A DNA stretch of 64,000 bases from Cyanidiococcus yangmingshanensis (Eukaryota; Rhodophyta; Bangiophyceae; Cyanidiales; Cyanidiaceae). Below are positions 1-64,000 of the stretch, piece by piece (position 1 is the first letter of the stretch; every line of letters begins with the position of its first letter). Location of the stretch: contig VWRR01000014.1 in the NCBI GenBank assembly GCA_013995675.1, positions 124,001 to 188,000 on the forward strand. Reading direction: 5' to 3'. The translations under genes and the position numbers were made by a program. The notes beneath the pieces were generated by a model that searched no databases, had not been told where the DNA came from, and worked only from the letters and a program-made list of their open reading frames with translations.

Positions 1-240
1 GCTTCGAGTCGATGAGTCCACAAGGGTCGTTGTATACGAAGGCTTCCATCACGCGCCCTCGCTTATCAATTCAGCATCGTTCGCATACCGAAACCACGTT
101 TTCAAGAGACGCTAGCGGTCTAGGTATGGTTTCGAAAAGAGCTCTCTTGGCGCCGCAGCGCAGCGTGGAGGACGCCGACAACTCATCGGTGCACTGCTGA
201 CGGCTTGCCTGTCCCGAGCTCGGAACGAGCGATGCTAAAA
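1..240. other. Window edge, no supported gene
   Basis: This is the flank downstream of the SURF1 gene, which ends at 241 on the minus strand. A 62-codon plus-strand frame (12-200) begins with ATG but has no recognisable composition or motif. I see no tRNA or repeat. Confidence 0.4.
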
Positions 241-1176
241 CTAGAGAATCGGAAGCCGCCGATTACGATACCAACCCAGAAAAGCGAGCATGGCGCTCAG
301 AGTGAACCAGGTAATGCTGTAGTTGGCATGCGTTTCGGGAGAGATATAAAACTGGCACAAGTCATGGCTAGTCGGTCGGTATACCGACAGGCTGGCAAGT
401 GGGTCTTTCGGATGCGTCGCGTCGCTTTGGACAGGCGATTGCTCATCGAGCTCTTCGAGCAACAAGCGCCCGCCGAGGTCCTTGCTATCCAGTCGAAACC
501 ATTTGTGATCCTGCGGTCGATTGCGAGGCATGAAGAAGGACGACTTCTCTTGCTGCTGTGGAACTGCACGCAGCTCGGTCTGCCCACCCGACGGAGTGGT
601 GGTATTCTCAGCAAAGGCCCTCACGTTCTTCCAATAGTCCGCGACTTGCTCCCTAGGTATCCAACCTCGGTTGACCAGCACCGGCCACCAGGCCAAACCA
701 CTATCGTCCACAGGGGCTGCTACGGGTCCCAAACCCTCAACTTGCAAGGGCGTGACCACAAAGTAACCGAAAGGGTTTGCACCCGATCGACTGTGTTCTG
801 AAACATAGCGCGGACAGGGACGGGGCCCAACTAGGCGGGTCTCCTCGTGGACCCAGTCTCCACGCAGGTCCAGAACTCGATAGGCCTGCAGTTCGACTTG
901 TCGCAAGTCCTGCAGCAAAAGCGTGTTATCGCCGGGCGGCAAGGCGAACTGTCGGTTGCAGACCTCTATGGCCTTGATTTTCTCGAAACGACGTCTGAAC
1001 TGCCATACCCCGAGTCCGCACGCAATGCCTGCCGGCACAAAAGATAGTAACCGTTGCCACAAGGGATGCAGCGCCATCACTGTCACCAACTGGGATTCGT
1101 CGAACGCGCCGCAGCGCGTTGCGCTCATGTCGAGGATCCGTGACGCGTTCGATTCCGAACGCGGATCCCCACTCAT
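241..1176 (-). CDS. SURF1: SURF1/Shy1 family cytochrome c oxidase assembly factor
   Basis: SURF1 proteins sit in the mitochondrial inner membrane and help insert heme a into COX1 during complex IV assembly. The 311-residue frame has the family layout: an N-terminal transmembrane segment (about residues 43-60) followed by the hallmark GVWQFRRRFEKIKAIE, the central box VLVNRGWIPRE (about 168-178), and a second membrane helix near the C-terminus led by the conserved HANYSITWFTLS. Length matches the family. The start is a real ATG at 1176. The stretch before the first helix lacks an obvious cleavable presequence, and a second Met lies at residue 17, so the exact start is open. The frame is intact, unlike many neighbours. 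Family assignment is from recognised motifs and is firm; mitochondrial location is inferred. Confidence 0.9.
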   Translation of the reverse strand: MSGDPRSESNASRILDMSATRCGAFDESQLVTVMALHPLWQRLLSFVPAGIACGLGVWQFRRRFEKIKAIEVCNRQFALPPGDNTLLLQDLRQVELQAYRVLDLRGDWVHEETRLVGPRPCPRYVSEHSRSGANPFGYFVVTPLQVEGLGPVAAPVDDSGLAWWPVLVNRGWIPREQVADYWKNVRAFAENTTTPSGGQTELRAVPQQQEKSSFFMPRNRPQDHKWFRLDSKDLGGRLLLEELDEQSPVQSDATHPKDPLASLSVYRPTSHDLCQFYISPETHANYSITWFTLSAMLAFLGWYRNRRLPIL

Positions 1177-1916
1177 GTGGCCTTTCTTTTCTCACTCATT
1201 TGCTGTAACCTGTGTCCATGCGCTGCAACAAAAACGATTGGCCAAGAACGATCTTCAATCTTGGCCAGTGGATGCTGCATCCTGAAACATACATCTGTCT
1301 TGCAATCGCCAAAAATAGAGCTCATGTGGGGATTCAGCGCAGATCCGGGACAGTCTATTCGGCGTCGAGATTTCGAGGACGCGCGCTTGTCGACGCCTCG
1401 CTTCGTTGATTAGGGCGGCTCGTGAAAAAGGCAATCCGCTTCCGTTGCGGCATCGATAAGCAACCGCAGATAAAATGATGCATCTGCTGGGGCTCGAAAC
1501 AATCGGTGCTTTGCTGAACCCGATGGAGAAGGTTCCCAGCAAGTGCTGGTGTGCCAACCCGAATCAGTCGATGACCTCAGATACAGAGCAGCTGGCGGAG
1601 CATGCCCCTTGAGAAACGAATGAAACCAGGAGAGGCTTTCCGTCGAGACTGACGACTGCGACACGTGCGCAGCGCGTGAGCGTCTGCAGTGATGTCCGGG
1701 GTCGCCCTCGTCGATTTCGCAACGCGGCGGCGATGCGTCGGTGCCACACACACAGACAACAATCGTGCGGGTGCTTTGGCTTGAGCGCGCTCCCATCCAT
1801 CGCCAAACCTGCGACCGCTGGGATTCAGTCTGGGCTTTTCCATCATCGTTTCGCAACGCGGCACCGCGATAAACGCTTCGGTCTCCCCTCTGGTTTTCCT
1901 TGGTGTCGTGCTCCGC
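1177..1916. other. 740-bp intergenic stretch, divergent promoters
   Basis: It lies between the divergent SURF1 and DEP-DUF547 genes and must hold both promoters. Open frames on both strands are short, start at non-ATG codons or look like arginine/serine-rich noise. No tRNA T-loop, hairpin terminator or repeat was seen. Confidence 0.4.
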
Positions 1917-3408
1917 ATGGCTCCCGCTAAAGCGGATGAGCAAGTCGTGCCAGAGCTGGGCTCTGAGCGAACCGCGGAGCATAACCTCGACGTAACTCCG
2001 ATTCCGGCTGCGAAAGCAGGTGTCGGCAGAGAGCGGGAGCCGTCTCCGGCTGCGCTTCTGGCGTTACGTGATGGTTTAAGTTACGCGACGCCTGTTTCGG
2101 AAAATACACGTCACTCGGGAGAACAAGACTTGACGGAAGAGGATCTTTCTTTAAAGGAGGAGGGCAAAAGTAGCCGCGGTCGTGAGGACAGCGGTCTCGA
2201 CTTGGAACGAATCTATGTGCGGATGCGTGACCCTCAACAGGGCCTACAGCTGGCAGATCGTCGTTGGCGCCTTACCACATACCCACACTGCTTTGTTGGC
2301 TCAGAGGCGGTCACTTGGATTGAGAGTAACTTGAAGCTTTCACGCGAGGAGGCTGTTCGCGTGGGCCAACGGCTGATTGATGCCGGTCTGATTCATCATG
2401 TGACGTATTCGGAGCCGTTCGCGGATGGGACATTTCTTTTACGCATTCCAAGAAGATGAAGAGTCGAATGTTCTGAACACGAAACTCATCTGGGATCCGA
2501 CGCGGCGCACGCGGAATCCAGTCGTTGTAGCCAAGGAACTGATCACTCGCCTGGCGCTTCTGTGCGAGGAGTATCGCCAAATGTCGCACCCAAATGAAGT
2601 TGACTTTGAGGGCCTGCGTATCAGCGAAGCGTTTCGAAAATACGTTTTTGCGGCATCCGAATTACAACGAGTTGATCTTGGGCCGCTGAGCCACGAGGAG
2701 AGGCTCTGTTTCTTTTGCAATGTGTATAACGCACTGTGTCTGCACGCGCACGTTGTGCATGGACCGCCGAATACAGTTTTAAGGCGCTGGAGTTTCTTCA
2801 AATCCTTGAGTTATCGGATTGCAGGAATGGATTTTACACTCGATGACATTGAACATGGTGTGCTGCGAGGGAACCAAACGCGGCCGTATGGTCTCATCCG
2901 ACAGCTCCGTCCGGGCGATCCACGCATGCAGTATGTGCTCAGCCGACGTGATCCTCGAATCCACTTTGTCATTAGTGCGGGCACGCAAAGCGATCCACCC
3001 ATGCGAATTCTCGACGGGGACAATATTGATGAAGAATTGCATTTCGCGACCGAGTCTTTTCTTGAGGAGGCCTGCAAGATTTCGCCTTCAGACCGAGAAG
3101 TAACGCTCCCTCGAATATTCTCCTGGTACAGAGATGATTTCGCCAAAGGAACCCTAGAGCTCTTGCGATGGATATTGCCCTATTTGGGCCTAAGCAAACG
3201 GAGAGCCCTCGAAGTGTTACTCGATAGCGCCAAAAATGATTCGAGCATTTCAATTCGATATGAGACGTTTACGTGGAATGCGGAGGCCCGTTTCAGTGCG
3301 GCGATAGTGCGTCGAAAACGTCGACGACTGGAACAGGAGCGTGCCTCTACGCCGCAGCTTGCCGAGGACGACAAGCCCCCTGAGGCGGGCCCGTCTCTGT
3401 CAGCCTAA
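1917..3408 (+). CDS. DEP domain plus DUF547 protein (frame break at about 2440)
   Basis: About 496 residues once one extra base is allowed for. The N-terminal 90 residues are low complexity. A DEP domain follows (about residues 95-180; RRWRLTTYPHCFVGSEAVTW, then a typical DAGLIHHV turn), and the rest is a DUF547 domain (LSHEERLCFFCNVYNALCLH; later HFVISAGTQSDPP). Plants carry the same pairing, usually with glutaredoxin in front; here no glutaredoxin is visible. Function is unknown; DEP domains commonly mediate membrane or GTPase-linked contacts. The DEP frame ends at 2459 and the DUF547 frame is open from 2425. Dropping one T from the TTTT run at 2437-2440 gives DGTFLYAFQEDEES, the expected DEP end. 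The start is the ATG at 1917; the upstream GTG at 1908 is not used. Domain calls are firm, the biology is not. Confidence 0.8.
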
Positions 3409-3431
3409 CGTAAACGATGCAGTCGGTGTCA

Positions 3432-3854
3432 TCACGAGGTCGACACTCTTGCCTCTGAACGAAGCCGCCGAAGCTCCCGGCCGATAAGTTGACTACGCCG
3501 CTTTCTCGCAATCATTACTCTGAAACGATCAAAGTCGGTGAGCTGCGCACGCACTCGTTGCCGTGATAGCTTCTTGCCCCAGGAGCTCTCTTGGAAACGC
3601 TGCACAGCTTGTTGCGCCTCCAGCGCTTTGCGCACTGTTTTCGTCTTGCATGCTCGTGGCATCTTCACAACAATATCGGTGAGCTTGAGCCGTTTGACGT
3701 TAATGACGTGACGGGGCACTGATGACTCGGCAGGGGCGTCCACAACAACGTGGCCCTGGTCAAGTATGTCCACAACGACGCAGAGCTTGTCGGCGTGTTC
3801 TCCATAGCTGATTAAACATAACCGTCCCACCTGAACGAACCTTTTGAACGCCAT
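3432..3854 (-). CDS. RPL14: Cytosolic 60S ribosomal protein eL14
   Basis: A 140-residue protein of the large cytosolic ribosomal subunit. The start MAFKRFVQVGR is the conserved eL14 opening, followed by the KOW-like strand region (GRLCLISYGEHADKL) and the RHVINVKRLKLTDIVVKMPR block. The basic C-terminus (KKLSRQRVRAQLTDFDRF) also fits. The frame runs further upstream to an ATG at 3956, but that would add 34 residues absent from eL14, so I chose the internal ATG at 3852-3854. Yeast eL14 is of about this length. It converges with the DEP-DUF547 gene, leaving only 23 bp between stop codons. Confidence 0.93.
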   Translation of the reverse strand: MAFKRFVQVGRLCLISYGEHADKLCVVVDILDQGHVVVDAPAESSVPRHVINVKRLKLTDIVVKMPRACKTKTVRKALEAQQAVQRFQESSWGKKLSRQRVRAQLTDFDRFRVMIARKRRSQLIGRELRRLRSEARVSTS

Positions 3855-4112
3855 GCCGACCAGCGGGGTGATGAACAACTGCGCTGTCGAACGAAGAGCA
3901 TCGATGGAGTGTGCGGGCAAAGCTGCGCGGCTGCGGCTGGACTCGGTCGCCGCCATCCCGACGAATGATGCTGTACAATTTGGATCGCATATGGACGTAT
4001 CTGCCTTTAGGGGACAACCTCTAAAGACGCGGCGTCAGCCGCCTCCTCGCACCGAAAACTGTTCCGACCACCCCCGCAACGATGCTTGTGCCGCTCGTGC
4101 CCTGAAGGTGGC

Positions 4113-4805
4113 ATGCCTACGCTGCTTCTTGGCCCGCTCGGCACTCTGTGGACGCGAGCTATGGCGCTACAGACTGGAACGAGACTACGCGCGACTGCAC
4201 TACGTTTCGTCTCCGCGTCAAGTGAAGATACGACACTGAGTCCGCCGTCAAACGAAAACTCGGCTTCGAAAGACGCCTCACCGAGCGCCGACACAAGTAC
4301 GCCGACTGCATCCGATCTAATCGGCGTTCCGGAGAGTCTCTATGCGCAGCTGCCTGAAACTGTACAACGGGCTCTTTTGGCAGAGTACGCACCCGCGGAA
4401 AACTGGCAAAAGTGGCGAGAACGAAGTGCTTTGAAGGCGTTCCAGCGACACGAGCTCGACACTGGCTCGTCCGAAGTACAGATTGCCATCATGACAGCCC
4501 GAATCGCAAATTTAACCCGACACTTGCGCAACCATCGAAAAGATATACGCACACAGCGTAGTTTGGAGTACATTGTTGCGCAGAGGCGCAAACTTTTACG
4601 TTACCTCTTTCGAACTGAGCCAGAGCGGTATGAGGAGACGGTTGAGCGACTGGGGATTCGTGCCGGGTCGCTCGTGGATCCGAGCACGGAGAGACGGGCC
4701 CGTAGGCCTGGTGACCTCAGAATTCCCACTGGCAGCAAGACTGAGCCCATAGTCGCGCGATACAGCGACGACTGCCCGTCGCTCGTGATGGCCAACTCGG
4801 ACTAG
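4113..4805 (+). CDS. Organellar ribosomal protein uS15
   Basis: About 230 residues. The C-terminal half is a clear bacterial-type uS15 domain (about residues 110-190): HELDTGSSEVQIAIMTARI, then RHLRNHRKDIRTQRSLEYIV and a RRKLLRYLFR helix, the residues that bind the three-way junction of small-subunit rRNA. The first 35 residues (MPTLLLGPLGTLWTRAM...) are rich in Leu, Arg, Thr and Ala with no acidic residue, as in a mitochondrial presequence. A Ser/Pro/Thr-rich linker follows. The cytosolic uS15 lacks this layout, so this is an organellar copy, more likely mitochondrial than plastid. The frame upstream of 4113 begins with TTG only. The start lies 258 bp from the divergent eL14 start at 3854. 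Confidence 0.85.
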   Translation: MPTLLLGPLGTLWTRAMALQTGTRLRATALRFVSASSEDTTLSPPSNENSASKDASPSADTSTPTASDLIGVPESLYAQLPETVQRALLAEYAPAENWQKWRERSALKAFQRHELDTGSSEVQIAIMTARIANLTRHLRNHRKDIRTQRSLEYIVAQRRKLLRYLFRTEPERYEETVERLGIRAGSLVDPSTERRARRPGDLRIPTGSKTEPIVARYSDDCPSLVMANSD

Positions 4806-5183
4806 ATATGTTGCGAATAACGAGATGAGTCAACGGTACCGCTCTGACGGCCAGCCATGACTGCGCGGGAGATACTTGTTACTCGCTGGGCGCTGGGCCT
4901 TCCTTCCATCTGTCCGGAAGTTTTACGAATTCGTCACCCGTCGTCTAGGCTGCGGATATGACGGCCAGCGGATAGAGCAGGCACCTCTTGCCTTAAACAT
5001 GGAACCCATTCATTGTTGTGCCCAGCTCATGACTACACTCAAGCCGAAGAAATCATCGAAAAGAACGCTGCAATCGTCGTTCGGCGACGGTCAGTTTGAC
5101 GGCATCGAGGGCGCTTGAAAAGAACGAGCGCTTTTGGAGCAACTGCGTAGTGGATGCCGCCTTGCAGCCAGTCTTCCAACAAG
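4806..5183. other. 378-bp intergenic stretch
   Basis: It lies between the end of the uS15 gene and the 3' end of a small minus-strand frame. Only short open frames are present. Nothing was recognised. Confidence 0.35.
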
Positions 5184-5441
5184 CTATCCCGAGTCTCGAC
5201 CGCTCTCGTCTGGCAAGCGACGACCTGTCGCACCGCTTGTGGTACCGACTCTCCGCTTTCCGTAAAGATCGTTACCACCGATGAGCACGAGGTCCGAGGA
5301 GGCAGCACCACGTACAGCCGGTTTCTCGTTTCGGCCAGTCTGGCGCCGCTCGAACTCGGGCTTGTAAACAAACCAATAGAAGAACACGCCAGCAATCGAC
5401 CAGGCTACTAAGTTCTTGCTCACCGGCAACTGTCCACGCAT
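5184..5441 (-). CDS. Small single-helix membrane protein, unknown
   Basis: An 85-residue frame opening at the ATG 5441. After a short polar start (MRGQLPVSKN) there is one strongly hydrophobic aromatic helix, LVAWSIAGVFFYWFVYKPEF, and then a basic and polar tail rich in Gly, Arg and Ser. This resembles small inner-membrane accessory subunits of mitochondrial respiratory complexes in general layout, but I recognise no family. The frame stays open upstream of 5441 to 5588 without obvious coding character. The C-terminal half could be noise if an indel falls inside, as happens often in this window. Treat as hypothetical. Confidence 0.35.
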   Translation of the reverse strand: MRGQLPVSKNLVAWSIAGVFFYWFVYKPEFERRQTGRNEKPAVRGAASSDLVLIGGNDLYGKRRVGTTSGATGRRLPDESGRDSG

Positions 5442-5925
5442 AACCAACAAAAGCGGGTATGGCACCCTCCAAATCGAGGAAAGATGAGTTTCCAGCACTC
5501 TGCGCTCTACTGTTTGCCTCGAGCACAACTGTAAACTCGAACAAAGTCCGGCCAACTCACCAGAACGCTGCGTGTCTACAACACACACTGCCAGTCAGTT
5601 CAGGGCAGTCGCTTTATCGCGGTAAAAAGTGGGCCCAAACAGCAGTCAAGGAAGCTGCTGCGTTACAGGGCACCCCGCTAGCGAAGCGCTCAGACGGTGC
5701 CGAGTTTGGCTAGACATCGGGCGGTGACCAGTGGCCGTAGCCGCTGCGATGCGATGCGCGCGCGCTGCGACGCACAACCTCGTGTGACGTTCAAGCCTGC
5801 AACGCGCCACTCCAAAACGCTATCTGTGAACAATATTCTGTACTTTCGCTACAAAACACATAGGAACGTTGTACAGAGCAAACAGGCTAGAGCATAGCGA
5901 GACAGACATTTTCCCCTGCATATCC
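5442..5925. other. 484-bp intergenic stretch, divergent promoters
   Basis: It separates the small membrane-protein frame from the GTPBP1-type gene and should carry the promoters of both. No tRNA arm, repeat or long frame was seen. Confidence 0.35.
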
Positions 5926-7802
5926 ATGCTTGTGACGCCTTCAGTTCCAATGGCGCAAGCGGGGCCTCATTCAAATGAAATCACGTACAAAGTCGGTGCC
6001 AGTACACCCACAGAGGTGCAGGACACTGACCGGGCGCTGGGGCTCCAGGACTTGAGTCTGGACCCTGGTATGGACGCTGAACTGGTTGCTGTAGACCTTC
6101 CGCCGGAGAGTGACGAGGGTAATATAGAGTACAAACGCATGCTGGTGGAACCGCCGCCTCAACGTTTTGCGGAACTCGTTACTCAGTTGAAATATCGTAT
6201 GGCAGCCGGACACGGAGAGGCTATGTATCAGCTTGGATACGAGGATGACGGACGCGCGCGGGGTGTCCCCGAGGATGTCTTAGAGGCATCCATCGCCACG
6301 GTGCGTCGGATGGCTGCGGAGCTCTCCGCGGATGTCATGGTATGGCGGCGTGCTCGTGGTCGCGAGGGCCGGGTGGCTCAACTGCTCGTACGCGTGAGGC
6401 CTCGCAGCTGCGAAGAGTTCACAGACATTCGAGTCTGTGTGTCTGGAATGTGGATGCAGGAAAGTCGTCGCTTCTCGGGGTTCTCTGCGGCACTGGCCAG
6501 CTCGATAACGGACGGGGGCTGGCGCGAGCCCAGGTTTTGACGCACAAGCACGAACTGGAGACGGGGCGCACCTCCGCCATTAGTGTACAGCTCATGGGAT
6601 TCGATGGTACTGGACGGGTTGTCAACTACACGAATGCGACGACAAATCGCCAGCTGTCCTGGTCCGACATTGTATCGCACTCCTCCAAATTGGTTACATT
6701 CTGCGACCTCGCTGGCCATGAAAAGTATCTGAAGACGACCATGTTCGGATTGACTGCGCATGCGCCTGACTACTGTATGATGGTCGTTGCCCTGAATCAA
6801 GGAGTGCTTCGAATGACACAAGAGCACTTTGCGATTGCGCTCGCGCTCAAGATTCCCGTATTTGTGGTCTTCACGAAAAGCGACCTGGCACCAGTCAATG
6901 TCGCAGAGCAAACCGTGAACATAATGACCCGGATGCTGAAATCGAATGGTGCTCGAAAGATTCCTGTCTCTATCAAATCAATGGATGATGTTGGTCTTTG
7001 CGCACGCAACATGCCCGATGACCGCATGGTACCTATGTTTGTGATCAGTAACGTGACGGGTGCCGGCCTCGACTTGCTGCGAGTCTTTTTGAATCTGCTA
7101 CCAGCTCGACACGATTGGAGTGATCGCGCCAAAAGCGCTTATGCGGAATTTACGGTTGACGATCACTTTAGTGTCCCAGGCGTCGGGACGGTCGTCTCGG
7201 GTGTTTGCATGAGAGGGATCCTGAACCAGGGTCAAAGCGTATTCCTGGGCCCCGATAGCCATGGGCGTTTCGTTCGCGTGGCCATCAAATCAATCCATTA
7301 CAAACGAGTCGCTGTTCAACGCTTGTTTGCCGGCCAATCTGGTTCGTTGGCATTGAAAAAAATTCGCCGTGAACGAGTTCGAAAAGGCATGGTTGTATTG
7401 AGCACCAATGGTCTCTCGACAATGGCGAGAACCGGAGCGCCGGCTCCGATGATAGGTGCTGGTTTGTCGGCGACCCCGAGCAGTGTGATTGAATTCGAGG
7501 CAGATGTTGCACTCATGTACCACAGCACCAGTGTACGCAAGGGATACCAACCGATTGTCCATTGCAGCACGATTCGCCAGGCAGCTCAAGTGACCTGGAT
7601 GGACAGGGAAGTTGTTCGTATGGGCGAGCGAGCACGGATTCAATTCCGATTTCTCTATCGTCCCGAATGGCTTCAAATTGGCGACCGTTTTTGCTTCCGC
7701 GAAGGACGCACCAAAGGCATCGGTCAGGTTACGCGTCTCGTCGAGTGCTGGACCCGTGATCCTGGCCCCGGTAAACTAGAAGCGAAGCGTAACGGATCGT
7801 GA
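5926..7802 (+). CDS. GTPBP1/GTPBP2-type translational GTPase (frame break in P-loop)
   Basis: About 625 residues. GTPBP1-type proteins are EF1A/eRF3-related GTPases linked to ribosome rescue and mRNA turnover in the cytosol. The N-terminal part matches the family (IEYKRMLVEPPPQRFAELVT, then GEAMYQLGYEDDGRARGV). The G domain shows G1 GNVDAGKS, the GRTSAISVQLMGFD block, G3 CDLAGHEKY and G4 FTKSD. Domain II (FSVPGVGTVVSGV) and the C-terminal barrel (FRFLYRPEWLQIGDRFCFRE, TKGIGQVT) follow in order. One base is missing at about 6452: the first frame ends the P-loop as VSG and the second continues NVDAGKSS, so re-reading a single A gives the intact motif. A break inside an invariant P-loop argues for an assembly error. 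The start is the ATG at 5926; the frame upstream begins with TTG. Confidence 0.88.
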
Positions 7803-8516
7803 GCCTTTTCCAAGGAATGCGCTCGCAACGAGAAGCCCCCATGGGGCGGATGCGCGCAAAACTCGACCCAGAAGAATTCCGTTGCATCCAGTGAATAAGG
7901 CTGCCGTGTGTTCGAGGACCGGATGTGAGGCCTGTTAGAGCTGCACAGCACCCCTTGCTCAATCTAAAAAAGCCTAATGGAAGAGCCGTTAGGTCACGCG
8001 AAACAGCTCGATCCAGCACACAAGTTGCCTGGCTCTAAACAGCTTGGTCCTCATAACTCGTACTGGTGGAAACGAATGGAGCGGTATCGACAAGCAAATG
8101 CACCCCGATTGAACGCATGACTATCATCGCAGATGCTTTGTTACATCAACGTCAAAAACCATTGACGTTGAGCAAGCAATCACGTGATATGACAACGACT
8201 CGAGTCTCACGGATCGATGGAACGGTTGTCCATGACGCCAAATGCATCGCTCGGCGCGCCATCGCCGTCGAAGCGGCACGGCGATGGAAGCTCGCCCGGC
8301 GCAGTATCGAATGGCCACCACTTCTTCAGTCAGTACAAAACTGGATATGATGGACGTCGGTGGGATCGCCGCTGCGGCGATCGTCGGCCACCGCTGGCCG
8401 TGTGCCAATCCTTTACCGACGAATGCTTGCCGTTTTCGTTGACGGAGTGTCTGCTTGGGTTTTTCGCGTTTCTTGATTGTCATCGGCGAACCAGATTGGT
8501 CGCTTAATAGCTCAAG
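7803..8516. other. 714-bp intergenic stretch upstream of uL18
   Basis: It separates the GTPase gene from the uL18 gene, both on the plus strand, and should contain the uL18 promoter. Plus and minus frames here are under 120 codons, overlap each other and look random. No RNA gene was recognised. Confidence 0.35.
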
Positions 8517-9413
8517 ATGACGTTCGTCAAGGTTGTTAAGAATAGAGCGTACTTTAAGCGTTTCCAGGTTAAGCCTCGGCGTCGGCGTGAGGGCAAGACT
8601 GACTATCAGGCTCGGAGGGCGCTGATCCTCATGGACAAGACCAAGTACAACACACCGAAATATCGTCTTGTCGTTCGCTTAACCAGCACGGATGTGATTT
8701 GTCAGATCGTGTCTGCACGCGTCGAGGGTGATCACGTCGTCGCTGCTGCGTACGCGCACGAGCTTCCTCGCTACGGCGTGAAGGTTGGCCTTACGAACTA
8801 TGCAGCTGCTTACGCCACCGGCCTATTAGTGGCGCGACGGACGCTGACGATTCTTGGTCTCGCCGATTCGTATCAGGGCAAGGCAGAGGCAGATGGTGAG
8901 CTCTACGAAGTGGAGCCTGTTGGCGAAACGAGGCCTTTCCGAGCAGTACTGGACGTGGGCCTTGTACACACGACCACAGGCCACCGCGTGTTCGCAGCCA
9001 TGAAGGGCGCTGTTGATGGCGGAATCGACATCCCGCATAGCGAGAAGCGTTTTCCTAAATACCGCAAGGACAGTGGGTTCGATCCGGAGGAGCTTAAAGC
9101 GCGTATTTATGGCACGCATGTGGCGGAATATATGCGGATGCTGCGCGAGGAAGACCCCGAGAAATACCAACGACAGTTCTCGCGCTACATCAAAGCCGAC
9201 GTTGGCCCTGATGATCTTGAGAACATGTATCGAGAAGCACATCGTCGCATTCGCGAAGATCCGCGTGCGGTGCCCACAGACAAAACCAAAGTTGTGAAGC
9301 GACCACGAAAAACACCCAAGCTGAGTCGAGAAGAACGACAAGCTCGCCTTGCAGCGCGTTTGGCCTCGCTCTCACGCTCAAATATTGATGAACCGATGTC
9401 CACTGTTGCGTGA
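8517..9413 (+). CDS. RPL5: Cytosolic 60S ribosomal protein uL18 (L5)
   Basis: A 298-residue protein that binds 5S rRNA and, with uL5, forms the 5S RNP of the large subunit. It opens with [19 protein letters not shown] and [16 protein letters not shown], both diagnostic. Then come [20 protein letters not shown], the [18 protein letters not shown] helix and the [20 protein letters not shown] block, with the [15 protein letters not shown] loop after it. The basic C-terminal extension is typical of the eukaryotic form. The length is standard and the frame is intact. The start is the ATG at 8517. Confidence 0.96.
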
Positions 9414-9831
9414 GTATGCAACAAAGAGCAGGATAACAGAGACATACGGAGTACAGGCGACTGCACATTGCGGCTACTTGGAGTATTCAAGGAAAGTGCT
9501 CATGGACGAAGTAACACTAGCACGAATGCAAATCGTTCGCGAGTGCAGCAATGCCGGACGAGAAACAGAACCGTTGCGGTCACTTGGCGACCGCGAGTTC
9601 AGTAATACGTTAGGGGCTTGTCCTGTTTCAGGCGGGCACGCTCGCTATTCGGATGCTTGGTAGAGAAATGTACTGGACCAGTCCCATGCTCGGGAGATCC
9701 AGAGCATCACCATCAATCTGCGACCATGGTCGATCTCTGGTTGCGAACTGGCATCAAACCCGTCGTAAATGCGAAGGCGCGTCTGACACAGTCTTTCAGG
9801 ATACGTGATCCAAGAGCAGCGCGCTTGGGGG
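9414..9831. other. 418-bp stretch between convergent genes
   Basis: uL18 ends at 9413 and the Nudix gene ends at 9832 on the other strand, so this holds both 3' ends. A 104-codon plus frame (9349-9663) overlaps the uL18 end and looks like noise. Confidence 0.4.
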
Positions 9832-10554
9832 TCACGGCGCGCTTAATGCAACGCGCAGCTGCTCAATATACGCTGGTGGACGGGGAACGTAACCTACTTG
9901 ACGTGTCTCCACGGCAGTCAAGTACTCAGTAATTGGCATCCATCGGACACGCACCACCTCTTCTTTCTGTAATCGCAGTTCAGGCAGCGCAGCCGACTCG
10001 TCAACAGCAGAGTTTTCCCTGGGCACTTTCTGACGAGGAACACGCAGCACATAAACCGTCTGAACTTCTCGATCCTGAACGCTTTCACTCACGTTCTCAC
10101 TTTGAACCTCGAACAAAGGTTCAGGGTCCGAGCCAGCCAGGCCAAGCTCTTCCTCGAGTTCCCGTTTGGCCGCTGATAAGACGTCAAGCTCACCGCTGTG
10201 AAGGTGGCCGGCTGCAGAAACGTCCCAACACAGAGGATGGGTGTCCTTCTGAGCGCTACGAAGCTGAAGAAGAACGCTGCGATCAGTGGTACGAAACACC
10301 CAGACGTGCACCGCTCGGTGCCAGTCACCGTCTCGATGAACTTCGCTCCGCAACTTTTTCCCAATTATGGTCTTTGTGTCACGAGGGTCGAGTACATCGA
10401 ACCACTCTGAACCGTTGCAGCAGAGCGGGGGTTGTCGTCGTCGCTTAGAACAACGCCCTGGTTCATGCCGTCTTCTCGAAAGAAATTCAAACGTTTCATG
10501 GCCGTTCCATCGAGCTCCTCTAAACAATTGGCCAACGAAACCTTGTTGCCACAT
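9832..10554 (-). CDS. Nudix hydrolase, IPP-isomerase-like (NUDT3-type)
   Basis: The recognisable domain starts at about residue 50: EWFDVLDPRDTKTIIGKK, EVHRDGDWHRAVHVWVF and the Nudix box GHLHSGELDVLSAAKREL followed by EEELGL. The EVHRDG-HRAVHVWVF signature is shared with the Nudix part of plant NUDT3 and with bacterial type I IPP-isomerase-like proteins. The Nudix Glu pair that binds metal is present. Substrate cannot be told. The first 50 residues in this frame are Arg/Cys-rich and unlike the family. In the neighbouring frame the same DNA reads MNQGVVLSDDDNPRSAATV, which looks more natural, so a base may be missing in the CCCCC run at about 10425-10431 and the true N-terminus may come from that frame. 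Start is therefore uncertain; the catalytic domain is not. Confidence 0.78.
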   Translation of the reverse strand: MWQQGFVGQLFRGARWNGHETFEFLSRRRHEPGRCSKRRRQPPLCCNGSEWFDVLDPRDTKTIIGKKLRSEVHRDGDWHRAVHVWVFRTTDRSVLLQLRSAQKDTHPLCWDVSAAGHLHSGELDVLSAAKRELEEELGLAGSDPEPLFEVQSENVSESVQDREVQTVYVLRVPRQKVPRENSAVDESAALPELRLQKEEVVRVRWMPITEYLTAVETRQVGYVPRPPAYIEQLRVALSAP

Positions 10555-10712
10555 AATAGGTCTCTATTTCGACGGTATCGACTCTTTGAGGGCAACGCTG
10601 ACACCGACACAGACGAGATCCCCCAGAGCCACCATCGATCGTCGCGCACGACTTGCAGACCGCTCCGCGCTGCACCGCTACGAACAGCGTTGGTTCGCGT
10701 GGCTGCACTGCA

Positions 10713-11670
10713 ATGCTCAGGCACCTGTGTACGCACCTAACCAAGCGATTTTATGCACCACAGCGCTTGTCTGCTTCACTGCAGAGGCGGCGACTGGCTT
10801 GTAAAGGAAAAGACGACAAAACAGAGGGTGCGTCGAAGGCTCCAAGTTCGGGCCCGGATGACTCGGGACCTGTCGATGAAGAACTCTTGGCGGAGATGTT
10901 GCTCGCTGATGATACGCTTCGAGACTTGGAAAAGCAGCAGGAGCAGCAACAAGTTCCGGCAGACGACACATCGCGGAAAGGGAGGACTTCGTTGGCGGCG
11001 GAGTACTTTGGGCCTTCGTTCGCTGCGGACCTGGCTCCAACAGAGGTCGACACCCTGTTGGCAGCGATGGAGCGACGCATCCTCGATGATGTCGATGCGA
11101 CACTAGGTGCGCCACCTGCGAGGCTGCACGTGTCCATTTTACCGATACTCGAACACGGAGTGCGAATCACCACTCACCGAATGTACGTCTCTGGACACGA
11201 TCTTGGTGCGCACCCGCTCGAGAGAAAAGTGGCGCTCGAACTAGATACAGAGGTGCTCGAACGACGTGGTCTCTTGTCCAAGCCGCTTCGCCGAGCGATA
11301 GAGGTTATTGCAGGTCAGCGTTTTCGATCGCCGTCGATCGTTTACCTAACGAGTAATCGCTTCGAAAGCCGAGCTGAGAATGCTCGCTGGCTTCTCCACA
11401 TCCTAGATGCGCTCGTGCAACACGCTCGCTTTGCGGTCGGAGAATGGGATCGCCACCAGTTCGAGGCATGGCGCAACCCAGAGATGGCAATCCTCGTCGA
11501 ATCCCTCGACACGCGTATGGCTGGAGTCGCGCTGGGATCCCGTCACCAAAACCCAACTGAGTGACTATTTCGAGGGCTTGCCCCAAATTTTGGAAAACGA
11601 ACAGCGACGCTGGCAACAGATGGAACGTGATCTCGGTGAGCCCTTGCCATACCCAGGAAGCGAGCCCTAG
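10713..11670 (+). CDS. MRPS35: Mitochondrial small-subunit ribosomal protein mS35 (frame break near 11507)
   Basis: About 318 residues. The start MLRHLCTHLTKRFYAPQRL is a good mitochondrial presequence; the frame upstream of 10713 begins with TTG. The mS35 core (MRP-S28 family) is about residues 155-255: RKVALELDTEVLERRGLLSK, the GQRFRSPSIVYLTSNRFESR block, RAENARWLLHILDALVQHAR and a WDRHQFEAWRNPEM end. The first frame stops at 11564, but a second frame carries a clearly coding tail (ESRWDPVTKTQLSDYFEGLP, then ILENEQRRWQQMERDLGEPL). Removing one C from the CCC at about 11505-11507 joins them. The acidic linker at residues 45-100 is not part of the family core. Confidence 0.78.
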
Positions 11671-11761
11671 TATGAGGTAGTGGGATTTCGTGACCCAGAT
11701 TGCAGGAGCAGAGGTATACCGCTGCACAGACTTCGTTGCATATGCGCCAATGCGACGCCAC

Positions 11762-14204
11762 CTAGGACGACGTAATCGCAGGCATACCGTGATTGCCGTT
11801 GGGAATATCAGCGCTCAGTCGCCGCTGGTAGAAGAGAATATAGGCAGATGGAGAGACGATCCGTTTGGCGACCTCCTCATCATTGTCCGGCAATGCGGAT
11901 ACGTAGGCATCATCAAAATAGAACCAGCGAGAGCAGGAATTCCGGTAACAGGACGCTGTATAGTGACCACTTCCCAGACTGCCCATATGATGACTCACTG
12001 CGTAGAGATCATAGACCACAAGGGTGCCCGCAAAATCGAGTTCCAAACTGCGTAGCGGAAACTCTACCAGTACATCGATCTTGTCCCGGAACCAGGAGGT
12101 ATACTGGAAGCGCTTCAAATGAATGATTAGGATCGGCGGTGCACGATACAGAGATAGTTGCTTCCATGCCCGTTGGTGTCTCTTACATCGTGGGCAATAC
12201 CACAGGTTATCGTCATCCAGCTGTTCGGTCTCGCTCCAGAGGTGCAGGCATTGATGTAAATCGAGGCCACCAGTCAAATGACGGCCGCTTGTCACATTTG
12301 ACTCATTCGTGCTGTGCAATGCCAAACACCGTGAAACTTCCGCGGCATCTGCTGCCTGTTGCCATTCAAGTTCGTAAGACAGACTCCCGCCGGGGGCATG
12401 CGTTCGCACTCGCAGAGTATACGCTTCTGGATGCAAGTCACCCAAGACTCCTTTCAAACGCTCATGGATGGCGGCACGCACGTGTGATTCATCGAGCTCC
12501 TCTTTTTGAAGGGTGAAGACGAGCGGAATCCCAACGGGTTCCCGTTCAGGACCAAACTGGTGGACTTCAACGACTTGTGCATCGGCGAATGGAGAGGCAC
12601 CGTTTGCGCAGGCAGTCGCACGCACTGCCTCGGGGATCGCACTCAAAAGGCCCTTGCCATTGGCCTGCGAGCGCATACTTCGGCCCTCGAGTGGAGCCAA
12701 TGCATCCCCGTCCTCAACCTCAATGGCTGCAAGCTGCTCAATATCAGTGATTTTCTCGATGCGCCTCCGCGGAGAGACAAGGCAGCTGGCACCGAGCGGT
12801 TGGGCGGTCGGTGTGCAATCCACGATGGCGAGTTCATGAGCATCGAGTCCAGTGACCTGTTGCAGTCGCTCTTTCAGTATCCGCACGTTCGCTCTGCGCG
12901 GAATGCGCAGGTCCCAGCACTGCGGCGGACGACCTTGTCGCACGTCATCCAGCGTCCAGACGCGGATAGAGACGATGCGTTCACGTCGTCCCTGGTAACG
13001 GCAGCGACAAGTACATGAACGGATCATGAGTAACGCTGACCTTGTCACACTCGGGACACTGTACGCGAGAACGATACTGACCATGAAAAAGATCCACAAT
13101 GACAGAATCGTTGCGGGCCTTGTGATATTTCCACGCTTCGTCAGCCGGTATATCTTGATCGGGATCTAGCGGAATGTAAGGTTTTCGTCGCACTCGGTTC
13201 AAGTCCTCATGAAGACCGTCTAACAGAAACGTTATCCACTCCTGAGCATCATGCTGTCCGTATCCAGAAAATTGCGGCGCATATCGAGAAACTTGATACT
13301 TGAACCGTCTTGGTGCAACCGTCCCCTGGCTCGTAGACCAGAGTTGACGAATAAGTGCAGCAAACTCTTCGGCGAGGACTCCCCCCGTTCCCAGGGGGTT
13401 GGTGCGATTCAAGTCCTTGCGATACTCGCCCGAGAGAAAATACTCTGTCAGCGGGACCGTCGATGCCAAGCACTGAATCGCGGAATTCATGAAACACGTA
13501 TTCCCGAGGTTGTTCAGGCCCACGAGACCCGTTGCGCGAGTCGCCGCAATCGCATTAGTCTCGGTTGAGAGTTTGCGCACGCGTGCTCGACGCACACTCT
13601 CCTCGCTGGTGTACAAATCGGTGTTGTCGGTAATCATCGCGTCACGAATCGAGCCCGTGGTCGGTAAGGGCTCCACCGAGTCAGCCATGTAGAGTGGCCC
13701 TGGGTGCAGGCTTTTGACATCAGCCTCCTGAGAGACAAAGCGCTCCTCGCCGTCAATTAGAACGCGCAGCGGACGCACCTCAACGAGACCGTTGCTCATC
13801 ACCGGCAGCAGGTCCGGAATCGGCCCATCAGCACCGTATTCCGACACGAGATGCTTGAACTCCGACTCTGGAACAAGCACAAAGTCCTCGTACTCAACGA
13901 GACCAGAACGTAACAATTGTGGCCGCTGTGCGTCCGTAAGCTTCGAAATAGGCATCGCCTCTATATGTTCAGCGCACTGCTGAACCTGTTCACGATACCA
14001 CGTAGCCGGAACGGCTCCATAATAAAGCGGCTGCTCTGAAGCGTCGCGAGTACGCACCGCCGCTTCCGAACGCCCGCCAGCTTTCGTTGCCCCGTCTCTA
14101 GCGCCAGCAAAACTCACGTTCTCTTCGTCCGAAACCATATCATGGTTATCAAGCAAGTGCTCCGTCGAAGAAGCTGATCGTTCCAAACCACTGGAACGCA
14201 CCAT
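11762..14204 (-). CDS. DUSP-UCH ubiquitin carboxyl-terminal hydrolase (frame break at about 12992)
   Basis: About 813 residues, a USP4/11/15-like cysteine protease that removes ubiquitin. A DUSP-like region (about residues 57-150; [36 protein letters not shown]) precedes the catalytic domain. The Cys box is [20 protein letters not shown], with the [20 protein letters not shown] block after it. Zinc-ribbon pairs CPECDK and CPRCKRHQ are visible, and the His box is [17 protein letters not shown] ubiquitin-like insert probably lies between the two halves of the catalytic domain ([12 protein letters not shown] onward). The first frame stops after [10 protein letters not shown] and the next resumes [13 protein letters not shown]; one extra G in a GGG run explains it. 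The start is the ATG at 14204. Confidence 0.88.
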
Positions 14205-14701
14205 CCTGCTTGTGAGGCGTCTAGAGCCAAACTACGAACGTCGCGAAATCGCCGCGTTTCAACCGTACGCTCGCTCATGGGCGAGCCTTGTCGCAAACGC
14301 GGCGATGGCACTCGCCAGCGCGCCCTGAGCATCTGACTGACGCGATCCACGACCCGAATGAACAGCCTCCCCGCCCCGAACGATCGCTGATGTCGCCATG
14401 GACATCGCGCGCGCATATAGCGTTCCCTGGCGCCAGGCGCAACGATCACAGCTGGCTGATCGATGATGGCGAACGAGGGCGCACCGTGCGTTCGATCGGC
14501 ACCGTCGTCTGTGCGGCCCCGCTGGCATGGCACCCGATATTCGGGTAGCCAAACACCATGCTGAGAGCGCGCGGCGCTCGCCCCGAGGAACTGCCTCTGC
14601 TGTGTTTTTTGGGGTTCTTAACGATTTGTGCGCCAGCGAGTCCTCGAGGGACCAACAGACTACTTTGTGGTCTAGTTTTGTCGGTGTTGGAATAGGACAC
14701 G
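14205..14701. other. 497-bp intergenic stretch, divergent promoters
   Basis: It lies between the deubiquitinase (minus) and the carrier gene (plus). GC-rich DNA with only short frames; no T-loop or terminator of a Pol III gene was found. Confidence 0.35.
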
Positions 14702-15784
14702 ATGAGCTCGGCGGACTCGCGTGAGCACAAGCGACTGGCCAACTTTCTGGCTGGTGCCCTGTCGGGGCTGACCACAACGCTAGTCTTGCAGCCTCTGGAT
14801 GTGGTGAAAACCCGTATGCAGCAGACGATGCTGTTCTCTAAGACAGTTGGCCTCTTGGATGAAGAACGAATTCACTTCGATCCGAGTCGCGCGCAGGTTC
14901 GGAAACCGCCCATTCGGCCCGGAAAGGCGCTGCGTGCTGCTCGGTCAGTGGTCGAAGAGAGCGGGCTGCTGGGGCTTTGGCGGGGCACGACGCCGACAAT
15001 TTTGCGGAATATGATGGGTGTCGGAGTTTATTTCGTGGCCTTGAACCAGATCGCGACCCATCTACGTGGGTCTGATCCGGAACTGGCGCCACAGTACGCA
15101 CTTCTGGCTGGCGCCACTGCACGCTCCGTGTCCGCGACGCTGTTGTGTCCGCTCACGGTGATCAAAGCGCGCTTCGAAGCGGCCGGGCCCTGTGAATATC
15201 GACATGTGCTGGATGCGCTGTACAAGATCGCGCGATATGAAGGTATTCGGGGGCTCTTCTCAGGACTTTTGCCAACTGTGTTGCGCGACGCTCCGTATTC
15301 GGCGCTCTATGTCTTTATCTATCTCCGAACACGGGATCGGGCGCAGGAGCTTGCGCCACATACAAATAGTATGATTATAAGCTTTGCGTCAGGGTTCGTG
15401 GGTGGCGGCCTCAGTACGCTTTTGACCCAGCCTCAGGATGTTGTGAAAACCCGGATGCAGTTAGCTCGACACGTGGCCGCGGATCGTGACCAATATGCAA
15501 CTGTACGCATGGCAATCCGGCGAATCTGGCGCGAGGAAGGCATCTTTGGTTTCTTTCGTGGCGCGGCTCCACGCATCTTGAAACGTTGTCTCGGATCCGC
15601 CATCACCTGGATGATTTATGAAGAAGTTGTGGGGATGATGGATAAGCTCCTCGGGGCGAAGATCACAACACCAACAAGGCCATCGTCTACGCTCGGCGTC
15701 ACTGCAGACACGAAGGCTCGACACGCTAGTAGCCGCCAGACAGCCACAGCTGTAGTGGGCACTCCGAGTGCATCGCAACGTTGA
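14702..15784 (+). CDS. SLC25A38: Mitochondrial carrier, SLC25A38/Hem25 type (glycine import)
   Basis: A 360-residue mitochondrial carrier with three tandem repeats. The repeat signatures are QPLDVVKTRMQ, CPLTVIKARFE and QPQDVVKTRMQ. Subfamily features match SLC25A38/Hem25: GLWRGTTPTILRNMMGVGVY, the ARYEGIRGLFSGLLPTVLRD block and DAPYSALYVF, with the GFFRGAAPRILKRCLGSAIT end. That subfamily supplies glycine to the matrix for heme synthesis in fungi and animals. Photosynthetic eukaryotes usually make 5-aminolevulinate from glutamate, so the role here may differ. The tail after residue 320 is Thr/Ala-rich and not part of the fold. The frame is intact and the ATG is at 14702. Confidence 0.87.
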   Translation: MSSADSREHKRLANFLAGALSGLTTTLVLQPLDVVKTRMQQTMLFSKTVGLLDEERIHFDPSRAQVRKPPIRPGKALRAARSVVEESGLLGLWRGTTPTILRNMMGVGVYFVALNQIATHLRGSDPELAPQYALLAGATARSVSATLLCPLTVIKARFEAAGPCEYRHVLDALYKIARYEGIRGLFSGLLPTVLRDAPYSALYVFIYLRTRDRAQELAPHTNSMIISFASGFVGGGLSTLLTQPQDVVKTRMQLARHVAADRDQYATVRMAIRRIWREEGIFGFFRGAAPRILKRCLGSAITWMIYEEVVGMMDKLLGAKITTPTRPSSTLGVTADTKARHASSRQTATAVVGTPSASQR

Positions 15785-16258
15785 ACGCCAAAAAATGCAC
15801 CGCTGCACCTGTTCGAAGGGCGCCGGTACACGCTTCTTCAACGACAAGTCCATGCGTGATCGTTACGAAAAAGTACAAAGTCTCCCAAATGTATATATTG
15901 ATAGGCAACATGCTCGGAAAGAGCAATATTATTTGGTGCTTGCACGACCACGAAAAGAGGCAGACCACAAGTTTGTTGCACACACCGACCGAGTATGTGC
16001 AACGGATCGTTTGTCGGCAGCGCGACGCCAGACTCATGGTACCTGCGACCGGAGACGGACGCTCTCTTGGGTGCATTGACGGCCCTGGACGATATACAGG
16101 CATCGCATAGAACGAGCTCCATTTATGGCATTTGCAAGAAGCCTCACGAGCGACGCTCAAGTCGCGTGCGAGAGTGCCAACGCATGCCTGCAGGGGGCGA
16201 TGCATTGGGTACCGAGACCTTAACCAAATAGACGAGCTTGTTGCATCGAATCTTAGTG
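15785..16258. other. 474-bp stretch between convergent genes
   Basis: It holds the 3' ends of the carrier and FKBP genes. A minus frame of 178 codons (15726-16262) crosses it but overlaps the carrier end and lacks coding character. TATATATT-like sequence at 15893 is not followed by a recognisable RNA gene. Confidence 0.35.
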
Positions 16259-16798
16259 TCAATTGGAGTTGGCAAAGTCCAACAGCTCAACTTCGAACTC
16301 GAGCGCCGCTGAAGGCGGAATCACACCCGGTATTCCACGCTCTCCATATGCTTCGGCGGGAGCACAGTAAATTCGTGCCAGTTCGCCTCGCCGCATGGTC
16401 GCTATCGCTCTGTCCCAGCATGGAATAACTTGCTGAACACCCAACTCGAAGGTGAATGGTTTTCCACGTTTGTAGGAGGAGTCAAACTCCACCTTGGTAT
16501 CGGCAACAACACCCCGATAGTGAACGGTGACGAGGCTTTTAACGGACGGATACGAAGCGGACCGGCGGCTCGGATCAACCGGCTCGCCGGGACGTAACAC
16601 ATGTTTCCTTACTCTTCGAAAAACACTCACTTGATTTGCTATCCGATTCAAGATAATGAATACGCAGAGCACCATCAGGACCAGACGTACAACGTTACCT
16701 CGGGTCCAGAAGTGGTTCCGTGCACGATAAGTCGCATTCGCCGCACGCAGCGCCTCAGTCAAAGACGGTGGCGACTTGGCTACCTCTCTGTTCCCCAT
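16259..16798 (-). CDS. Membrane-anchored FKBP-type peptidyl-prolyl isomerase
   Basis: 179 residues. An N-terminal arm with one transmembrane helix (about residues 36-55; VVRLVLMVLCVFIILNRIA) precedes a single FKBP domain (about residues 85-178). FKBP motifs are VTVHYRGVVADTKVEFDSSY, the FTFELGVQQVIPCWDRAI block with conserved V-I and W of the active pocket, the AYGERGIPGVIPPSAALEFE end and VELLDF. It should catalyse prolyl isomerisation on the lumenal or outer face of a membrane. Which membrane cannot be told: no clear transit peptide precedes the helix. The ATG at 16798 overlaps the end of a small upstream frame, so an N-terminal extension cannot be ruled out. Confidence 0.87.
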   Translation of the reverse strand: MGNREVAKSPPSLTEALRAANATYRARNHFWTRGNVVRLVLMVLCVFIILNRIANQVSVFRRVRKHVLRPGEPVDPSRRSASYPSVKSLVTVHYRGVVADTKVEFDSSYKRGKPFTFELGVQQVIPCWDRAIATMRRGELARIYCAPAEAYGERGIPGVIPPSAALEFEVELLDFANSN

Positions 16799-17037
16799 AA
16801 TGAGATCAACGCGGATGATTGGGATTGTTTTTGTTCCTTACCCAGGGTACCGACGGCGAGTGGGTGCCCAGCAGCGTCGTTCGTCTTCCGTTGCGCGATC
16901 CCATTTTTCGCGCGTGCCAAGTCGACCATGTCGCCTCTGGCCAGCGAGACAGCGTCTCCGTTCCGGCACGCCTCGAGAACGTCGCCACCAAACGGCCGAG
17001 ATGCTGCTCGGATATGGACTTTTTGAGAGTCAGACAC
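16780..17037 (-). CDS. Possible small protein or FKBP N-terminal extension
   Basis: An 85-codon frame ending 19 nt inside the FKBP start. It reads like protein (SDSQKVHIRAASRPFGGDV, then ARGDMVDLARAKNGIAQRK), but the first codon is GTG with no in-frame ATG after the preceding stop. Removing one A from the AAA just upstream would give an in-frame ATG and a 93-residue product, and such extra bases are common in this window. It could be a separate small gene or, with one missing base, the front of the FKBP. No family recognised. Confidence 0.28.
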   Translation of the reverse strand: MSDSQKVHIRAASRPFGGDVLEACRNGDAVSLARGDMVDLARAKNGIAQRKTNDAAGHPLAVGTLGKEQKQSQSSALISLWGTER

Positions 17038-17232
17038 GCTGTGTCTCAGCTCATTTCATGTCGACTTGACCATTCATGCCTTGGGGGCTCGTCAATGACC
17101 CTGTCTTGTGCTGCATAGATCAAGTTTCGAGCAATCATACTCTCGGACGCTTTACGGGAGCCGTGTCCGCTATTTATCCTAAATATACCAAACGCTCGCT
17201 TCATCGAAACGTTCGATCATTTTCCCCAGCAT
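16799..17232. other. 434-bp stretch upstream of FKBP, downstream of PCO gene
   Basis: Both neighbours are on the minus strand, so this holds the FKBP promoter and the PCO 3' end. An A/T-rich patch (about 17171-17201) is the only compositional feature. Confidence 0.35.
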
Positions 17233-18204
17233 TTATCGATGGTTGAACCGCCACAGACCAGGCAGGAAACGCTGTCGAGCGCGTTGCACATAGACGAGGT
17301 CATCGCCCGGGAATCGCTCAAGAAACCATCGTGAGTGACTGTCGCGTATCTCGCTCTGTAATCGCTGCTTCGCACGATAGTAATGACATTGATAGAGCTC
17401 ATGCTCACTGCTTTGGTCTAGGGAGATCGATGGTGCGGGATACGGTGGCATGATGACATCGAGCATAGCACAGGGCTCGTTGAGTGCAACGATCTCGTGG
17501 ATGTTCCCGCCCGACTTGGGGTACAGAACCCAGGTATCTCCAGCTCGGCGCTCGCAACGTTCTAGTACGGATCGTGCCCAGCCGCCTTCCTGATGATGGC
17601 TCTCCAGAACGCTATGGTCCGTTGATGCCGAAGGAGTATCAAAGTCCAAAGCACGCATGATGAGGGAGCCCCAAAGAACTCGAGAGACCACAACCATTCC
17701 AAAGTGATCGTGAAGAGGCAAATAGGCTCCTTTTGGAAGAACAAAAACGCCTACAGAAAAAAGACCAGGGTATTCGGCCCCGTAGACGTACTGAATGGGG
17801 CGCACCGGCCAGTTACACTCCTCAGGCCACTGACCAGGATGCAGAGACGGCGTCCCTTCACGATCGTGTTCAGGTGATTCCAAGTCTCTTCTCTGAAGGC
17901 TAAAGTCTTCACACTCGAGCGCTTTCAAAACCGCAACAAGCGAGCTTGTGTGCTCTCGCGCTGCCGCCTCATAGGCGTCACTGAGTACGTGAGGTGCGCG
18001 TTGCCGAGCTCGGCGGAGCTCCCCAGCAACTCGTTCAACACTCTCGACGAACGCCTCTGCGCCGTGCCTGTGCCTCTTTTCACTGCTTGTGGTAGTGCCC
18101 ATTCGTAACCAATATCGCGGTATATTGAGCAGGGCCTTGTTCAAGTCGGGTCGAAGGGAAGAACGTTGTCGCAAGGACAGACGCCGTACCCAGCAGTTGG
18201 CCAT
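17233..18204 (-). CDS. Thiol dioxygenase of the PCO/ADO family
   Basis: 323 residues. The family oxidises N-terminal cysteine of proteins (plant cysteine oxidases, an oxygen-sensing N-degron step) or cysteamine. The cupin core is clear: YVYGAEYPGLFSVGVFVLPK, then PLHDHFGMVVVSRVLWGSL with two of the three iron-binding His residues, and GGNIHEIVALNEPCAMLDVI with the third. The PPYP motif that follows and the C-terminal YYRAKQRLQSEI region also fit. The N-terminal 40 residues are Arg/Leu-rich and could be an organelle presequence; a second Met lies at about residue 35. The ATG is at 18204; the frame upstream starts with GTG. The frame is intact. Confidence 0.88.
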   Translation of the reverse strand: MANCWVRRLSLRQRSSLRPDLNKALLNIPRYWLRMGTTTSSEKRHRHGAEAFVESVERVAGELRRARQRAPHVLSDAYEAAAREHTSSLVAVLKALECEDFSLQRRDLESPEHDREGTPSLHPGQWPEECNWPVRPIQYVYGAEYPGLFSVGVFVLPKGAYLPLHDHFGMVVVSRVLWGSLIMRALDFDTPSASTDHSVLESHHQEGGWARSVLERCERRAGDTWVLYPKSGGNIHEIVALNEPCAMLDVIMPPYPAPSISLDQSSEHELYQCHYYRAKQRLQSEIRDSHSRWFLERFPGDDLVYVQRARQRFLPGLWRFNHR

Positions 18205-19212
18205 ACCGAATAGCAACACATTCGCCCTGGACTGGATTGCAAAACGTCAACGTCGTCTCCTCGGTCGAGACAAATGCGAAACGTTTTTGGAACCAAACTT
18301 GATCGATCGACTTTTCCCATGGAGAGTGCAGGGAACGAGTGATTTACATCAGGGTGTATGTGATATAAAAAGGTTTCGATCATGGGGAAAGCAATACGCA
18401 AGGATTGGTGCCGCGTGCGGAGCGATGAATGCACCCGGTCAGCAGTCACAGCTCGCGGTATCGCTACCAAGTAAATAAAATCTGGTTTCAGATGCACCAG
18501 CATCATGGCATCCTTTATTCGAATCCTTGATAAGAGCACCTCCATTTTCTGAAATGGGAATCGTGCAGAGATTGCTGCCGCACTTGGAAGCCACAGAGTA
18601 TGGACACTGACGGCATGCAAGAGCGTTGGTCCACTAGTACCTGCCGGAGCGCGATGGATGGCATTGGAGGCGGCCTCTCCACGATACAGGTGGTCCGAAA
18701 ATCTGGATACAATATCAGTGATCCCGATGTATTTCCGAGGCACACGACGTACGCTGACTTGAGTGGTCACCGGGGAATCTGTGGTTGCAGCGTTATCTCG
18801 TCCGTGATTGGCTCTGCTGCATGCTAAGCTCGGTGTGGCGCGATCCTGTCAAGCGGACTGTTGTATACTCGCGGAGGGCGTGTCTAAGAGAGCTGATACA
18901 TCCGTTGTGATAGGAGGCAGCATGCTCCCATTAGATTGCGAACACTTTGGAGCAAATCATCTGATTCGGCAGCTTTGTACATTCGCATTTACAGGGAATC
19001 GGTCCGTTTGGTTTGGAAGCACTGTGCACCGTATCTGCGAGGAGGACCTCAAAGAAGCGATGATAAGAGCGTGTACGCAACTGAGCATCGAGCGACGCTT
19101 TTTGGAAATGTTCGAAGTTTGCATCTTCGCGAATGCATCGAGACATGGACACAACGTTCGGCGGGGCGCACTTACACCAGACGATGCAACGTTTGACGCG
19201 GCAAGCCCCATT
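18205..19212. other. About 1-kb stretch with no firm gene
   Basis: It lies between the PCO start and the end of the EEP phosphodiesterase gene. A minus frame (18141-18770) and a plus frame (18922-19245) are the longest; only the latter begins with ATG (see its entry). No tRNA T-loop motif that can pair was found. Confidence 0.35.
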
Positions 19213-19245
19213 TCAAATGCTTGGAAGCGATATCGGCACCCGTAG
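18922..19245 (+). CDS. Hypothetical small protein
   Basis: A 107-codon frame from an ATG. Parts look protein-like (VHRICEEDLKEAMIRACTQL), but no family is recognised and the last 33 nt overlap the 3' end of the EEP gene on the other strand. Could be chance. Confidence 0.2.
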   Translation: MLPLDCEHFGANHLIRQLCTFAFTGNRSVWFGSTVHRICEEDLKEAMIRACTQLSIERRFLEMFEVCIFANASRHGHNVRRGALTPDDATFDAASPISNAWKRYRHP

Positions 19246-20793
19246 CATTGCTAACACGGCCGAATGATCTGATAACGAATAGTCCTGCTCGGGAAAAATC
19301 CGAGTCCGTGCGGCTTGTGGCACTGTATAGCGATATATGCGCACGGCGTTATCCTCATCACCGTATGCCACCATAGCTCCGTGACGAGGATCAAACAGCA
19401 GATAATCAATGCACTTTCCATCGTCAGTGATGGGGTGTATACCGCCGTGGGCATGACTCAAGAGATCGCAAACGCGAAGGGCGGTACCGTTTTGAGCCGT
19501 CCGTCCGAGCCGATCCATGAGCTCACGATACCACTTGCTCTCTCGGGGGTCATCCGGAGAGACCCGGGCGTTGATATTAAAGTCCCCAGTAATAAGGATC
19601 GGCCCTTCATCATCGGCGACCTTGCGCAGAATAAAGTCGCGCATTTCTTCGGCCTGGCAAAAGCGAACCTCAGCATGATATTCCTCAGGCTCGTAGCCGG
19701 GTCGATCACCGGCTTGCATGTGGGTGCTGAATACATGCAAGTAGCGTGCCCTCCCCTGGTTTTCGAGTTCACGTGTATACACAGCATTGTTTGGAAACGA
19801 GGATGCATTCCATTTTGGTCTCAGGTTCTGCGGCCAGTACGGCGGTAATTCGATGCGCGCATAGAGAACGCCCTTACCTACGAGTGCATCAATCGTATGG
19901 TAGACGACGTGTTCGTAGTGAATATAATCCCATTCGACAATGGGAAAGCGGCTGAAAATGCTCACGCCACCATCAACGAACTTGGGAGGTAGGCGTAACA
20001 CTCGACGCGGCAGATAGACATGATATCGCATACCGTAGTGTTCCAGAGCTGCCCCCAGAGCTGCACGACGGTTGCTGTAGGAATCGAAGAGCTCCTGGAA
20101 GCAGATGATATCAAATTGTGTGAGTTCAGGCAGCAGCAATTTCAAGCGCTCGTCTTTGAGGTCGTCGCCGTTCGAGCCCGAAACCCCAGGTGGCCGCACA
20201 CATACATTGTAGGACAGGACGCGCACTGGGAGGCCACGACGGCACACGTCGCCTATTTCGGACTCGGCAAAGAGACGCGGCACGTTCTGACGGGCGATCT
20301 CGACATACTCACGTGTTCGGCGATGCCAGTTGCTGGCAGCCAGCAAGGCGCCCAAGAACACCAGGCTGAGACCAGTGAAAACAAAAAAAGTGCTCGCCTT
20401 GCCACGAAATAAGCATAGCGCGCCCCTTCTGGGCGAGTGCTCTGTCAGCAGTAGATACGAGGCGCCCGTCTCGAGGAGCGTTGAAGACGAATCGCCCGAG
20501 TCACCTCCGATAAAATAAGAGCAACCAAGTAAAATCACCGGCAAAGCTATCATGAGCGAGGGGAACAACTTGCGTACACTAACGCCCAAGAGCGTTGCCT
20601 TGCGAACTTGTTGTATGGAATAAAACATAGCGAACAGTGCTTCAGAAACGCCGCACACGGCCAGCAAAAGCCACCACTGCCGGTGAGCAAACCATTTCTG
20701 CCACAAGGCGTGAGTGCTATCTATGGCTCGAGACACCGCAAGCCCCAAAGCAAGACAAATCCTTGTTTCGTAACGACTATGCTCTGTTTCCAT
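19213..20793 (-). CDS. Membrane EEP-fold phosphodiesterase, neutral sphingomyelinase-like
   Basis: 526 residues. Three hydrophobic segments lie in the first 165 residues (WWLLLAVCGVSEALFAMFYS, LFPSLMIALPVILLGCSYFI, FFVFTGLSLVFLGALLAAS). The rest is an endonuclease/exonuclease/phosphatase domain with all catalytic blocks in order: VLSYNVCVRPPG (Asn), IICFQELFDSY (Glu), VFSTHMQAG (His), ILITGDFNIN (Asp, Asn), CIDYLLFDPR and LSDHSAVLAML (Asp, His). This order and the FDIICFQELF wording fit neutral sphingomyelinase and related lipid phosphodiesterases rather than DNA-repair members. A membrane location next to a lipid substrate is inferred. The frame is intact; the ATG is at 20793. Confidence 0.82.
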   Translation of the reverse strand: METEHSRYETRICLALGLAVSRAIDSTHALWQKWFAHRQWWLLLAVCGVSEALFAMFYSIQQVRKATLLGVSVRKLFPSLMIALPVILLGCSYFIGGDSGDSSSTLLETGASYLLLTEHSPRRGALCLFRGKASTFFVFTGLSLVFLGALLAASNWHRRTREYVEIARQNVPRLFAESEIGDVCRRGLPVRVLSYNVCVRPPGVSGSNGDDLKDERLKLLLPELTQFDIICFQELFDSYSNRRAALGAALEHYGMRYHVYLPRRVLRLPPKFVDGGVSIFSRFPIVEWDYIHYEHVVYHTIDALVGKGVLYARIELPPYWPQNLRPKWNASSFPNNAVYTRELENQGRARYLHVFSTHMQAGDRPGYEPEEYHAEVRFCQAEEMRDFILRKVADDEGPILITGDFNINARVSPDDPRESKWYRELMDRLGRTAQNGTALRVCDLLSHAHGGIHPITDDGKCIDYLLFDPRHGAMVAYGDEDNAVRIYRYTVPQAARTRIFPEQDYSLSDHSAVLAMLRVPISLPSI

Positions 20794-22483
20794 CGCTACA
20801 CAAGGTTCGCTGTCGCATGCAAAACGCGTTCGTTTGTTCCCAGCGCTTTGCGTCCAGCGTGAGACCGTCAGCAGAGCCGAGAGATTTCACAGGATCCCTG
20901 ATCTCAGCGAACCGGGCTGGCGCTGGCGCTCCAGAAGGCCATCGCATCGGTCGGCAGCGTGATATCGATCCGGCACGGGTGTGGCGTTGCATCCCGCAGG
21001 GGAGTGGAACACGCCGCGGATCGGATGGCGGCGCCGGCTGGGACACGATGGCTCTCTCCGATGTTGTTCGTCCTGTCCGGATCGCGCAGGCGCCAATGCC
21101 CACCGGGGGTAATTGATTGCGCTGCCTGCGGCCGTGCAGCACGCATTGCGATGATGCGACGCTTACAACAGCCTAGAGCGGAAACCTCGAATGAGGGTGT
21201 GAACCAACGGTAGGATCACTGGATGCTGATGAGACGATCACCCCGGGGTATACATCTTAGGAGAAACAGCAGCGATCGAAACCAGACGGAACAGGGTCTC
21301 GTCAGTGAAGAATCATGGCCGGTGAGCCACCGTGAATGATTGGAAACGCGGGACATACCAAACTATCTTGGAGTGATGGCCACAAGCTTCGGATGGTTTC
21401 ATGAAATTGAGGAACGAGATTCCGTTGGAAATTGACGGGGACTGTATTCCGAGCGCATAGGCAACCATGAACGGCGAGGTCGAGACTGCGTAGGATCGGG
21501 GGACCTCAGCAGCGGACGACGGCTGACGTGAACTCGGGCTGTATTCCAAACGAATCTGGGCATTTTGGTACGATCTCGGTCAAGTACGAGAATCTGGAAA
21601 TAATTCGATGGACTCGGGAGGCCATGCGCATCTTTTAGAGCTCCTGGAAATGCGGTTGCCAGCTAATTTATCCCGACGCAGTCTCGAGATTCCATCAACA
21701 ATCATATCAAGATAAAGCCTCGATGGAGAGCTTTTCTTACCGGTATCCATCAGCATTGACAGAGACAGGACCCTGGGGAACGATCCGGGGCATTCCGGCC
21801 GATATTTGTGTGTTTTCGGATATCGTGGACGCATGCTGGGCATACTCAGCGCCTCCACTGACGAATTCTCGATCGGTCGAGTGCCCAGGACCGTTGCACG
21901 ACAAGCCAAGCTTCCCAACACTCCCAAGGTATGGATCGCCCTGGGGGTCAATCGTGAGTCAAGCGCCACGAACCGAGCTGGTCGAGCGCATGGTACAGTG
22001 AAACGAGAAGATGCGTCTCATTCAGACGACATGCCTTTCGCCAATTTCATGCTCAACGAATCAACATGGGGCACCGAACCCGCCCTCTATTCGGAAAAAA
22101 AGTGTCCAAGTGCATGTTTTTCGCTGCAGCAAGCGCCATGACGTGAACGCTCATGACGATACGCCCCTTTTGACGCACATCCTGCAGGCGAACAGACCAG
22201 ACTGGAGAGACCCTATCCTGGGTCGGTCCGCTGAACCGACGCAACTCGAGCAGCAGCATTGGCTCGCGGTCCAACTTTGGGACTTTGTTGGTGACGCCGA
22301 ACAGAAATGAATCGTGTCCCGCAACCTAGCACTTCAAGAAAAGCTCAACGGATGGGCCGTCACCCACACTGGAGTGAGTGAGGTGCAAGTCGCCGCCCGC
22401 CCGCCCGCGCGCTACAGGTGCCACCCAAAGAAGAACGATTTTGGCGCGAAAAAGCGGCACCATTCCTTGTCGAGTCGTCCGGT
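20794..22483. other. 1.7-kb stretch with no recognised gene
   Basis: It separates the EEP gene start from POLE2. Several frames of 80-160 codons on both strands overlap each other without family resemblance. A GC-rich block (about 20900-21140) and a CCCG-type simple repeat (about 22390-22412) stand out. An RNA gene could hide here; I found no tRNA arm, and the one box-C-like TGATGA (at about 21228) has no convincing partner. Confidence 0.3.
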
Positions 22484-24663
22484 ATGGCTGCGGAACCGCA
22501 CCACAGGGCGCTGTTCGGTGAGCTTTATCAACTGGGACTCGTTGCGGAACCTGGTGCAGTACAAATCCTAAAGGGATGGCTGCAGGCTAGGCTGTCGTCG
22601 GGATCGGTCGATGACGAAACCGTGAGCGAGGCGCTGGCCACGCTCGTGCAACAGTTGCAGGGAGACAGCCACTCGACGAGGGACACGGGCGCTCTCGGAA
22701 GCGTTGCTTCGTGAGGTGCTGGTGGCGTGGCAAGAACGCTCCCAGGACGCACTTCCAAGCGCAGTCACTGGCTTGAACAACAGCCACAAAATGGTCGTGA
22801 CTGGCAGCCGTTGGCAGCTCAAGTCACTCTTCAGGCTGAGCGAAACAGACCTGTTCAACTTGCCCTCCGTTTCGGAACGCAAGCAAGCGCTGGTTCACCG
22901 CTACAGCGTTCTGCTAGAGGACACGACGCGCCTCTTAAAGATCGCTTCGCTCACCAGTGATCAAGCTCGAGTTTTTGAAACCTGGCCGACTGAGATTGTC
23001 CCTGTCGGCGCTGTGCGAACGTGCGCTCCACAACACCAGGGCCTGCAGGACGATTCTAGGTCTCCTGACTGCTCGAAGCACTGATGAATGGCTTGCTGAA
23101 GATCCGAGTGGAATTATTGCCCTGCGCATGTATCCATACGACTCGGAGACGAGCGGCGTCCATCATGACTGCGATGCACTCCGAACGATACTCTGCGCTG
23201 GCTCTTTCATCATCGCGATCGGTTCATATGACCCAGTGGAGGATTGCTTTGTGGTCCGCGAGCTGCGCCAACCCCCGCTGACTCCCAGCTGGCACGCCGA
23301 GTTGCTGCCGCCCGAGGAGCTGAAGCATTCGTCCAGAAACGACAACGCTGTTCACGGGCAGAGCGCTGAACCCGATCATGCCACTTTGACTCCATCGCCA
23401 GAACGCTCGGCACAGAGCCCAGGTTCGAGACTCCATCAGCAATCATCAGCGGAAAGGCAGACAAGCATCGAAGCGGAGACCGCATCTGAGGATACTCGTG
23501 ATAACATTGACGGTACCTTGGTGCCGGATCGAGGGATTGAGACGGACGCAGCCCACGACAAAATCTCGGCAAATATGTCGGTATCGATGGATACTGCGGA
23601 CGAGAGTGTGCACGTTTTGATCGCCGGCGACCTCGCACTTGACGATGCCGCCTCGTATGCCAAGTGGCGCAAACTGCTCAGAACAATCTATGCTCCATCA
23701 CAATCCGCTGTTGAGCCAACGATGAGTGCGACTGTTTCGGCCGAGGAGCGCGTCAAGTCCTGCCCTTGCCCGGCCCCAATATCGCCTAGATGTATTTTCG
23801 TGCTCTGCGGCCCGTTTCTGCGACCCCGGAGTCATTCATGGCCGCCATCTACGGAGGAGCATGCGCAAGGGGCGTGGGGCGCCAGCACCGACGCAGACGT
23901 GCGGTGGTGCACACCAGATGAAAAGGCTTTATTGAAGGCGTTCCGGCGTTTTGGAAAGCTTCTGGCTGCGTTTCGGACACCTTTACGAGCATCTGGATCA
24001 GAGTTCGTGCTCGTGCCAGCTGAGAGGGACCTCGAGTGTTTTGGCGATGTCTTGCCGCGGCCACCGCTGGCGAGCATCTGCGTCGACGCTCTGAGAGAGC
24101 ATAGCGGCCTCGGAGCTGAGCAGATTCGGGCAGAGATGGATCCAACCCGATTTCAGCTGCAATTTGAAGACCAGAACCCTTACAGTATGTTCGTTCATGC
24201 CACGGAGACGTTGAGTGAGCGACTAGCCGCAGATTCGCTGCCCTGGCCGCCAAACTGTCACCAGTGTCAGTCTGCGAAAAGTATGCAAGCATTTGCGGGT
24301 GCTGTTTTTCGCACAATACTTCACCAGCGCCATATAGCACCCTTTCAGTGCATAAGCAACCGATCTTTTGGCCGCTGGACCGTCAGTGTCTGCGGACCCA
24401 GGCAAAGCGTGATCGTTTTGACGATATTACCGTTATCGCCGATACCGCCCTGCCGTTGCACATTCAGTCCCTACGCTATCGGTGGCTCTGCAACTCTCTC
24501 CGGCGGCCTGGCGCCTAGTCGTGCGCTTTGCGTCGCACCTGGCAGTTTCGGAAGAGACAGCACGATGGTGTGGGTACAGGTCTCCAGCCAGGGCCAAAGG
24601 CCACCACTGGCGTGGCCATTGCATCTGCTCGCCGAAGAGCCGTCCGAAACGCACGGCATATAG
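22484..24663 (+). CDS. POLE2: DNA polymerase epsilon subunit B (POLE2/Dpb2), four frame breaks
   Basis: About 725 residues once four single-base breaks are allowed for. It is the non-catalytic second subunit of the leading-strand replicase. An N-terminal helical Dpb2-NT region (ALFGELYQLGLVAEPGAVQI) is followed by SRWQLKSLFRLSETDLFNL, an OB-fold piece (ILGLLTARSTDEWLAEDPSG) and the inactive calcineurin-like domain: CIFVLCGPFLRPRS, FVLVPAERDLECFGDVLPRP, then RTILHQRHIAP, QPIFWPLDRQCLR and ALCVAPGSFGRD. Breaks lie at about 22687 (extra G in GGG), 22975 (extra T in TTTTT), 24341 (missing base at CCC/TTT) and 24448 (extra C in CCC). Each restores the family sequence. A long acidic Ser/Glu insert separates OB and phosphoesterase parts. 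The ATG at 22484 fits the human start; a GTG-led upstream extension is unlikely. Confidence 0.83.
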
Positions 24664-25044
24664 ACCGTTTCTAGTGGAATTCCGGCAGCGTCTTTTTCGA
24701 TCAACGCCGCCCCAACGGCAAATGAAATTCGTCCTGTAGAGCGCTCGTGCTTATCAAGCTGTGAAGGAAACTGCCACATACAAGAGTCGCGGGTGGCGCA
24801 CTCGATCCTGAAACGTATTCCCAGCACTCCCTGGCCAGTATACTGTCACCTCTCCTGCATGGTGACGAGGGCGCATCGTGCTCCTTCATTCCTCTCTCAA
24901 TCGGTTTCGACTGAGACACGTGTCCCGCGACGAGCCGACATGCATGCACGCAGCGTGCAGGGCCATTGCGCGCCAAGGCATGCGTGCGCACGCTCGCCGT
25001 CCCTAGACGCCGTCGATAAAAGTTATCGTCTTTGTGCTCACGGG
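24664..25044. other. 381-bp intergenic stretch
   Basis: It lies between POLE2 and a small membrane-protein frame. An open frame continues from 24793 into that gene but lacks coding character before 25045. Confidence 0.35.
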
Positions 25045-25371
25045 ATGGTTACGGACACGGAGCTATTAGGCTGGACGTTGCGCCTGGGTCTAGCGGTGTG
25101 GATCCTCATCCTTCTTTACTTGTTCCTGATTGTCCCAGTGCCTGCAAAACCAGTTGCGCTCGTAAAAGGTCGTCCGAACGCGCCTGGCGCAGCGCCAACG
25201 ACAGGGTACGGGACGATACAGGTAAAGGCGGGCGTCGTTGAGCACGAAGGAGCTTTGTCACGCAGGGTCAGTGGCGGGGTTCCCTTGGAGCTAGTTTTCA
25301 CTGTCCCGGTCGGGATCGGACTCAGACTTTTGAAACTGCGGCATCGCAACTCAGCAGTCAGGGGCTGTTGA
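25045..25371 (+). CDS. Small membrane protein, unknown
   Basis: A 108-residue frame opening at MVTDTELLGW, with one long hydrophobic helix (about residues 13-32; LAVWILILLYLFLIVPVPAK) followed by a short basic and Gly-rich tail and a weaker hydrophobic patch (LELVFTVPVGIGLRLL). No family recognised. It ends 17 bp before the Nudix start, so it could share a transcript or be the front of a longer, broken gene. Treat as hypothetical. Confidence 0.35.
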   Translation: MVTDTELLGWTLRLGLAVWILILLYLFLIVPVPAKPVALVKGRPNAPGAAPTTGYGTIQVKAGVVEHEGALSRRVSGGVPLELVFTVPVGIGLRLLKLRHRNSAVRGC

Positions 25372-25388
25372 TCCGCGAGCGAGACGTG

Positions 25389-26091
25389 ATGACTACTCAG
25401 CTGCGTCCGCTTCTATCGACAGTCTTTGTACAGTTTCGTGAAACTTCCAAGCGGCGGCAAGTCCATATTCAGTGCCTTTCAGTGCAGCACATGGCACCTG
25501 TGGCGCTCCTATCAGCAGCGTGTGCTGTCCAGGCGGCAGCTGCGAGCCTGCCAGCAGGGCCCACAAGCCGCGACGCCTCGCATCGGAGTCTCAGCCGTGG
25601 TCTGGCGGCTGCCCGAGGAGGCCGATGGGGTGCTCACGCAGTGCAACTTGCGTTTATGTGCACAGCTTCTGACGGGGCGTCCGTTTGAGGCTGCCGAGTG
25701 CCTTCTCGTCCAGCGGACGAAGCAACCAGCCAGAGGAGCATGGTCGTTTCCCGGAGGCGGTCTGCTGTATGGTGAGCGAGTGCTCGATGGAATCGCACGC
25801 GAACTCAACGAGGAGACCGGCCTCAAGTCATCCGATCTTATCCTGAGATCCGAATACGAAGTCGTGGAATACATAGACGCCGAGTGGCATTACGTGATCC
25901 TGGCAGCGACGGGCTTTGCGCGTCACGACGCATCGCCCAGGCCTGGTGACGACGCACGCCAAGCCTGTTGGGTATCTGTTCGCCACTTGATCGATCCGAA
26001 TTTCCAGTGCACGCCTGGGTGCTCCGACACTGTCGAGCGGGTTTGGAAGCGCCTTGCTCAGTTCGCCGCATTGGAGATGGACACTACATAG
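25389..26091 (+). CDS. Nudix hydrolase (frame break at about 25426)
   Basis: About 233 residues. The Nudix box is complete: GGLLYGERVLDGIARELNEE followed by TGL, giving the metal-binding Glu residues. It is preceded by ECLLVQRTKQPARGAWSFPG and followed by ADP-ribose/NTP-type strands (VVEYIDAEWHYVILAATGF). Substrate is not predictable; the WSFPGGG entry is common in dinucleotide and nucleotide-sugar hydrolases. The domain frame has no ATG (it opens at TTG 25426), but the other frame starts at ATG 25389 (MTTQLRPLLSTV). Removing one T from the TTT at 25425-25427 joins them as STVLYSFVKLPSGGKS. The N-terminal 70 residues before the domain are variable. Confidence 0.75.
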
Positions 26092-26736
26092 ACACAGTCT
26101 ATGAGTTGTTGTTCGTGTAGATTCTTCGTTCGTGCGAGCAGCGTCAAGTTCCAGATCCCTAAACACGGCCTGTTCATGCGCAGCGCATGCTTCCAAAATG
26201 CAGATGAGCGCCAAGCAGCGGGTAGTTTATGGAGTCGTTATCGTCTCGATGGCGAGCGCTAGATCAAGGTCCACGCCAGAGGCCACGTCTATCTACCGGA
26301 GGTTCACCTTTCTCCAGCAGCGGGAAGTGAGCGTATCACATCCATGGCTGCGCTGGCGCTCGCGCACGCCAACGAGCACGGCGTGTCGTCGACTGGGTGC
26401 GGCCCAACGTCGGAATACGTCTCTCTATTGCTGGTTCGTGACTCGCAACGCATGCCTGTGTTCAGGAGAGCAGTTCTGTCCCGAGGCCTTCACGAGCCTC
26501 CAAGGTCACCGAAACAAAACCGGGATTGCGGTCCCAGTGCGACCGCCTGACCAATCGGGTTCACTGGTCTGGAACGGGTGCCTTTGTGCAGACAGCGAAA
26601 ACGTAGGGACTGCGTTCGCGGAACGTCAACTCGCCGGCAACCAACTGCACAACGTCTTCTGCATAGCAGGGACAACGCCACTGCAAAAAAACAGAACGAC
26701 GAACAGAGCTAGCACACAAACACGGCTGATGAGGGC
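26092..26736. other. 645-bp stretch upstream of the tRNA-Phe 3' end
   Basis: Two overlapping open frames on opposite strands (26132-26866 and 26561-27211) run through here and through the tRNA. Both contain antisense or sense tRNA translation and are rejected. Nothing else was recognised. Confidence 0.4.
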
Positions 26737-26742
26737 AAAAAA
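26737..26742 (-). terminator. Pol III T-run of tRNA-Phe
   Basis: A run of six T on the minus strand starts 3 nt after the discriminator base of tRNA-Phe. Confidence 0.8.
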
Positions 26743-26744
26743 GT

Positions 26745-26877
26745 TGCCATCGCGCGGGATCGAACCACGGACCTTTGCATCTCCAGTTCGGTGGATGAAC
26801 CGAACAACGAGCTTCAGTGCAACGCTTCAGGGCGGGGGCACGGAGCCCCCCTTGTCTCCCTGCTGAGCTACAATGGC
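26745..26877 (-). tRNA. tRNA-Phe(GAA) with two introns (D-arm and anticodon loop)
   Basis: The 133-nt gene folds to a 73-nt tRNA when two inserts are removed. Acceptor GCCATTG pairs with CGATGGC (one G-U), discriminator A. T-arm CGTGG-TTCGATC-CCGCG pairs fully with one U-G. Anticodon stem TTGCA/TGCAA closes loop CTGAAGA, anticodon GAA. The D-arm is GCTCAGCAGGGAGAGC, interrupted after GGGAGA by a 29-nt intron (26826-26854) that holds a strong GGGGGC/GCCCCC hairpin. The second intron, 31 nt (26781-26811), lies at the canonical site 3' of position 37. Boundaries can slide by a base or two. D-arm introns are unusual outside cyanidialean algae and some archaea. Exon sum 73 plus 29 plus 31 equals the gene length exactly. 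Confidence 0.9.
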
Positions 26878-26910
26878 AACGGGACGTAACAATTTGCTTG
26901 CATAAATTGA

Positions 26911-26917
26911 ATATAAA
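26911..26917 (-). promoter_or_regulatory. Upstream TATA-like element of tRNA-Phe
   Basis: TTTATAT on the minus strand; its TATAT begins 38 nt before the first base of the tRNA. The same spacing is seen at tRNA-Glu(UUC). Confidence 0.6.
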
Positions 26918-27626
26918 GGGTTGCGGATTGACGTCGCGCGCTGCCGCGATTTCGCCGTGGCCCACCGAGCCGATCTCCGATGACTTTGTTTTCTGCAAGA
27001 GCTTGGTTCTTTGGCGCTTGCCAGTTCGATGGAAGCAGCGATGCTGCTGGTGACGACTGCTGGCCCTGGAGACCCGCCCATTTCCCTTGCTGTCCACGCA
27101 TGCACGAGAGAATGCACCCGGCAGCTGAAGATCGACGGGTCGTTTGGCATCTTGCATAGATCGCATGTCGTCATTGACCAAAGCTTTATGTATATCTCCC
27201 TCGAGCGGCATGAAGGGTTGTGCGGGTCCCGCTCAGCCCGCCCGCGGATGCTTTCGTCGCCGAGGCGACTGAGCCAAACCCAAACTACCAATACTGAACA
27301 ATCGCGGAATCGGGAAAGTGCGCATATCGTTCAACGGAGCAGACTTTGGGAAGCCTTTCGAGTTTGAATGAACGTGCTGCGAGTCCAATGGCGAACAACT
27401 CGCGTCAGTGCCGCTTTTCAGATATCAAACGAGGTTTCTCAACTCGTTCATGAGGAGAGCAACGCTCGAGGCCGACAACGAAAAGCGCCAGGATGACTAG
27501 ATCTTTTACGGAATCTTTCCATACAAGCCGACGCTACTGCAGCGAACCAGAAAGGCCGCACAGAGCACGAGCCTTAGCGTTCCTGTCGTTCCAACGTTTT
27601 CACCTCCGCACCGCCTCCTTCTGGTG
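26918..27626. other. About 700-bp intergenic stretch
   Basis: It lies between the tRNA-Phe promoter and the 3' end of the LEA-like gene. Only short or non-ATG frames; nothing recognised. Confidence 0.35.
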
Positions 27627-27929
27627 CTAAGAATCCTGGTTCAACTTGTCCGAAGCAGCTTGTGCGGCGTTCTGCACGCTGTCTTTCGCTGCCTGACCCG
27701 CCTGTTTGACATGGTCCACCGCTTCACTCGCACTGTCACTCGCTTTTTCCTGTGCAGTCTTCTGACCGGTCAGATCGCGATATTTCTCCGAAATCGTCTC
27801 TTTCGCTGACGAGAGCGCACCCGTGACAGACTCCTTCGTGGACTCCCACGCACCACTAAGTTTCTCCTCTGCACCTTTCAAGGTTGACTCAGCTTGTCCT
27901 GATGTTGTGTCTTGAGGTCCTGACGACAT
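27627..27929 (-). CDS. LEA-like amphipathic helical protein
   Basis: A 100-residue protein made almost wholly of Ala, Ser, Lys, Glu, Gln, Asp and Thr, with no Cys or Met after the start. It shows irregular 11-residue periodicity of the LEA group 3/4 type: GAEEKLSGAWESTKESVTGA, SAKETISEKYRDLTGQKTA and EAVDHVKQAGQAAKDSVQNA. Such proteins are disordered in water and fold to helices on drying or at membranes, protecting against stress. No signal peptide. The start is an ATG at 27929. The only Trp and Tyr lie in the N-terminal half. CsbD- or apolipophorin-like repeats are possible alternatives. Confidence 0.7.
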   Translation of the reverse strand: MSSGPQDTTSGQAESTLKGAEEKLSGAWESTKESVTGALSSAKETISEKYRDLTGQKTAQEKASDSASEAVDHVKQAGQAAKDSVQNAAQAASDKLNQDS

Positions 27930-29080
27930 GGTTTCTACCGTTTGAAGCCAGCTCCAAAACTACAGATTCATTTCCTCTACAATATGGGGATCACATCGGG
28001 AGCGCATCTGCACCATCCAAACCGACGCCGACTCGATACACGCGCAATCTGACGACGCCGGCGGGGGACATAATCTCGCCGTGCGCAGTGCGCTGGCGTC
28101 TCTGGCCGCGGTCGCGATGCAACGAATGGTGCGACGCTCCAGATGAGCATCGCGTGCTGCGTGACATCGCCGCCCTGCCGGTATCAGCCAAGGCGCAGCT
28201 AGGGGCGATTCCCCAGGAGCGATGACCGGCGAGTCGCAGGTGCAATGGCCCGTTCAATAGCATGGAGGTGTCGGGCGTCCAATCCGCGGGATCTCCACGT
28301 CGAGCGCTGTCGTCCTGCTGATGCGATCAACGGCTGGTATCCTTATCGGGATGTACGAGTCTGGGCGGGCGATATCCGTATCGACTCGAACAATGCAGGG
28401 TTCGGATTTGTGATCGGACGCTCGGACGCACTCGAGAATAAGAACAAGCATCATGGCCGCCGGAATGAGGTAGCATTCGACAGCCGAGACAAGAAACAAA
28501 CACAGGAACGCCTCGACGTCTGGAGGTGGAACAGTCGCATAACGTTCAGGTCCTTTATGAGGCTCCGTTGAAAATGAGATGCAAATTTCACTACATCCAA
28601 TACAGTTCGCAAGCGAGGAACGAGGAATGAAGGACGACGACCAACAATAGACGGTCCGGTTGTGTGGACTCTATCATCTCAGGTTCGTCTTGATCCAAAA
28701 AGCATCAAGTTCTGCGAAAGTCATCATACTGTTGAGGGTAGCGCCGGGCGCTTGGCGTCACGATTTTCCCGATACCGAGGGACCCCTTCTCCTGTGCGCA
28801 GTTAGAGACCGATCAGTGTTTCTAAAGTATTTCGGAGTATTTCATTGAGGATGATGGTCATCCGATTCGTTTTATACCACCATCACAACTGCGGACACTT
28901 GATGGTCAAGCCCAACTGCTGCTCATACGGACGGCAGCTTGGCGTCGTTGTTCCTCGCGAGCAACCCGCTGGGTGGCGCAGGCGCGCTGCCGCACGGCGT
29001 TTCGCGCGCTACCTCGGTTCCGTTTCGAGCGCCGCTGTATTCGCGTTCGGTATCCTGTCGTGTCGTGCGAGCGCGTCAGG
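27930..29080. other. 1.15-kb stretch upstream of CysRS
   Basis: It holds the divergent promoters of the LEA-like and CysRS genes. Frames near 28845-29080 read as Arg/Ala/Ser-rich sequence directly before the CysRS ATG in more than one frame. With an indel, one could act as an organelle presequence, but none has an in-frame ATG joining CysRS as it stands. Confidence 0.35.
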
Positions 29081-31031
29081 ATGGAACCCTCCGTCTATGT
29101 ATACAACTCTCTGACCCGAAAAAAAGAGCCGTTGACGCTAAAGGAAGATCGAAACTATCTTAGCTGGTATATCTGCGGGCCGACGGTGTACGACTCGTCG
29201 CACGTCGGACACGCCCGCAATTACGTCGCCTTTGACACGATTCGGCGCTTGCTAACAGATCTTTTCGGAATCCCAGTGCGATACCAGATGAACGTTACTG
29301 ATATTGATGACAAGATCATTCAAAAGTCTCTCGACTCAGGAGAGTGCTTCTCCAGCGTCGCGCGGCGTTATGAAGAAGAGTTTTTCGCCGACCTCGAGGC
29401 GCTGCACTGTCGGCCGCCCGACACGGTCACTCGAGTCAGCGAATACATTCCGGAAATAACGGCTTATATTCGCCGAATAATGGATCAAGGTTACGCTTAT
29501 CAGGCTGCTTCCGGATCTGTCTATTTCGATGTGGAGGCGTTTGAGCGAAGCGGGCGCCACCGGTACGGGAAACTGAAACCAAGTGCAGCCGCAACAGCTT
29601 GGTCGGCCTCGAACCAACCCACCAGCGAGAACGCAACCATTGAAATGGAGCAGCTCTCGCTGGAGAGCGAGAAGCGGAGTCCGCGTGATTCCGCCCTGTG
29701 GAAGGCCTCGAAATCACCGAATGAACCTGGCTGGACAGAAAACGGTTTGGTGCGCGGACGTCCCGGATGGCATATCGAGTGCTCGGTGATGGCCTCGCTG
29801 GTGAGCTGCAGGGGCAGCACCGAACTGGATATGCATGCCGGTGGTGTTGACCTCAAGTTCCCGCACCATGATAACGAAATAGCTCAATCGGAAGCCTTCT
29901 TTGAAACCGATAGCTGGTGTCGCTACTTCCTTCACTCTGGTCACTTGAATATTGAGGGTCTCAAAATGTCCAAATCGCTGAAGAATTTCATCACTATTCG
30001 AGAAGTTTTACGGCGCTGGAACTGGCGTCAGTTGCGAGTCCTGTTCCTGTTGCATCACTACCAGGCCGGTATGAATTATTCAGAAGAGAGCATAACGCAT
30101 GCGGCGGCTATCGAACGAGCAATTCAAGAATTTATGCATTCGACTGCGGCGGAATTGCGCGCCTTTCCGCCTGCAGATCGATATCGCAAACCGACACCCG
30201 AGGATTTGCAGCTTCTTTATGAAACGTTGCCTGCGGCAGAGGCTCGCATCCGCAGCCATCTGTGCGATAATTTCAACACACCAGATGCGATGCAGTGCCT
30301 GCTTACATTTATTCGAGCGGTGAACCTCCAGCGGAATGGGACTGCGCAAGGAGTCGGTTATACGGTCCTGCAGCATGTGCGGCACTTTGTTGGTCACATG
30401 TTGTCATGTTGGGGCCTCGACTATGATGCGGTGGGTCCTTCTGAATCCCAGGGCGAGAACGCACAAGCTGGTGCCGATGCCTGGGTTCAGCAGGCGGTCA
30501 ACTTGCGTGACCAGATCCGCGAAGCAATCCTCTCGGCGGACGCGAGTGTGGAAGCGAGTTCATTGAAACTGCGAATTCTGCAGATATGTGATGAATTTCG
30601 AGATGTTGTGCTCCCGCCGCTGGGCATCCGTACTGGAGGACCGTGTTTTTCCGAAAAGAGCGATTTGGAAATACGATGATCCACAAGCGATTCAGAACGA
30701 TGTTGATTGTAGGAGACGCGCGGAGGCTGCACAAGCCGCAGCGAAAGAAGCACGCCGCAAAGAAGCAGAAGAGCGTCTCATTGAGGAACTCAAACAAGGG
30801 CGCCTGGATCCAATTCAGATGTTCCGCATTCCAGCCGAGTACTCTCAATGGCGCGAGGACGGCATCCCGACCCATGATGCGCAGGGGCGTGAGCTTGAGA
30901 AATCGCGCATGAAGAGGCTGCTGAAAGAGCAACAACGACAGGAACGTCTCCATCGCAAGTTCCTCGAAGCGCAGGCCTCGGGACTCTTGTCGAAACTCGG
31001 TCTAGAGCCCTTGGACTCGTCTGAAAATTGA
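29081..31031 (+). CDS. CARS: Cysteinyl-tRNA synthetase, cytosolic type (frame break at about 30627)
   Basis: About 649 residues. Class I motifs are present: LSWYICGPTVYDSSHVGHAR with the HxGH signature, and LKMSKSLKNF (KMSKS). Zinc and adenylate residues lie in WHIECSVMAS and LKFPHHDNEIAQSE. The C-terminal region is that of eukaryotic cytosolic CysRS: LEDRVFPKRAIWKYDDP, a charged RRRAEAAQAAAKEARRKEAE stretch, then MFRIPAEYSQWREDGIPTHD. The first frame stops at 30679. The second resumes at LEDRVFPKR; one extra A at about 30631 restores LGIRLEDR, the family sequence. I chose the ATG at 29081 (MEPSVYVYNSLTRKKEP). The frame upstream reaches only a GTG at 28973, so no targeting peptide is supported. 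A short acidic insert lies at about residues 165-210. Confidence 0.9.
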
Positions 31032-31226
31032 GTGGATATCCGACTGGTCGCCGCTTTGGCGAAGGACCCCAATGGCTGAGCGCGGCCGGATCATTTTTAT
31101 GGCGCAGTGAGCTGCTGCTGAATCCATCGCTCGATGTCTTTTTCATTGACCGTTCTCATGGTAAGAGGAATATCTCAACGGAATCCACGCAATGTCATAT
31201 GTGCACTGTGCAAGCCGGGAGCTCCC

Positions 31227-32133
31227 TCATAGGGAACGAAAACGTTTGCGACTCGGCGTTCGCCGACGGGTGCGCAACCACTGCCAGTCCAGCGATGGCA
31301 GTAAGTGGCTTAGTGCGTTTTCGAGTTGCGGCACTGCATGATGATCGAGGCTCCACCAATATTCCACTAAATTCCAAAATACAAGAGGTGAGACCAAGGC
31401 CATCTTGGTTGGGCGCAAATTCTCTCTCCATTCGGGCGGCATAGCGTAGACCTCACTGATGATCGCTCGCAATAGGTCGAGACTGAGTCCGTGTATTCGC
31501 TCGTCCTCATGTGCAGCTGTTCGAGCGCCCATTTTTGGATAGCGAACACACCAACGGCCCTCTGGTGAAGGTATCGACGTGATGTCAAACGCGGTCTCGC
31601 CACTGATTGCGTACGTGCGTTCCAGTGCAGCACGATATCGATCGAGCGCACGCACTTGTTCCTCGTGCGCGATACGTGCTTCCGTAACTGCACGCCGAAA
31701 TGCGCGAGACTCGCAGCTGCAGCTCACTGGTCCCGACAACGCCTGCACCAGGCGGCTGCCAAGTGCTGTCGTTGCATCGTTCGCCCCGTCTGTTACTGCG
31801 GAGGCGTCCAAGTGCGCGTCTAAACCGCCTCTCCGCACTCGCTTTCCACCTCGACGTGCTGTGTTTGTGCGCGACCGTCTCGCTCCTTGTTCGTTTACGA
31901 CTTGCTCTAGAAGCACGGTGTCCATCGGCTGGAGGTCTTCGGCACACGTGACCAGCCGCGGAGGCACTCCGGCTCGGAGGCGCTGTTCGGCGACTGGAAC
32001 TCCAAACAGCTCCTCAATGCGACGTTGCAGACTGCTCAAGTGCACGGACACAAGATAGGTCTACTTCGTCCAAGACCTCAGCTCGACCCAGAGATACGTA
32101 TCGGACTCGCAAGCGGGTACAGTGGCGCGACAT
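31227..32133 (-). CDS. Ubiquitin-like-domain protein of unknown family (frame break near 32045)
   Basis: About 301 residues. The N-terminus reads as a ubiquitin-like fold: TRLRVRYVSLGRAEVLDEVD forms a plausible first hairpin, then LSSLQRRIEELFGVPVAEQR (helix), LRAGVPPRLV and EDLQPMDTVLLEQV (last strands). A basic linker, a charged helix (RIAHEEQVRALDRYRAALER) and a C-terminal helical region (LLRAIISEVYAMPPEWRENL, then SPLVFWNLVEYWW) follow. I do not recognise the C-terminal part. The UBL start and the rest lie in different frames; one extra base near 32045 joins them. Without it the longer frame has no ATG until residue 43 of its own count. The ATG chosen is at 32133. The gene converges with CysRS (195 bp apart). 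Confidence 0.6.
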
Positions 32134-32348
32134 GGCCGATAACAAGATGGTGGGAGTAGGGTCGCGTCTCTAAGCCGCCGTTCATGAACGAACGTATGGC
32201 GACGCCATTTCGTATCGTTTTGGCCCCGCCCCGTCGGAGCGGACGTCAACATTCAGAAGAGACGATGGTTTGCAGCGCAGGTTCCGAAGACGTAGAACTT
32301 GCGACACTGTAGCTCGTCGTGTAGGTTGCATGGCCATTTTCACGCACC

Positions 32349-32906
32349 ATGTCTGCAGCACCTAACCAGGAGCAGACGAAAAAGGTTGTGAACGGCGACC
32401 AAGCCTTCGGAACTGGGCTGCGGAAAGTCGTGCCAGCGCCTGGATGTCAGAACCCTCTGGTGGAGATTCTCGTCATCTACGACGCCGACTCGACGCTTGC
32501 GGGTGAAGTGCGCTACTTCTTACGAAAAGTATTATTTCATAACTATTGTGCGGCGTGTGTCATAACGCACGGGAAACGATGTGAAAAGCCAGAGTGGACG
32601 GCGCTCAAGTCGGGGCAACACGACTGGGGTGCAAACGTGCGCCTGCGAAACGTGCACCGGGACGAAATCGAACTCGAAGCTCGCAATGTTGCGGGTGCGC
32701 ATCTGCCTTGTGTGTTGGGGAAGTTGATGAATGGCGCTTACCTATTGTTGTTAACTCGACAAGAGCTGGAGCTGTGCCAGGGACACGTGAGCAGTTTTCG
32801 ACTCCGATTGAGTGAAACGCTCGTTCATCACGGCCTCTTCATATGGTCGGATGAGATATCCATACATACCTCGTTATCGAATGGTGTGCATGGGACGGTG
32901 TCGTGA
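32349..32906 (+). CDS. Conserved small protein resembling a bacterial uncharacterised family
   Basis: 185 residues from an ATG. The block VEILVIYDADSTLAGEVRYF followed by a CAACVITHGKRCEKPEW stretch resembles uncharacterised bacterial proteins with a YDAD-G-L-GELRY start and a C-x-x-C-x-ITHG motif. I recall the pattern but not a name. The two Cys and the His could bind metal. No membrane segment, signal or known fold is seen. The C-terminal half (LRLSETLVHHGLFIWSDEIS) is less distinctive. Its promoter is shared with the divergent UBL gene (215 bp). A bacterial origin is possible but untested. Confidence 0.55.
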   Translation: MSAAPNQEQTKKVVNGDQAFGTGLRKVVPAPGCQNPLVEILVIYDADSTLAGEVRYFLRKVLFHNYCAACVITHGKRCEKPEWTALKSGQHDWGANVRLRNVHRDEIELEARNVAGAHLPCVLGKLMNGAYLLLLTRQELELCQGHVSSFRLRLSETLVHHGLFIWSDEISIHTSLSNGVHGTVS

Positions 32907-33800
32907 CCGCTGGTCGAAGCGGCAACCATGACCAGAATGCTGCTGTAACGGAATATCAGGTCGAGGCACGGAACCATTGAAATGCTCGACGGCGTCTGCG
33001 CGAACCCGCACAAGTTCCATCTTGGCACCCGACAAAAACACAGAATCATGGTAGAAGCACGTGCGAATGCTATTTGGCCTTCAGATTCAACGCCCCAAAC
33101 ACAGGTTTACCGAGAAACATGCCTGCAAGACGCAGTCGCGAATTGCGAACCACAAGTGACCGGCGCCGAGTCGCACGCACTGTCGCGTGGTTCCTTTCGA
33201 AAAATCCCCCGCCGGTGTTCCAGGCGCAAATATCCGTTGCTTTGTGCATAAAGTGTTCATCGGTGTTTTAGGTGGTGTTAGGGCATTGGTGTATTGAGCA
33301 CGTCACGAGCTGCAGTCGAGCTTGAGAAACGATAACCTAGCGGCTCGAAAGCGACATATCGCACCTGGCGCCTGTTTGTTGGCGAGAAACGAGTTTCTGT
33401 ACGAGTGCGCGGATGCTTGAAATGAATCATTCATAAATAAAATGAACTGAAGATAGGATCCGAATTCGGTGACCAGAGGTTTCCGACACTTTCTTCGTGT
33501 CGCTGTTACGCACGGTCAGTGAATGACCGAGTATTGAGATGATGACCATCAACGAATATCCTCGAACTTGGTTCTGCGATTCCAACGCTCATGCGCATGG
33601 TATAGATCTGATTGTCGATGCTCTGCATGCGTTGCAGGCAATGCAGATTGTCGAGCATCCAGTCGTCATCGTTGGTGAGGGCCTGACGACCTACGCTCCG
33701 GGTTCCTCGGTCGCTGGTCCCGATCCCGGGGCCCGCAATCGAATGGCGCCGCGAGCGCCCAATCGTGACTCGATCGCAACGCCGCCATCCCATAGGGCTT
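32907..33800. other. About 900-bp stretch before the tRNA-Glu cluster
   Basis: One ATG-led plus frame of 91 codons (33539-33814) runs up to the tRNA-Glu promoter; it reads as protein only in its first half and is not supported. No other feature was seen. Confidence 0.35.
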
Positions 33801-33806
33801 TATATA
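33801..33806 (+). promoter_or_regulatory. Upstream TATA-like element of tRNA-Glu(UUC)
   Basis: TATATA, inside CTTTATATA, begins 39 nt before the first base of the tRNA. Confidence 0.6.
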
Positions 33807-33839
33807 CCGATTAGGGACCTCTATGTTCGTATCATACGC

Positions 33840-33969
33840 TCTCGCGTGGTCTAGTGCGCGCGCCCAGCGTCTAGAAGTTAGTGTCAAATGGTCGCCATCC
33901 GCGGCTGATGACAACTCCGATGCCTGGCTTTCACCCAGGAGATCGCGGGTTCGAACCCCGCCGCGAGAA
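33840..33969 (+). tRNA. tRNA-Glu(UUC) with two D-loop introns and a 5-nt exon
   Basis: The 130-nt gene folds to a 73-nt tRNA when 20-nt (33857-33876) and 37-nt (33882-33918) inserts are removed; between them a 5-nt exon GTTAG (33877-33881) remains. The spliced D-arm GTCTAGTG+GTTAG+GATG equals the common eukaryotic tRNA-Glu D-arm. Acceptor TCTCGCG/CGCGAGA pairs fully, discriminator A. Anticodon arm CCTGG-CTTTCAC-CCAGG gives anticodon TTC. T-arm is GCGGG-TTCGAAC-CCCGC. Exons (73) plus introns (57) equal the gene length. Splice boundaries may slide by a base. A single larger intron would leave the D-loop without its GG pair, so two introns is the better reading. Confidence 0.87.
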
Positions 33970-33973
33970 AACG

Positions 33974-33977
33974 TTTT
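33974..33977 (+). terminator. Pol III T-run of tRNA-Glu(UUC)
   Basis: Four T residues 4 nt after the discriminator base. Confidence 0.6.
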
Positions 33978-34336
33978 GGACGTCGGTGCGCCGAAGGCAG
34001 TCGATCTCTCCGAAACCCATATGCATGGTCGACGACGTACTCGATATTCGCGCCCGAGCAGCCACCGACCAGGCCGCGTACTGCAACCATACGCTGGAAT
34101 ACCGTTTTCATCGCCGACGACCCGGCGTCGACTTTCCGAGGCCGCGGGAGACCTCGAGCGCGTCCGCATCGAGACGTTCTGCGGAGCGCCCTGCAATAGG
34201 CGAAGAGGACGTTTCAGCGCGAGGGTAACCTGCGCCCGGTGGCGGTAGCGTTCACTGAACAGGTTCCTGATCACGGTCGTATTCTATGCATGCGTCCCTA
34301 GCCTGATGCTCCGTCACCTTTTTCCTGCCATGCGGC

Positions 34337-34340
34337 AAAA
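34337..34340 (-). terminator. Pol III T-run of permuted tRNA-Glu(CUC)
   Basis: Four T residues on the minus strand, 12 nt after the 5'-half piece ends. Confidence 0.6.
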
Positions 34341-34352
34341 GAGCAACCGCCT

Positions 34353-34462
34353 TGAGAGCGCTGTATGATAGCCGTTACACTACGCCGGAGCCAATGTGCG
34401 CGAAGACAGGGATTCCGGCGCCGGGATATTCGTCATGAAGGATCGAACCCGGATCTCAGCGG
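34353..34462 (-). tRNA. Circularly permuted tRNA-Glu(CUC) with a T-loop insert
   Basis: On the minus strand the 3' half comes first (34462 down to 34413), then a 23-nt spacer (34390-34412), then the 5' half (34389 to 34353). The 5' half reads TCCGGCG, TA, D-arm GTGTAACGGCTATCAT, A, CAGCG, CTCTCA (positions 1-37, anticodon CTC). The 3' half reads C, CGCTG, AGAT, CCGGG, T-loop, CCCGG, CGCCGGA, A (positions 38-73). All stems pair: TCCGGCG/CGCCGGA, CAGCG/CGCTG, CCGGG/CCCGG. Between T-loop and CCCGG lie 15 extra nt (34426-34440), best read as an intron at the T-loop. Counts agree: 37+23+50 = 110 nt, with 35 tRNA nt plus 15 in the 3' part. The break lies at the usual intron site 37/38. Confidence 0.87.
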
Positions 34463-34502
34463 CGCTTTGACGGCGTCGAATTTGAGATTTGGCTTCCAAT
34501 TC

Positions 34503-34510
34503 TATATATA
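34503..34510 (-). promoter_or_regulatory. Upstream TATA-like element of permuted tRNA-Glu(CUC)
   Basis: TATATATA, inside CTTTATATATAG on the minus strand, begins 48 nt before the first tRNA base of the permuted gene. The extra 9-10 nt compared with the other two genes would fit a leader needed for splicing. Confidence 0.6.
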
Positions 34511-34609
34511 AAGCGGTGATGTGGGTTTTCGAAGCGTTTTTGCGAGACACCAGCGCCATAGCGACTTGGAACCGCAGTTCGCACTTGCCGCAGCGTCGAC
34601 GGCAGCTCG

Positions 34610-36197
34610 ATGGTGTGGATTGGTAACACAATTTTCAGGGTTCATTCTCCTTCCAGAGTGCGTATTTGTCGCTGCACCGTTCGACGCATCTTCTGGGGGC
34701 GAATGTGCTCATCCAGGACACCGTCAACGGCCGACAGCTCCTGGAGCGTCTCGGACGATTTGGTCGAGTTGGGGCGTCGCGTCGCGGCCGCCGGGTCTCG
34801 AGTTGTGGCTCGATCCTTTCGGCAGCGAGGGACTCTATGCTTCTTCGACCAAAGAGGATCGGAGTCCGGTCACGGAGGTCGACCGAGAAGCTGAGCGAGC
34901 GATGCGGGCAGTGATCCAACAGGAGGCACCAGCGTCGCTACAACGTGTTCTCGGAGAGGAGCTAGGTGATCGGGACACTGCGCCAGACCCAGAAGGGTTT
35001 CTCTGGGTCCTGGACCCCATTGATGGTACGAAAGCGTTCCTCTGTGGGAAGCCAACGTTCGCGACTCTTGTGGCGCTCGTTCGGAACGGTGAGCCTGTCA
35101 TGGGAATCATCGAACAGCCGTTTCTTGGCGAGTGCTGGCTTGGCGTTCGTGGAAGACCAACGCTTTGGAATGATCGAGTTATCCAAACAAACCGGGAGAA
35201 CAAGTCACTCTCCCGAGCGATTCTAAGCGCGACAACGCCCGCAATGTTCCAGAAAGGCGACTATGTACGCTTCTTTGAAGGCCTGGCCAGCAATGTGTGG
35301 CAGATTGTCTACGGTTGTGACAGCTACGCCTATGGCTTGTTGGCGGCGGGATATATCGACATTGTCGCAGAGGCGGATCTTAAACCATGGGACTTTATGG
35401 CGCTGGTCCCCATCGTTACAGGTGCTGGTGGCGTAATCACGGACTGGAGTGGGCATGCGTTGGGCCTGCACAGTGACGGTCGGGTCCTTGCAGCTGCGAA
35501 TCCGGAACTGCACGAGCATGCGGCTGCTGCTCTGCGCTATCCTTTGGGTCCAGAGCTGCTCTTTGAGGACAGCATCACCCTGGGCATGGAAAAGCGAGTC
35601 ACCAAACAGCGTCTATTCAAAATATTCGATGCACTGAAAAGCGCTGAATCTATGACGGACTGTTTCCTGCACGCGCTTCACGGCTGTGGTGTTGGCAATT
35701 GCGGTGACTGGGCCCTGGAAATCAAATCTGCACCGACACCGCACTCGATGCAGATAAAGTTTAGCGGAAAGAGGTTACCGGTCCAAGCGGCGTATCTTAT
35801 CGAAACTACGCTACGTCGCGAGTTACATCGTGGATTGCTAGAGGTCCACGTTCTGCACAAGGCCCCGACATTGACTTCATGGGAGCTCACTCAGCTACAG
35901 GAGGCGGTAGATACCGCCATTGCAGGTGTGCTCAAGACCCGGTATATAGCTGGCGATTCGCTCGTTCGCGAAATGCGCGTCCTCCTCGACGAAATGGAAC
36001 GCTTTCCCGAACGCTTTCATCACCAGGTCCACGCGCTTCGATACATCGTTGATGAACGGAAAGCGACGTTGGTGCCGATGAAAGGCATGCGTCTGTGTTG
36101 TGTGCTGGAGTCGATTCGTCGGCATATGGACTCGAAGGATTTCGAAGCGATCGACCTGCTGCAACGTTTTGAGTTGCTCGCGGAGCAGACGTGTTAG
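34610..36197 (+). CDS. IMPase-family phosphatase, histidinol-phosphatase-like, with C-terminal extension (frame break at about 34831)
   Basis: About 528 residues. The lithium-sensitive phosphatase fold is complete: helix DDLVELGRRVAAAGSRVVAR, then SPVTEVDREAERAMR, EELG, the metal site LWVLDPIDGTKAFLCGKP and the C-terminal motif AEADLKPWDFMALVPIVTGA. IDGTKAF-CGKPTFATLVAL resembles HisN-type histidinol-phosphate phosphatases more than inositol monophosphatases. The main frame has no plausible front. The first helix lies in another frame from the ATG 34610, joined when one G is dropped from the GGG at 34829-34831 (RQRGLYASSTKEDRSPV). Residues 1-35 are Arg/Ser-rich with no acids, like a plastid or mitochondrial presequence. 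About 200 residues after the catalytic domain (from FEDSITLGMEKRV) match nothing I know. Confidence 0.77.
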
Positions 36198-37011
36198 TGC
36201 TCCTCAACCGACGAAATGGTTGCCGTCTCTGGGCTTTTGATAATTGACCGAACGGGAATCCAGGCGGCACGTGACAGAGCGCTTATGGTCTCGCTGAGGA
36301 TCACGATTTACGGGCCGCTCTAGATTGGATCTGGTGATGAACGCTGAGCGCTGGAATTGCTCAATTTCTTCGACAGATATGCGTTTGTACGCATATCGTT
36401 TCAAAGAGACGACTCTGTGCTTCACGTTGCGGGTGCTAACTTCCCAACCATCACGTCAATCATGAATATAAAGACGATAGATTGCGCCTCGATGGCCTGC
36501 ACTGGTTGATAAATATTCGCCCACTGTCGGCTAGGACGAGGGTTGCCGCGAGGTCCATCGCCAAAGCGTCACCGGCAACAGCCGTGGGAGCAACTCGACA
36601 GGATTCAAACGTCCCTGAATGGGCTCGGTTCTCGAATCTGCCTGTCAATCTACTTCTCTTTGCGAAAGGACGACACCCACGACCTTGTCTAGCTCCGGAT
36701 GGAGGCCGTGAGGGCGGGGGCGAACGCCTCCAGTTCGTTCGCTCGCACCGACACCCGGTACCGTTCATCGTGAAAGAAAAATATCAGAAGATGCGAGCGA
36801 ACTTCATCGAGAGCGACTTGCGCTAGCCTCAGATACTTGTCGATCGCTCCCTCAACGCACCATATATGTACACGAGCGGACCGAGTCGATATGATTCCTG
36901 CCAGTGCACAAACGCGCAACGATATCAGACAATATCATGAACACATCGATGGAAAGCTGGGCAAGTTCCTTGCCGTCTTGGAACGCACCCCCCATCACCT
37001 CGCACAGCGTG
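36198..37011. other. 814-bp stretch between convergent genes
   Basis: Several frames under 115 codons occupy both strands without a supported start. A perfect 8-bp inverted repeat, GATATGCG/CGCATATC with a 6-nt loop, lies at 36376-36397. Nothing else was recognised. Confidence 0.35.
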
Positions 37012-37653
37012 CTACCGAACGTTTGACATAGGCGTCCGTCCTGCTTCGTGGTAACTTGAATGAGGCCAGTTTTCGGTTTCTTCAGTAGCAGTCTGGAGAG
37101 CCTCCCTCCACGCAGTCTCGTCGGGGAACTGAATCCATTGTGCTTCTGATGCGTCCTCTCCAGCGGCCTGGATCAGGGCGGCTGCTAGGAGGTGTTTGCA
37201 GAATGGCGCGCCCGACCTGCCACAGGAGCAACGCGGTGGGTCGCTGCAACAGACATAGGGTCGCCCGGAGGTCGGTCGACTGCGCTTGACGAGTGCAAAC
37301 CACAGCGAATCTACACTTTGCACCGTAATTCGACTGGATTCGTTCGCTGCGAGCTCGAGTGCTGCATCAATGACGCTGGCGTTACCGCCACTGAGTACGT
37401 ACAGTGCGACGAGCTGATCGTTTCGTAGTGTGCCTTTCTGGGCTTGTACTTCTCTGAGAAGCTCTACGAACAGCGTATCTGACCACTGTTCAGCGACTAG
37501 AGCTGGCGCTTCAGAGACGACCAGCGTGGTTGCTTCCATAGCATCACAAAGCGTATTCGAACAGGAATGGGTCCGTTCTCGAACGACAAGCATGGAATGT
37601 ATGGCCCCTTGGCCCGATCGTTCTTGGTCGGTAACCGTCAACGAGTTTATCAT
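37012..37653 (-). CDS. ZSWIM7: SWIM zinc-finger protein, ZSWIM7/SWS1 homolog
   Basis: 213 residues. SWS1 is the Shu-complex partner of RAD51 paralogs and promotes homologous recombination. The layout fits: an N-terminal helical part (DTLFVELLREVQAQKGTLR), a strand region ending in VDSLWFALVKR, then the SWIM finger CSCGRSGAPFCKHLLAAALI with the CxC...CxH ligands. Upstream YVCCSDPPRCSC supplies extra cysteines. The first 40 residues and the last 35 are outside the family core. The frame is intact and the ATG is at 37653. The window also holds a BRCA2-like gene 5.5 kb downstream, the same pathway but not adjacent. Confidence 0.8.
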   Translation of the reverse strand: MINSLTVTDQERSGQGAIHSMLVVRERTHSCSNTLCDAMEATTLVVSEAPALVAEQWSDTLFVELLREVQAQKGTLRNDQLVALYVLSGGNASVIDAALELAANESSRITVQSVDSLWFALVKRSRPTSGRPYVCCSDPPRCSCGRSGAPFCKHLLAAALIQAAGEDASEAQWIQFPDETAWREALQTATEETENWPHSSYHEAGRTPMSNVR

Positions 37654-38618
37654 GATGCCACGAATTCCCGTGGTTTAGGTGTTCCATTTCCAGCATCAAA
37701 AGATAAGGACCGGATACCGGAGACTGGTTTTGTCCTCTCGAGCCATCGATGGAGGGAAACAGGCAGTGTTCATTGCGGAGACGCCGGCGTGCGCTGCATC
37801 ACTGGAGCGTGACGCGATCCTACAATCGCTAGCAACTGCCTGAACAGACGCTGAATGAGTTGAATAAATAAGCCATGGAGCTCGTCAATCCAATTGACGC
37901 AATAGTATAATAGCACCCCGCCATCTACAAAAGATATTCGTCTGAGGGGTGCAATCAGTGGTGGCGGCCTCGACAACGGCACGTCGATAACCCTGCAATC
38001 AAGCATAACCGTTATCGTTTTTCGATGTCTGCAGGTTGCACGCACGGACCCAGGTCTATCAGAGGCATCCGACGTGGAGCATGTGCTCGATCCCGGGGAG
38101 CGCAGAATGATGCCCATAGAACCAGTCACCCGTGCAGCGAGTCATCGTCTTGGGGATTGGCTGTTCAAATCGTGGGCGCTGCGCTGTTGCGGTCGTCGCT
38201 AGCTCACCAAACTCAGGCTGCGAAAGATCGGGCAAAGCGCAGGGGCTGCGACCATCGCTCTCGCCAAAGGCCTATTCAGTGACGATGAGCAATCGCTTTC
38301 ATAGCAATATCGCGGACAGGTCATAGAGCAGTGGTCACAGCGCTTGCCCGCTGACTACGACCATCGCAAGGCTCGTCTGGTACCATCACGACATCGTTTC
38401 TTATTCACATCCCCGGGCGAATGATATTCGAGGTCCATCCTCCCATGGCTGTTACGAAAAATGAGGCACAAGTGGTGACCGATGCATGTGGCCTCAGCTT
38501 CTGAAGGCAGTACCCCTAGACAAGACGCGATGAAACTCGAGCTTCTTGAATCCAGCGTCCACATGGAATGAGATTCAAGCTGAGGCATGGTTGCTTGACC
38601 TGAAACGAAAAGCTCGTC
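37654..38618. other. 965-bp intergenic stretch
   Basis: It separates two minus-strand genes. The longest ATG-led frame (37770-38117, minus, 115 codons) has one protein-like patch (ELHGLFIQLIQRLFRQLLAI) but no family; I leave it unannotated. Confidence 0.35.
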
Positions 38619-39980
38619 TCAGCCGAATGTGCCATATGAACCACGTGATCGAAAAACATGCGCCCAGTTTATCAATCGGCGCCAAGGCTGGCTCGTCCAG
38701 CCCCGAGCCGCTGGTCCTGATAGTGGCCCAGATGCCGGAATATCCAGCAGCAATGGCTCGCTCACAATAGGGCCAACGGCGACATTTGCGCTCGCTGCCT
38801 GTTCTCTGTCCGCGTCTTGACTTGTGCTCATGGACACGTCTCCTGCTAGTTGGCGGCCAAGGCGCTCCTCCCATCGGTATACAAACAAACCGATCAGGAT
38901 GACAAACAGACCCACGAAATCAAACCAATCCATGGGCTGCGCTTCATCGCCCATAAAAAACGGCATACAGAACGCAAAACTTACCAAGGGCAAACGCAAA
39001 GTCATCAACATCGCATACAATGTCGCTCCACTGTGTTTGATCACCAGAATGCCAAAGATGTTGTACAGAATGTTTGCAACCATGTACATAGCAACAGGCC
39101 GCCAAGCGCCCGCACAGCGATCACAAAGCGGCAGTGGAGGCCGCCCGATGCCAGGCCCTTGCTCGCATCCCGAATGAATGATGTCCTTGCCCAGGAGACA
39201 TTTGCATCCATTCAGGAGCAGGTCCGGTACTTGTGGCAGGGCAACCCGTGCCGCCCCAAACATCGGCATGCAGTTCACGGGAATCAAACACATACCAATC
39301 AGAGACTGATACCACGCAATGTAAAACATCGTCACAAATACATTCAACTCATGACGACGAAGCGCGTACTCTTTGTACACATGAGCGAGCGATTGAGGTA
39401 CCTGAGCCGTGAGGAAGACCAAATTAAAGAATAGCAAGTCAATGGTCCCAGCGTTTTCTTCCGCAGCCGGTGTCACGCCGAGGATACGTGGAGCCAAGAC
39501 CACCAGCGCACCCAAAATGATAATCCCGGCAGCGAAAAACTGGTGCGCAACATACCGCGCCCCCAGAATCAGACCGGACCAAAGCATCGTCATGGGAATG
39601 CTCGCCTGAACCAGAATCATCTGCGTCGTGCCACGTGTATAGACACCACCTAATACAGTGCAGATTCCAGCGAACGCTTCAAGGAGACCGACCAAAGCGA
39701 GCTTGAACTGGGGTAGCGGTGCACCTGCGGTTCTACCGGGCTGCTCGAAAACGCGCATGAACACCAGCACAATACCCAAAACCGGCAAATAGATCCATGT
39801 CGTCACTTGAGATAGGAAATAGGGATAATTTGGCATAGCATTCGTCATGCGCTTGAAGAATACCGCGTTACAGACGGCTGAAAAGAGCAGCGCGCACGCA
39901 TAGACACCGAGAACGCTGCGTGGGAGCCACCGGTCGAGCCGCTCTGCTGTCGTCTTGTGCGACCTATTCCCTCCAGTCAT
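38619..39980 (-). CDS. CRT-like transporter (chloroquine-resistance-transporter family)
   Basis: 453 residues with about ten hydrophobic segments, drug/metabolite transporter type. Family sequence is visible: NYPYFLSQVTTWIYLPVLGI, ALVGLLEAFAGICTVLGG, QMILVQASIPMTMLWSGLIL, SLAHVYKEYALRRHELNVF, a Cys-rich loop between helices 7 and 8 (about residues 255-292), and LFVILIGLFVYRWEERL at the end. Plant CLT members move glutathione-type thiols across the plastid envelope and PfCRT moves peptides and drugs from the digestive vacuole; the substrate here is unknown. The soluble tail (from about residue 385) is Ser/Ala-rich. The ATG is at 39980. An upstream same-strand frame overlaps it by 17 nt and may be a 5' extension (next entry). 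Confidence 0.83.
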   Translation of the reverse strand: MTGGNRSHKTTAERLDRWLPRSVLGVYACALLFSAVCNAVFFKRMTNAMPNYPYFLSQVTTWIYLPVLGIVLVFMRVFEQPGRTAGAPLPQFKLALVGLLEAFAGICTVLGGVYTRGTTQMILVQASIPMTMLWSGLILGARYVAHQFFAAGIIILGALVVLAPRILGVTPAAEENAGTIDLLFFNLVFLTAQVPQSLAHVYKEYALRRHELNVFVTMFYIAWYQSLIGMCLIPVNCMPMFGAARVALPQVPDLLLNGCKCLLGKDIIHSGCEQGPGIGRPPLPLCDRCAGAWRPVAMYMVANILYNIFGILVIKHSGATLYAMLMTLRLPLVSFAFCMPFFMGDEAQPMDWFDFVGLFVILIGLFVYRWEERLGRQLAGDVSMSTSQDADREQAASANVAVGPIVSEPLLLDIPASGPLSGPAARGWTSQPWRRLINWAHVFRSRGSYGTFG

Positions 39981-40614
39981 GGTAGCCGATGAAGTCTCCG
40001 CCCAGAGACACCCGTTTCAACGCAAACTTGACCTGCGGAGCGCACACGTGCGTCTCGCAGTCGAGACCCAACCAAGGCCTAGACACGCACCCTAACTGCT
40101 CAACGGCGAGCACCGAAAAACGGGACAGCACCGCAGCGTTTCTTTCAAAAACGAGACAGGAATCAATCCAAACACCTTTTGAAATAGTCCCTAGTTCAAA
40201 TAACTCTAAAGGAACTCTTTTCCATTCCAGCTTTTGGGAGTCGTCCAATTCGGCACGCAGCAAGTGCGTGCTCGCATCTATCGCTTCGCACGCACTGCAC
40301 GCACCCATTGAATTGCCTGCGTGCCAACGGGCCGTCGCTGCAGCTGCTGCAGCAGTCCATTGTGATGCGTTGCCGCGCGCATGGGCGTGTTCCTCATCGC
40401 AGCGTCGTTGTCGCTGCTGCCGTCCTCGGCCACGGATCCATGAGGATCCGAGTAACGCCAGTGGCGACTCAGCCCGCAACCAACTCGCCTCTCTACATGA
40501 CGAAATCAGTCCGGGATGCAGTCCCGTGTGGGAGACCTCGCATACTTCTTTCGAGAGCGATCGCATCCCCGTTGGCCTGGACATTTTCAGTTTGGTTGAT
40601 CGCGCAGATCGCAT
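39964..40614 (-). CDS. Hypothetical frame, possibly the N-terminal extension of the CRT-like gene
   Basis: 216 residues from an ATG at 40614. The C-terminal half reads as protein: AELDDSQKLEWKRVPLELFE, LGTISKGVWIDSCLVFERNA, then KFALKRVSLGGDFIGYHD. The N-terminal half is Arg/Ser/Ala-rich, as in a plastid transit peptide. Its stop overlaps the CRT-like ATG. Removing one G from the GGG at about 39967-39969 would fuse the two in frame (GYHDWRNRSHKTTAE), the same kind of error seen in confirmed genes here. So it may be a separate gene or the front of a plastid transporter. The plus-strand frame through the same DNA is less protein-like. Confidence 0.4.
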   Translation of the reverse strand: MRSARSTKLKMSRPTGMRSLSKEVCEVSHTGLHPGLISSCREASWLRAESPLALLGSSWIRGRGRQQRQRRCDEEHAHARGNASQWTAAAAAATARWHAGNSMGACSACEAIDASTHLLRAELDDSQKLEWKRVPLELFELGTISKGVWIDSCLVFERNAAVLSRFSVLAVEQLGCVSRPWLGLDCETHVCAPQVKFALKRVSLGGDFIGYHDWRE

Positions 40615-40792
40615 CGAAGACGTGGATCAGCGAGCGGCATTTCGACCATCCATGTATCGCGCGCCGGGAAACGACTTGGTCCAGCCGCGGCCAACGGCGC
40701 CGGGTCGTCGTCGGTGTGCCGGCGCCACCCGACCATGGCCAGAGACCGTCTGTGGTCGCAACCATTGCCGAGCGCTCGAGTCTAGAAGCACC

Positions 40793-42542
40793 ATGTTCGT
40801 ACCAAGTGCATTGTTGACGTTCCAGCACCGTCGCGTTCGATCTTTTGAATCATCTTCTGTGACATTGAAGTTTGAACACAGTCGTCATCGTCGAGTTTGG
40901 CTAGGCATGGAACAAACGGAGAGTCAGGTTGCTCAAGTTCGTTCTAAGGAACGAGTGCCGTCCGAGACGGTGCAAACAGCGGTGAGCCTGGGAACGGTGG
41001 CTGTGTTCGGGGCGAGCGGTCGGACAGGAATTCAGGTGCTGCGTCAACTTTGTGCTCAGGGATGCTGCCGGCAAGTTCGGGCGATCGTCCGCGACGCAGC
41101 GCGTCTGGAAACAGAGCTGGCGACGTGGAAGCAGCCGTCGACTGCATCCCCCGTAACCGTTCAAGTGAAGGCAGTTGGTGATCTAACCCAACTGGATGTT
41201 CGTTCGCTCAGCGATCTTGTCTCCGATGTAGACGCTATTATCTGGGTGGCTGGTGCCACTGGCGGACGAGGCGGCATCGAAACGCCTCCAGCAGCGCTCG
41301 ACGAAGCCACTTTGCGCCGTCTGTGTGACGCCCTCGCGCTGCAGCCGTCGACACCCTCATCGGAGCACCGTGTGACATTTCGCTCACCAGAGGAGATGGC
41401 CGACGTACTGGACTTTGGGCGCGGGCGTATCGTCGCTGATGCATTCACCTCAGTGGATGATGTAGTCATGGGTGGCCTTTCGAGCAGTGGCCTCATCTAC
41501 GATGAGCGCGAGGCACTCGGGATCTTTGCAGGTACTGTTACTACAGATGGTGGTGGCGGCTTCTGCCACGTACGATGTGATGCATCGATGGTGGCGCCAG
41601 CACAACGCTTCGGGGATGTGTCGCTGTTGACCTCAGAAGAAAATGGCTGTCGAGTGTCTTACTGGGATCTCTCCAGCTACGATGGTCTCGCTGTGGTTGT
41701 GCGTGGTGATGGAAGGCGCTACAAGCTGAATCTGAAGACAACGGCAGAGCCAGAGACAGTGTTCCAGCAGGAGTTTTCAACCAGTGGCGACCTACCACCG
41801 GGAACGTTTGAGACCCATTTTTTGCCGTTTGCCGATTTTGTTCCCGTACGCCGTGGATTGCCGCTGTATGGTTCGGGTCCAGTAACCTATGCCATGCAAC
41901 TGGATCCTAGCCGCATTCGTTCTATAGGATTGGTCTACTCGAAAGTGGCCATCGGCGGTGGACCAGCGATTGATTTCATGCCGGGTTCGTTCCGGCTCGC
42001 CTGTCGGCGTATCAGTGCGTACCGCCAGGTGCCGCCGCGACTGATCGTGCTCTCTTCAGCAGCAGTCACGCGCCCGTATTGGTCGCCACTGAAGCGCCAG
42101 GCCTATCCGGAGCTCGCGCAAGTGCCCATTGTGAAACTGAATCCTTTCGGAGTGCTGGGACATAAGCTCGCTGGGGAGGACGCTGTGCGGACACTGGTCA
42201 GCCATCGTTCGAGCCTGGGTGCACCGTACACCATCGTGCGAGCGGTGGGCCTCAACGATGGTGATGATCCCTCGTTTCCGGGTGCTGCCACAGGGGAGCT
42301 GCGTTTTGGTCAAGGTGACTTGATGGTAGGCAAGATCTCGCGTACCGTACCTGGCGGAGCTGATTGTACGCCTGCTGCGCGAACGGGAAGCGTTCTGCAA
42401 GACATTTGAGGTGAAACAAGAGCCGAGGCCCATGACAGGTACGCGTGCCGCTGCAGACACAGAGGTATCTGCTCTTGGGAAGCAACTTGAACAACTTCGA
42501 ATAGATATTGCGCGAGCGCTCAAGCCAGCGCATACTCAGTAA
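40793..42542 (+). CDS. Atypical SDR with CIA30 domain, HCF173-like (frame break at about 42347)
   Basis: About 582 residues. The Rossmann opening TVAVFGASGRTGIQVLRQLC gives the GxxGxxG dinucleotide loop. A CIA30 domain is inserted after the first part (about residues 200-410): DAFTSVDDVVMGGLSSSGLI, then DGGGGFCHVRC and FETHFLPFADFVPVRRG. The Rossmann fold resumes with PPRLIVLSSAAVTRP and YTIVRAVGL. This order is that of HCF173 and related plastid proteins; HCF173 promotes psbA translation in plants. The first 45 residues (MFVPSALLTFQHRRVRSFES) look like a plastid transit peptide. The frame fails after DLMVGKISR; the next frame continues YLAELIVRLLREREAFCKTF to a TAA at 42540, so one base is in excess near 42347. 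The frame is open upstream of 40793 but not convincingly coding. Confidence 0.8.
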
Positions 42543-43141
42543 CCTAGCAAGTTCGCGTGCATTGAAACTTATTATTGGCGGTCGATTTCCTGTCTTGGAA
42601 GCATCGTGAAGACAGCAAAACGCTTGCAGTGCCTGTGGATCACCGGAACGCGAATTCCAGTGAGATTTCGGCGCCTGCAACGGACCCGGATCAGTGTGTG
42701 CATGCGACCTGTGCATAGAGACTTTAGAGCAGGCACTGCAGCGCACGCGAACGTCAAGCAAAAACGAACAGAACCCGTACGCTGGAGTCGCAGGCGAATG
42801 TGTATACGAATGGCCCCTGCACTGGCCATGAGGTGCCGAGGACGTCTGCGGTACGCGCTTTGTACCAAAGTCATTGACGAGAACACGACTGTCGACGGGG
42901 ACTGAACGGCGCGCTCATGAACAAAAGATCGCACAATGGGCTAACGTTTTGGAACGCGCCTATCGATGACCAGTCGAGGGAGTCAGCGCAGACAGCCCCG
43001 CGGTATCGTCGTCGCGATCGCAGTGATCAGGCCGCATCACCCTTGTTCTATTAGGCGTTGTCCTAAGCGGGGAGGCGTCACGGCTCGGCCATGATGCCCA
43101 TGTCTTACGCGGCGATGAGCGCCGCTCGTGATCCAGCACGC
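42543..43141. other. 599-bp stretch between convergent genes
   Basis: It separates the SDR-CIA30 gene from the end of the BRCA2-like gene. Plus (42606-42905) and minus (42572-42934) Arg-rich frames mirror each other; neither is supported. Confidence 0.35.
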
Positions 43142-46100
43142 TCAGCGAGCATCACTTTCATGGCGCGAACGGGTTGGCATCGACACCATCCATGCAGCGA
43201 CTCGTGCATGTCGCCTTTTGCGACAGCGACTGAACGGCTCTCCGAGCGTCTCACCATGGGCTATACAAGCCGCCACGGCAGCGATTTCATCGAAGGCGCC
43301 CTGTTCTTCGTGACCCGCCACCGAAGAGGCACCCTGGCGCCAGCTCGTGTACGTGGTCCCATCAACGACATGAGCATCTAGGGCAGCATCATAATACCGA
43401 TAACGACATTGCTCGAATTGAATGAGCGGGTACGGATCACTGCGAGTGGCTCCCGAAATATAGGGCCGCTGCCGACCAAGCTGCAGACATTGTGGTGGAC
43501 ATTCGGCATCTTCATGGCGGAGCGTGATGACCAGCAGGGGCCCGTCGGGATCATCAGCTGCATAAACATAGCGCACCGCATGACGGGAATCGGCGCCACG
43601 CAGCGCACCAACATGGAGAAGCCGCAAACTCGCAGCAGCATCGAACTCATCGCCAGGTGACAAGGTCGCCAGCGCCGATACCCGCAACTGCTGACGAGGC
43701 CAATGGATCCAACCTGAGCGATCCGAGGAACGAACAAGCGCACCCAATGTGATCACCAAGGGGCACCAGGTTCACTCCGAATTGGACCGGTGTCATCGTA
43801 CGCCAGACCCCGTGACGTCCTGGCACCGGCGCAACGTAACGGAGTCGAATGAGCCAGCCCTCGTATTGCCGTCGCAAGAGACAGGCCAGATCCTCTGTGC
43901 ACGCCCACAGTTGTACCTGCGCGCACGCTTGGTCTGTACGGTCACGGACAAGGAGCGTCAGCAACGTGCGCAGCTTCGAGGAAATTGAGAAAGATGGGTC
44001 ATTCAGGGACAAGGTTTCCTCTCGCGGATGCGTCTCTGTCGGCAGCGACGGGACATGCGTGTCGCCTGCATCTCCATGCGTGCGCTGGGACACGTCCGCA
44101 CCCTTTGGCGTCATCGATTCCAGCTGACGTGTCCAGGCAGGGATGCGTGCACGCCAAACATCTTGCGGTGCGCCATGCATGCGCTCGATGTACTGCGAGG
44201 TGTACGAGGCGCTCCACACGCATCTAGATGGCTCGTTACGAGTGTCGCCTTTGGTCGGTGTCTCTCGACAGTGTTGTTCGACCAGGAACCTTAACGGGTA
44301 GACGCGATGGAGGATGACGTCCAGTGCAGGCACTGGGCCTCCTTCGAGATGCGTCTGCGGCAGAGATATGGATCGAAATGCGTGACGCGCTCGACCGAGG
44401 GAACGGTGCAATGCGAGGTCTACCGGTAGACTCGATTGCAGTACGCCGTGCAAAAGCGGCAATGGATGCACATTGTTCAACGATAGCACCAACGTCATGC
44501 TTTGGGTGTCGGTGTTCGATGATCGACGCGGCTGTGCAACGGATCGAGTGACGGTGTTGGCACTAGGAACAACCCGAGCTCCTGCGATGTAAATACGCCC
44601 GGCTTTTTCCCAGAGGGATGTGAGGACGCTTGCTGGTGAACGAATTGGTAGACCGTTTCGTTGCCGGTCGCGTTGGCCGGCGTACGGACTCAATCGATGC
44701 AACCAGGCGTCGCGAGGCCCGGCACAAGTGGCCCTCATCAGGGCATGGCCGTCGCTGAGAAGGACGCATAGAGGCTCAGCCGGAGCGCCAGCTTCGAAGC
44801 CGTCGGTCGCGATCAAGAGAAGCTCAGTCGGGGGCAAGTATTTGAATGAGTGTGGTGAGCGCGTGATTGCATCGAATAGGGAGAATGAGCGCCGTCGCTC
44901 AACGCAGCGAATACAGCGCCAGAAAGACCGAACAAGCCGGAAAAGGACGCGCCAGAACGTAAGAACTTTGCCGTGCCAGGCATGTGGCGCAACGAGCTCC
45001 AGGAGGCTCAGCTCGTATACAGTAACGCACCAGTGACGCCGAAACCACGCGACAGATCCCACGACTTCATCACGTCCGTTGGTGGCGGCTGTGGGTTCCA
45101 GGTCCAACGCCGATACACGCCAGAGAGCATCTGCACTCTGCGGGTCTTGGAGTTCGAGTTCCTTCGTCTCTGGACAGAAGAGACGAAACGTCTCCAAAGC
45201 ATTGATGGTGTCGCTACACTCCCGTATCTTGGCAGCGAAACGGAACCAGGGATCATCAGGGGAATGAGCGATGTGATGCTTCTCCAACATGGCAAGCAGA
45301 GCATTCGAGTCGTTTCGAGATGCTCGAAAACGAAATCGCAGGGCCTCCCAAGGCGAGAACGCTTCACGAACTAGGCTTTCCGGCCTAGTATCCGGCTTTG
45401 GAATAGGCGGCGGTCGCGGAAAGCGCCGTGGTACATCAGTCGGCGACCAGCATCGAGCCGAACTCGAGTTTGTATCACTGCGATTCCTGAGCGCTCTTGC
45501 GCTCGGAGTTCCATCCCCGGCCACATTTCCGGAATGCAAGGTTACACCATCCATTCTTTGTATCTGACACGCTCTGGAGTTCGTGCTCGAACACCCCGCC
45601 GGCTGATGGTGGGCCAGCAACTGCCTCGGTAAAGCATCTCGGAAGCGTTTGCGCTCAGCATGCACGGCCGTGCAGTCTTTGCTTGGCTCCCGGTAAGAAG
45701 CAGATCGGGTTTTGAGGGCGCCGATCCGCCGAACTGAGGCACCAACAAAGTTCGCGTCGTTCATGCGGCGGATTCGCGGCTCTTCGGGCAGTGAATTCCG
45801 AGAGCCACCTGTATTACAACCAGAACCATGAACGACAGCGGGACTATTCACCAGGTCTGAGGGTTCGTGCTTCGACTGTTGTAGAGCTAGGGCGAGCTTT
45901 TGAACACGCTCCCATGTCCTTCAGCCTCCCGGAATGGAGATGCACACAGTCTCGAGGATAAGTTGCAGCGCGGCGTGGCGTTCGCAACCACTGCATCGCC
46001 ATCTTCGCGGTGGCAGCGTCCCGAGTTTTCGGATAAAGACAAGTCGTCGTTCTGATCCGTAAACAGACGCGCGACACGCTCCAATGCCGCGTTCGTCTCC

Positions 46101-46787
46101 AGTTCAAGCTGACGACCACAACCAGAGGCAAACCCCGTTGGTATCGTTGTCGTCGGCCGTTCCGAGTTCGCAACCAAGCGGTGCTCGTCCGTATCACCAG
46201 CCGGCTCATCAAACAGACGTGCGACACGCTCCAATGCCGCGTTCGTCTCCAGTCGAAGCTGACGACCACGACCAGAGGCAAACCCTGTTGGTATGACTAT
46301 ATTCGTATTGCTGCGCATATCCAATGGCCGACAGGTTCTATCCTCCTGATACCGAGGCTCGGAAACCCTGTCCAGAACGAGCCCGCCCTCAAAATCAACG
46401 ACAGCGTCCGTCTCGACGCTCCTCGCCTCCGTAACCGTTACAGCCTTCATGACACCGGTCGCATGCGTCTGGGGAACCCCAGCTTCTGCAAATCGAGCCG
46501 TGGTTGCGCTCGCCAGATCCCTCTGCTCATCGCTTCCCAGTGGCGTGTCCAACACAGCACTCGTCTCCAGAGGTGCCGGCAGCTCAAACCGGACGTTTCA
46601 AAGATGGCGTCCGCACAACGCAAGAGCGCAAGCCCTCCGCCGCCACCGACAAGCCAGCATCTACACCAAAGTCGTCGATCGACTCCTCAACAATGCCCGC
46701 ATCATCGCCACACTTTGCACGTCCAAGCATAGATGTGACGACCGAGATCACTCCAGACTCTTGATGCGCAACCTTTCGTCGCTTCAT
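43142..46787 (-). CDS. BRCA2: BRCA2-like recombination mediator (three frame breaks)
   Basis: About 1,214 residues once three breaks are allowed for. The protein would load RAD51 on single-stranded DNA. Two BRC repeats lie near the N-terminus (GFASGRGRQLRLETNAALER and GFASGCGRQLELETNAALER, each then VARLF). The DNA-binding domain follows: SPWEALRFRFRASRND and DTINALETFRL (helical part), RHWCVTVYELSLLELVAP, LLLIATDGFEAG and the VILHRVYPLRFLVE box typical of BRCA2 OB1. Later LRTLLTLLVRDRTDQACAQV and VITLGALVRSSDRSGWIHW cover OB2-OB3. Breaks: about 46590 (extra T in TTT), 45908 (missing G in GGG) and 43753 (extra C in CCCC). The ATG at 46787 (MKRRKVAHQESGV) is tentative; upstream frames also look partly coding. 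The C-terminal 60 residues are unassigned. Confidence 0.75.
46061..46144 (-). repeat. Tandem BRC-repeat unit, copy B
   Basis: 84 bp that match 46211-46294 with about five differences, 150 bp apart (start to start). Encodes the second BRC motif of the BRCA2-like gene. Confidence 0.85.
46211..46294 (-). repeat. Tandem BRC-repeat unit, copy A
   Basis: Partner of 46061-46144; encodes the first BRC motif (GFASGRGRQL) of the BRCA2-like gene. The high DNA identity suggests recent duplication or conversion. Confidence 0.85.
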
Positions 46788-47127
46788 GGACTCGCGCACG
46801 CTTCAACGAGCTCCCTGCTGGTCGCGCCAGTGCGGACGGTTTGAACGCACGCACACCCAACGCGTTCCTCAATAGCGCCAAGGAAAGAATAGACCAATTT
46901 CGAGAAAAATACCACCACAAGTACTTTTTGGCGACTCCAGAGGTCAATGCTTTCAGCAAGTGCCTCAAGAAGTGACCATGAACGAGATTCTCGTCGCCAG
47001 GAGGAGCGGACTTCCCAATGAGTGCTGATTTGAACGCCCTGCTGCGGCTGGGCACCGACAGGCCGCGAAACGGACTGCTCGACCCGATCCACCGGATGCT
47101 GTTCGTTTCCTTCCAATAGTTTTATTT
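46788..47127. other. 340-bp stretch, divergent promoters, possible BRCA2 5' end
   Basis: It lies between the BRCA2-like and COQ7 starts. Two minus-strand frames (46702-47055, 46784-47116) look partly coding but lack an ATG that joins the BRCA2 frame; the BRCA2-like protein could be longer if another indel is present. Confidence 0.35.
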
Positions 47128-48027
47128 ATGTCCAGTTCTAGAATCTGCTCCCAGAGGCGTCGCCTCCCAAGGCGGCCAACCGGTCGTTCGTCCCTGCCAC
47201 ATGAACGAGTGCAGATCGAGTTACCGTTGTGTTATGAGAGGCGTTCCCATCCGTCTTCTCCAACCAGGTCTTCAGGAGGTTTGGGTTGCTCTCCATGGAA
47301 GTTTGGTCGATCGACGGGTTTCCGTGCTGCGCAAAGGTTGTTTTCAGCAGTTACGACCGACTCGAGGTTGCACAACCGTGAAGCGGGGACGACTCGTGGT
47401 GCTGCGTTCACTGGGGACGCGTCGGACAGCGCATCGAGCTGGGCACTGAACGAGCATCAGCGGGCGGTGCTTGGAAGAATGATTCGAGTGGATCACGCTG
47501 GGGAGATCGGTGCGCGTCGAATCTACGCCGGTCAGTTGCGAGTACTGGAGGGAACACCAGCGGCCACCGTGATTCAGCACATGGCCGAGCAGGAGGAGCA
47601 GCACGCGGCTGTATTCGAGAGACTTGTGGTGCAGTACCGTGTTCGGCCGACTGCTCTCTTGCCATTGTGGAACTTGGCAGGATATATGCTTGGCGCTGGA
47701 ACAGCTCTTTTGGGGCGCGAGGCAGCCATGGCCTGCACAGTAGCCGTGGAGGAGGTCATCGCCCAGCACTATGATGATCAGCTGCGCGAGCTCATCGCCA
47801 TGGAGAAGCGAGAACCGACACCCGAAGGTCATCCAGCAGCCGGCGCTCCAAGTCAGTCACCCGAGTCACACCTTCGCCAGTACATTAGACAGTTCCGTGA
47901 CGATGAACTTGAACACAAAGATACAGGACTAGCGCATGGAGCAGAATTAGCGCCAGCGTATCGTCTGCTTTCCCTAGTGATTCAGACTGGGTGTAGAGCG
48001 GCCATATTCCTCAGTGAACGAATTTGA
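47128..48027 (+). CDS. COQ7: COQ7 5-demethoxyubiquinone hydroxylase
   Basis: 299 residues. COQ7 is a di-iron enzyme on the matrix face of the mitochondrial inner membrane that hydroxylates demethoxyubiquinone late in ubiquinone synthesis. Iron ligands are visible in two ExxH pairs: VDHAGEIGARRIYAGQLR and MAEQEEQHAAVFERL in the first half, VEEVIAQHYDDQLREL and FRDDELEHKDTGLAHGAEL in the second. The hydrophobic WNLAGYMLGAGTALLGREAA segment fits membrane contact. The first 100 residues are Arg/Ser-rich, a long mitochondrial presequence. The ATG at 47128 follows an AT-rich patch. The frame is intact. Confidence 0.93.
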   Translation: MSSSRICSQRRRLPRRPTGRSSLPHERVQIELPLCYERRSHPSSPTRSSGGLGCSPWKFGRSTGFRAAQRLFSAVTTDSRLHNREAGTTRGAAFTGDASDSASSWALNEHQRAVLGRMIRVDHAGEIGARRIYAGQLRVLEGTPAATVIQHMAEQEEQHAAVFERLVVQYRVRPTALLPLWNLAGYMLGAGTALLGREAAMACTVAVEEVIAQHYDDQLRELIAMEKREPTPEGHPAAGAPSQSPESHLRQYIRQFRDDELEHKDTGLAHGAELAPAYRLLSLVIQTGCRAAIFLSERI

Positions 48028-48927
48028 GTCCCGGTATTCAGAGGTCAGGGATACGGGAATGAACGCCAAACATGACTCGTCGTGTTCTAGCACATATCGA
48101 GTTGCAGCACGCATCGACTGCAATAGACGAGGCGCTCCCTGAATAAGAGCAGTGCCTCCAGACGCCTGCCACTCGACCCGAGACGCGTTGTTCAAACCAC
48201 CTCGCGAGCAGTGTCTAAAGCACCACCAAAATACCTGCTTGATTCCAAATCCAGGCTACTGACACGCCTATCGTGAGCCGCCAAAACGCTCCGCGTGCCC
48301 GTTCAGGCGCAACGTGAACACTCCAGTTTCCAAAGTTAGAAAAACTAGAACTGCGACACTCGCAAACTTTCCCAGTTCATCCACGCAACCTCCCTGTACT
48401 CGTTTCGAAAAACCATGTACGACTTGCGAGCCCAGACGTTTCCAGACAGAGAGGGACCCAGCTCGGAAGCGCATACCCGCGGACGCCTGACTTGGCACGA
48501 GAACCGCTACAGTTCTGACCGGTTCCAGTTCGTACTCGCAAACGTTAGAACTCACAACGCGCTCTACCCAGATCCGTCCAAGAAACTCGTTCCAGAATTC
48601 GTTGTAGGCTCAGAGCAGTCTTCCATCGAGACGCTTCGCTGCACCAGAACGACTGGGCGTATCGGCCAACAGGTTGCTTGGCTGCGGACGGGCCCCCAGA
48701 GGCTTGGCTAGCAGCCGGAGCGCGACTCCCCCCTAGCCTCGTCAACCGCGTGAGCACGACTCAACTCGAACGTTCTTCTCTTTCTTGTTCCAGGGTTCGC
48801 GGAGCGTTAGACTTGTTGGGAGTGAGTCTACTTGGTTCCTTGCAGGTGCACGGTCCAGTATGGTGACGACGCTGGACAGCAGAAACGGGTGTTTTGGTAG
48901 CACAGAACTCTGAGGTAATCAACGACC
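48028..48927. other. 900-bp stretch upstream of RAPTOR
   Basis: Two opposing frames of 95-98 codons near 48268-48711 are the best candidates. The minus one has a hydrophobic helix (FASVAVLVFLTLETGVFTL) but no ATG at its start; the plus one begins with ATG 48415 but lacks family features. Neither is supported. Confidence 0.35.
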
Positions 48928-51900
48928 ATGCCTTCCCTAGTTTCACGCGTTTCAAGACCACTTTCTGACCCCGATGACGATCGTTTGAGTGATCATTTGA
49001 CAGCCGGCACGACCAGTGATCAGTCTACGACCTTGTCCACAGCGGTGAGCGCTGATGTGGGCGACGAGCCGAGAACAGAGCTGCCGATCTTCTATGCCGA
49101 GTCGTATCGAGCACTGCTTGTCGACCTCTTGTTGCTTGTCCCTGGAACGGGGCGCAACACCCCTTTTGGCCTCTTGAGAGGGCAACTCAGCGGCAGCCGA
49201 GAGGAGACCCGTTCAGGTGTCAGTGTTGGCAGCGAGACCCAGTACCCTACGAACATCGGCACCAGCAACTGCAACCCGAGTCATCCAAGCGGCCTGCAGC
49301 GACCAAGTCGCTTTGATACTCCACACGGCTCCTTGAATACGATTCTGCAGACACTGGAGCGGGCACAGAAATATATTCGAGCGGAGAATATCTGTGAAAA
49401 GTATATTCCTGGTACACCGGCTGCTACGTTCGAGGTGCTCGACCCGACACCAATTCTACAATCTTGGCGAGTTCGAGACCGACTCAAGACTGCAGCGGTT
49501 GCATTGATACTCTGTTTGAACGTGGGTGTCGATCCACCAGATGTCATCAAGCCTACACCCTGTGCCAGGATGGAATGCTGGATCGACCCGTTCAGTATGT
49601 CACCGCAAAAAGCTTTGGACTCGATCGGAAAGGCACTTCAACTTCAGTACGAGCGATGGCAACCTCGCGCTCGTTACCGAGTCCTGACGGACCCCATTGT
49701 GGATGAAGTGAAAAAACTCTGCCTGGGTCTTCGTCGAACCGCCAAAGACGAACGAGTGCTCTTCCACTTCAATGGTCACGGCGTGCCGAAACCAACAGCC
49801 AACGGAGAGATCTGGGTATTCAATAAGAACTATACTCAGTACATCCCGTTGAGTTTGTATGATTTGCAGGCTTGGTTAGGAGCCCCTGCTGTCTATGTCT
49901 TCGATTGCCCCGCTGCTGGCCTTGCCATAAGTGCGTTCCTCCAGTTCGCCGAACAGCGGGAACGTGAGGAGCCTTTTCAGCAACCACAGCAAGCGCTGGC
50001 AGCGGACGTTTCGAACGAAGACACCACCGTTTCGGGTACAAGTACGACCTCAGCCATAACGAGTGGCTCAAATCGCCCCAAGGCCACCGCAGAGATAAGT
50101 TCGGGTGGCGACGGCACCGAGGGGTCAGGTAGCGCCTCTAACGCCTCCAACTGGACTTGGTCGTATCGCGACTCGTTTCTCTTGGGTGCTTGTCAAGCAC
50201 ATGAGACGTTGCCGACCTCACCGGACATGCCAGCGGACCTCTTTACGGCCTGCCTGACTACCCCCATCAGGATTGCACTTCGATGGCACGTCTCTCGCTC
50301 AGTGTGCAGAAACGTCACTCCTGAGATGATCGATCGTATCCCTGGTCGGTTGAATGATCGCAAGACCATGCTGGGCGAGCTGAACTGGATCTTCACTGCA
50401 GTGACCGACACAATTGCCTGGAACACGTTCCCTCGAGCGACCTTCAAACGACTCTATCGTCAAGACCTCCTGGTGGCGAGCCTCTTCCGGAACTTTCTCT
50501 TTGCCGACCGTCTCATGCGCCAGATGAACTGTACGCCGGTTAGTTATCCGCCACTGCCACCGACCCATCAACATCCGCTCTGGCAGGCCTGGGATCATGC
50601 GGTGGAGTTATGTTTTGCGCGTCTCCCAGAGTACCTGCGACAGAGCGAGCTCGATGCAGGCAGCGGCCCGACGATGACCCCAAGCTCACCGATGGCGCTT
50701 GGTGTAGTCGGTCCTGGAACTGTCCCGACGGTCACGAAAGCTGCGCCGGACCATACCGCCTTGCCAGCGGTGGTGAATCATTTGATGCATCCAAAACCGA
50801 TGTCGAATCTGGATATTCTACACAATCTGTACGACCAAGACGAGTCTGCAGAACGCACACAGGGACTTGTTGGTGTCCAGTGCCCACCGGGATACCATCC
50901 ATCCCCAGATGTTGACTTGAAATCCACGAAAACGAGTCCACAACGCATCCGAAATGCAGACTCTACGACAATTGATGCGACGCTTCCTGCTTCATCGGAC
51001 CAGAGGGCCACTAGGCTGTCGAGCGAGCACAGTCCGCTACTTCCTAGCCCTTTTTTCGAGAACCAAATGGCAGCTTTTGAAGTTTGGCTGGATTTGCCGG
51101 CTCATCGACGTCGACCACCGGAGCAGTTGCCCATCGTCTTGCAGGTGCTGCTGTCGCAAACACATCGTCTGCGAGCACTCCAACTTCTGTCTCGCTTTCT
51201 TGACACGGGACCCTGGGCCGTCGACTTGGCACTCTCGGTGGGCATTTTTCCGTACGTGTTGCGACTCTTGCAGAGCCCGGCCTCGGAACTCCGGGCAGAA
51301 CTGGTCTTTATCTGGGCCAAAATTCTGGCAGTTGATCCGGCATGTACAGCTGACTTGTTGAAAGAGAATGGCGAGCGTTACTTTCTCTCATACTTTGCCA
51401 GCGAAGAGACCCAAGGCGTCTATCTGGCCTGCGCTGCTTTCGTTCTCTACATGGTCCTGAATACGGCCTCTGATCAGTTTGCCGAAGCGAACCTATTGGC
51501 GCTCGTTCTCCAACGCTTGGAGCATCCGTCGGAGCCCGTGCGACGCTGGACCCTTCTCTGCCTGGCAGCGTGGTTACAGTCCACCAGTCGAATGCCTTCA
51601 GAGGGTGTCGTATCGACAGTTTTAGAACTCCTTCGTACAGATCTATCGCCCAAGGTTCGTGCCGCTGCTGTCCAGACCCTTGCAGTCATGATGCGCTTGG
51701 ACTACCTCTCGAGCGAGATTGCAGAAGCGTTTCAGCAGAGCGCTCTGAACGAAGTAGCCGCCGTTGTACGCAAGGAGATCGCTCTGGTGAAGTTGCCGGC
51801 CAATGCGGCAGCACAAAGGACCCTGGCTGATGATCCGCATCCGTTGGTAGCTGGTCTGGCTCAAGCGTCCATGCCGCAGCCGCATTGTTCATCCGAGGAA

Positions 51901-53906
51901 GCGTTCTTGTCGATCGAGTCGGAAAGCTCTTCACGAGCTCAGCCGACGCAACCGACCTCGTCGAGCGGCGTCTCCAAGTACGAGATGGAGGCAGTCACAA
52001 CACCATCCAGTGCAGCAATAGGCCAGAACGAACAGACCCGAGCAGCACTGGCTCCGTTCGCTAGAGGCGCATCGTCATCAACAGCCATGCCCTATCCGTC
52101 TGGTCATCCTGCGGAGACGCTCGTACCTTGTATGGAGCCAGCCACTTCATCCTCTCCCTCGACGATGTTGCGACGAGCATCGGCATCCTTGAGCAACTTG
52201 TTGCGGCACTCGTGGAGTACGGCCACCCTCGGACTTGCCTCCTCGCCAGAGCGTCCGTCGAATCGGATGTCGTCACTGGCCAAGGAGACCAGCGCACTGG
52301 AATGCAATACGACCGACGGTCCGGTTGATATTCGTTCCGTGGGACAACTACCACGTCCATGGAGTCATCCGAATCTGTTCCCAGCGAATATGGATGGTGC
52401 GGCGTACTATGGACGCCTCTGCTGGGATCGATACTCCGGTCCGGTGAATGTCGACCACTCGACCTCTTCCGCTACCGAAACGTGGAGTTTACGCCTTCCC
52501 CGACCCGCCGTATGATGCATATCCGAGATTTTAGTGTTCAGGAGGTTCTACAGAGTCACACTCGTCAGCGATGGATGGGCGTCGAACCTTGCACGCCGTC
52601 CCTCATTCAGACAGGGACAAGCATGCGGCGAGACTCGGAAGAGGCCTCTCGACTCCGCGAGCGTTGGGTTTGTCGTCTAGAGCAAGGTGGCGACATTTGG
52701 GCGCTGACGTTTCACCCGACTCAACCGCTTGTTCTGGTCGGTGATGCACTCGGTCGGGTGACGGCGCTGGATCGTGAGCATGGCTCCCTGCACTGGAGTT
52801 TTCGAGTACCTCGCGCTGAGGGAGGTATCACGGCACTCCATGTGGTGAACGCGCACACAACCTGGCCGGTGTTGCTTGTCGCCACTGCTGACGGTACCAT
52901 CCGCGTCTATGAATCCCAGATGCAACTTTTGGCTGCTTTTGCGGCAATTTCGCGACCCACTGAAGCACGCTCGTCTGGCGAAGCGGAGGCCCCGTATCGA
53001 CACGAGCGAGGTCTAGAAGGCGTATCGGTATCGCCGAGCGCAGCTGCTTCGGATGCTCCTGATCCGAGCCGGCTCATCCCTACCGCACCAACTCGCTTCG
53101 AAGACAAGCATCGAAATGAGCACAACACAACCGCAGCATTGCATACGAGCTCATCCACGTCCGATTCACCCGAAGTGAAGCCGTATACAAGTGGAATCCA
53201 GACGACAAGCATATCCACAACGTCGAGCATGACGGGTCGCGTCGATCATGCACCACCAGCGGGACGATCCTTCGTCTGTGACTGGAGTCCATGGCACGGC
53301 TGGTTACTGAGTGGGGGTCTCGAACAAGGCACCATTCGGCTCTTTGACGCAGAGCGCGAGATGTGCATCTGGAGCTGTATTGCGTCATCCTATCAGGTGA
53401 CGGCAGTCGCGCATATTCGACCTGATCTCTTTATGGTCGGTTGTGCAGATGGTGCTGTCTACGGCTATGATGCGCGAACGGGAGCAGCAGAACTTGAACT
53501 CTTGGAGCACTCCAGTCCCGTGCTGGCAATTGAGGGACGGGCGAGTCCGACACCAGCTCTTGTGACGGCTGCAGCTGCAGGCGATGTGCGTATCTGGCCC
53601 GAGATGGCTTCAGACAGTGCAGTCTGTGTCGTTGCTCACCGTCGTGACTTGACGGCAACCGCAGTCCATCGAAACCTACCATGGATGGCCACCGGTAGTG
53701 CCAGTCGTTCGATCAAACTCTTCGGGGAACAGGGCCAGCTGATGAAGTTGATCCGACACCACGACGGGCCTGATGCTGCGCGTATTGGTCCAGTCTCGTG
53801 TCTCAAGTTCGATGAGACAAGTCCGTTGCTCGCTGCTGGCGATATGGACTCTGTTGTGACGCTCTATGCCGATCGCGTCGAATCGATTCGACAGATGGCA
53901 TCCTGA
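48928..53906 (+). CDS. RPTOR: RAPTOR (TORC1 scaffold), frame break near 52503
   Basis: About 1,659 residues. RAPTOR/Kog1 binds TOR kinase and brings substrates to TORC1. The N-terminal conserved (caspase-like) domain spans about residues 190-330: [60 protein letters not shown] and YVFDCPAAGLAISAF. HEAT-type repeats follow (about residues 700-960; QLPIVLQVLLSQTHRLRALQ, then VRRWTLLCLAAWLQS). A seven-blade WD40 region ends the protein (GGDIWALTFHPTQPLVLVGD to LLAAGDMDSVVTLYADRV). Ser/Thr-rich linkers (about residues 345-410 and 985-1190) are longer than in animals. The first frame stops at 52515; the WD40 frame is open from 52359. One missing base, probably in the CCCC at 52499-52502, joins them. 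The ATG is at 48928. Confidence 0.92.
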
Positions 53907-54328
53907 TCGTACTGCTTATCGTTTGCTGGTCTTCCAGCGATGCCGACGCTGGATTGCAATGCCGCTTCTCGATCCGTGCATTCAGTGTCTCCGTTCTGGA
54001 ACGGGTCGGATGTTCGATTCGGTGAACGACTGCAGCCAAGTGATTCGAGTACCGACGCTGGCGTTCAGCTCCTTGGCGTGATCGAGAGACCTCACCCGAG
54101 GCGCTGCATCCAGACAAGCGCGACAAGAGGGAGGCAGGAATCCACGAGCGATCTCGACCCAGTAGGGTGAAACGGAAGCAGCCCAACACAATCCGTAGCG
54201 ATGATGCCAAGGACCGACAATGACGTCAGGATCTCTGGGATGGACCGATCCTTGGTTGCGGCCAGCTTGCCTCAGCCGCGATGTGGTGACCCCGTCGATG
54301 TCTCCTAATCTGAACGACACAGAGAGAT
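53907..54328. other. 422-bp stretch between convergent genes
   Basis: It holds the 3' ends of the RAPTOR and coiled-coil genes. No supported frame or RNA. Confidence 0.4.
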
Positions 54329-56458
54329 TCATTGCATCCGGCACTCATGCCGTTGGGCACTGCTGCCCGTTCTATAACGGACCGCAAACTGTCGAATGCA
54401 GAGCGTAATGAGATCCCGTTGTTCGGCGCCAGCTGCGCGAAAGGCAAACGTATGGTCCAGTATCAGGACAAAAGCTCGTGGATCAGCCTCGTCTAGAATG
54501 ACCTTGATAAACGGCGTCCAGAGCTTTTTCTCTTCAGTGATCCAGTGGCCTTCACGAGGATCGAAATCCTCCATCGTGTCATGGACGTCTTGTTCGAAAT
54601 GCTCGGCAATACGAGACGCCTCACGATCACGACGCTGCTGGGCCATGCGTTGCACCTTGACATGGCGTTTGCTCACCAGGATGCTTCGAGGGGCACCAGA
54701 GGCCTCGTCTCTCACTAGAAACGCTGCTCGGCCGTCGAGCATCCAACTAGAGAGTCGCTCCTCCATATCTGGGGCCACCTGAATGGACTCGGTCATTGCG
54801 CGAAGCGACGAGATGCCGGGTGCATCAACAACCGCCGCGAGACGCATACCAACGTCATCGGCTGTCGTTCGATAACGACTACCTTCACACCGATACGCGT
54901 ACGACGAAAGCGTCTCCGCATGACGCGACAGGCGATACCACCGCACCGCGAGCGTAGAAGCGTTTTCGAGACCGCTCACAACGGCCGTAAGCGTTCGGTT
55001 GTTGAAGTGTTCACCCCGAATCGCCAGGCTCGCGTGATTGTTCACTCGGCTGAGAACGGATCCTGCTCGACCTGATGAGGTCGGCAACGAGGCAGTCGTC
55101 GCCGCAGTCGATCTTGTCTCTGGTGGTGACAAGTGTTGTAGCGTCTCCCACGAGGAACCCTGACCCTGATGACGCAGTTTGCTCAGCGGCGTGCGCGGCT
55201 CGGAGGGCTCCATCGCGAGCGCTTCAATATCATCGGCTGCATTGAGATTTTCGGCCAACAGTCGAACTGGACTGGTGTTGTTTGACTTGGGCGGTAACAT
55301 CAAGCTTGTCGGGTTGGTTCCCAGTCCAGCTGTAGATAGGGGTTCTTTGCGCCAGCTGGCCGCTTCGCGTGATATCGACGGACGTGTTCGTCGAACCGAT
55401 ACCCCAGAGCCTCGAGTGAGGCCGCTTTGCGAGGCCGCTACTACGAGCTCACGGCTGGAGCCATTCGAAGCCAAGTTCTCTACTGCATCACCAGCAGCAT
55501 GATTTGGAGCCGAGTCGTGATCATCACCATTGACGAGAGCATCTGCATCCGTCGATGAGCGTTTGGTCACATCCACGTCCGAGGAGAACCTCTCCAAATT
55601 CGCTGCCGTGATCGAATCGGGTTGTCGTTGTTGTCCAGTACGAGCAGCCGACACAGAGACATTGAATGACCGGGAGTCTGGCTGCATCCGCTCACGAAGC
55701 GCTTGCTGTTGTATTCGCAACACGGTGCGCAGGTCTGCTTGGAGCGCATTCGCTTCCGAGAGCGCCTGCAGACGTTCTCGTCGATCATCACGTTGTCGCT
55801 GAACTTGTTGGAGTACCTGCTCATCTGCTTCGATTTGTTGCTCCAGCATCGAAAGTTCTTCTTCAAGTTGCCTGTTGCCGGTGTTGGCTGCCTCGATCTG
55901 CGCTTCAAGCTGTGCGTTCTCCTCTCTAATCTGTTCAATCTCTTCCCGAATCCTCTCCAATTTGAGTCGCGCTGGTTCAATAGTTCGCGTCAGTCGTTGC
56001 CAGGCGGAGAGTTGCTGCTGCAGTGCTTCTCGTTCACGTTGATAGCGGCGTCGACTGGCCTCTTGCTCACTGATGCGGTGCAAGAGCGTGCGAACCGCTT
56101 CCTCCTCCTGAGGGAAACCTGCACCAGCGAGCTCAAGGCGCTGTTGCGTCAGCGCGATAACTTCCTCATAAGCCGCGTTGAGTCTATCCAGGGCCTGATT
56201 GGTCTTCTGCAAAAGCGCCATCACCGAACGCGCCAGGCGCGCCCTATGCTGTGGCGAGTACGTCGTTGAGCGTTCACGACTGGTCTCTAGAGAACGCCAA
56301 AGATGAGAGAGGGTGCTCTCATTGCCGACCAGAAGCTGCTCAGCGTTGGCCAGTTGGGAACGCTCACGAGCCAGACTCGTTTCGGCTTCAAGCTGAGGCG
56401 CTATCAGAGACGGTCGTTCACCCGCCTCTGTCCACGAAACAGAGGGTGTTGCTTCCAT
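54329..56458 (-). CDS. Coiled-coil protein with possible Ig/A9-like and PH-like regions
   Basis: 709 residues. Residues 25-250 are coiled coil (EREALQQQLSAWQRLTRTIE, LERIREEIEQIREENAQLEA, LEEELSMLEQQIEADEQVLQ). A Ser/Asn-rich linker (about 250-460) follows. Then LTAVVSGLENASTLAVRWYR with YRTTADDVGMRLAAVV resembles the Ig/A9-type repeats of plant AIR9 and SCAB proteins. The last 140 residues (VKVQRMAQQRRDREASRIAE, KLWTPFIKVILDEADPRAFV, then FRAAGAEQRDLITLCIRQFA) look like a PH-type end, where the final helix meets a lipid or partner site. SCAB proteins bind actin, but this match is by layout only and I would not name the gene. The frame is intact; the ATG is at 56458. Confidence 0.6.
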   Translation of the reverse strand: MEATPSVSWTEAGERPSLIAPQLEAETSLARERSQLANAEQLLVGNESTLSHLWRSLETSRERSTTYSPQHRARLARSVMALLQKTNQALDRLNAAYEEVIALTQQRLELAGAGFPQEEEAVRTLLHRISEQEASRRRYQREREALQQQLSAWQRLTRTIEPARLKLERIREEIEQIREENAQLEAQIEAANTGNRQLEEELSMLEQQIEADEQVLQQVQRQRDDRRERLQALSEANALQADLRTVLRIQQQALRERMQPDSRSFNVSVSAARTGQQRQPDSITAANLERFSSDVDVTKRSSTDADALVNGDDHDSAPNHAAGDAVENLASNGSSRELVVAASQSGLTRGSGVSVRRTRPSISREAASWRKEPLSTAGLGTNPTSLMLPPKSNNTSPVRLLAENLNAADDIEALAMEPSEPRTPLSKLRHQGQGSSWETLQHLSPPETRSTAATTASLPTSSGRAGSVLSRVNNHASLAIRGEHFNNRTLTAVVSGLENASTLAVRWYRLSRHAETLSSYAYRCEGSRYRTTADDVGMRLAAVVDAPGISSLRAMTESIQVAPDMEERLSSWMLDGRAAFLVRDEASGAPRSILVSKRHVKVQRMAQQRRDREASRIAEHFEQDVHDTMEDFDPREGHWITEEKKLWTPFIKVILDEADPRAFVLILDHTFAFRAAGAEQRDLITLCIRQFAVRYRTGSSAQRHECRMQ

Positions 56459-56568
56459 GAAAAAGACTTCACGTACCGAAAAGAGACCCAGTCAAAGGTC
56501 CACAAGCCCCGTTGGCGAGATGAACCTCCCCAGACCCGAAACTGCAGTGTGTTTTCCTTCGGTCTCCG

Positions 56569-57420
56569 ATGTCGCAGTCGAACAGGGCGGCTTTGGTCGT
56601 ACCCGAGTCGACGAAACGTCGCGGGTCTCGGGCCAACCGCCTTTCGAACGCAGCGATAGTGGCAGTTTCTCGAACCGACAACAGAATGTTGTTGTTTACG
56701 CTTCCGGTAACGTTAATTTCACTGGAATCACCAAAATGGCGGCTGAATCGACAGAGTTGGTCGGTTTCGAGTGGAGCAACAGTACAGATGAGGTATCGAA
56801 GGAGAGCGCGGCAGGCCGGTTATGGACGAGCCAGTCGACAGCAGCTGCTCTCTGACGACTCGGTCGGGTCGAACGCAACCACCACTGATCAGCGTACGCA
56901 AGATCGATCTATTCATTCGATTTGGTTAGGTTGGGAACAGGAGGATGGATGGTTTTCATTGCGTAAAAGGGTGTTGCCTCGTGATACGGACTATGCTGGG
57001 ATTGTGTGGCACGGTCGCTATGTTGATTGGTTCGAGGAGGCTCGTGTTGCCTTTCTGGCTTTTCGGGGGCTCGCTTATGAGACGCTCGTAAAGGAGCACC
57101 AGTGTGAGACGCCAGTGGTGCACATGTCACTGAACTACAGACGCCCAGTGCGCTTTGGAGACGACGTCTTGGTGCAGGTGCGCGTGCAACCGAGACGTCG
57201 TCCCAGCGTGCGTATTCCATTTCTTTGTCGAGTTATTTCGACCGAGCACTCCTCGGATACCGCTGATGTTGCCGACGAAGACGCAACCGTCCATGTGGAT
57301 GCGCTTGTTGAGTTGACGACAGTGGAGCGAGATACTGGACGAGTGCTGCGAAAGTTACCGCGACAACTCGAGGAGGCTTTATGTCTTGCGAGGCCATCCA
57401 GCCCCGATGCCGAACCCTGA
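56569..57420 (+). CDS. Hotdog-fold acyl-CoA thioesterase (YbgC/ALT-like)
   Basis: 283 residues. The single hotdog domain covers about residues 125-260: SLRKRVLPRDTDYAGIVWHG with the catalytic Asp of the DTD-x-G-V-W-H motif, RYVDWFEEARVAFLAFRGL, and TPVVHMSLNYRRPVRFGDDV. This is the 4-hydroxybenzoyl-CoA/YbgC type, also found in plastid acyl-lipid thioesterases (ALT) and in DHNA-CoA thioesterases of phylloquinone synthesis. The substrate cannot be told. The 110 residues in front are Ser/Arg-rich; either the ATG at 56569 gives a long transit peptide or the start is Met 74 (56788), MRYRRRARQAGYGRASRQQ, also transit-like. An overlapping frame (56457-56855) shadows the first half. Confidence 0.8.
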   Translation: MSQSNRAALVVPESTKRRGSRANRLSNAAIVAVSRTDNRMLLFTLPVTLISLESPKWRLNRQSWSVSSGATVQMRYRRRARQAGYGRASRQQLLSDDSVGSNATTTDQRTQDRSIHSIWLGWEQEDGWFSLRKRVLPRDTDYAGIVWHGRYVDWFEEARVAFLAFRGLAYETLVKEHQCETPVVHMSLNYRRPVRFGDDVLVQVRVQPRRRPSVRIPFLCRVISTEHSSDTADVADEDATVHVDALVELTTVERDTGRVLRKLPRQLEEALCLARPSSPDAEP

Positions 57421-58042
57421 ATGCATCTCCAGAACTCGCTCTATCGATCGGTGCGTTCCCAGCGCGCTCTGGTCTAGGATTATCGTGTGAATGCCTTGAG
57501 GGATGCCGAACGAAGCCTTCCACACAACGTCGCGGTTTCCTTTTCTCGCAGAGGAGAGCGGTGCCCTGTAGCTGAGGTCGCGGCGCTTTGCTCTTTGTCA
57601 TGTCAGCGTACTCGGTAACGATTAGAACTTGAGCGCTCAACAAATCCAGGGAATGAAGCTGTACTCCATTCAGACTGCGTAGGACGCTCGCTGAAAAGCG
57701 CCAGTCGACCAAAGCCCCATGAAGGGAACCATATCCCTGGTCACATCGGGCTACGACCTGCACCGAATGATTCATGTTGCACTGCTTGAGACGACCGACG
57801 ACGACACGACGATGATGAGAGATGCATATGAGCGCCGTCCAAAACTTGTTCATGTCGGTTTGTTCGAAGACATAGACCACGCGTTCAATGAAAGGCTCTA
57901 GAGAAGCGCATTCGGAATACATCCCAGCGTCTAGGTTGATGAAAGCGATAAAGCACCCAAAATGTTTATCACATCCCATCATGTCCCTGCGAGCCGTGAA
58001 CCGTGAGCTTTTTCGAACTTGCATATCGAAGTTTGTGTTCAT
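57233..58042 (-). CDS. Hypothetical protein, antisense overlap at its 3' end
   Basis: A frame open for about 270 codons from the ATG 58042. Its first 165 residues read as protein (LEPFIERVVYVFEQTDMNKF, VQVVARCDQGYGSLHGALVD and LLSAQVLIVTEYADM), but no family is recognised. The last 188 nt overlap the end of the thioesterase gene on the other strand and look like shadow, so the true end may lie before 57421 in another frame. A frame this long outside known genes is unlikely by chance at this GC content. Confidence 0.35.
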   Translation of the reverse strand: MNTNFDMQVRKSSRFTARRDMMGCDKHFGCFIAFINLDAGMYSECASLEPFIERVVYVFEQTDMNKFWTALICISHHRRVVVGRLKQCNMNHSVQVVARCDQGYGSLHGALVDWRFSASVLRSLNGVQLHSLDLLSAQVLIVTEYADMTKSKAPRPQLQGTALLCEKRKPRRCVEGFVRHPSRHSHDNPRPERAGNAPIDRASSGDAFRVRHRGWMASQDIKPPRVVAVTFAALVQYLAPLSSTQQAHPHGRLRLRRQHQRYPRSARSK

Positions 58043-58422
58043 CAATGTCACTGGTGAGCATCCCTACTCGAGGAGACGTAACGCCAACAACTGCAGTGCA
58101 GATCCTCATCTCGGCGTGCGGAATGATGCTCCACTGAAGAGGCCACTGGGCGCCCGGTACCAGGCGTGTATGCACGCTCCCATATCAGCGCGAGGACGCG
58201 TTCATCTGGGTCTCAGGTCGCTGGATCGACTGCTCCTATCGAGACGAGTACACGCGACCGAGAACGTTTCACCGCCCCGCAACGTCAACCATAACGCAAA
58301 ACGCTCCGTTCGTTCTCCGCGGAGCTGACGTAACTATTCACAGTTCGAATCCAACTGTAATCCCCGTCTCTATCCAATACTCTGTTTCAGTTCGCAGCAG
58401 ATAACGTCCTCTGAACCGTTGC
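58043..58422. other. 380-bp stretch upstream of FKBP
   Basis: Promoter region of the plastid-type FKBP gene. It contains ACAGTT-7 nt-AACTGT (58335-58353), a hairpin that mimics a tRNA T-arm but has no tRNA around it. Confidence 0.35.
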
Positions 58423-59769
58423 ATGAGAGACGCGCTCGCTTCGACAGCGCCACGAGCGCTTTGGGGGGGGACCTCGGTCGACACCTCGCACGTCCTTCGT
58501 TTCTGTCGCTCAAACACTGCGGAAATGTTTATCGCTACACAGGTGCAATGCTCTGCTCAAACATTGACAAGCACTAGACAACGGAGTCCAGCGAAACGTT
58601 CATGGAACTGGGCTACTGTTGGTGGACGTTGGCGAAGCGGTCGCCTGTCTGCTCGGACGGCAACAACTCGGCTGCGTTTGTGGCAGGTGCAAGGCGACGG
58701 CCCGCCGTCTGAAAAGGATCGCTCGGAGAAAAAGGGACAGGAAGGAACTTTGATGAATAACGCGAATGAACGCCAGTCCGTGAACGAAGGTGCTACACGG
58801 CAGCCAGGAGCGAGACCCGTGTTCGCTGGCGAGGATGACCAGGCGTCCGCAGAGCGGGGTCCTCGACGACGCTCTCCTTTTGAGCTCTCGAGTACCGAAA
58901 TCGACGGCGAAAATGCAACTTCAACAGGGTATAAAACACGCCCACGTTCGAAACTTGCAGAACAGAACGAGAAGATTCGAACGCTACTCGGGTTAGAGAA
59001 GCCGAAAGCAGAGGACGAGGCTGCATTATCGACATCGTCCTCCACCGAGTCGTCAGCCGAAAAGGAAGATCAGACCCCACCATCGACAATGCTCGACATG
59101 ACGGGTGACGGTGGTGTTTATCGCGAGGAAATCTCTCAAGGAACGGCAGGGAAGCGTCCCAGCGATAGCCATGGTATCCGAAGCGCTCCAGGCTGCCGTA
59201 TTCGGGTACATTACGTTGGAAAACTAGCAGATAGCGGGCGGATGTTTGACTCATCTCGAGACCGCCAAGAGCCATTCGAGTTTACGCTCGGCGAGGGCAG
59301 TGTTATCAAAGGCTGGGAGGCTGGATTGGTTGGCCTCGCGCCCGGGGATACCGTTCGCCTCGTCTGCGCACCTGGCTACGCGTACGGACTGCGCGGTGTG
59401 CCGCCAGTCATACCGCCTCGAGCCAAGCTAGAGTTCGAAATCCAAGTCTTGGACGTGATACCAACCACTGAAGCTGCCAAACAGGCAAAGAAAGGGAAGC
59501 AGTTGCGAGCACCAGATGAGGATGACCTTCCGCGGACACCGGAGGACATCGCGCGCGCTTACGTGAAACGCATCGAGGAGCGAAACAAAAATCCTTCGAA
59601 AAAGTCGGAATGGTTTATCATATCGCCGTTTGCCAGTTCGACAGGAGAGCGACCGCCGTGGTGGTTGAATCCTAATATCACCTTTCTGATCATTTTCTCC
59701 GTGCTTGGTCTAGCGACGTATGTTGTCTACGTGTCTGGCGGTATTCGGCAGGGGTTTCCGTCGCCATAA
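58423..59769 (+). CDS. FKBP-type isomerase with transit peptide and C-terminal anchor
   Basis: 448 residues. The first 90 residues are Arg/Ser/Thr-rich without acids, like a plastid transit peptide. A charged, low-complexity linker (about 95-250) follows. The FKBP domain is about residues 258-345: RIRVHYVGKLADSGRMFDSS, FEFTLGEGSVIKGWEAGLVG and YAYGLRGVPPVIPPRAKLEF, with the V-I-W pocket residues present. After a basic stretch (YVKRIEERNKNPSKKSEWF) one hydrophobic helix near the end (NITFLIIFSVLGLATYVVYV) anchors the protein, so the domain probably faces the stroma. The frame is intact; the ATG is at 58423. Confidence 0.85.
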   Translation: MRDALASTAPRALWGGTSVDTSHVLRFCRSNTAEMFIATQVQCSAQTLTSTRQRSPAKRSWNWATVGGRWRSGRLSARTATTRLRLWQVQGDGPPSEKDRSEKKGQEGTLMNNANERQSVNEGATRQPGARPVFAGEDDQASAERGPRRRSPFELSSTEIDGENATSTGYKTRPRSKLAEQNEKIRTLLGLEKPKAEDEAALSTSSSTESSAEKEDQTPPSTMLDMTGDGGVYREEISQGTAGKRPSDSHGIRSAPGCRIRVHYVGKLADSGRMFDSSRDRQEPFEFTLGEGSVIKGWEAGLVGLAPGDTVRLVCAPGYAYGLRGVPPVIPPRAKLEFEIQVLDVIPTTEAAKQAKKGKQLRAPDEDDLPRTPEDIARAYVKRIEERNKNPSKKSEWFIISPFASSTGERPPWWLNPNITFLIIFSVLGLATYVVYVSGGIRQGFPSP

Positions 59770-59948
59770 AACAGCGATCACAGGATCAGACTGGTGCTCA
59801 AACAGACTCGGATCGTGTCGGGTTGTAGCCGTGGTGGTCACGAGCTCCCTCCGAGCCACGTGTGCAGCGCTTTGCAGGCTCGAATCCAGATGCGTTCTCC
59901 AGACTTGACGACGCCCCTCTAGCGATCGGGAAATGAACAATCTCATCG

Positions 59949-60881
59949 ATGCTGGGAATCGCTGGGCGATCGGCCATCCCAGTCTGTCGGAATGGACTCG
60001 TCAAGAGATCCGACTTGCGCATCCAGTTACATGAATTGGATTCGCTCCTGTCCATTCGGATCACAGGGCAAAAGCCGCACCCGTGGCGTTCTCGACGTAA
60101 ACGAGCGACCTCTGTGGACCGGCGTTTGCCACACGACGGGTTATTTCGCGCCGTCGCATGCGCCAAACGGGAGCCTCTACATACCGAGAGCGAGCCCTAT
60201 CGCAAAGATGTTCGCGCAAAATGCTCGTCCAGAGGTCTCTATCTGTCAACAAGTACCACGTGTCGCGCCTATCACTCACTGACAACGGTGGCCGTCCAAC
60301 ATAGATTCGTGAGCATGCGGCAGCACCTGCTCAAAATACAGGAGCGTGTACGCATTCTGTTGGCCAACAGAGCAACACCAAATGTCTCTAGTACGCTATC
60401 GGCGTTCGCTTCGATTTTGATTCAACAATTGATCTCGCTGCTGCGAGATGCTACTGTGGCCCGTGGATTTCATGCCCCGGGTTCAGAAACGCTTGTCCAG
60501 ACGTGGTCAAACAGTAGAGACAACGCCAATCCATCGGCCATGATGTCGCAAGGTCTTGTCCGGTTTCTCTATAGTACAGCACGCAACGCGTATGACAACG
60601 GACTAGATGTCTTCACATTCGGGGTGCGTTCCATCAACAGCGATACCATTCATTTTGCTGCGCTCGCGAAGGATCATTTCAGCGAGAATCATATCTTCCG
60701 GCGTCGTCAACTTAATATTCGCGTATTCGCCCATCGTGATTTTCACCGGGTAGTGAGCGTTGTCAAGCATCTCTACAACGCTCACATCGTCGGTTACCCG
60801 GAGGCCCTTGCGTTGGGCGTACTCAAATCCGTGGCGAAGGAGACGAGCTCGGATGACCTGCGGTGTCTGGATCTCCCATAG
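59949..60881 (+). CDS. Hypothetical protein, antisense overlap with IspD 3' end
   Basis: A 310-codon frame from an ATG. The part before 60603 contains a helical, protein-like stretch (MRQHLLKIQERVRILLANRA, SAFASILIQQLISLLRDATV), but no family is recognised. The last 279 nt are antisense to IspD and probably shadow. The length outside known genes is unusual for chance. The true end is unknown. Confidence 0.3.
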   Translation: MLGIAGRSAIPVCRNGLVKRSDLRIQLHELDSLLSIRITGQKPHPWRSRRKRATSVDRRLPHDGLFRAVACAKREPLHTESEPYRKDVRAKCSSRGLYLSTSTTCRAYHSLTTVAVQHRFVSMRQHLLKIQERVRILLANRATPNVSSTLSAFASILIQQLISLLRDATVARGFHAPGSETLVQTWSNSRDNANPSAMMSQGLVRFLYSTARNAYDNGLDVFTFGVRSINSDTIHFAALAKDHFSENHIFRRRQLNIRVFAHRDFHRVVSVVKHLYNAHIVGYPEALALGVLKSVAKETSSDDLRCLDLP

Positions 60882-61823
60882 TCTGTTCCGCTCAATTGTT
60901 CGCGTCACAAACTGTCCATCTTCGCTCTCCTTAATCGTCGCCTTGCAAGGCACACCAATCACAGCAGCTCCATAGATAGAGGCGTCCTCGCAGACAGGAC
61001 CGAATACAGGCCCGGGAAACCAACGGCCGAGCCGAGTCGTGAACGCACACCAGAATATCATCGGTATCATCCCGCACACGATCCGTCGTATCCGGAACCA
61101 GTTCGAGCCCCGAACGCACCGAGTCCTGTCGCTCCAGCCCGGGGTCCGCAAACACGATACGCTTATCGAGCAAGACATAGCGCCCAAAGTACGCCTCCCG
61201 ATATCGTTTCTCCACCACGATGATGATCTGCGTCACCTCAGGCATACCCAAAAACAATGACAACGACCGCTCTGATACGGTTTGACCACAAAGTTGCAGG
61301 AACTGCTTCGGGCGATCAGCTCGCATGCGACTACCAACGCCACCGGCCAGCAGAATCACCGACACGGGTTGCCGAACAGGAGGCGGAACCAGCCCGTTAC
61401 CCAGCTCATCCATCGGACCGAAGCAGGTAAGATAGACTCGCCACTCTCCAGAAGCGTCATACGCTGAAACCGCTCCATAGAGACACCATGATGCCGGAAC
61501 GAAACGAGCTTGGCTTGCCGCGCTCGACGGCCTGGCCCTGCAGCCGGCTGCGCAGACGACCCACTCCTGACCTCCGCTGCGCTTGGCAAGCAGCGCCAGC
61601 GCGAGCGACCACACCAACCATCGGAATAGTATAATCCACTTGCCACAAAACCTGCCTGCAACCAAACCATCTTACACACGAGATGTAGCACGCTGTGCCG
61701 TCTACGCCCCCGAGGCGACTCGTGGGACGCACACCCCCGCAACCGCAACGCTGGCCGTACCGAAGCGACGCGTTGCGTGCTCCGTCGATCGTGTCGCGCC
61801 ACGCTGGTGCGCTCGATCGCCAT
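60603..61823 (-). CDS. ispD: IspD, 2-C-methyl-D-erythritol 4-phosphate cytidylyltransferase (frame breaks)
   Basis: About 406 residues including a transit region. IspD joins CTP and MEP in the plastid isoprenoid pathway. The CTP loop LLAGGVGSRMRADRPKQF is intact, then IIIVVEKRYREAYF, VHDSARPLVS, the GAAVIGVPCKATIKESEDG block, ERNRLWEIQTPQVIRARLLR and LRVTDDVSVVEML, ending NIKLTTPEDMILAE. Extra C in the CCC at about 61010-61016 splits the core (LVS|GPVFGPVCEDASIYG). The core frame upstream reaches only a TTG. A transit-like front (MAIERTSVARHDRRSTQRVA, later FRHHGVSMERFQRMTLLESG) lies in another frame from the ATG 61823; one missing base near 61410 would join it before MDELGNGLVPPPV. The core is certain, the front inferred. 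Confidence 0.82.
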
Positions 61824-62296
61824 CCATCGTGAGGCGGTTGGCGCCCAGCATATCCGACGTGGCTCGGGGAGACTAAGAATGGGCAATCATGTCCTATGAT
61901 GGGCAGCATGCCTGTCGCTGGTGGGCGACGCTCGATGGTGGGTGTGGAATAGGACAACCATGTACATATTGGATGCCGTGGTCCAAACCGTTGCCTGTCC
62001 AATCTACCGGTTGGTCTAGAAACGTCCATCGATGGACAATGATGGACTGAAATGTCCAGTCTGGAATCGCACCCATCGCTTGCGTGCTCCATCAACATGG
62101 ATTCACTGAGACAAGCATGTCTTTTCCTGGACTATTCTGTTCCTCCATAGAACTTATGGACAATATGGATGGAAACGGCCGTCGCACGATTCCGTGAGGT
62201 CTACGCTCGCTCAGGATCCGAGCGCCACACAGCAGGCACTGCGTTACCGAGCCGTGGTGTTCACGATCTAACCCATCGATGATTTCCTGATATTTT
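61824..62296. other. 473-bp stretch, divergent promoters with TGTCCA cluster
   Basis: It lies between IspD and PsuG-PsuK. TGTCCA or its complement TGGACA occurs at 61996, 62033, 62053 and 62157, and GTCCATCGATGGAC (62024-62037) is a perfect palindrome. Possible regulator sites; no gene. Confidence 0.35.
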
Positions 62297-64000
62297 ATGA
62301 GAACGAACTGGTGTGGTTGGCCTTTATGTCTATCGGAGGCGCTGACTGCACTCGTCGACGGGCGACGACGATGCTGGCGTGCGCCCGTGGTGGCGCTCGA
62401 ATCGACGCTCATCACCCACGGTCTGCCGTACCCGGAGAACCTGGAGCTCATCGACCAAGTTCAGGCAATTATTCGTCGTGGTGGAGCGTACCCAGCTGTT
62501 ATGGTGATCATCAATGGCGTGGTCTGGGTGGACCCCAGTGCCACGACGCTGAAACGCGTGGCCGTCGAGGGTGCGCGTACCTTTCTCAAGTGCAACCGTC
62601 GTGATCTCAGCGTTGCTGTTGCAGGAAGTTGGAACGCATCACTAACTGTTTCTGCAGTGATGGAGATTGCCCACGGTCTGGGGATTCGGGTGTTTGTGAC
62701 CGGTGGGATCGGCGGCGTCCACCGCGACTTTGCTCGAAGCCATGATGTGTCCACTGACTTGACGGCACTCGCCCGTATCCCCGTTTGTGTGGTATGCGCT
62801 GGCATCAAGAGCGTTCTCGACATTGGGGCTACGCTAGAGCGTCTCGAAACCGAATCCGTACCGGTTGTCGTTGTAGGATCAGAGGAGTTCCCTGCTTTTT
62901 GGTGCCGTCGGTCGGGCTATGCGGCACCGGTGCGGCTCGATACAGCCGAACAAGTCGCCACTGTTCTGAGGCTGCACCTGCATCCACTAATGACGACTAC
63001 TCATGAACGAAAAGGGAATCCAAGTGGCGCGTCGGAGCGAATGCCGGGTGGTATGTTGGTTGCAGTCCCCATCCCAGCTGCTGATGAGTGCCCCGATGTC
63101 GAGATAGCCGTGCAACGAGCACTCTCCGAGGCAGCGCAGGAATCGATACGTGGCAAGGCACTTACACCGTACCTGCTTGAACGGGTTGCAACGTTTACGC
63201 AAGGCGCCTCATTGCGCGCGAATATGGCGCTCTTGCGTCACAATGCCTCGTTTGGAACGGAGCTAGCCTCCGCACTCTATCGAATAGAGAAGGGCATGCC
63301 TCTGGGAACGGCGTTGCTGCTGCCGCCAAATACTGTCGCTTCCATGCATAGATTTGAATCAGAGCAGAAACATTCAGTAGAATCGTTCACAAAGCTCTCC
63401 TTCGCTGACAATTTCCCGAAGCAGCGCACAGCGCTAGACATCACGACGACGTCAGCATGGGTTCGCTGGCACACAAGGCCAGCCCCCAGGCGCCAACAGC
63501 GGAAACAGAGCAGGAATACGACCAAACGGATCGAGATCGAGAGAAACGAATGGATGACTTGTCGCGGACTTGGCTCCCGCTGAATGTTGTCGGCCAATGG
63601 GCGCTCGATATTCACGCATTCTGTGATGAGCCAACGTCGTCGGAAACGTGTGCAGGCGCGACTCGGGTATCTAATCCTGGTCGTGTCTCGTGCGCGTACG
63701 GTGGTGTTGCCTACAACATTGCATTAACATTGAGTCACCTTGCCGGCGATGGTTCCAGTCCGCACTTTTTCAGGCAACGCTATGGCGGATGTCCATCTGA
63801 GATCCTCCTCCTTGCATCAAACAACCGAAGCTGGTGACACGCCCATTCAATGGATGCGTCGTGCTCCACAACCGACAGCAGTCTACGTCGCCGTGCACGA
63901 CCGGGATCGCGAACTGCTCGTTGCTGTCTTCGACGGTAAGAACATTGAACCAGATGCGTTACGCAACCTAGATCCGTCTCTGCCAACTGTATGGGATGCG
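62297..64000 (+). CDS. PsuG-PsuK pseudouridine catabolic protein, partial at window end (frame breaks)
   Basis: PsuG (pseudouridine-5'-phosphate glycosidase) splits pseudouridine phosphate to uracil and ribose 5-phosphate. The PsuG domain covers about residues 28-340: APVVALESTLITHGLPYPEN, VFVTGGIGGVHRDFARSHDV, VCVVCAGIKSVLDIGATLER and EEFPAFWCRRSG, ending GKALTPYLLERVATFTQGAS. The PsuG frame runs to 63583, but from 63457 another frame reads PfkB kinase: NVVGQWALDIHAF, SNPGRVSCAYGGVAYNIALT. This would be pseudouridine kinase, as in fused eukaryotic forms. A missing base near 63455 would fuse them; otherwise ATG 63457 starts an overlapping gene. A second break near 63830 leads to QPTAVYVAVHDRDRELLVAV. 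The ATG is at 62297. The kinase is cut by the window end. Confidence 0.82.

Follow-up and report, generated by a model that had tools for sequence, protein, structure and literature searches.

Anatomy of the tRNA-Glu(CUC) locus

In the window, the whole 64,000-nt stretch of DNA analysed here (GC content 55.8%), positions 34462..34353 of the minus strand hold a tRNA-Glu(CUC) locus in which the 3' half lies upstream of the 5' half (Table 1). Once the two halves are put back in order, the acceptor stem (7/7), the anticodon stem (5/5) and the T-stem (5/5) are completely paired, and the D-stem is weaker, with two Watson-Crick pairs and one G-U pair. ARAGORN identifies the reordered, intron-free 72-mer as tRNA-Glu(ctc) and calls nothing on the raw locus. 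The complete cloverleaf, together with the same-strand order of 3' half before 5' half, makes this a type II gene, permuted at position 37/38. By eye, the spacer between the halves contains neither a T4 run nor a TATA element, that is, no internal terminator or promoter. An earlier note on this DNA had claimed a permuted tRNA-Glu(CUC) with its junction at 37/38, a spacer of this length, stem pairing after reordering and a cyanidialean source; these claims hold, with the coordinates right, the gene on the minus strand and the D-stem as the weaker of the stems.

Table 1. Features of the permuted tRNA-Glu(CUC) locus, in the order of the minus strand.
Feature	Position in window	Strand	Basis or remark
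TATA box TTTATATATAG	34502..34512	-	TTTATA starts at -50 from the first tRNA base
Leader part of the junction bulge-helix-bulge motif: h' GCCGUC (34474..34469), central-helix AAAG (34468..34465), two bulge nucleotides	34463..34474	-	read by eye, then evaluated
3' fragment, tRNA positions 38-59	34442..34462	-	reordered ARAGORN call; held-out covariance model
15-nt T-loop intron CCTTCATGACGAATA at 59/60	34427..34441	-	splice points inferred; CGAA pairs with exon TTCG
3' fragment continued, tRNA positions 60-73; CCA not encoded	34413..34426	-	reordered ARAGORN call
23-nt intervening spacer, acceptor 3' end to 5' end	34390..34412	-	
5' fragment, tRNA positions 1-37, anticodon CTC	34353..34389	-	ARAGORN call; covariance model
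Trailer part of the junction bulge-helix-bulge motif: one bulge nucleotide and h' GGCGGU	34346..34352	-	sequence reading, then evaluated
T4 run, predicted RNA polymerase III terminator	34337..34340	-	starts 13 nt past the 5' fragment

Two further putative tRNAs lie in the window. A putative tRNA-Glu(UUC) at 33840-33969 on the plus strand, with an insert of about 60 nt in its D-arm and a TATA box 39 nt upstream, stands tail to tail with the permuted gene at a distance of 383 bp. Its Rfam score of 27.2 bits is under the gathering score of 29, ARAGORN with introns allowed names it Ser, and a loose-threshold Rfam search of 33800-35000 matches only this tRNA, near 33900. The predicted anticodon loops read CUCUCAC in tRNA-Glu(CUC) and CUUUCAC in this neighbour, so that C38 is common to both. 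A putative disrupted tRNA-Phe(GAA) at 26745-26877 on the minus strand combines the acceptor stem GCCATTG/CGATGGC and the anticodon stem TTGCA/TGCAA with what look like insertions at two places, the D-arm and 37/38. It has TTTATA upstream and T6 downstream, and it is absent from the whole-window ARAGORN and Rfam results. Over the whole window, ARAGORN and Rfam at the gathering score report no tRNA at all, as expected for disrupted tRNAs. For annotation, this is a window reported as free of tRNAs that yet holds a permuted tRNA-Glu(CUC) and two further putative disrupted tRNAs.

Predicted bulge-helix-bulge motifs at both break points

In a bulge-helix-bulge (BHB) motif, cleavage falls after the second base of each bulge. 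Around the 15-nt insert, the T-stem CCGGG/CCCGG forms the outer helix of such a motif, TTCG of the exon and CGAA of the insert form a central helix of 4/4 pairs, and ATC and TAT form the 3-nt bulges. Cleavage after the second bulge base would leave the loop UUCGAUU; in this register the loop base U60 follows the insert, which places the intron at 59/60. The T-loop insert described by the earlier note is thus indeed BHB-intron-like, but it sits within the loop rather than between the loop and the stem strand CCCGG. A 4/4 central helix at the exact intron register is reached by 1.4% of shuffled introns. The free fold also shows the TTCG/CGAA pairing, but an extra UC/GA pair inside the intron leaves a 5' bulge of 1 nt, and judged on energy only, the intron does not stand out (313 of 2000 shuffles are as stable). 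The intron in the 3' half has its own, non-nested BHB motif, as in genes of the tRNA-Gly(CCC) kind.

Alternatively, the 15 nt might be no intron and be kept in a tRNA with an enlarged T-loop. We regard this as very improbable: the TTCG/CGAA helix lies at the exact BHB register, excision restores the standard loop UUCGAUU, and introns of the T-loop or T-arm are removed from Cyanidioschyzon merolae tRNA-Gly(CCC) and tRNA-Ile(UAU), as described in PMC3978253 and PMC9602550.

At the permutation junction, the anticodon stem CAGCG/CGCTG (5 bp) serves as the outer helix, flanked by the 3-nt bulges CAA and CGC. The central helix CUCU/AAAG has 3/4 pairs with a C34xA mismatch, and the h' helix GGCGGU/GCCGUC has 6/6 pairs, two of them G-U. 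For random leaders and trailers, the joint probability of both junction helices is about 0.0004. The flanks can form a BHB motif of the relaxed kind, which is not the cofold optimum: the optimal cofold of the junction strands, at -16.0 kcal/mol, uses another pairing, and 30 of 2000 random pairs of leader and trailer attain this value; the BHB register amounts to -10.9 kcal/mol. Folded freely in its full length, the precursor does not exceed shuffled sequences in stability (z 0.58), and this fold is uninformative.

Promoter-like and terminator-like signals

The gene has a TATA-like box about 50 bp upstream and a T-stretch downstream (-50 and +13). In all eight permuted tRNA genes examined, TTTATA or TATATA starts at -38 to -55 and a T4 run lies at +6 to +19, under TATA and T4 criteria that were picked after the genes had been seen. 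As a background rate, TATAWA occurs within the 45 bases from -70 to -26 at 0.4% of window positions. TATAWA lies at -70 to -30 in 7 of 16 other tRNA candidates, several more have TTTATAG or TTTATATC by eye, and the rest (e.g. L004, L009, L011) have none there. A bacterial promoter scan was set aside as irrelevant.

These signals also bear on the possibility that an assembly rearrangement gave a normal tRNA gene its permuted look, the order of the halves having been read from one assembly only. A misassembly is expected neither to create pairing between leader and trailer in a BHB motif nor to place TATA and T4 at distances common to seven other permuted genes, and we consider it exceedingly remote as an explanation.

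Statistical support for the permuted frame

A permuted tRNA frame was found once in the real window and in 0 of 60 dinucleotide-shuffled windows, the criteria being full acceptor, anticodon and T-stems, U8, U33, R37, GG in the D-loop and at least two of three D-stem pairs. In 1,428,480,000 strand-bases of order-1 Markov sequence, six cloverleaf frames appeared without the D-stem requirement; the chance expectation is 0.0005 permuted frames per window on both strands, before the BHB motifs, TATA box or terminator are counted. The cloverleaf criteria are canonical tRNA features, although they were set after the locus was known.

A held-out covariance model, built from four tRNAs of the same genome in permuted order with Glu excluded, gives the locus a score of 51.4 bits (E 5.4e-16, with a rough E calibration). 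Of its rows, His and two Gly were permuted artificially, and Gln is naturally permuted with its spacer replaced. The next match of this model in the window, at 19.3 bits, overlaps the putative T-arm of the tRNA-Phe(GAA). Another covariance model, R1, gives 66.3 bits at the locus; since the Glu gene is among its training rows, this score is no independent evidence. Aligning four real permuted genes with MAFFT gave a result too poor to build a model on, and tRNAs set in permuted order took its place; alignment A2 was dropped as a model basis because its rows with variable loops of 4 nt and of 5 nt were not in register with each other. On the ARAGORN call, the shuffles, the held-out score, the expected number of frames, the BHB motifs and the TATA/T4 signals, an origin of the cloverleaf by chance is judged unlikely.

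Search for another source of tRNA-Glu(CUC)

The genome (12.07 Mb, 20 contigs, with the window on contig C6) is that of Cyanidiococcus yangmingshanensis, a red alga of hot springs: the product of the neighbouring gene shows 99% identity over 82% of its length to a protein of this species and 76% (43% covered) to one of Cyanidioschyzon merolae, and a protein on contig C9 is 100% identical to a C. yangmingshanensis protein. It was searched for other genes of this kind. An 18-nt D-arm pattern with up to 3 mismatches finds the permuted locus as its sole match in the 12.07 Mb. A 20-nt pattern of the 3' half, likewise with up to 3 mismatches, finds the locus and one other place, which has GTGCGA where the T-loop would read GTTCGA and is therefore not T-arm-like; both patterns presuppose the sequence of the permuted gene. 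Among 21 Rfam tRNA matches, identified by ARAGORN or by eye, none is another tRNA-Glu(CUC), with 63 of 292 candidates scored; ARAGORN called only 15 genes in 25 loci. A normal tRNA-Glu(CUC) elsewhere, which the earlier note had named as the finding that would speak against its reading, was thus not encountered in these non-exhaustive genome searches.

The locus could in principle be a decayed or silent permuted copy, with an undetected gene supplying tRNA-Glu(CUC) or with tRNA-Glu(UUC) alone reading GAG. Its expression is a prediction from sequence, and a strongly disrupted second gene might escape searches that scored 63 of 292 candidates and used patterns presuming the known sequence. Against such decay, all pairs of the acceptor, anticodon and T-stems are kept, each break point has its BHB motif, a TATA box and a T4 run are in place, and no second tRNA-like match to the D-arm or 3' half occurs in the 12.07 Mb; in addition, GAG is commoner than GAA (69 to 35) among the Glu codons of four Pfam-supported ORFs. 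On the intact stems, the BHB motifs and the TATA and T4 signals, we judge a pseudogene unlikely, and distinctly so.

Other permuted tRNA genes in the genome

The pattern GGTTCRANTCC occurs at 97 places in the genome (control, 42). All 97 were inspected and comprise 30 loci, 60 regions (61 places) and 6 places inside loci already in the set. A scan of 119 loci finds the 37/38 junction in Glu(CUC), Gln(CTG), Thr(AGT) and Leu(CAG). When the held-out model is run on 90 loci, Gln(CTG), Thr(AGT) and Leu(CAG) rank first with 73.2, 45.2 and 29.9 bits, Gln(CTG) being also a training row of that model, and the remaining 11 of its 14 matches have at most 25.0 bits. Loci L087, L099 and L102 are the permuted Leu(CAG), Thr(AGT) and Gln(CTG); by our reading of Rfam matches, L016, L019 and L021 are permuted Lys(TTT), Ala(TGC) and iMet. 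Several of these six have an upstream motif near CTTTATATAnnnAATTTGG. Finally, a Gly D-arm pattern led to L121 (G000:C14 near 455400, minus strand), a Gly(CCC) that has its permutation junction at 37/38, an intron of about 16 nt in the T-loop, a spacer of 7 nt, a TATA-like box and a T-run.

All seven of these other permuted isoacceptors stand on the C. merolae list in Table 1 of PMC3978253. Compared with that list, spacer lengths are equal for Thr(AGT) (24), Gly(CCC) (7), Ala(TGC) (8) and Lys(TTT) (38), and unequal for Gln (73 here, 31 in C. merolae), Leu (12 and 9) and iMet (21 and 74). Permuted genes here number at least eight; the C. merolae list further contains Leu(TAA), Thr(CGT), Arg(CCT) and a second Gly(CCC), which lay outside the specific searches. 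A further locus, L013 (G000:C3:132028-132130, minus strand), looks by eye like a probable Thr(UGU) tRNA whose variable loop and T-arm region are separated by an insert.

Processing machinery and proposed pathway

Pfam identifies two proteins with a tRNA-endonuclease catalytic domain, L024 and L025, which by our reading of their motifs are putatively Sen34 and Sen2, and a protein with a Sen54 N-terminal domain, L027. It also identifies a Sen15-family protein at 913-1650 (plus strand) of locus L026, which lies on contig C9 of the genome (G000), with 35.7 bits for PF09631 at a cut-off of 22. Reviews state that no Sen15 was found in C. merolae, and a cluster search with L026 returned two clusters, one of them itself, neither of which named C. 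merolae. An RtcB gene (L058/L059, G000:C5:165663-166977, minus strand) is represented by two overlapping Pfam matches in different frames, a split for which a frameshift, an intron or a sequence error are possible causes.

Taken together, we propose that the locus is a functional nuclear tRNA-Glu(CUC) gene of C. yangmingshanensis with a type II permutation (37/38) plus a BHB intron at 59/60, and we assign this reading a probability of about 0.93. What can be seen directly in the DNA is the anatomy of the gene, junctions capable of forming BHB motifs, promoter-like and terminator-like signals, and the endonuclease and RtcB genes; transcription, the order of cleavage, a circular intermediate and the function of the tRNA-Glu(CUC) are what we infer by analogy with C. 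merolae. In the proposed pathway, which follows the one shown for C. merolae (PMC3978253), RNA polymerase III would start from the upstream TATA box and stop at the T4 run, and the splicing endonuclease would first remove the 15-nt T-loop intron and then cut off leader and trailer at the 37/38 BHB motif. Ligation, for which an RtcB gene is present, would yield a circular pre-tRNA, from which RNase P and tRNase Z would excise the 23-nt acceptor spacer before CCA is added. For C. merolae tRNA-Gly(CCC), PMC3978253 describes the T-loop intron as leaving before processing of the termini and removal of the acceptor spacer.

Comparison with known permuted tRNA genes and a possible recent origin

Permuted tRNA genes are few, the 2014 review counting 34, and whether they are of ancient or recent origin is posed there as an open question (PMC3978253). 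Cyanidiococcus is the sister genus of Cyanidioschyzon (PMC13353863), and it shares seven permuted isoacceptors with C. merolae and has one, Glu(CUC), that is off the C. merolae list: Glu(CTC) is absent from the permuted tRNAs of C. merolae in Table 1 of PMC3978253. The permutation may thus have been gained recently, or else C. merolae may have lost it. In the portion of the literature covered by our searches, we saw no report of a permuted tRNA in Cyanidiococcus or of a permuted red-algal tRNA-Glu.

Tentatively, and at slightly less than even odds, we suggest that the permutation of Glu(CUC) arose within Cyanidiococcus once this lineage had separated from Cyanidioschyzon, and that the ancestral gene had one intron at 37/38 and another at 59/60. 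If true, the event would be a recent de novo permutation that can be dated, with the unpermuted state still present in the sister genus; for at least one permuted tRNA it would decide for the recent-origin model, and one gene would show type II and type IV permutations arising from the same kind of two-intron ancestor. The difference between the two genera, together with an intron that sits where other tRNAs of the group are permuted, offers a before-and-after comparison, and the transcript would present two separate BHB sites to the unusual splicing endonuclease of these algae.

The earlier note had taken the combination of permutation and T-loop intron to be the unusual part, a view that the comparison does not support: C. 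merolae tRNA-Gly(CCC) is a precedent, and L121 is its counterpart here. Two C. merolae tRNA-Gly(CCC) genes (Soma et al. 2007, 2013, as listed in Table 1 of PMC3978253) resemble Glu(CUC) in having their junction at 37/38 and, in the 3' half, a BHB intron within the T-loop. Their intron, however, is of 13 nt, lies at 55/56 and belongs to the BHB class 'no h', whereas that of Glu(CUC) is of 15 nt and lies at 59/60; their spacer is 7 nt rather than 23 nt, and the isoacceptor differs. The intronless type II genes of C. merolae listed there, Gln(CTG), Leu(CAG), Thr(AGT) and Thr(CGT), share the 37/38 junction and the order of halves and, unlike Glu(CUC), are without a T-loop intron; the first three are permuted here too, with TATA and a T-run. 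The type IV genes Ala(TGC), Arg(CCT) and Lys(TTT) of C. merolae have a BHB motif at 59/60, as Glu(CUC) does, where it marks the permutation junction rather than an ordinary intron, and among these three only Arg(CCT) is given an intron, at 14/15 (PMC3978253). In Thermofilum pendens, iMet(CAT) and Tyr(GTA) are likewise both permuted and intron-bearing, and the two positions involved are those of Glu(CUC) with the roles reversed, the junction lying at 59/60 and the intron at 37/38, in archaeal genes that encode CCA (PMC3978253). The kind of gene is thus known, including the combination of permutation with a T-loop intron; measured against Table 1 of the 2014 review (PMC3978253), two things are new, the Glu(CUC) isoacceptor and the presence in a permuted gene of an intron at 59/60.
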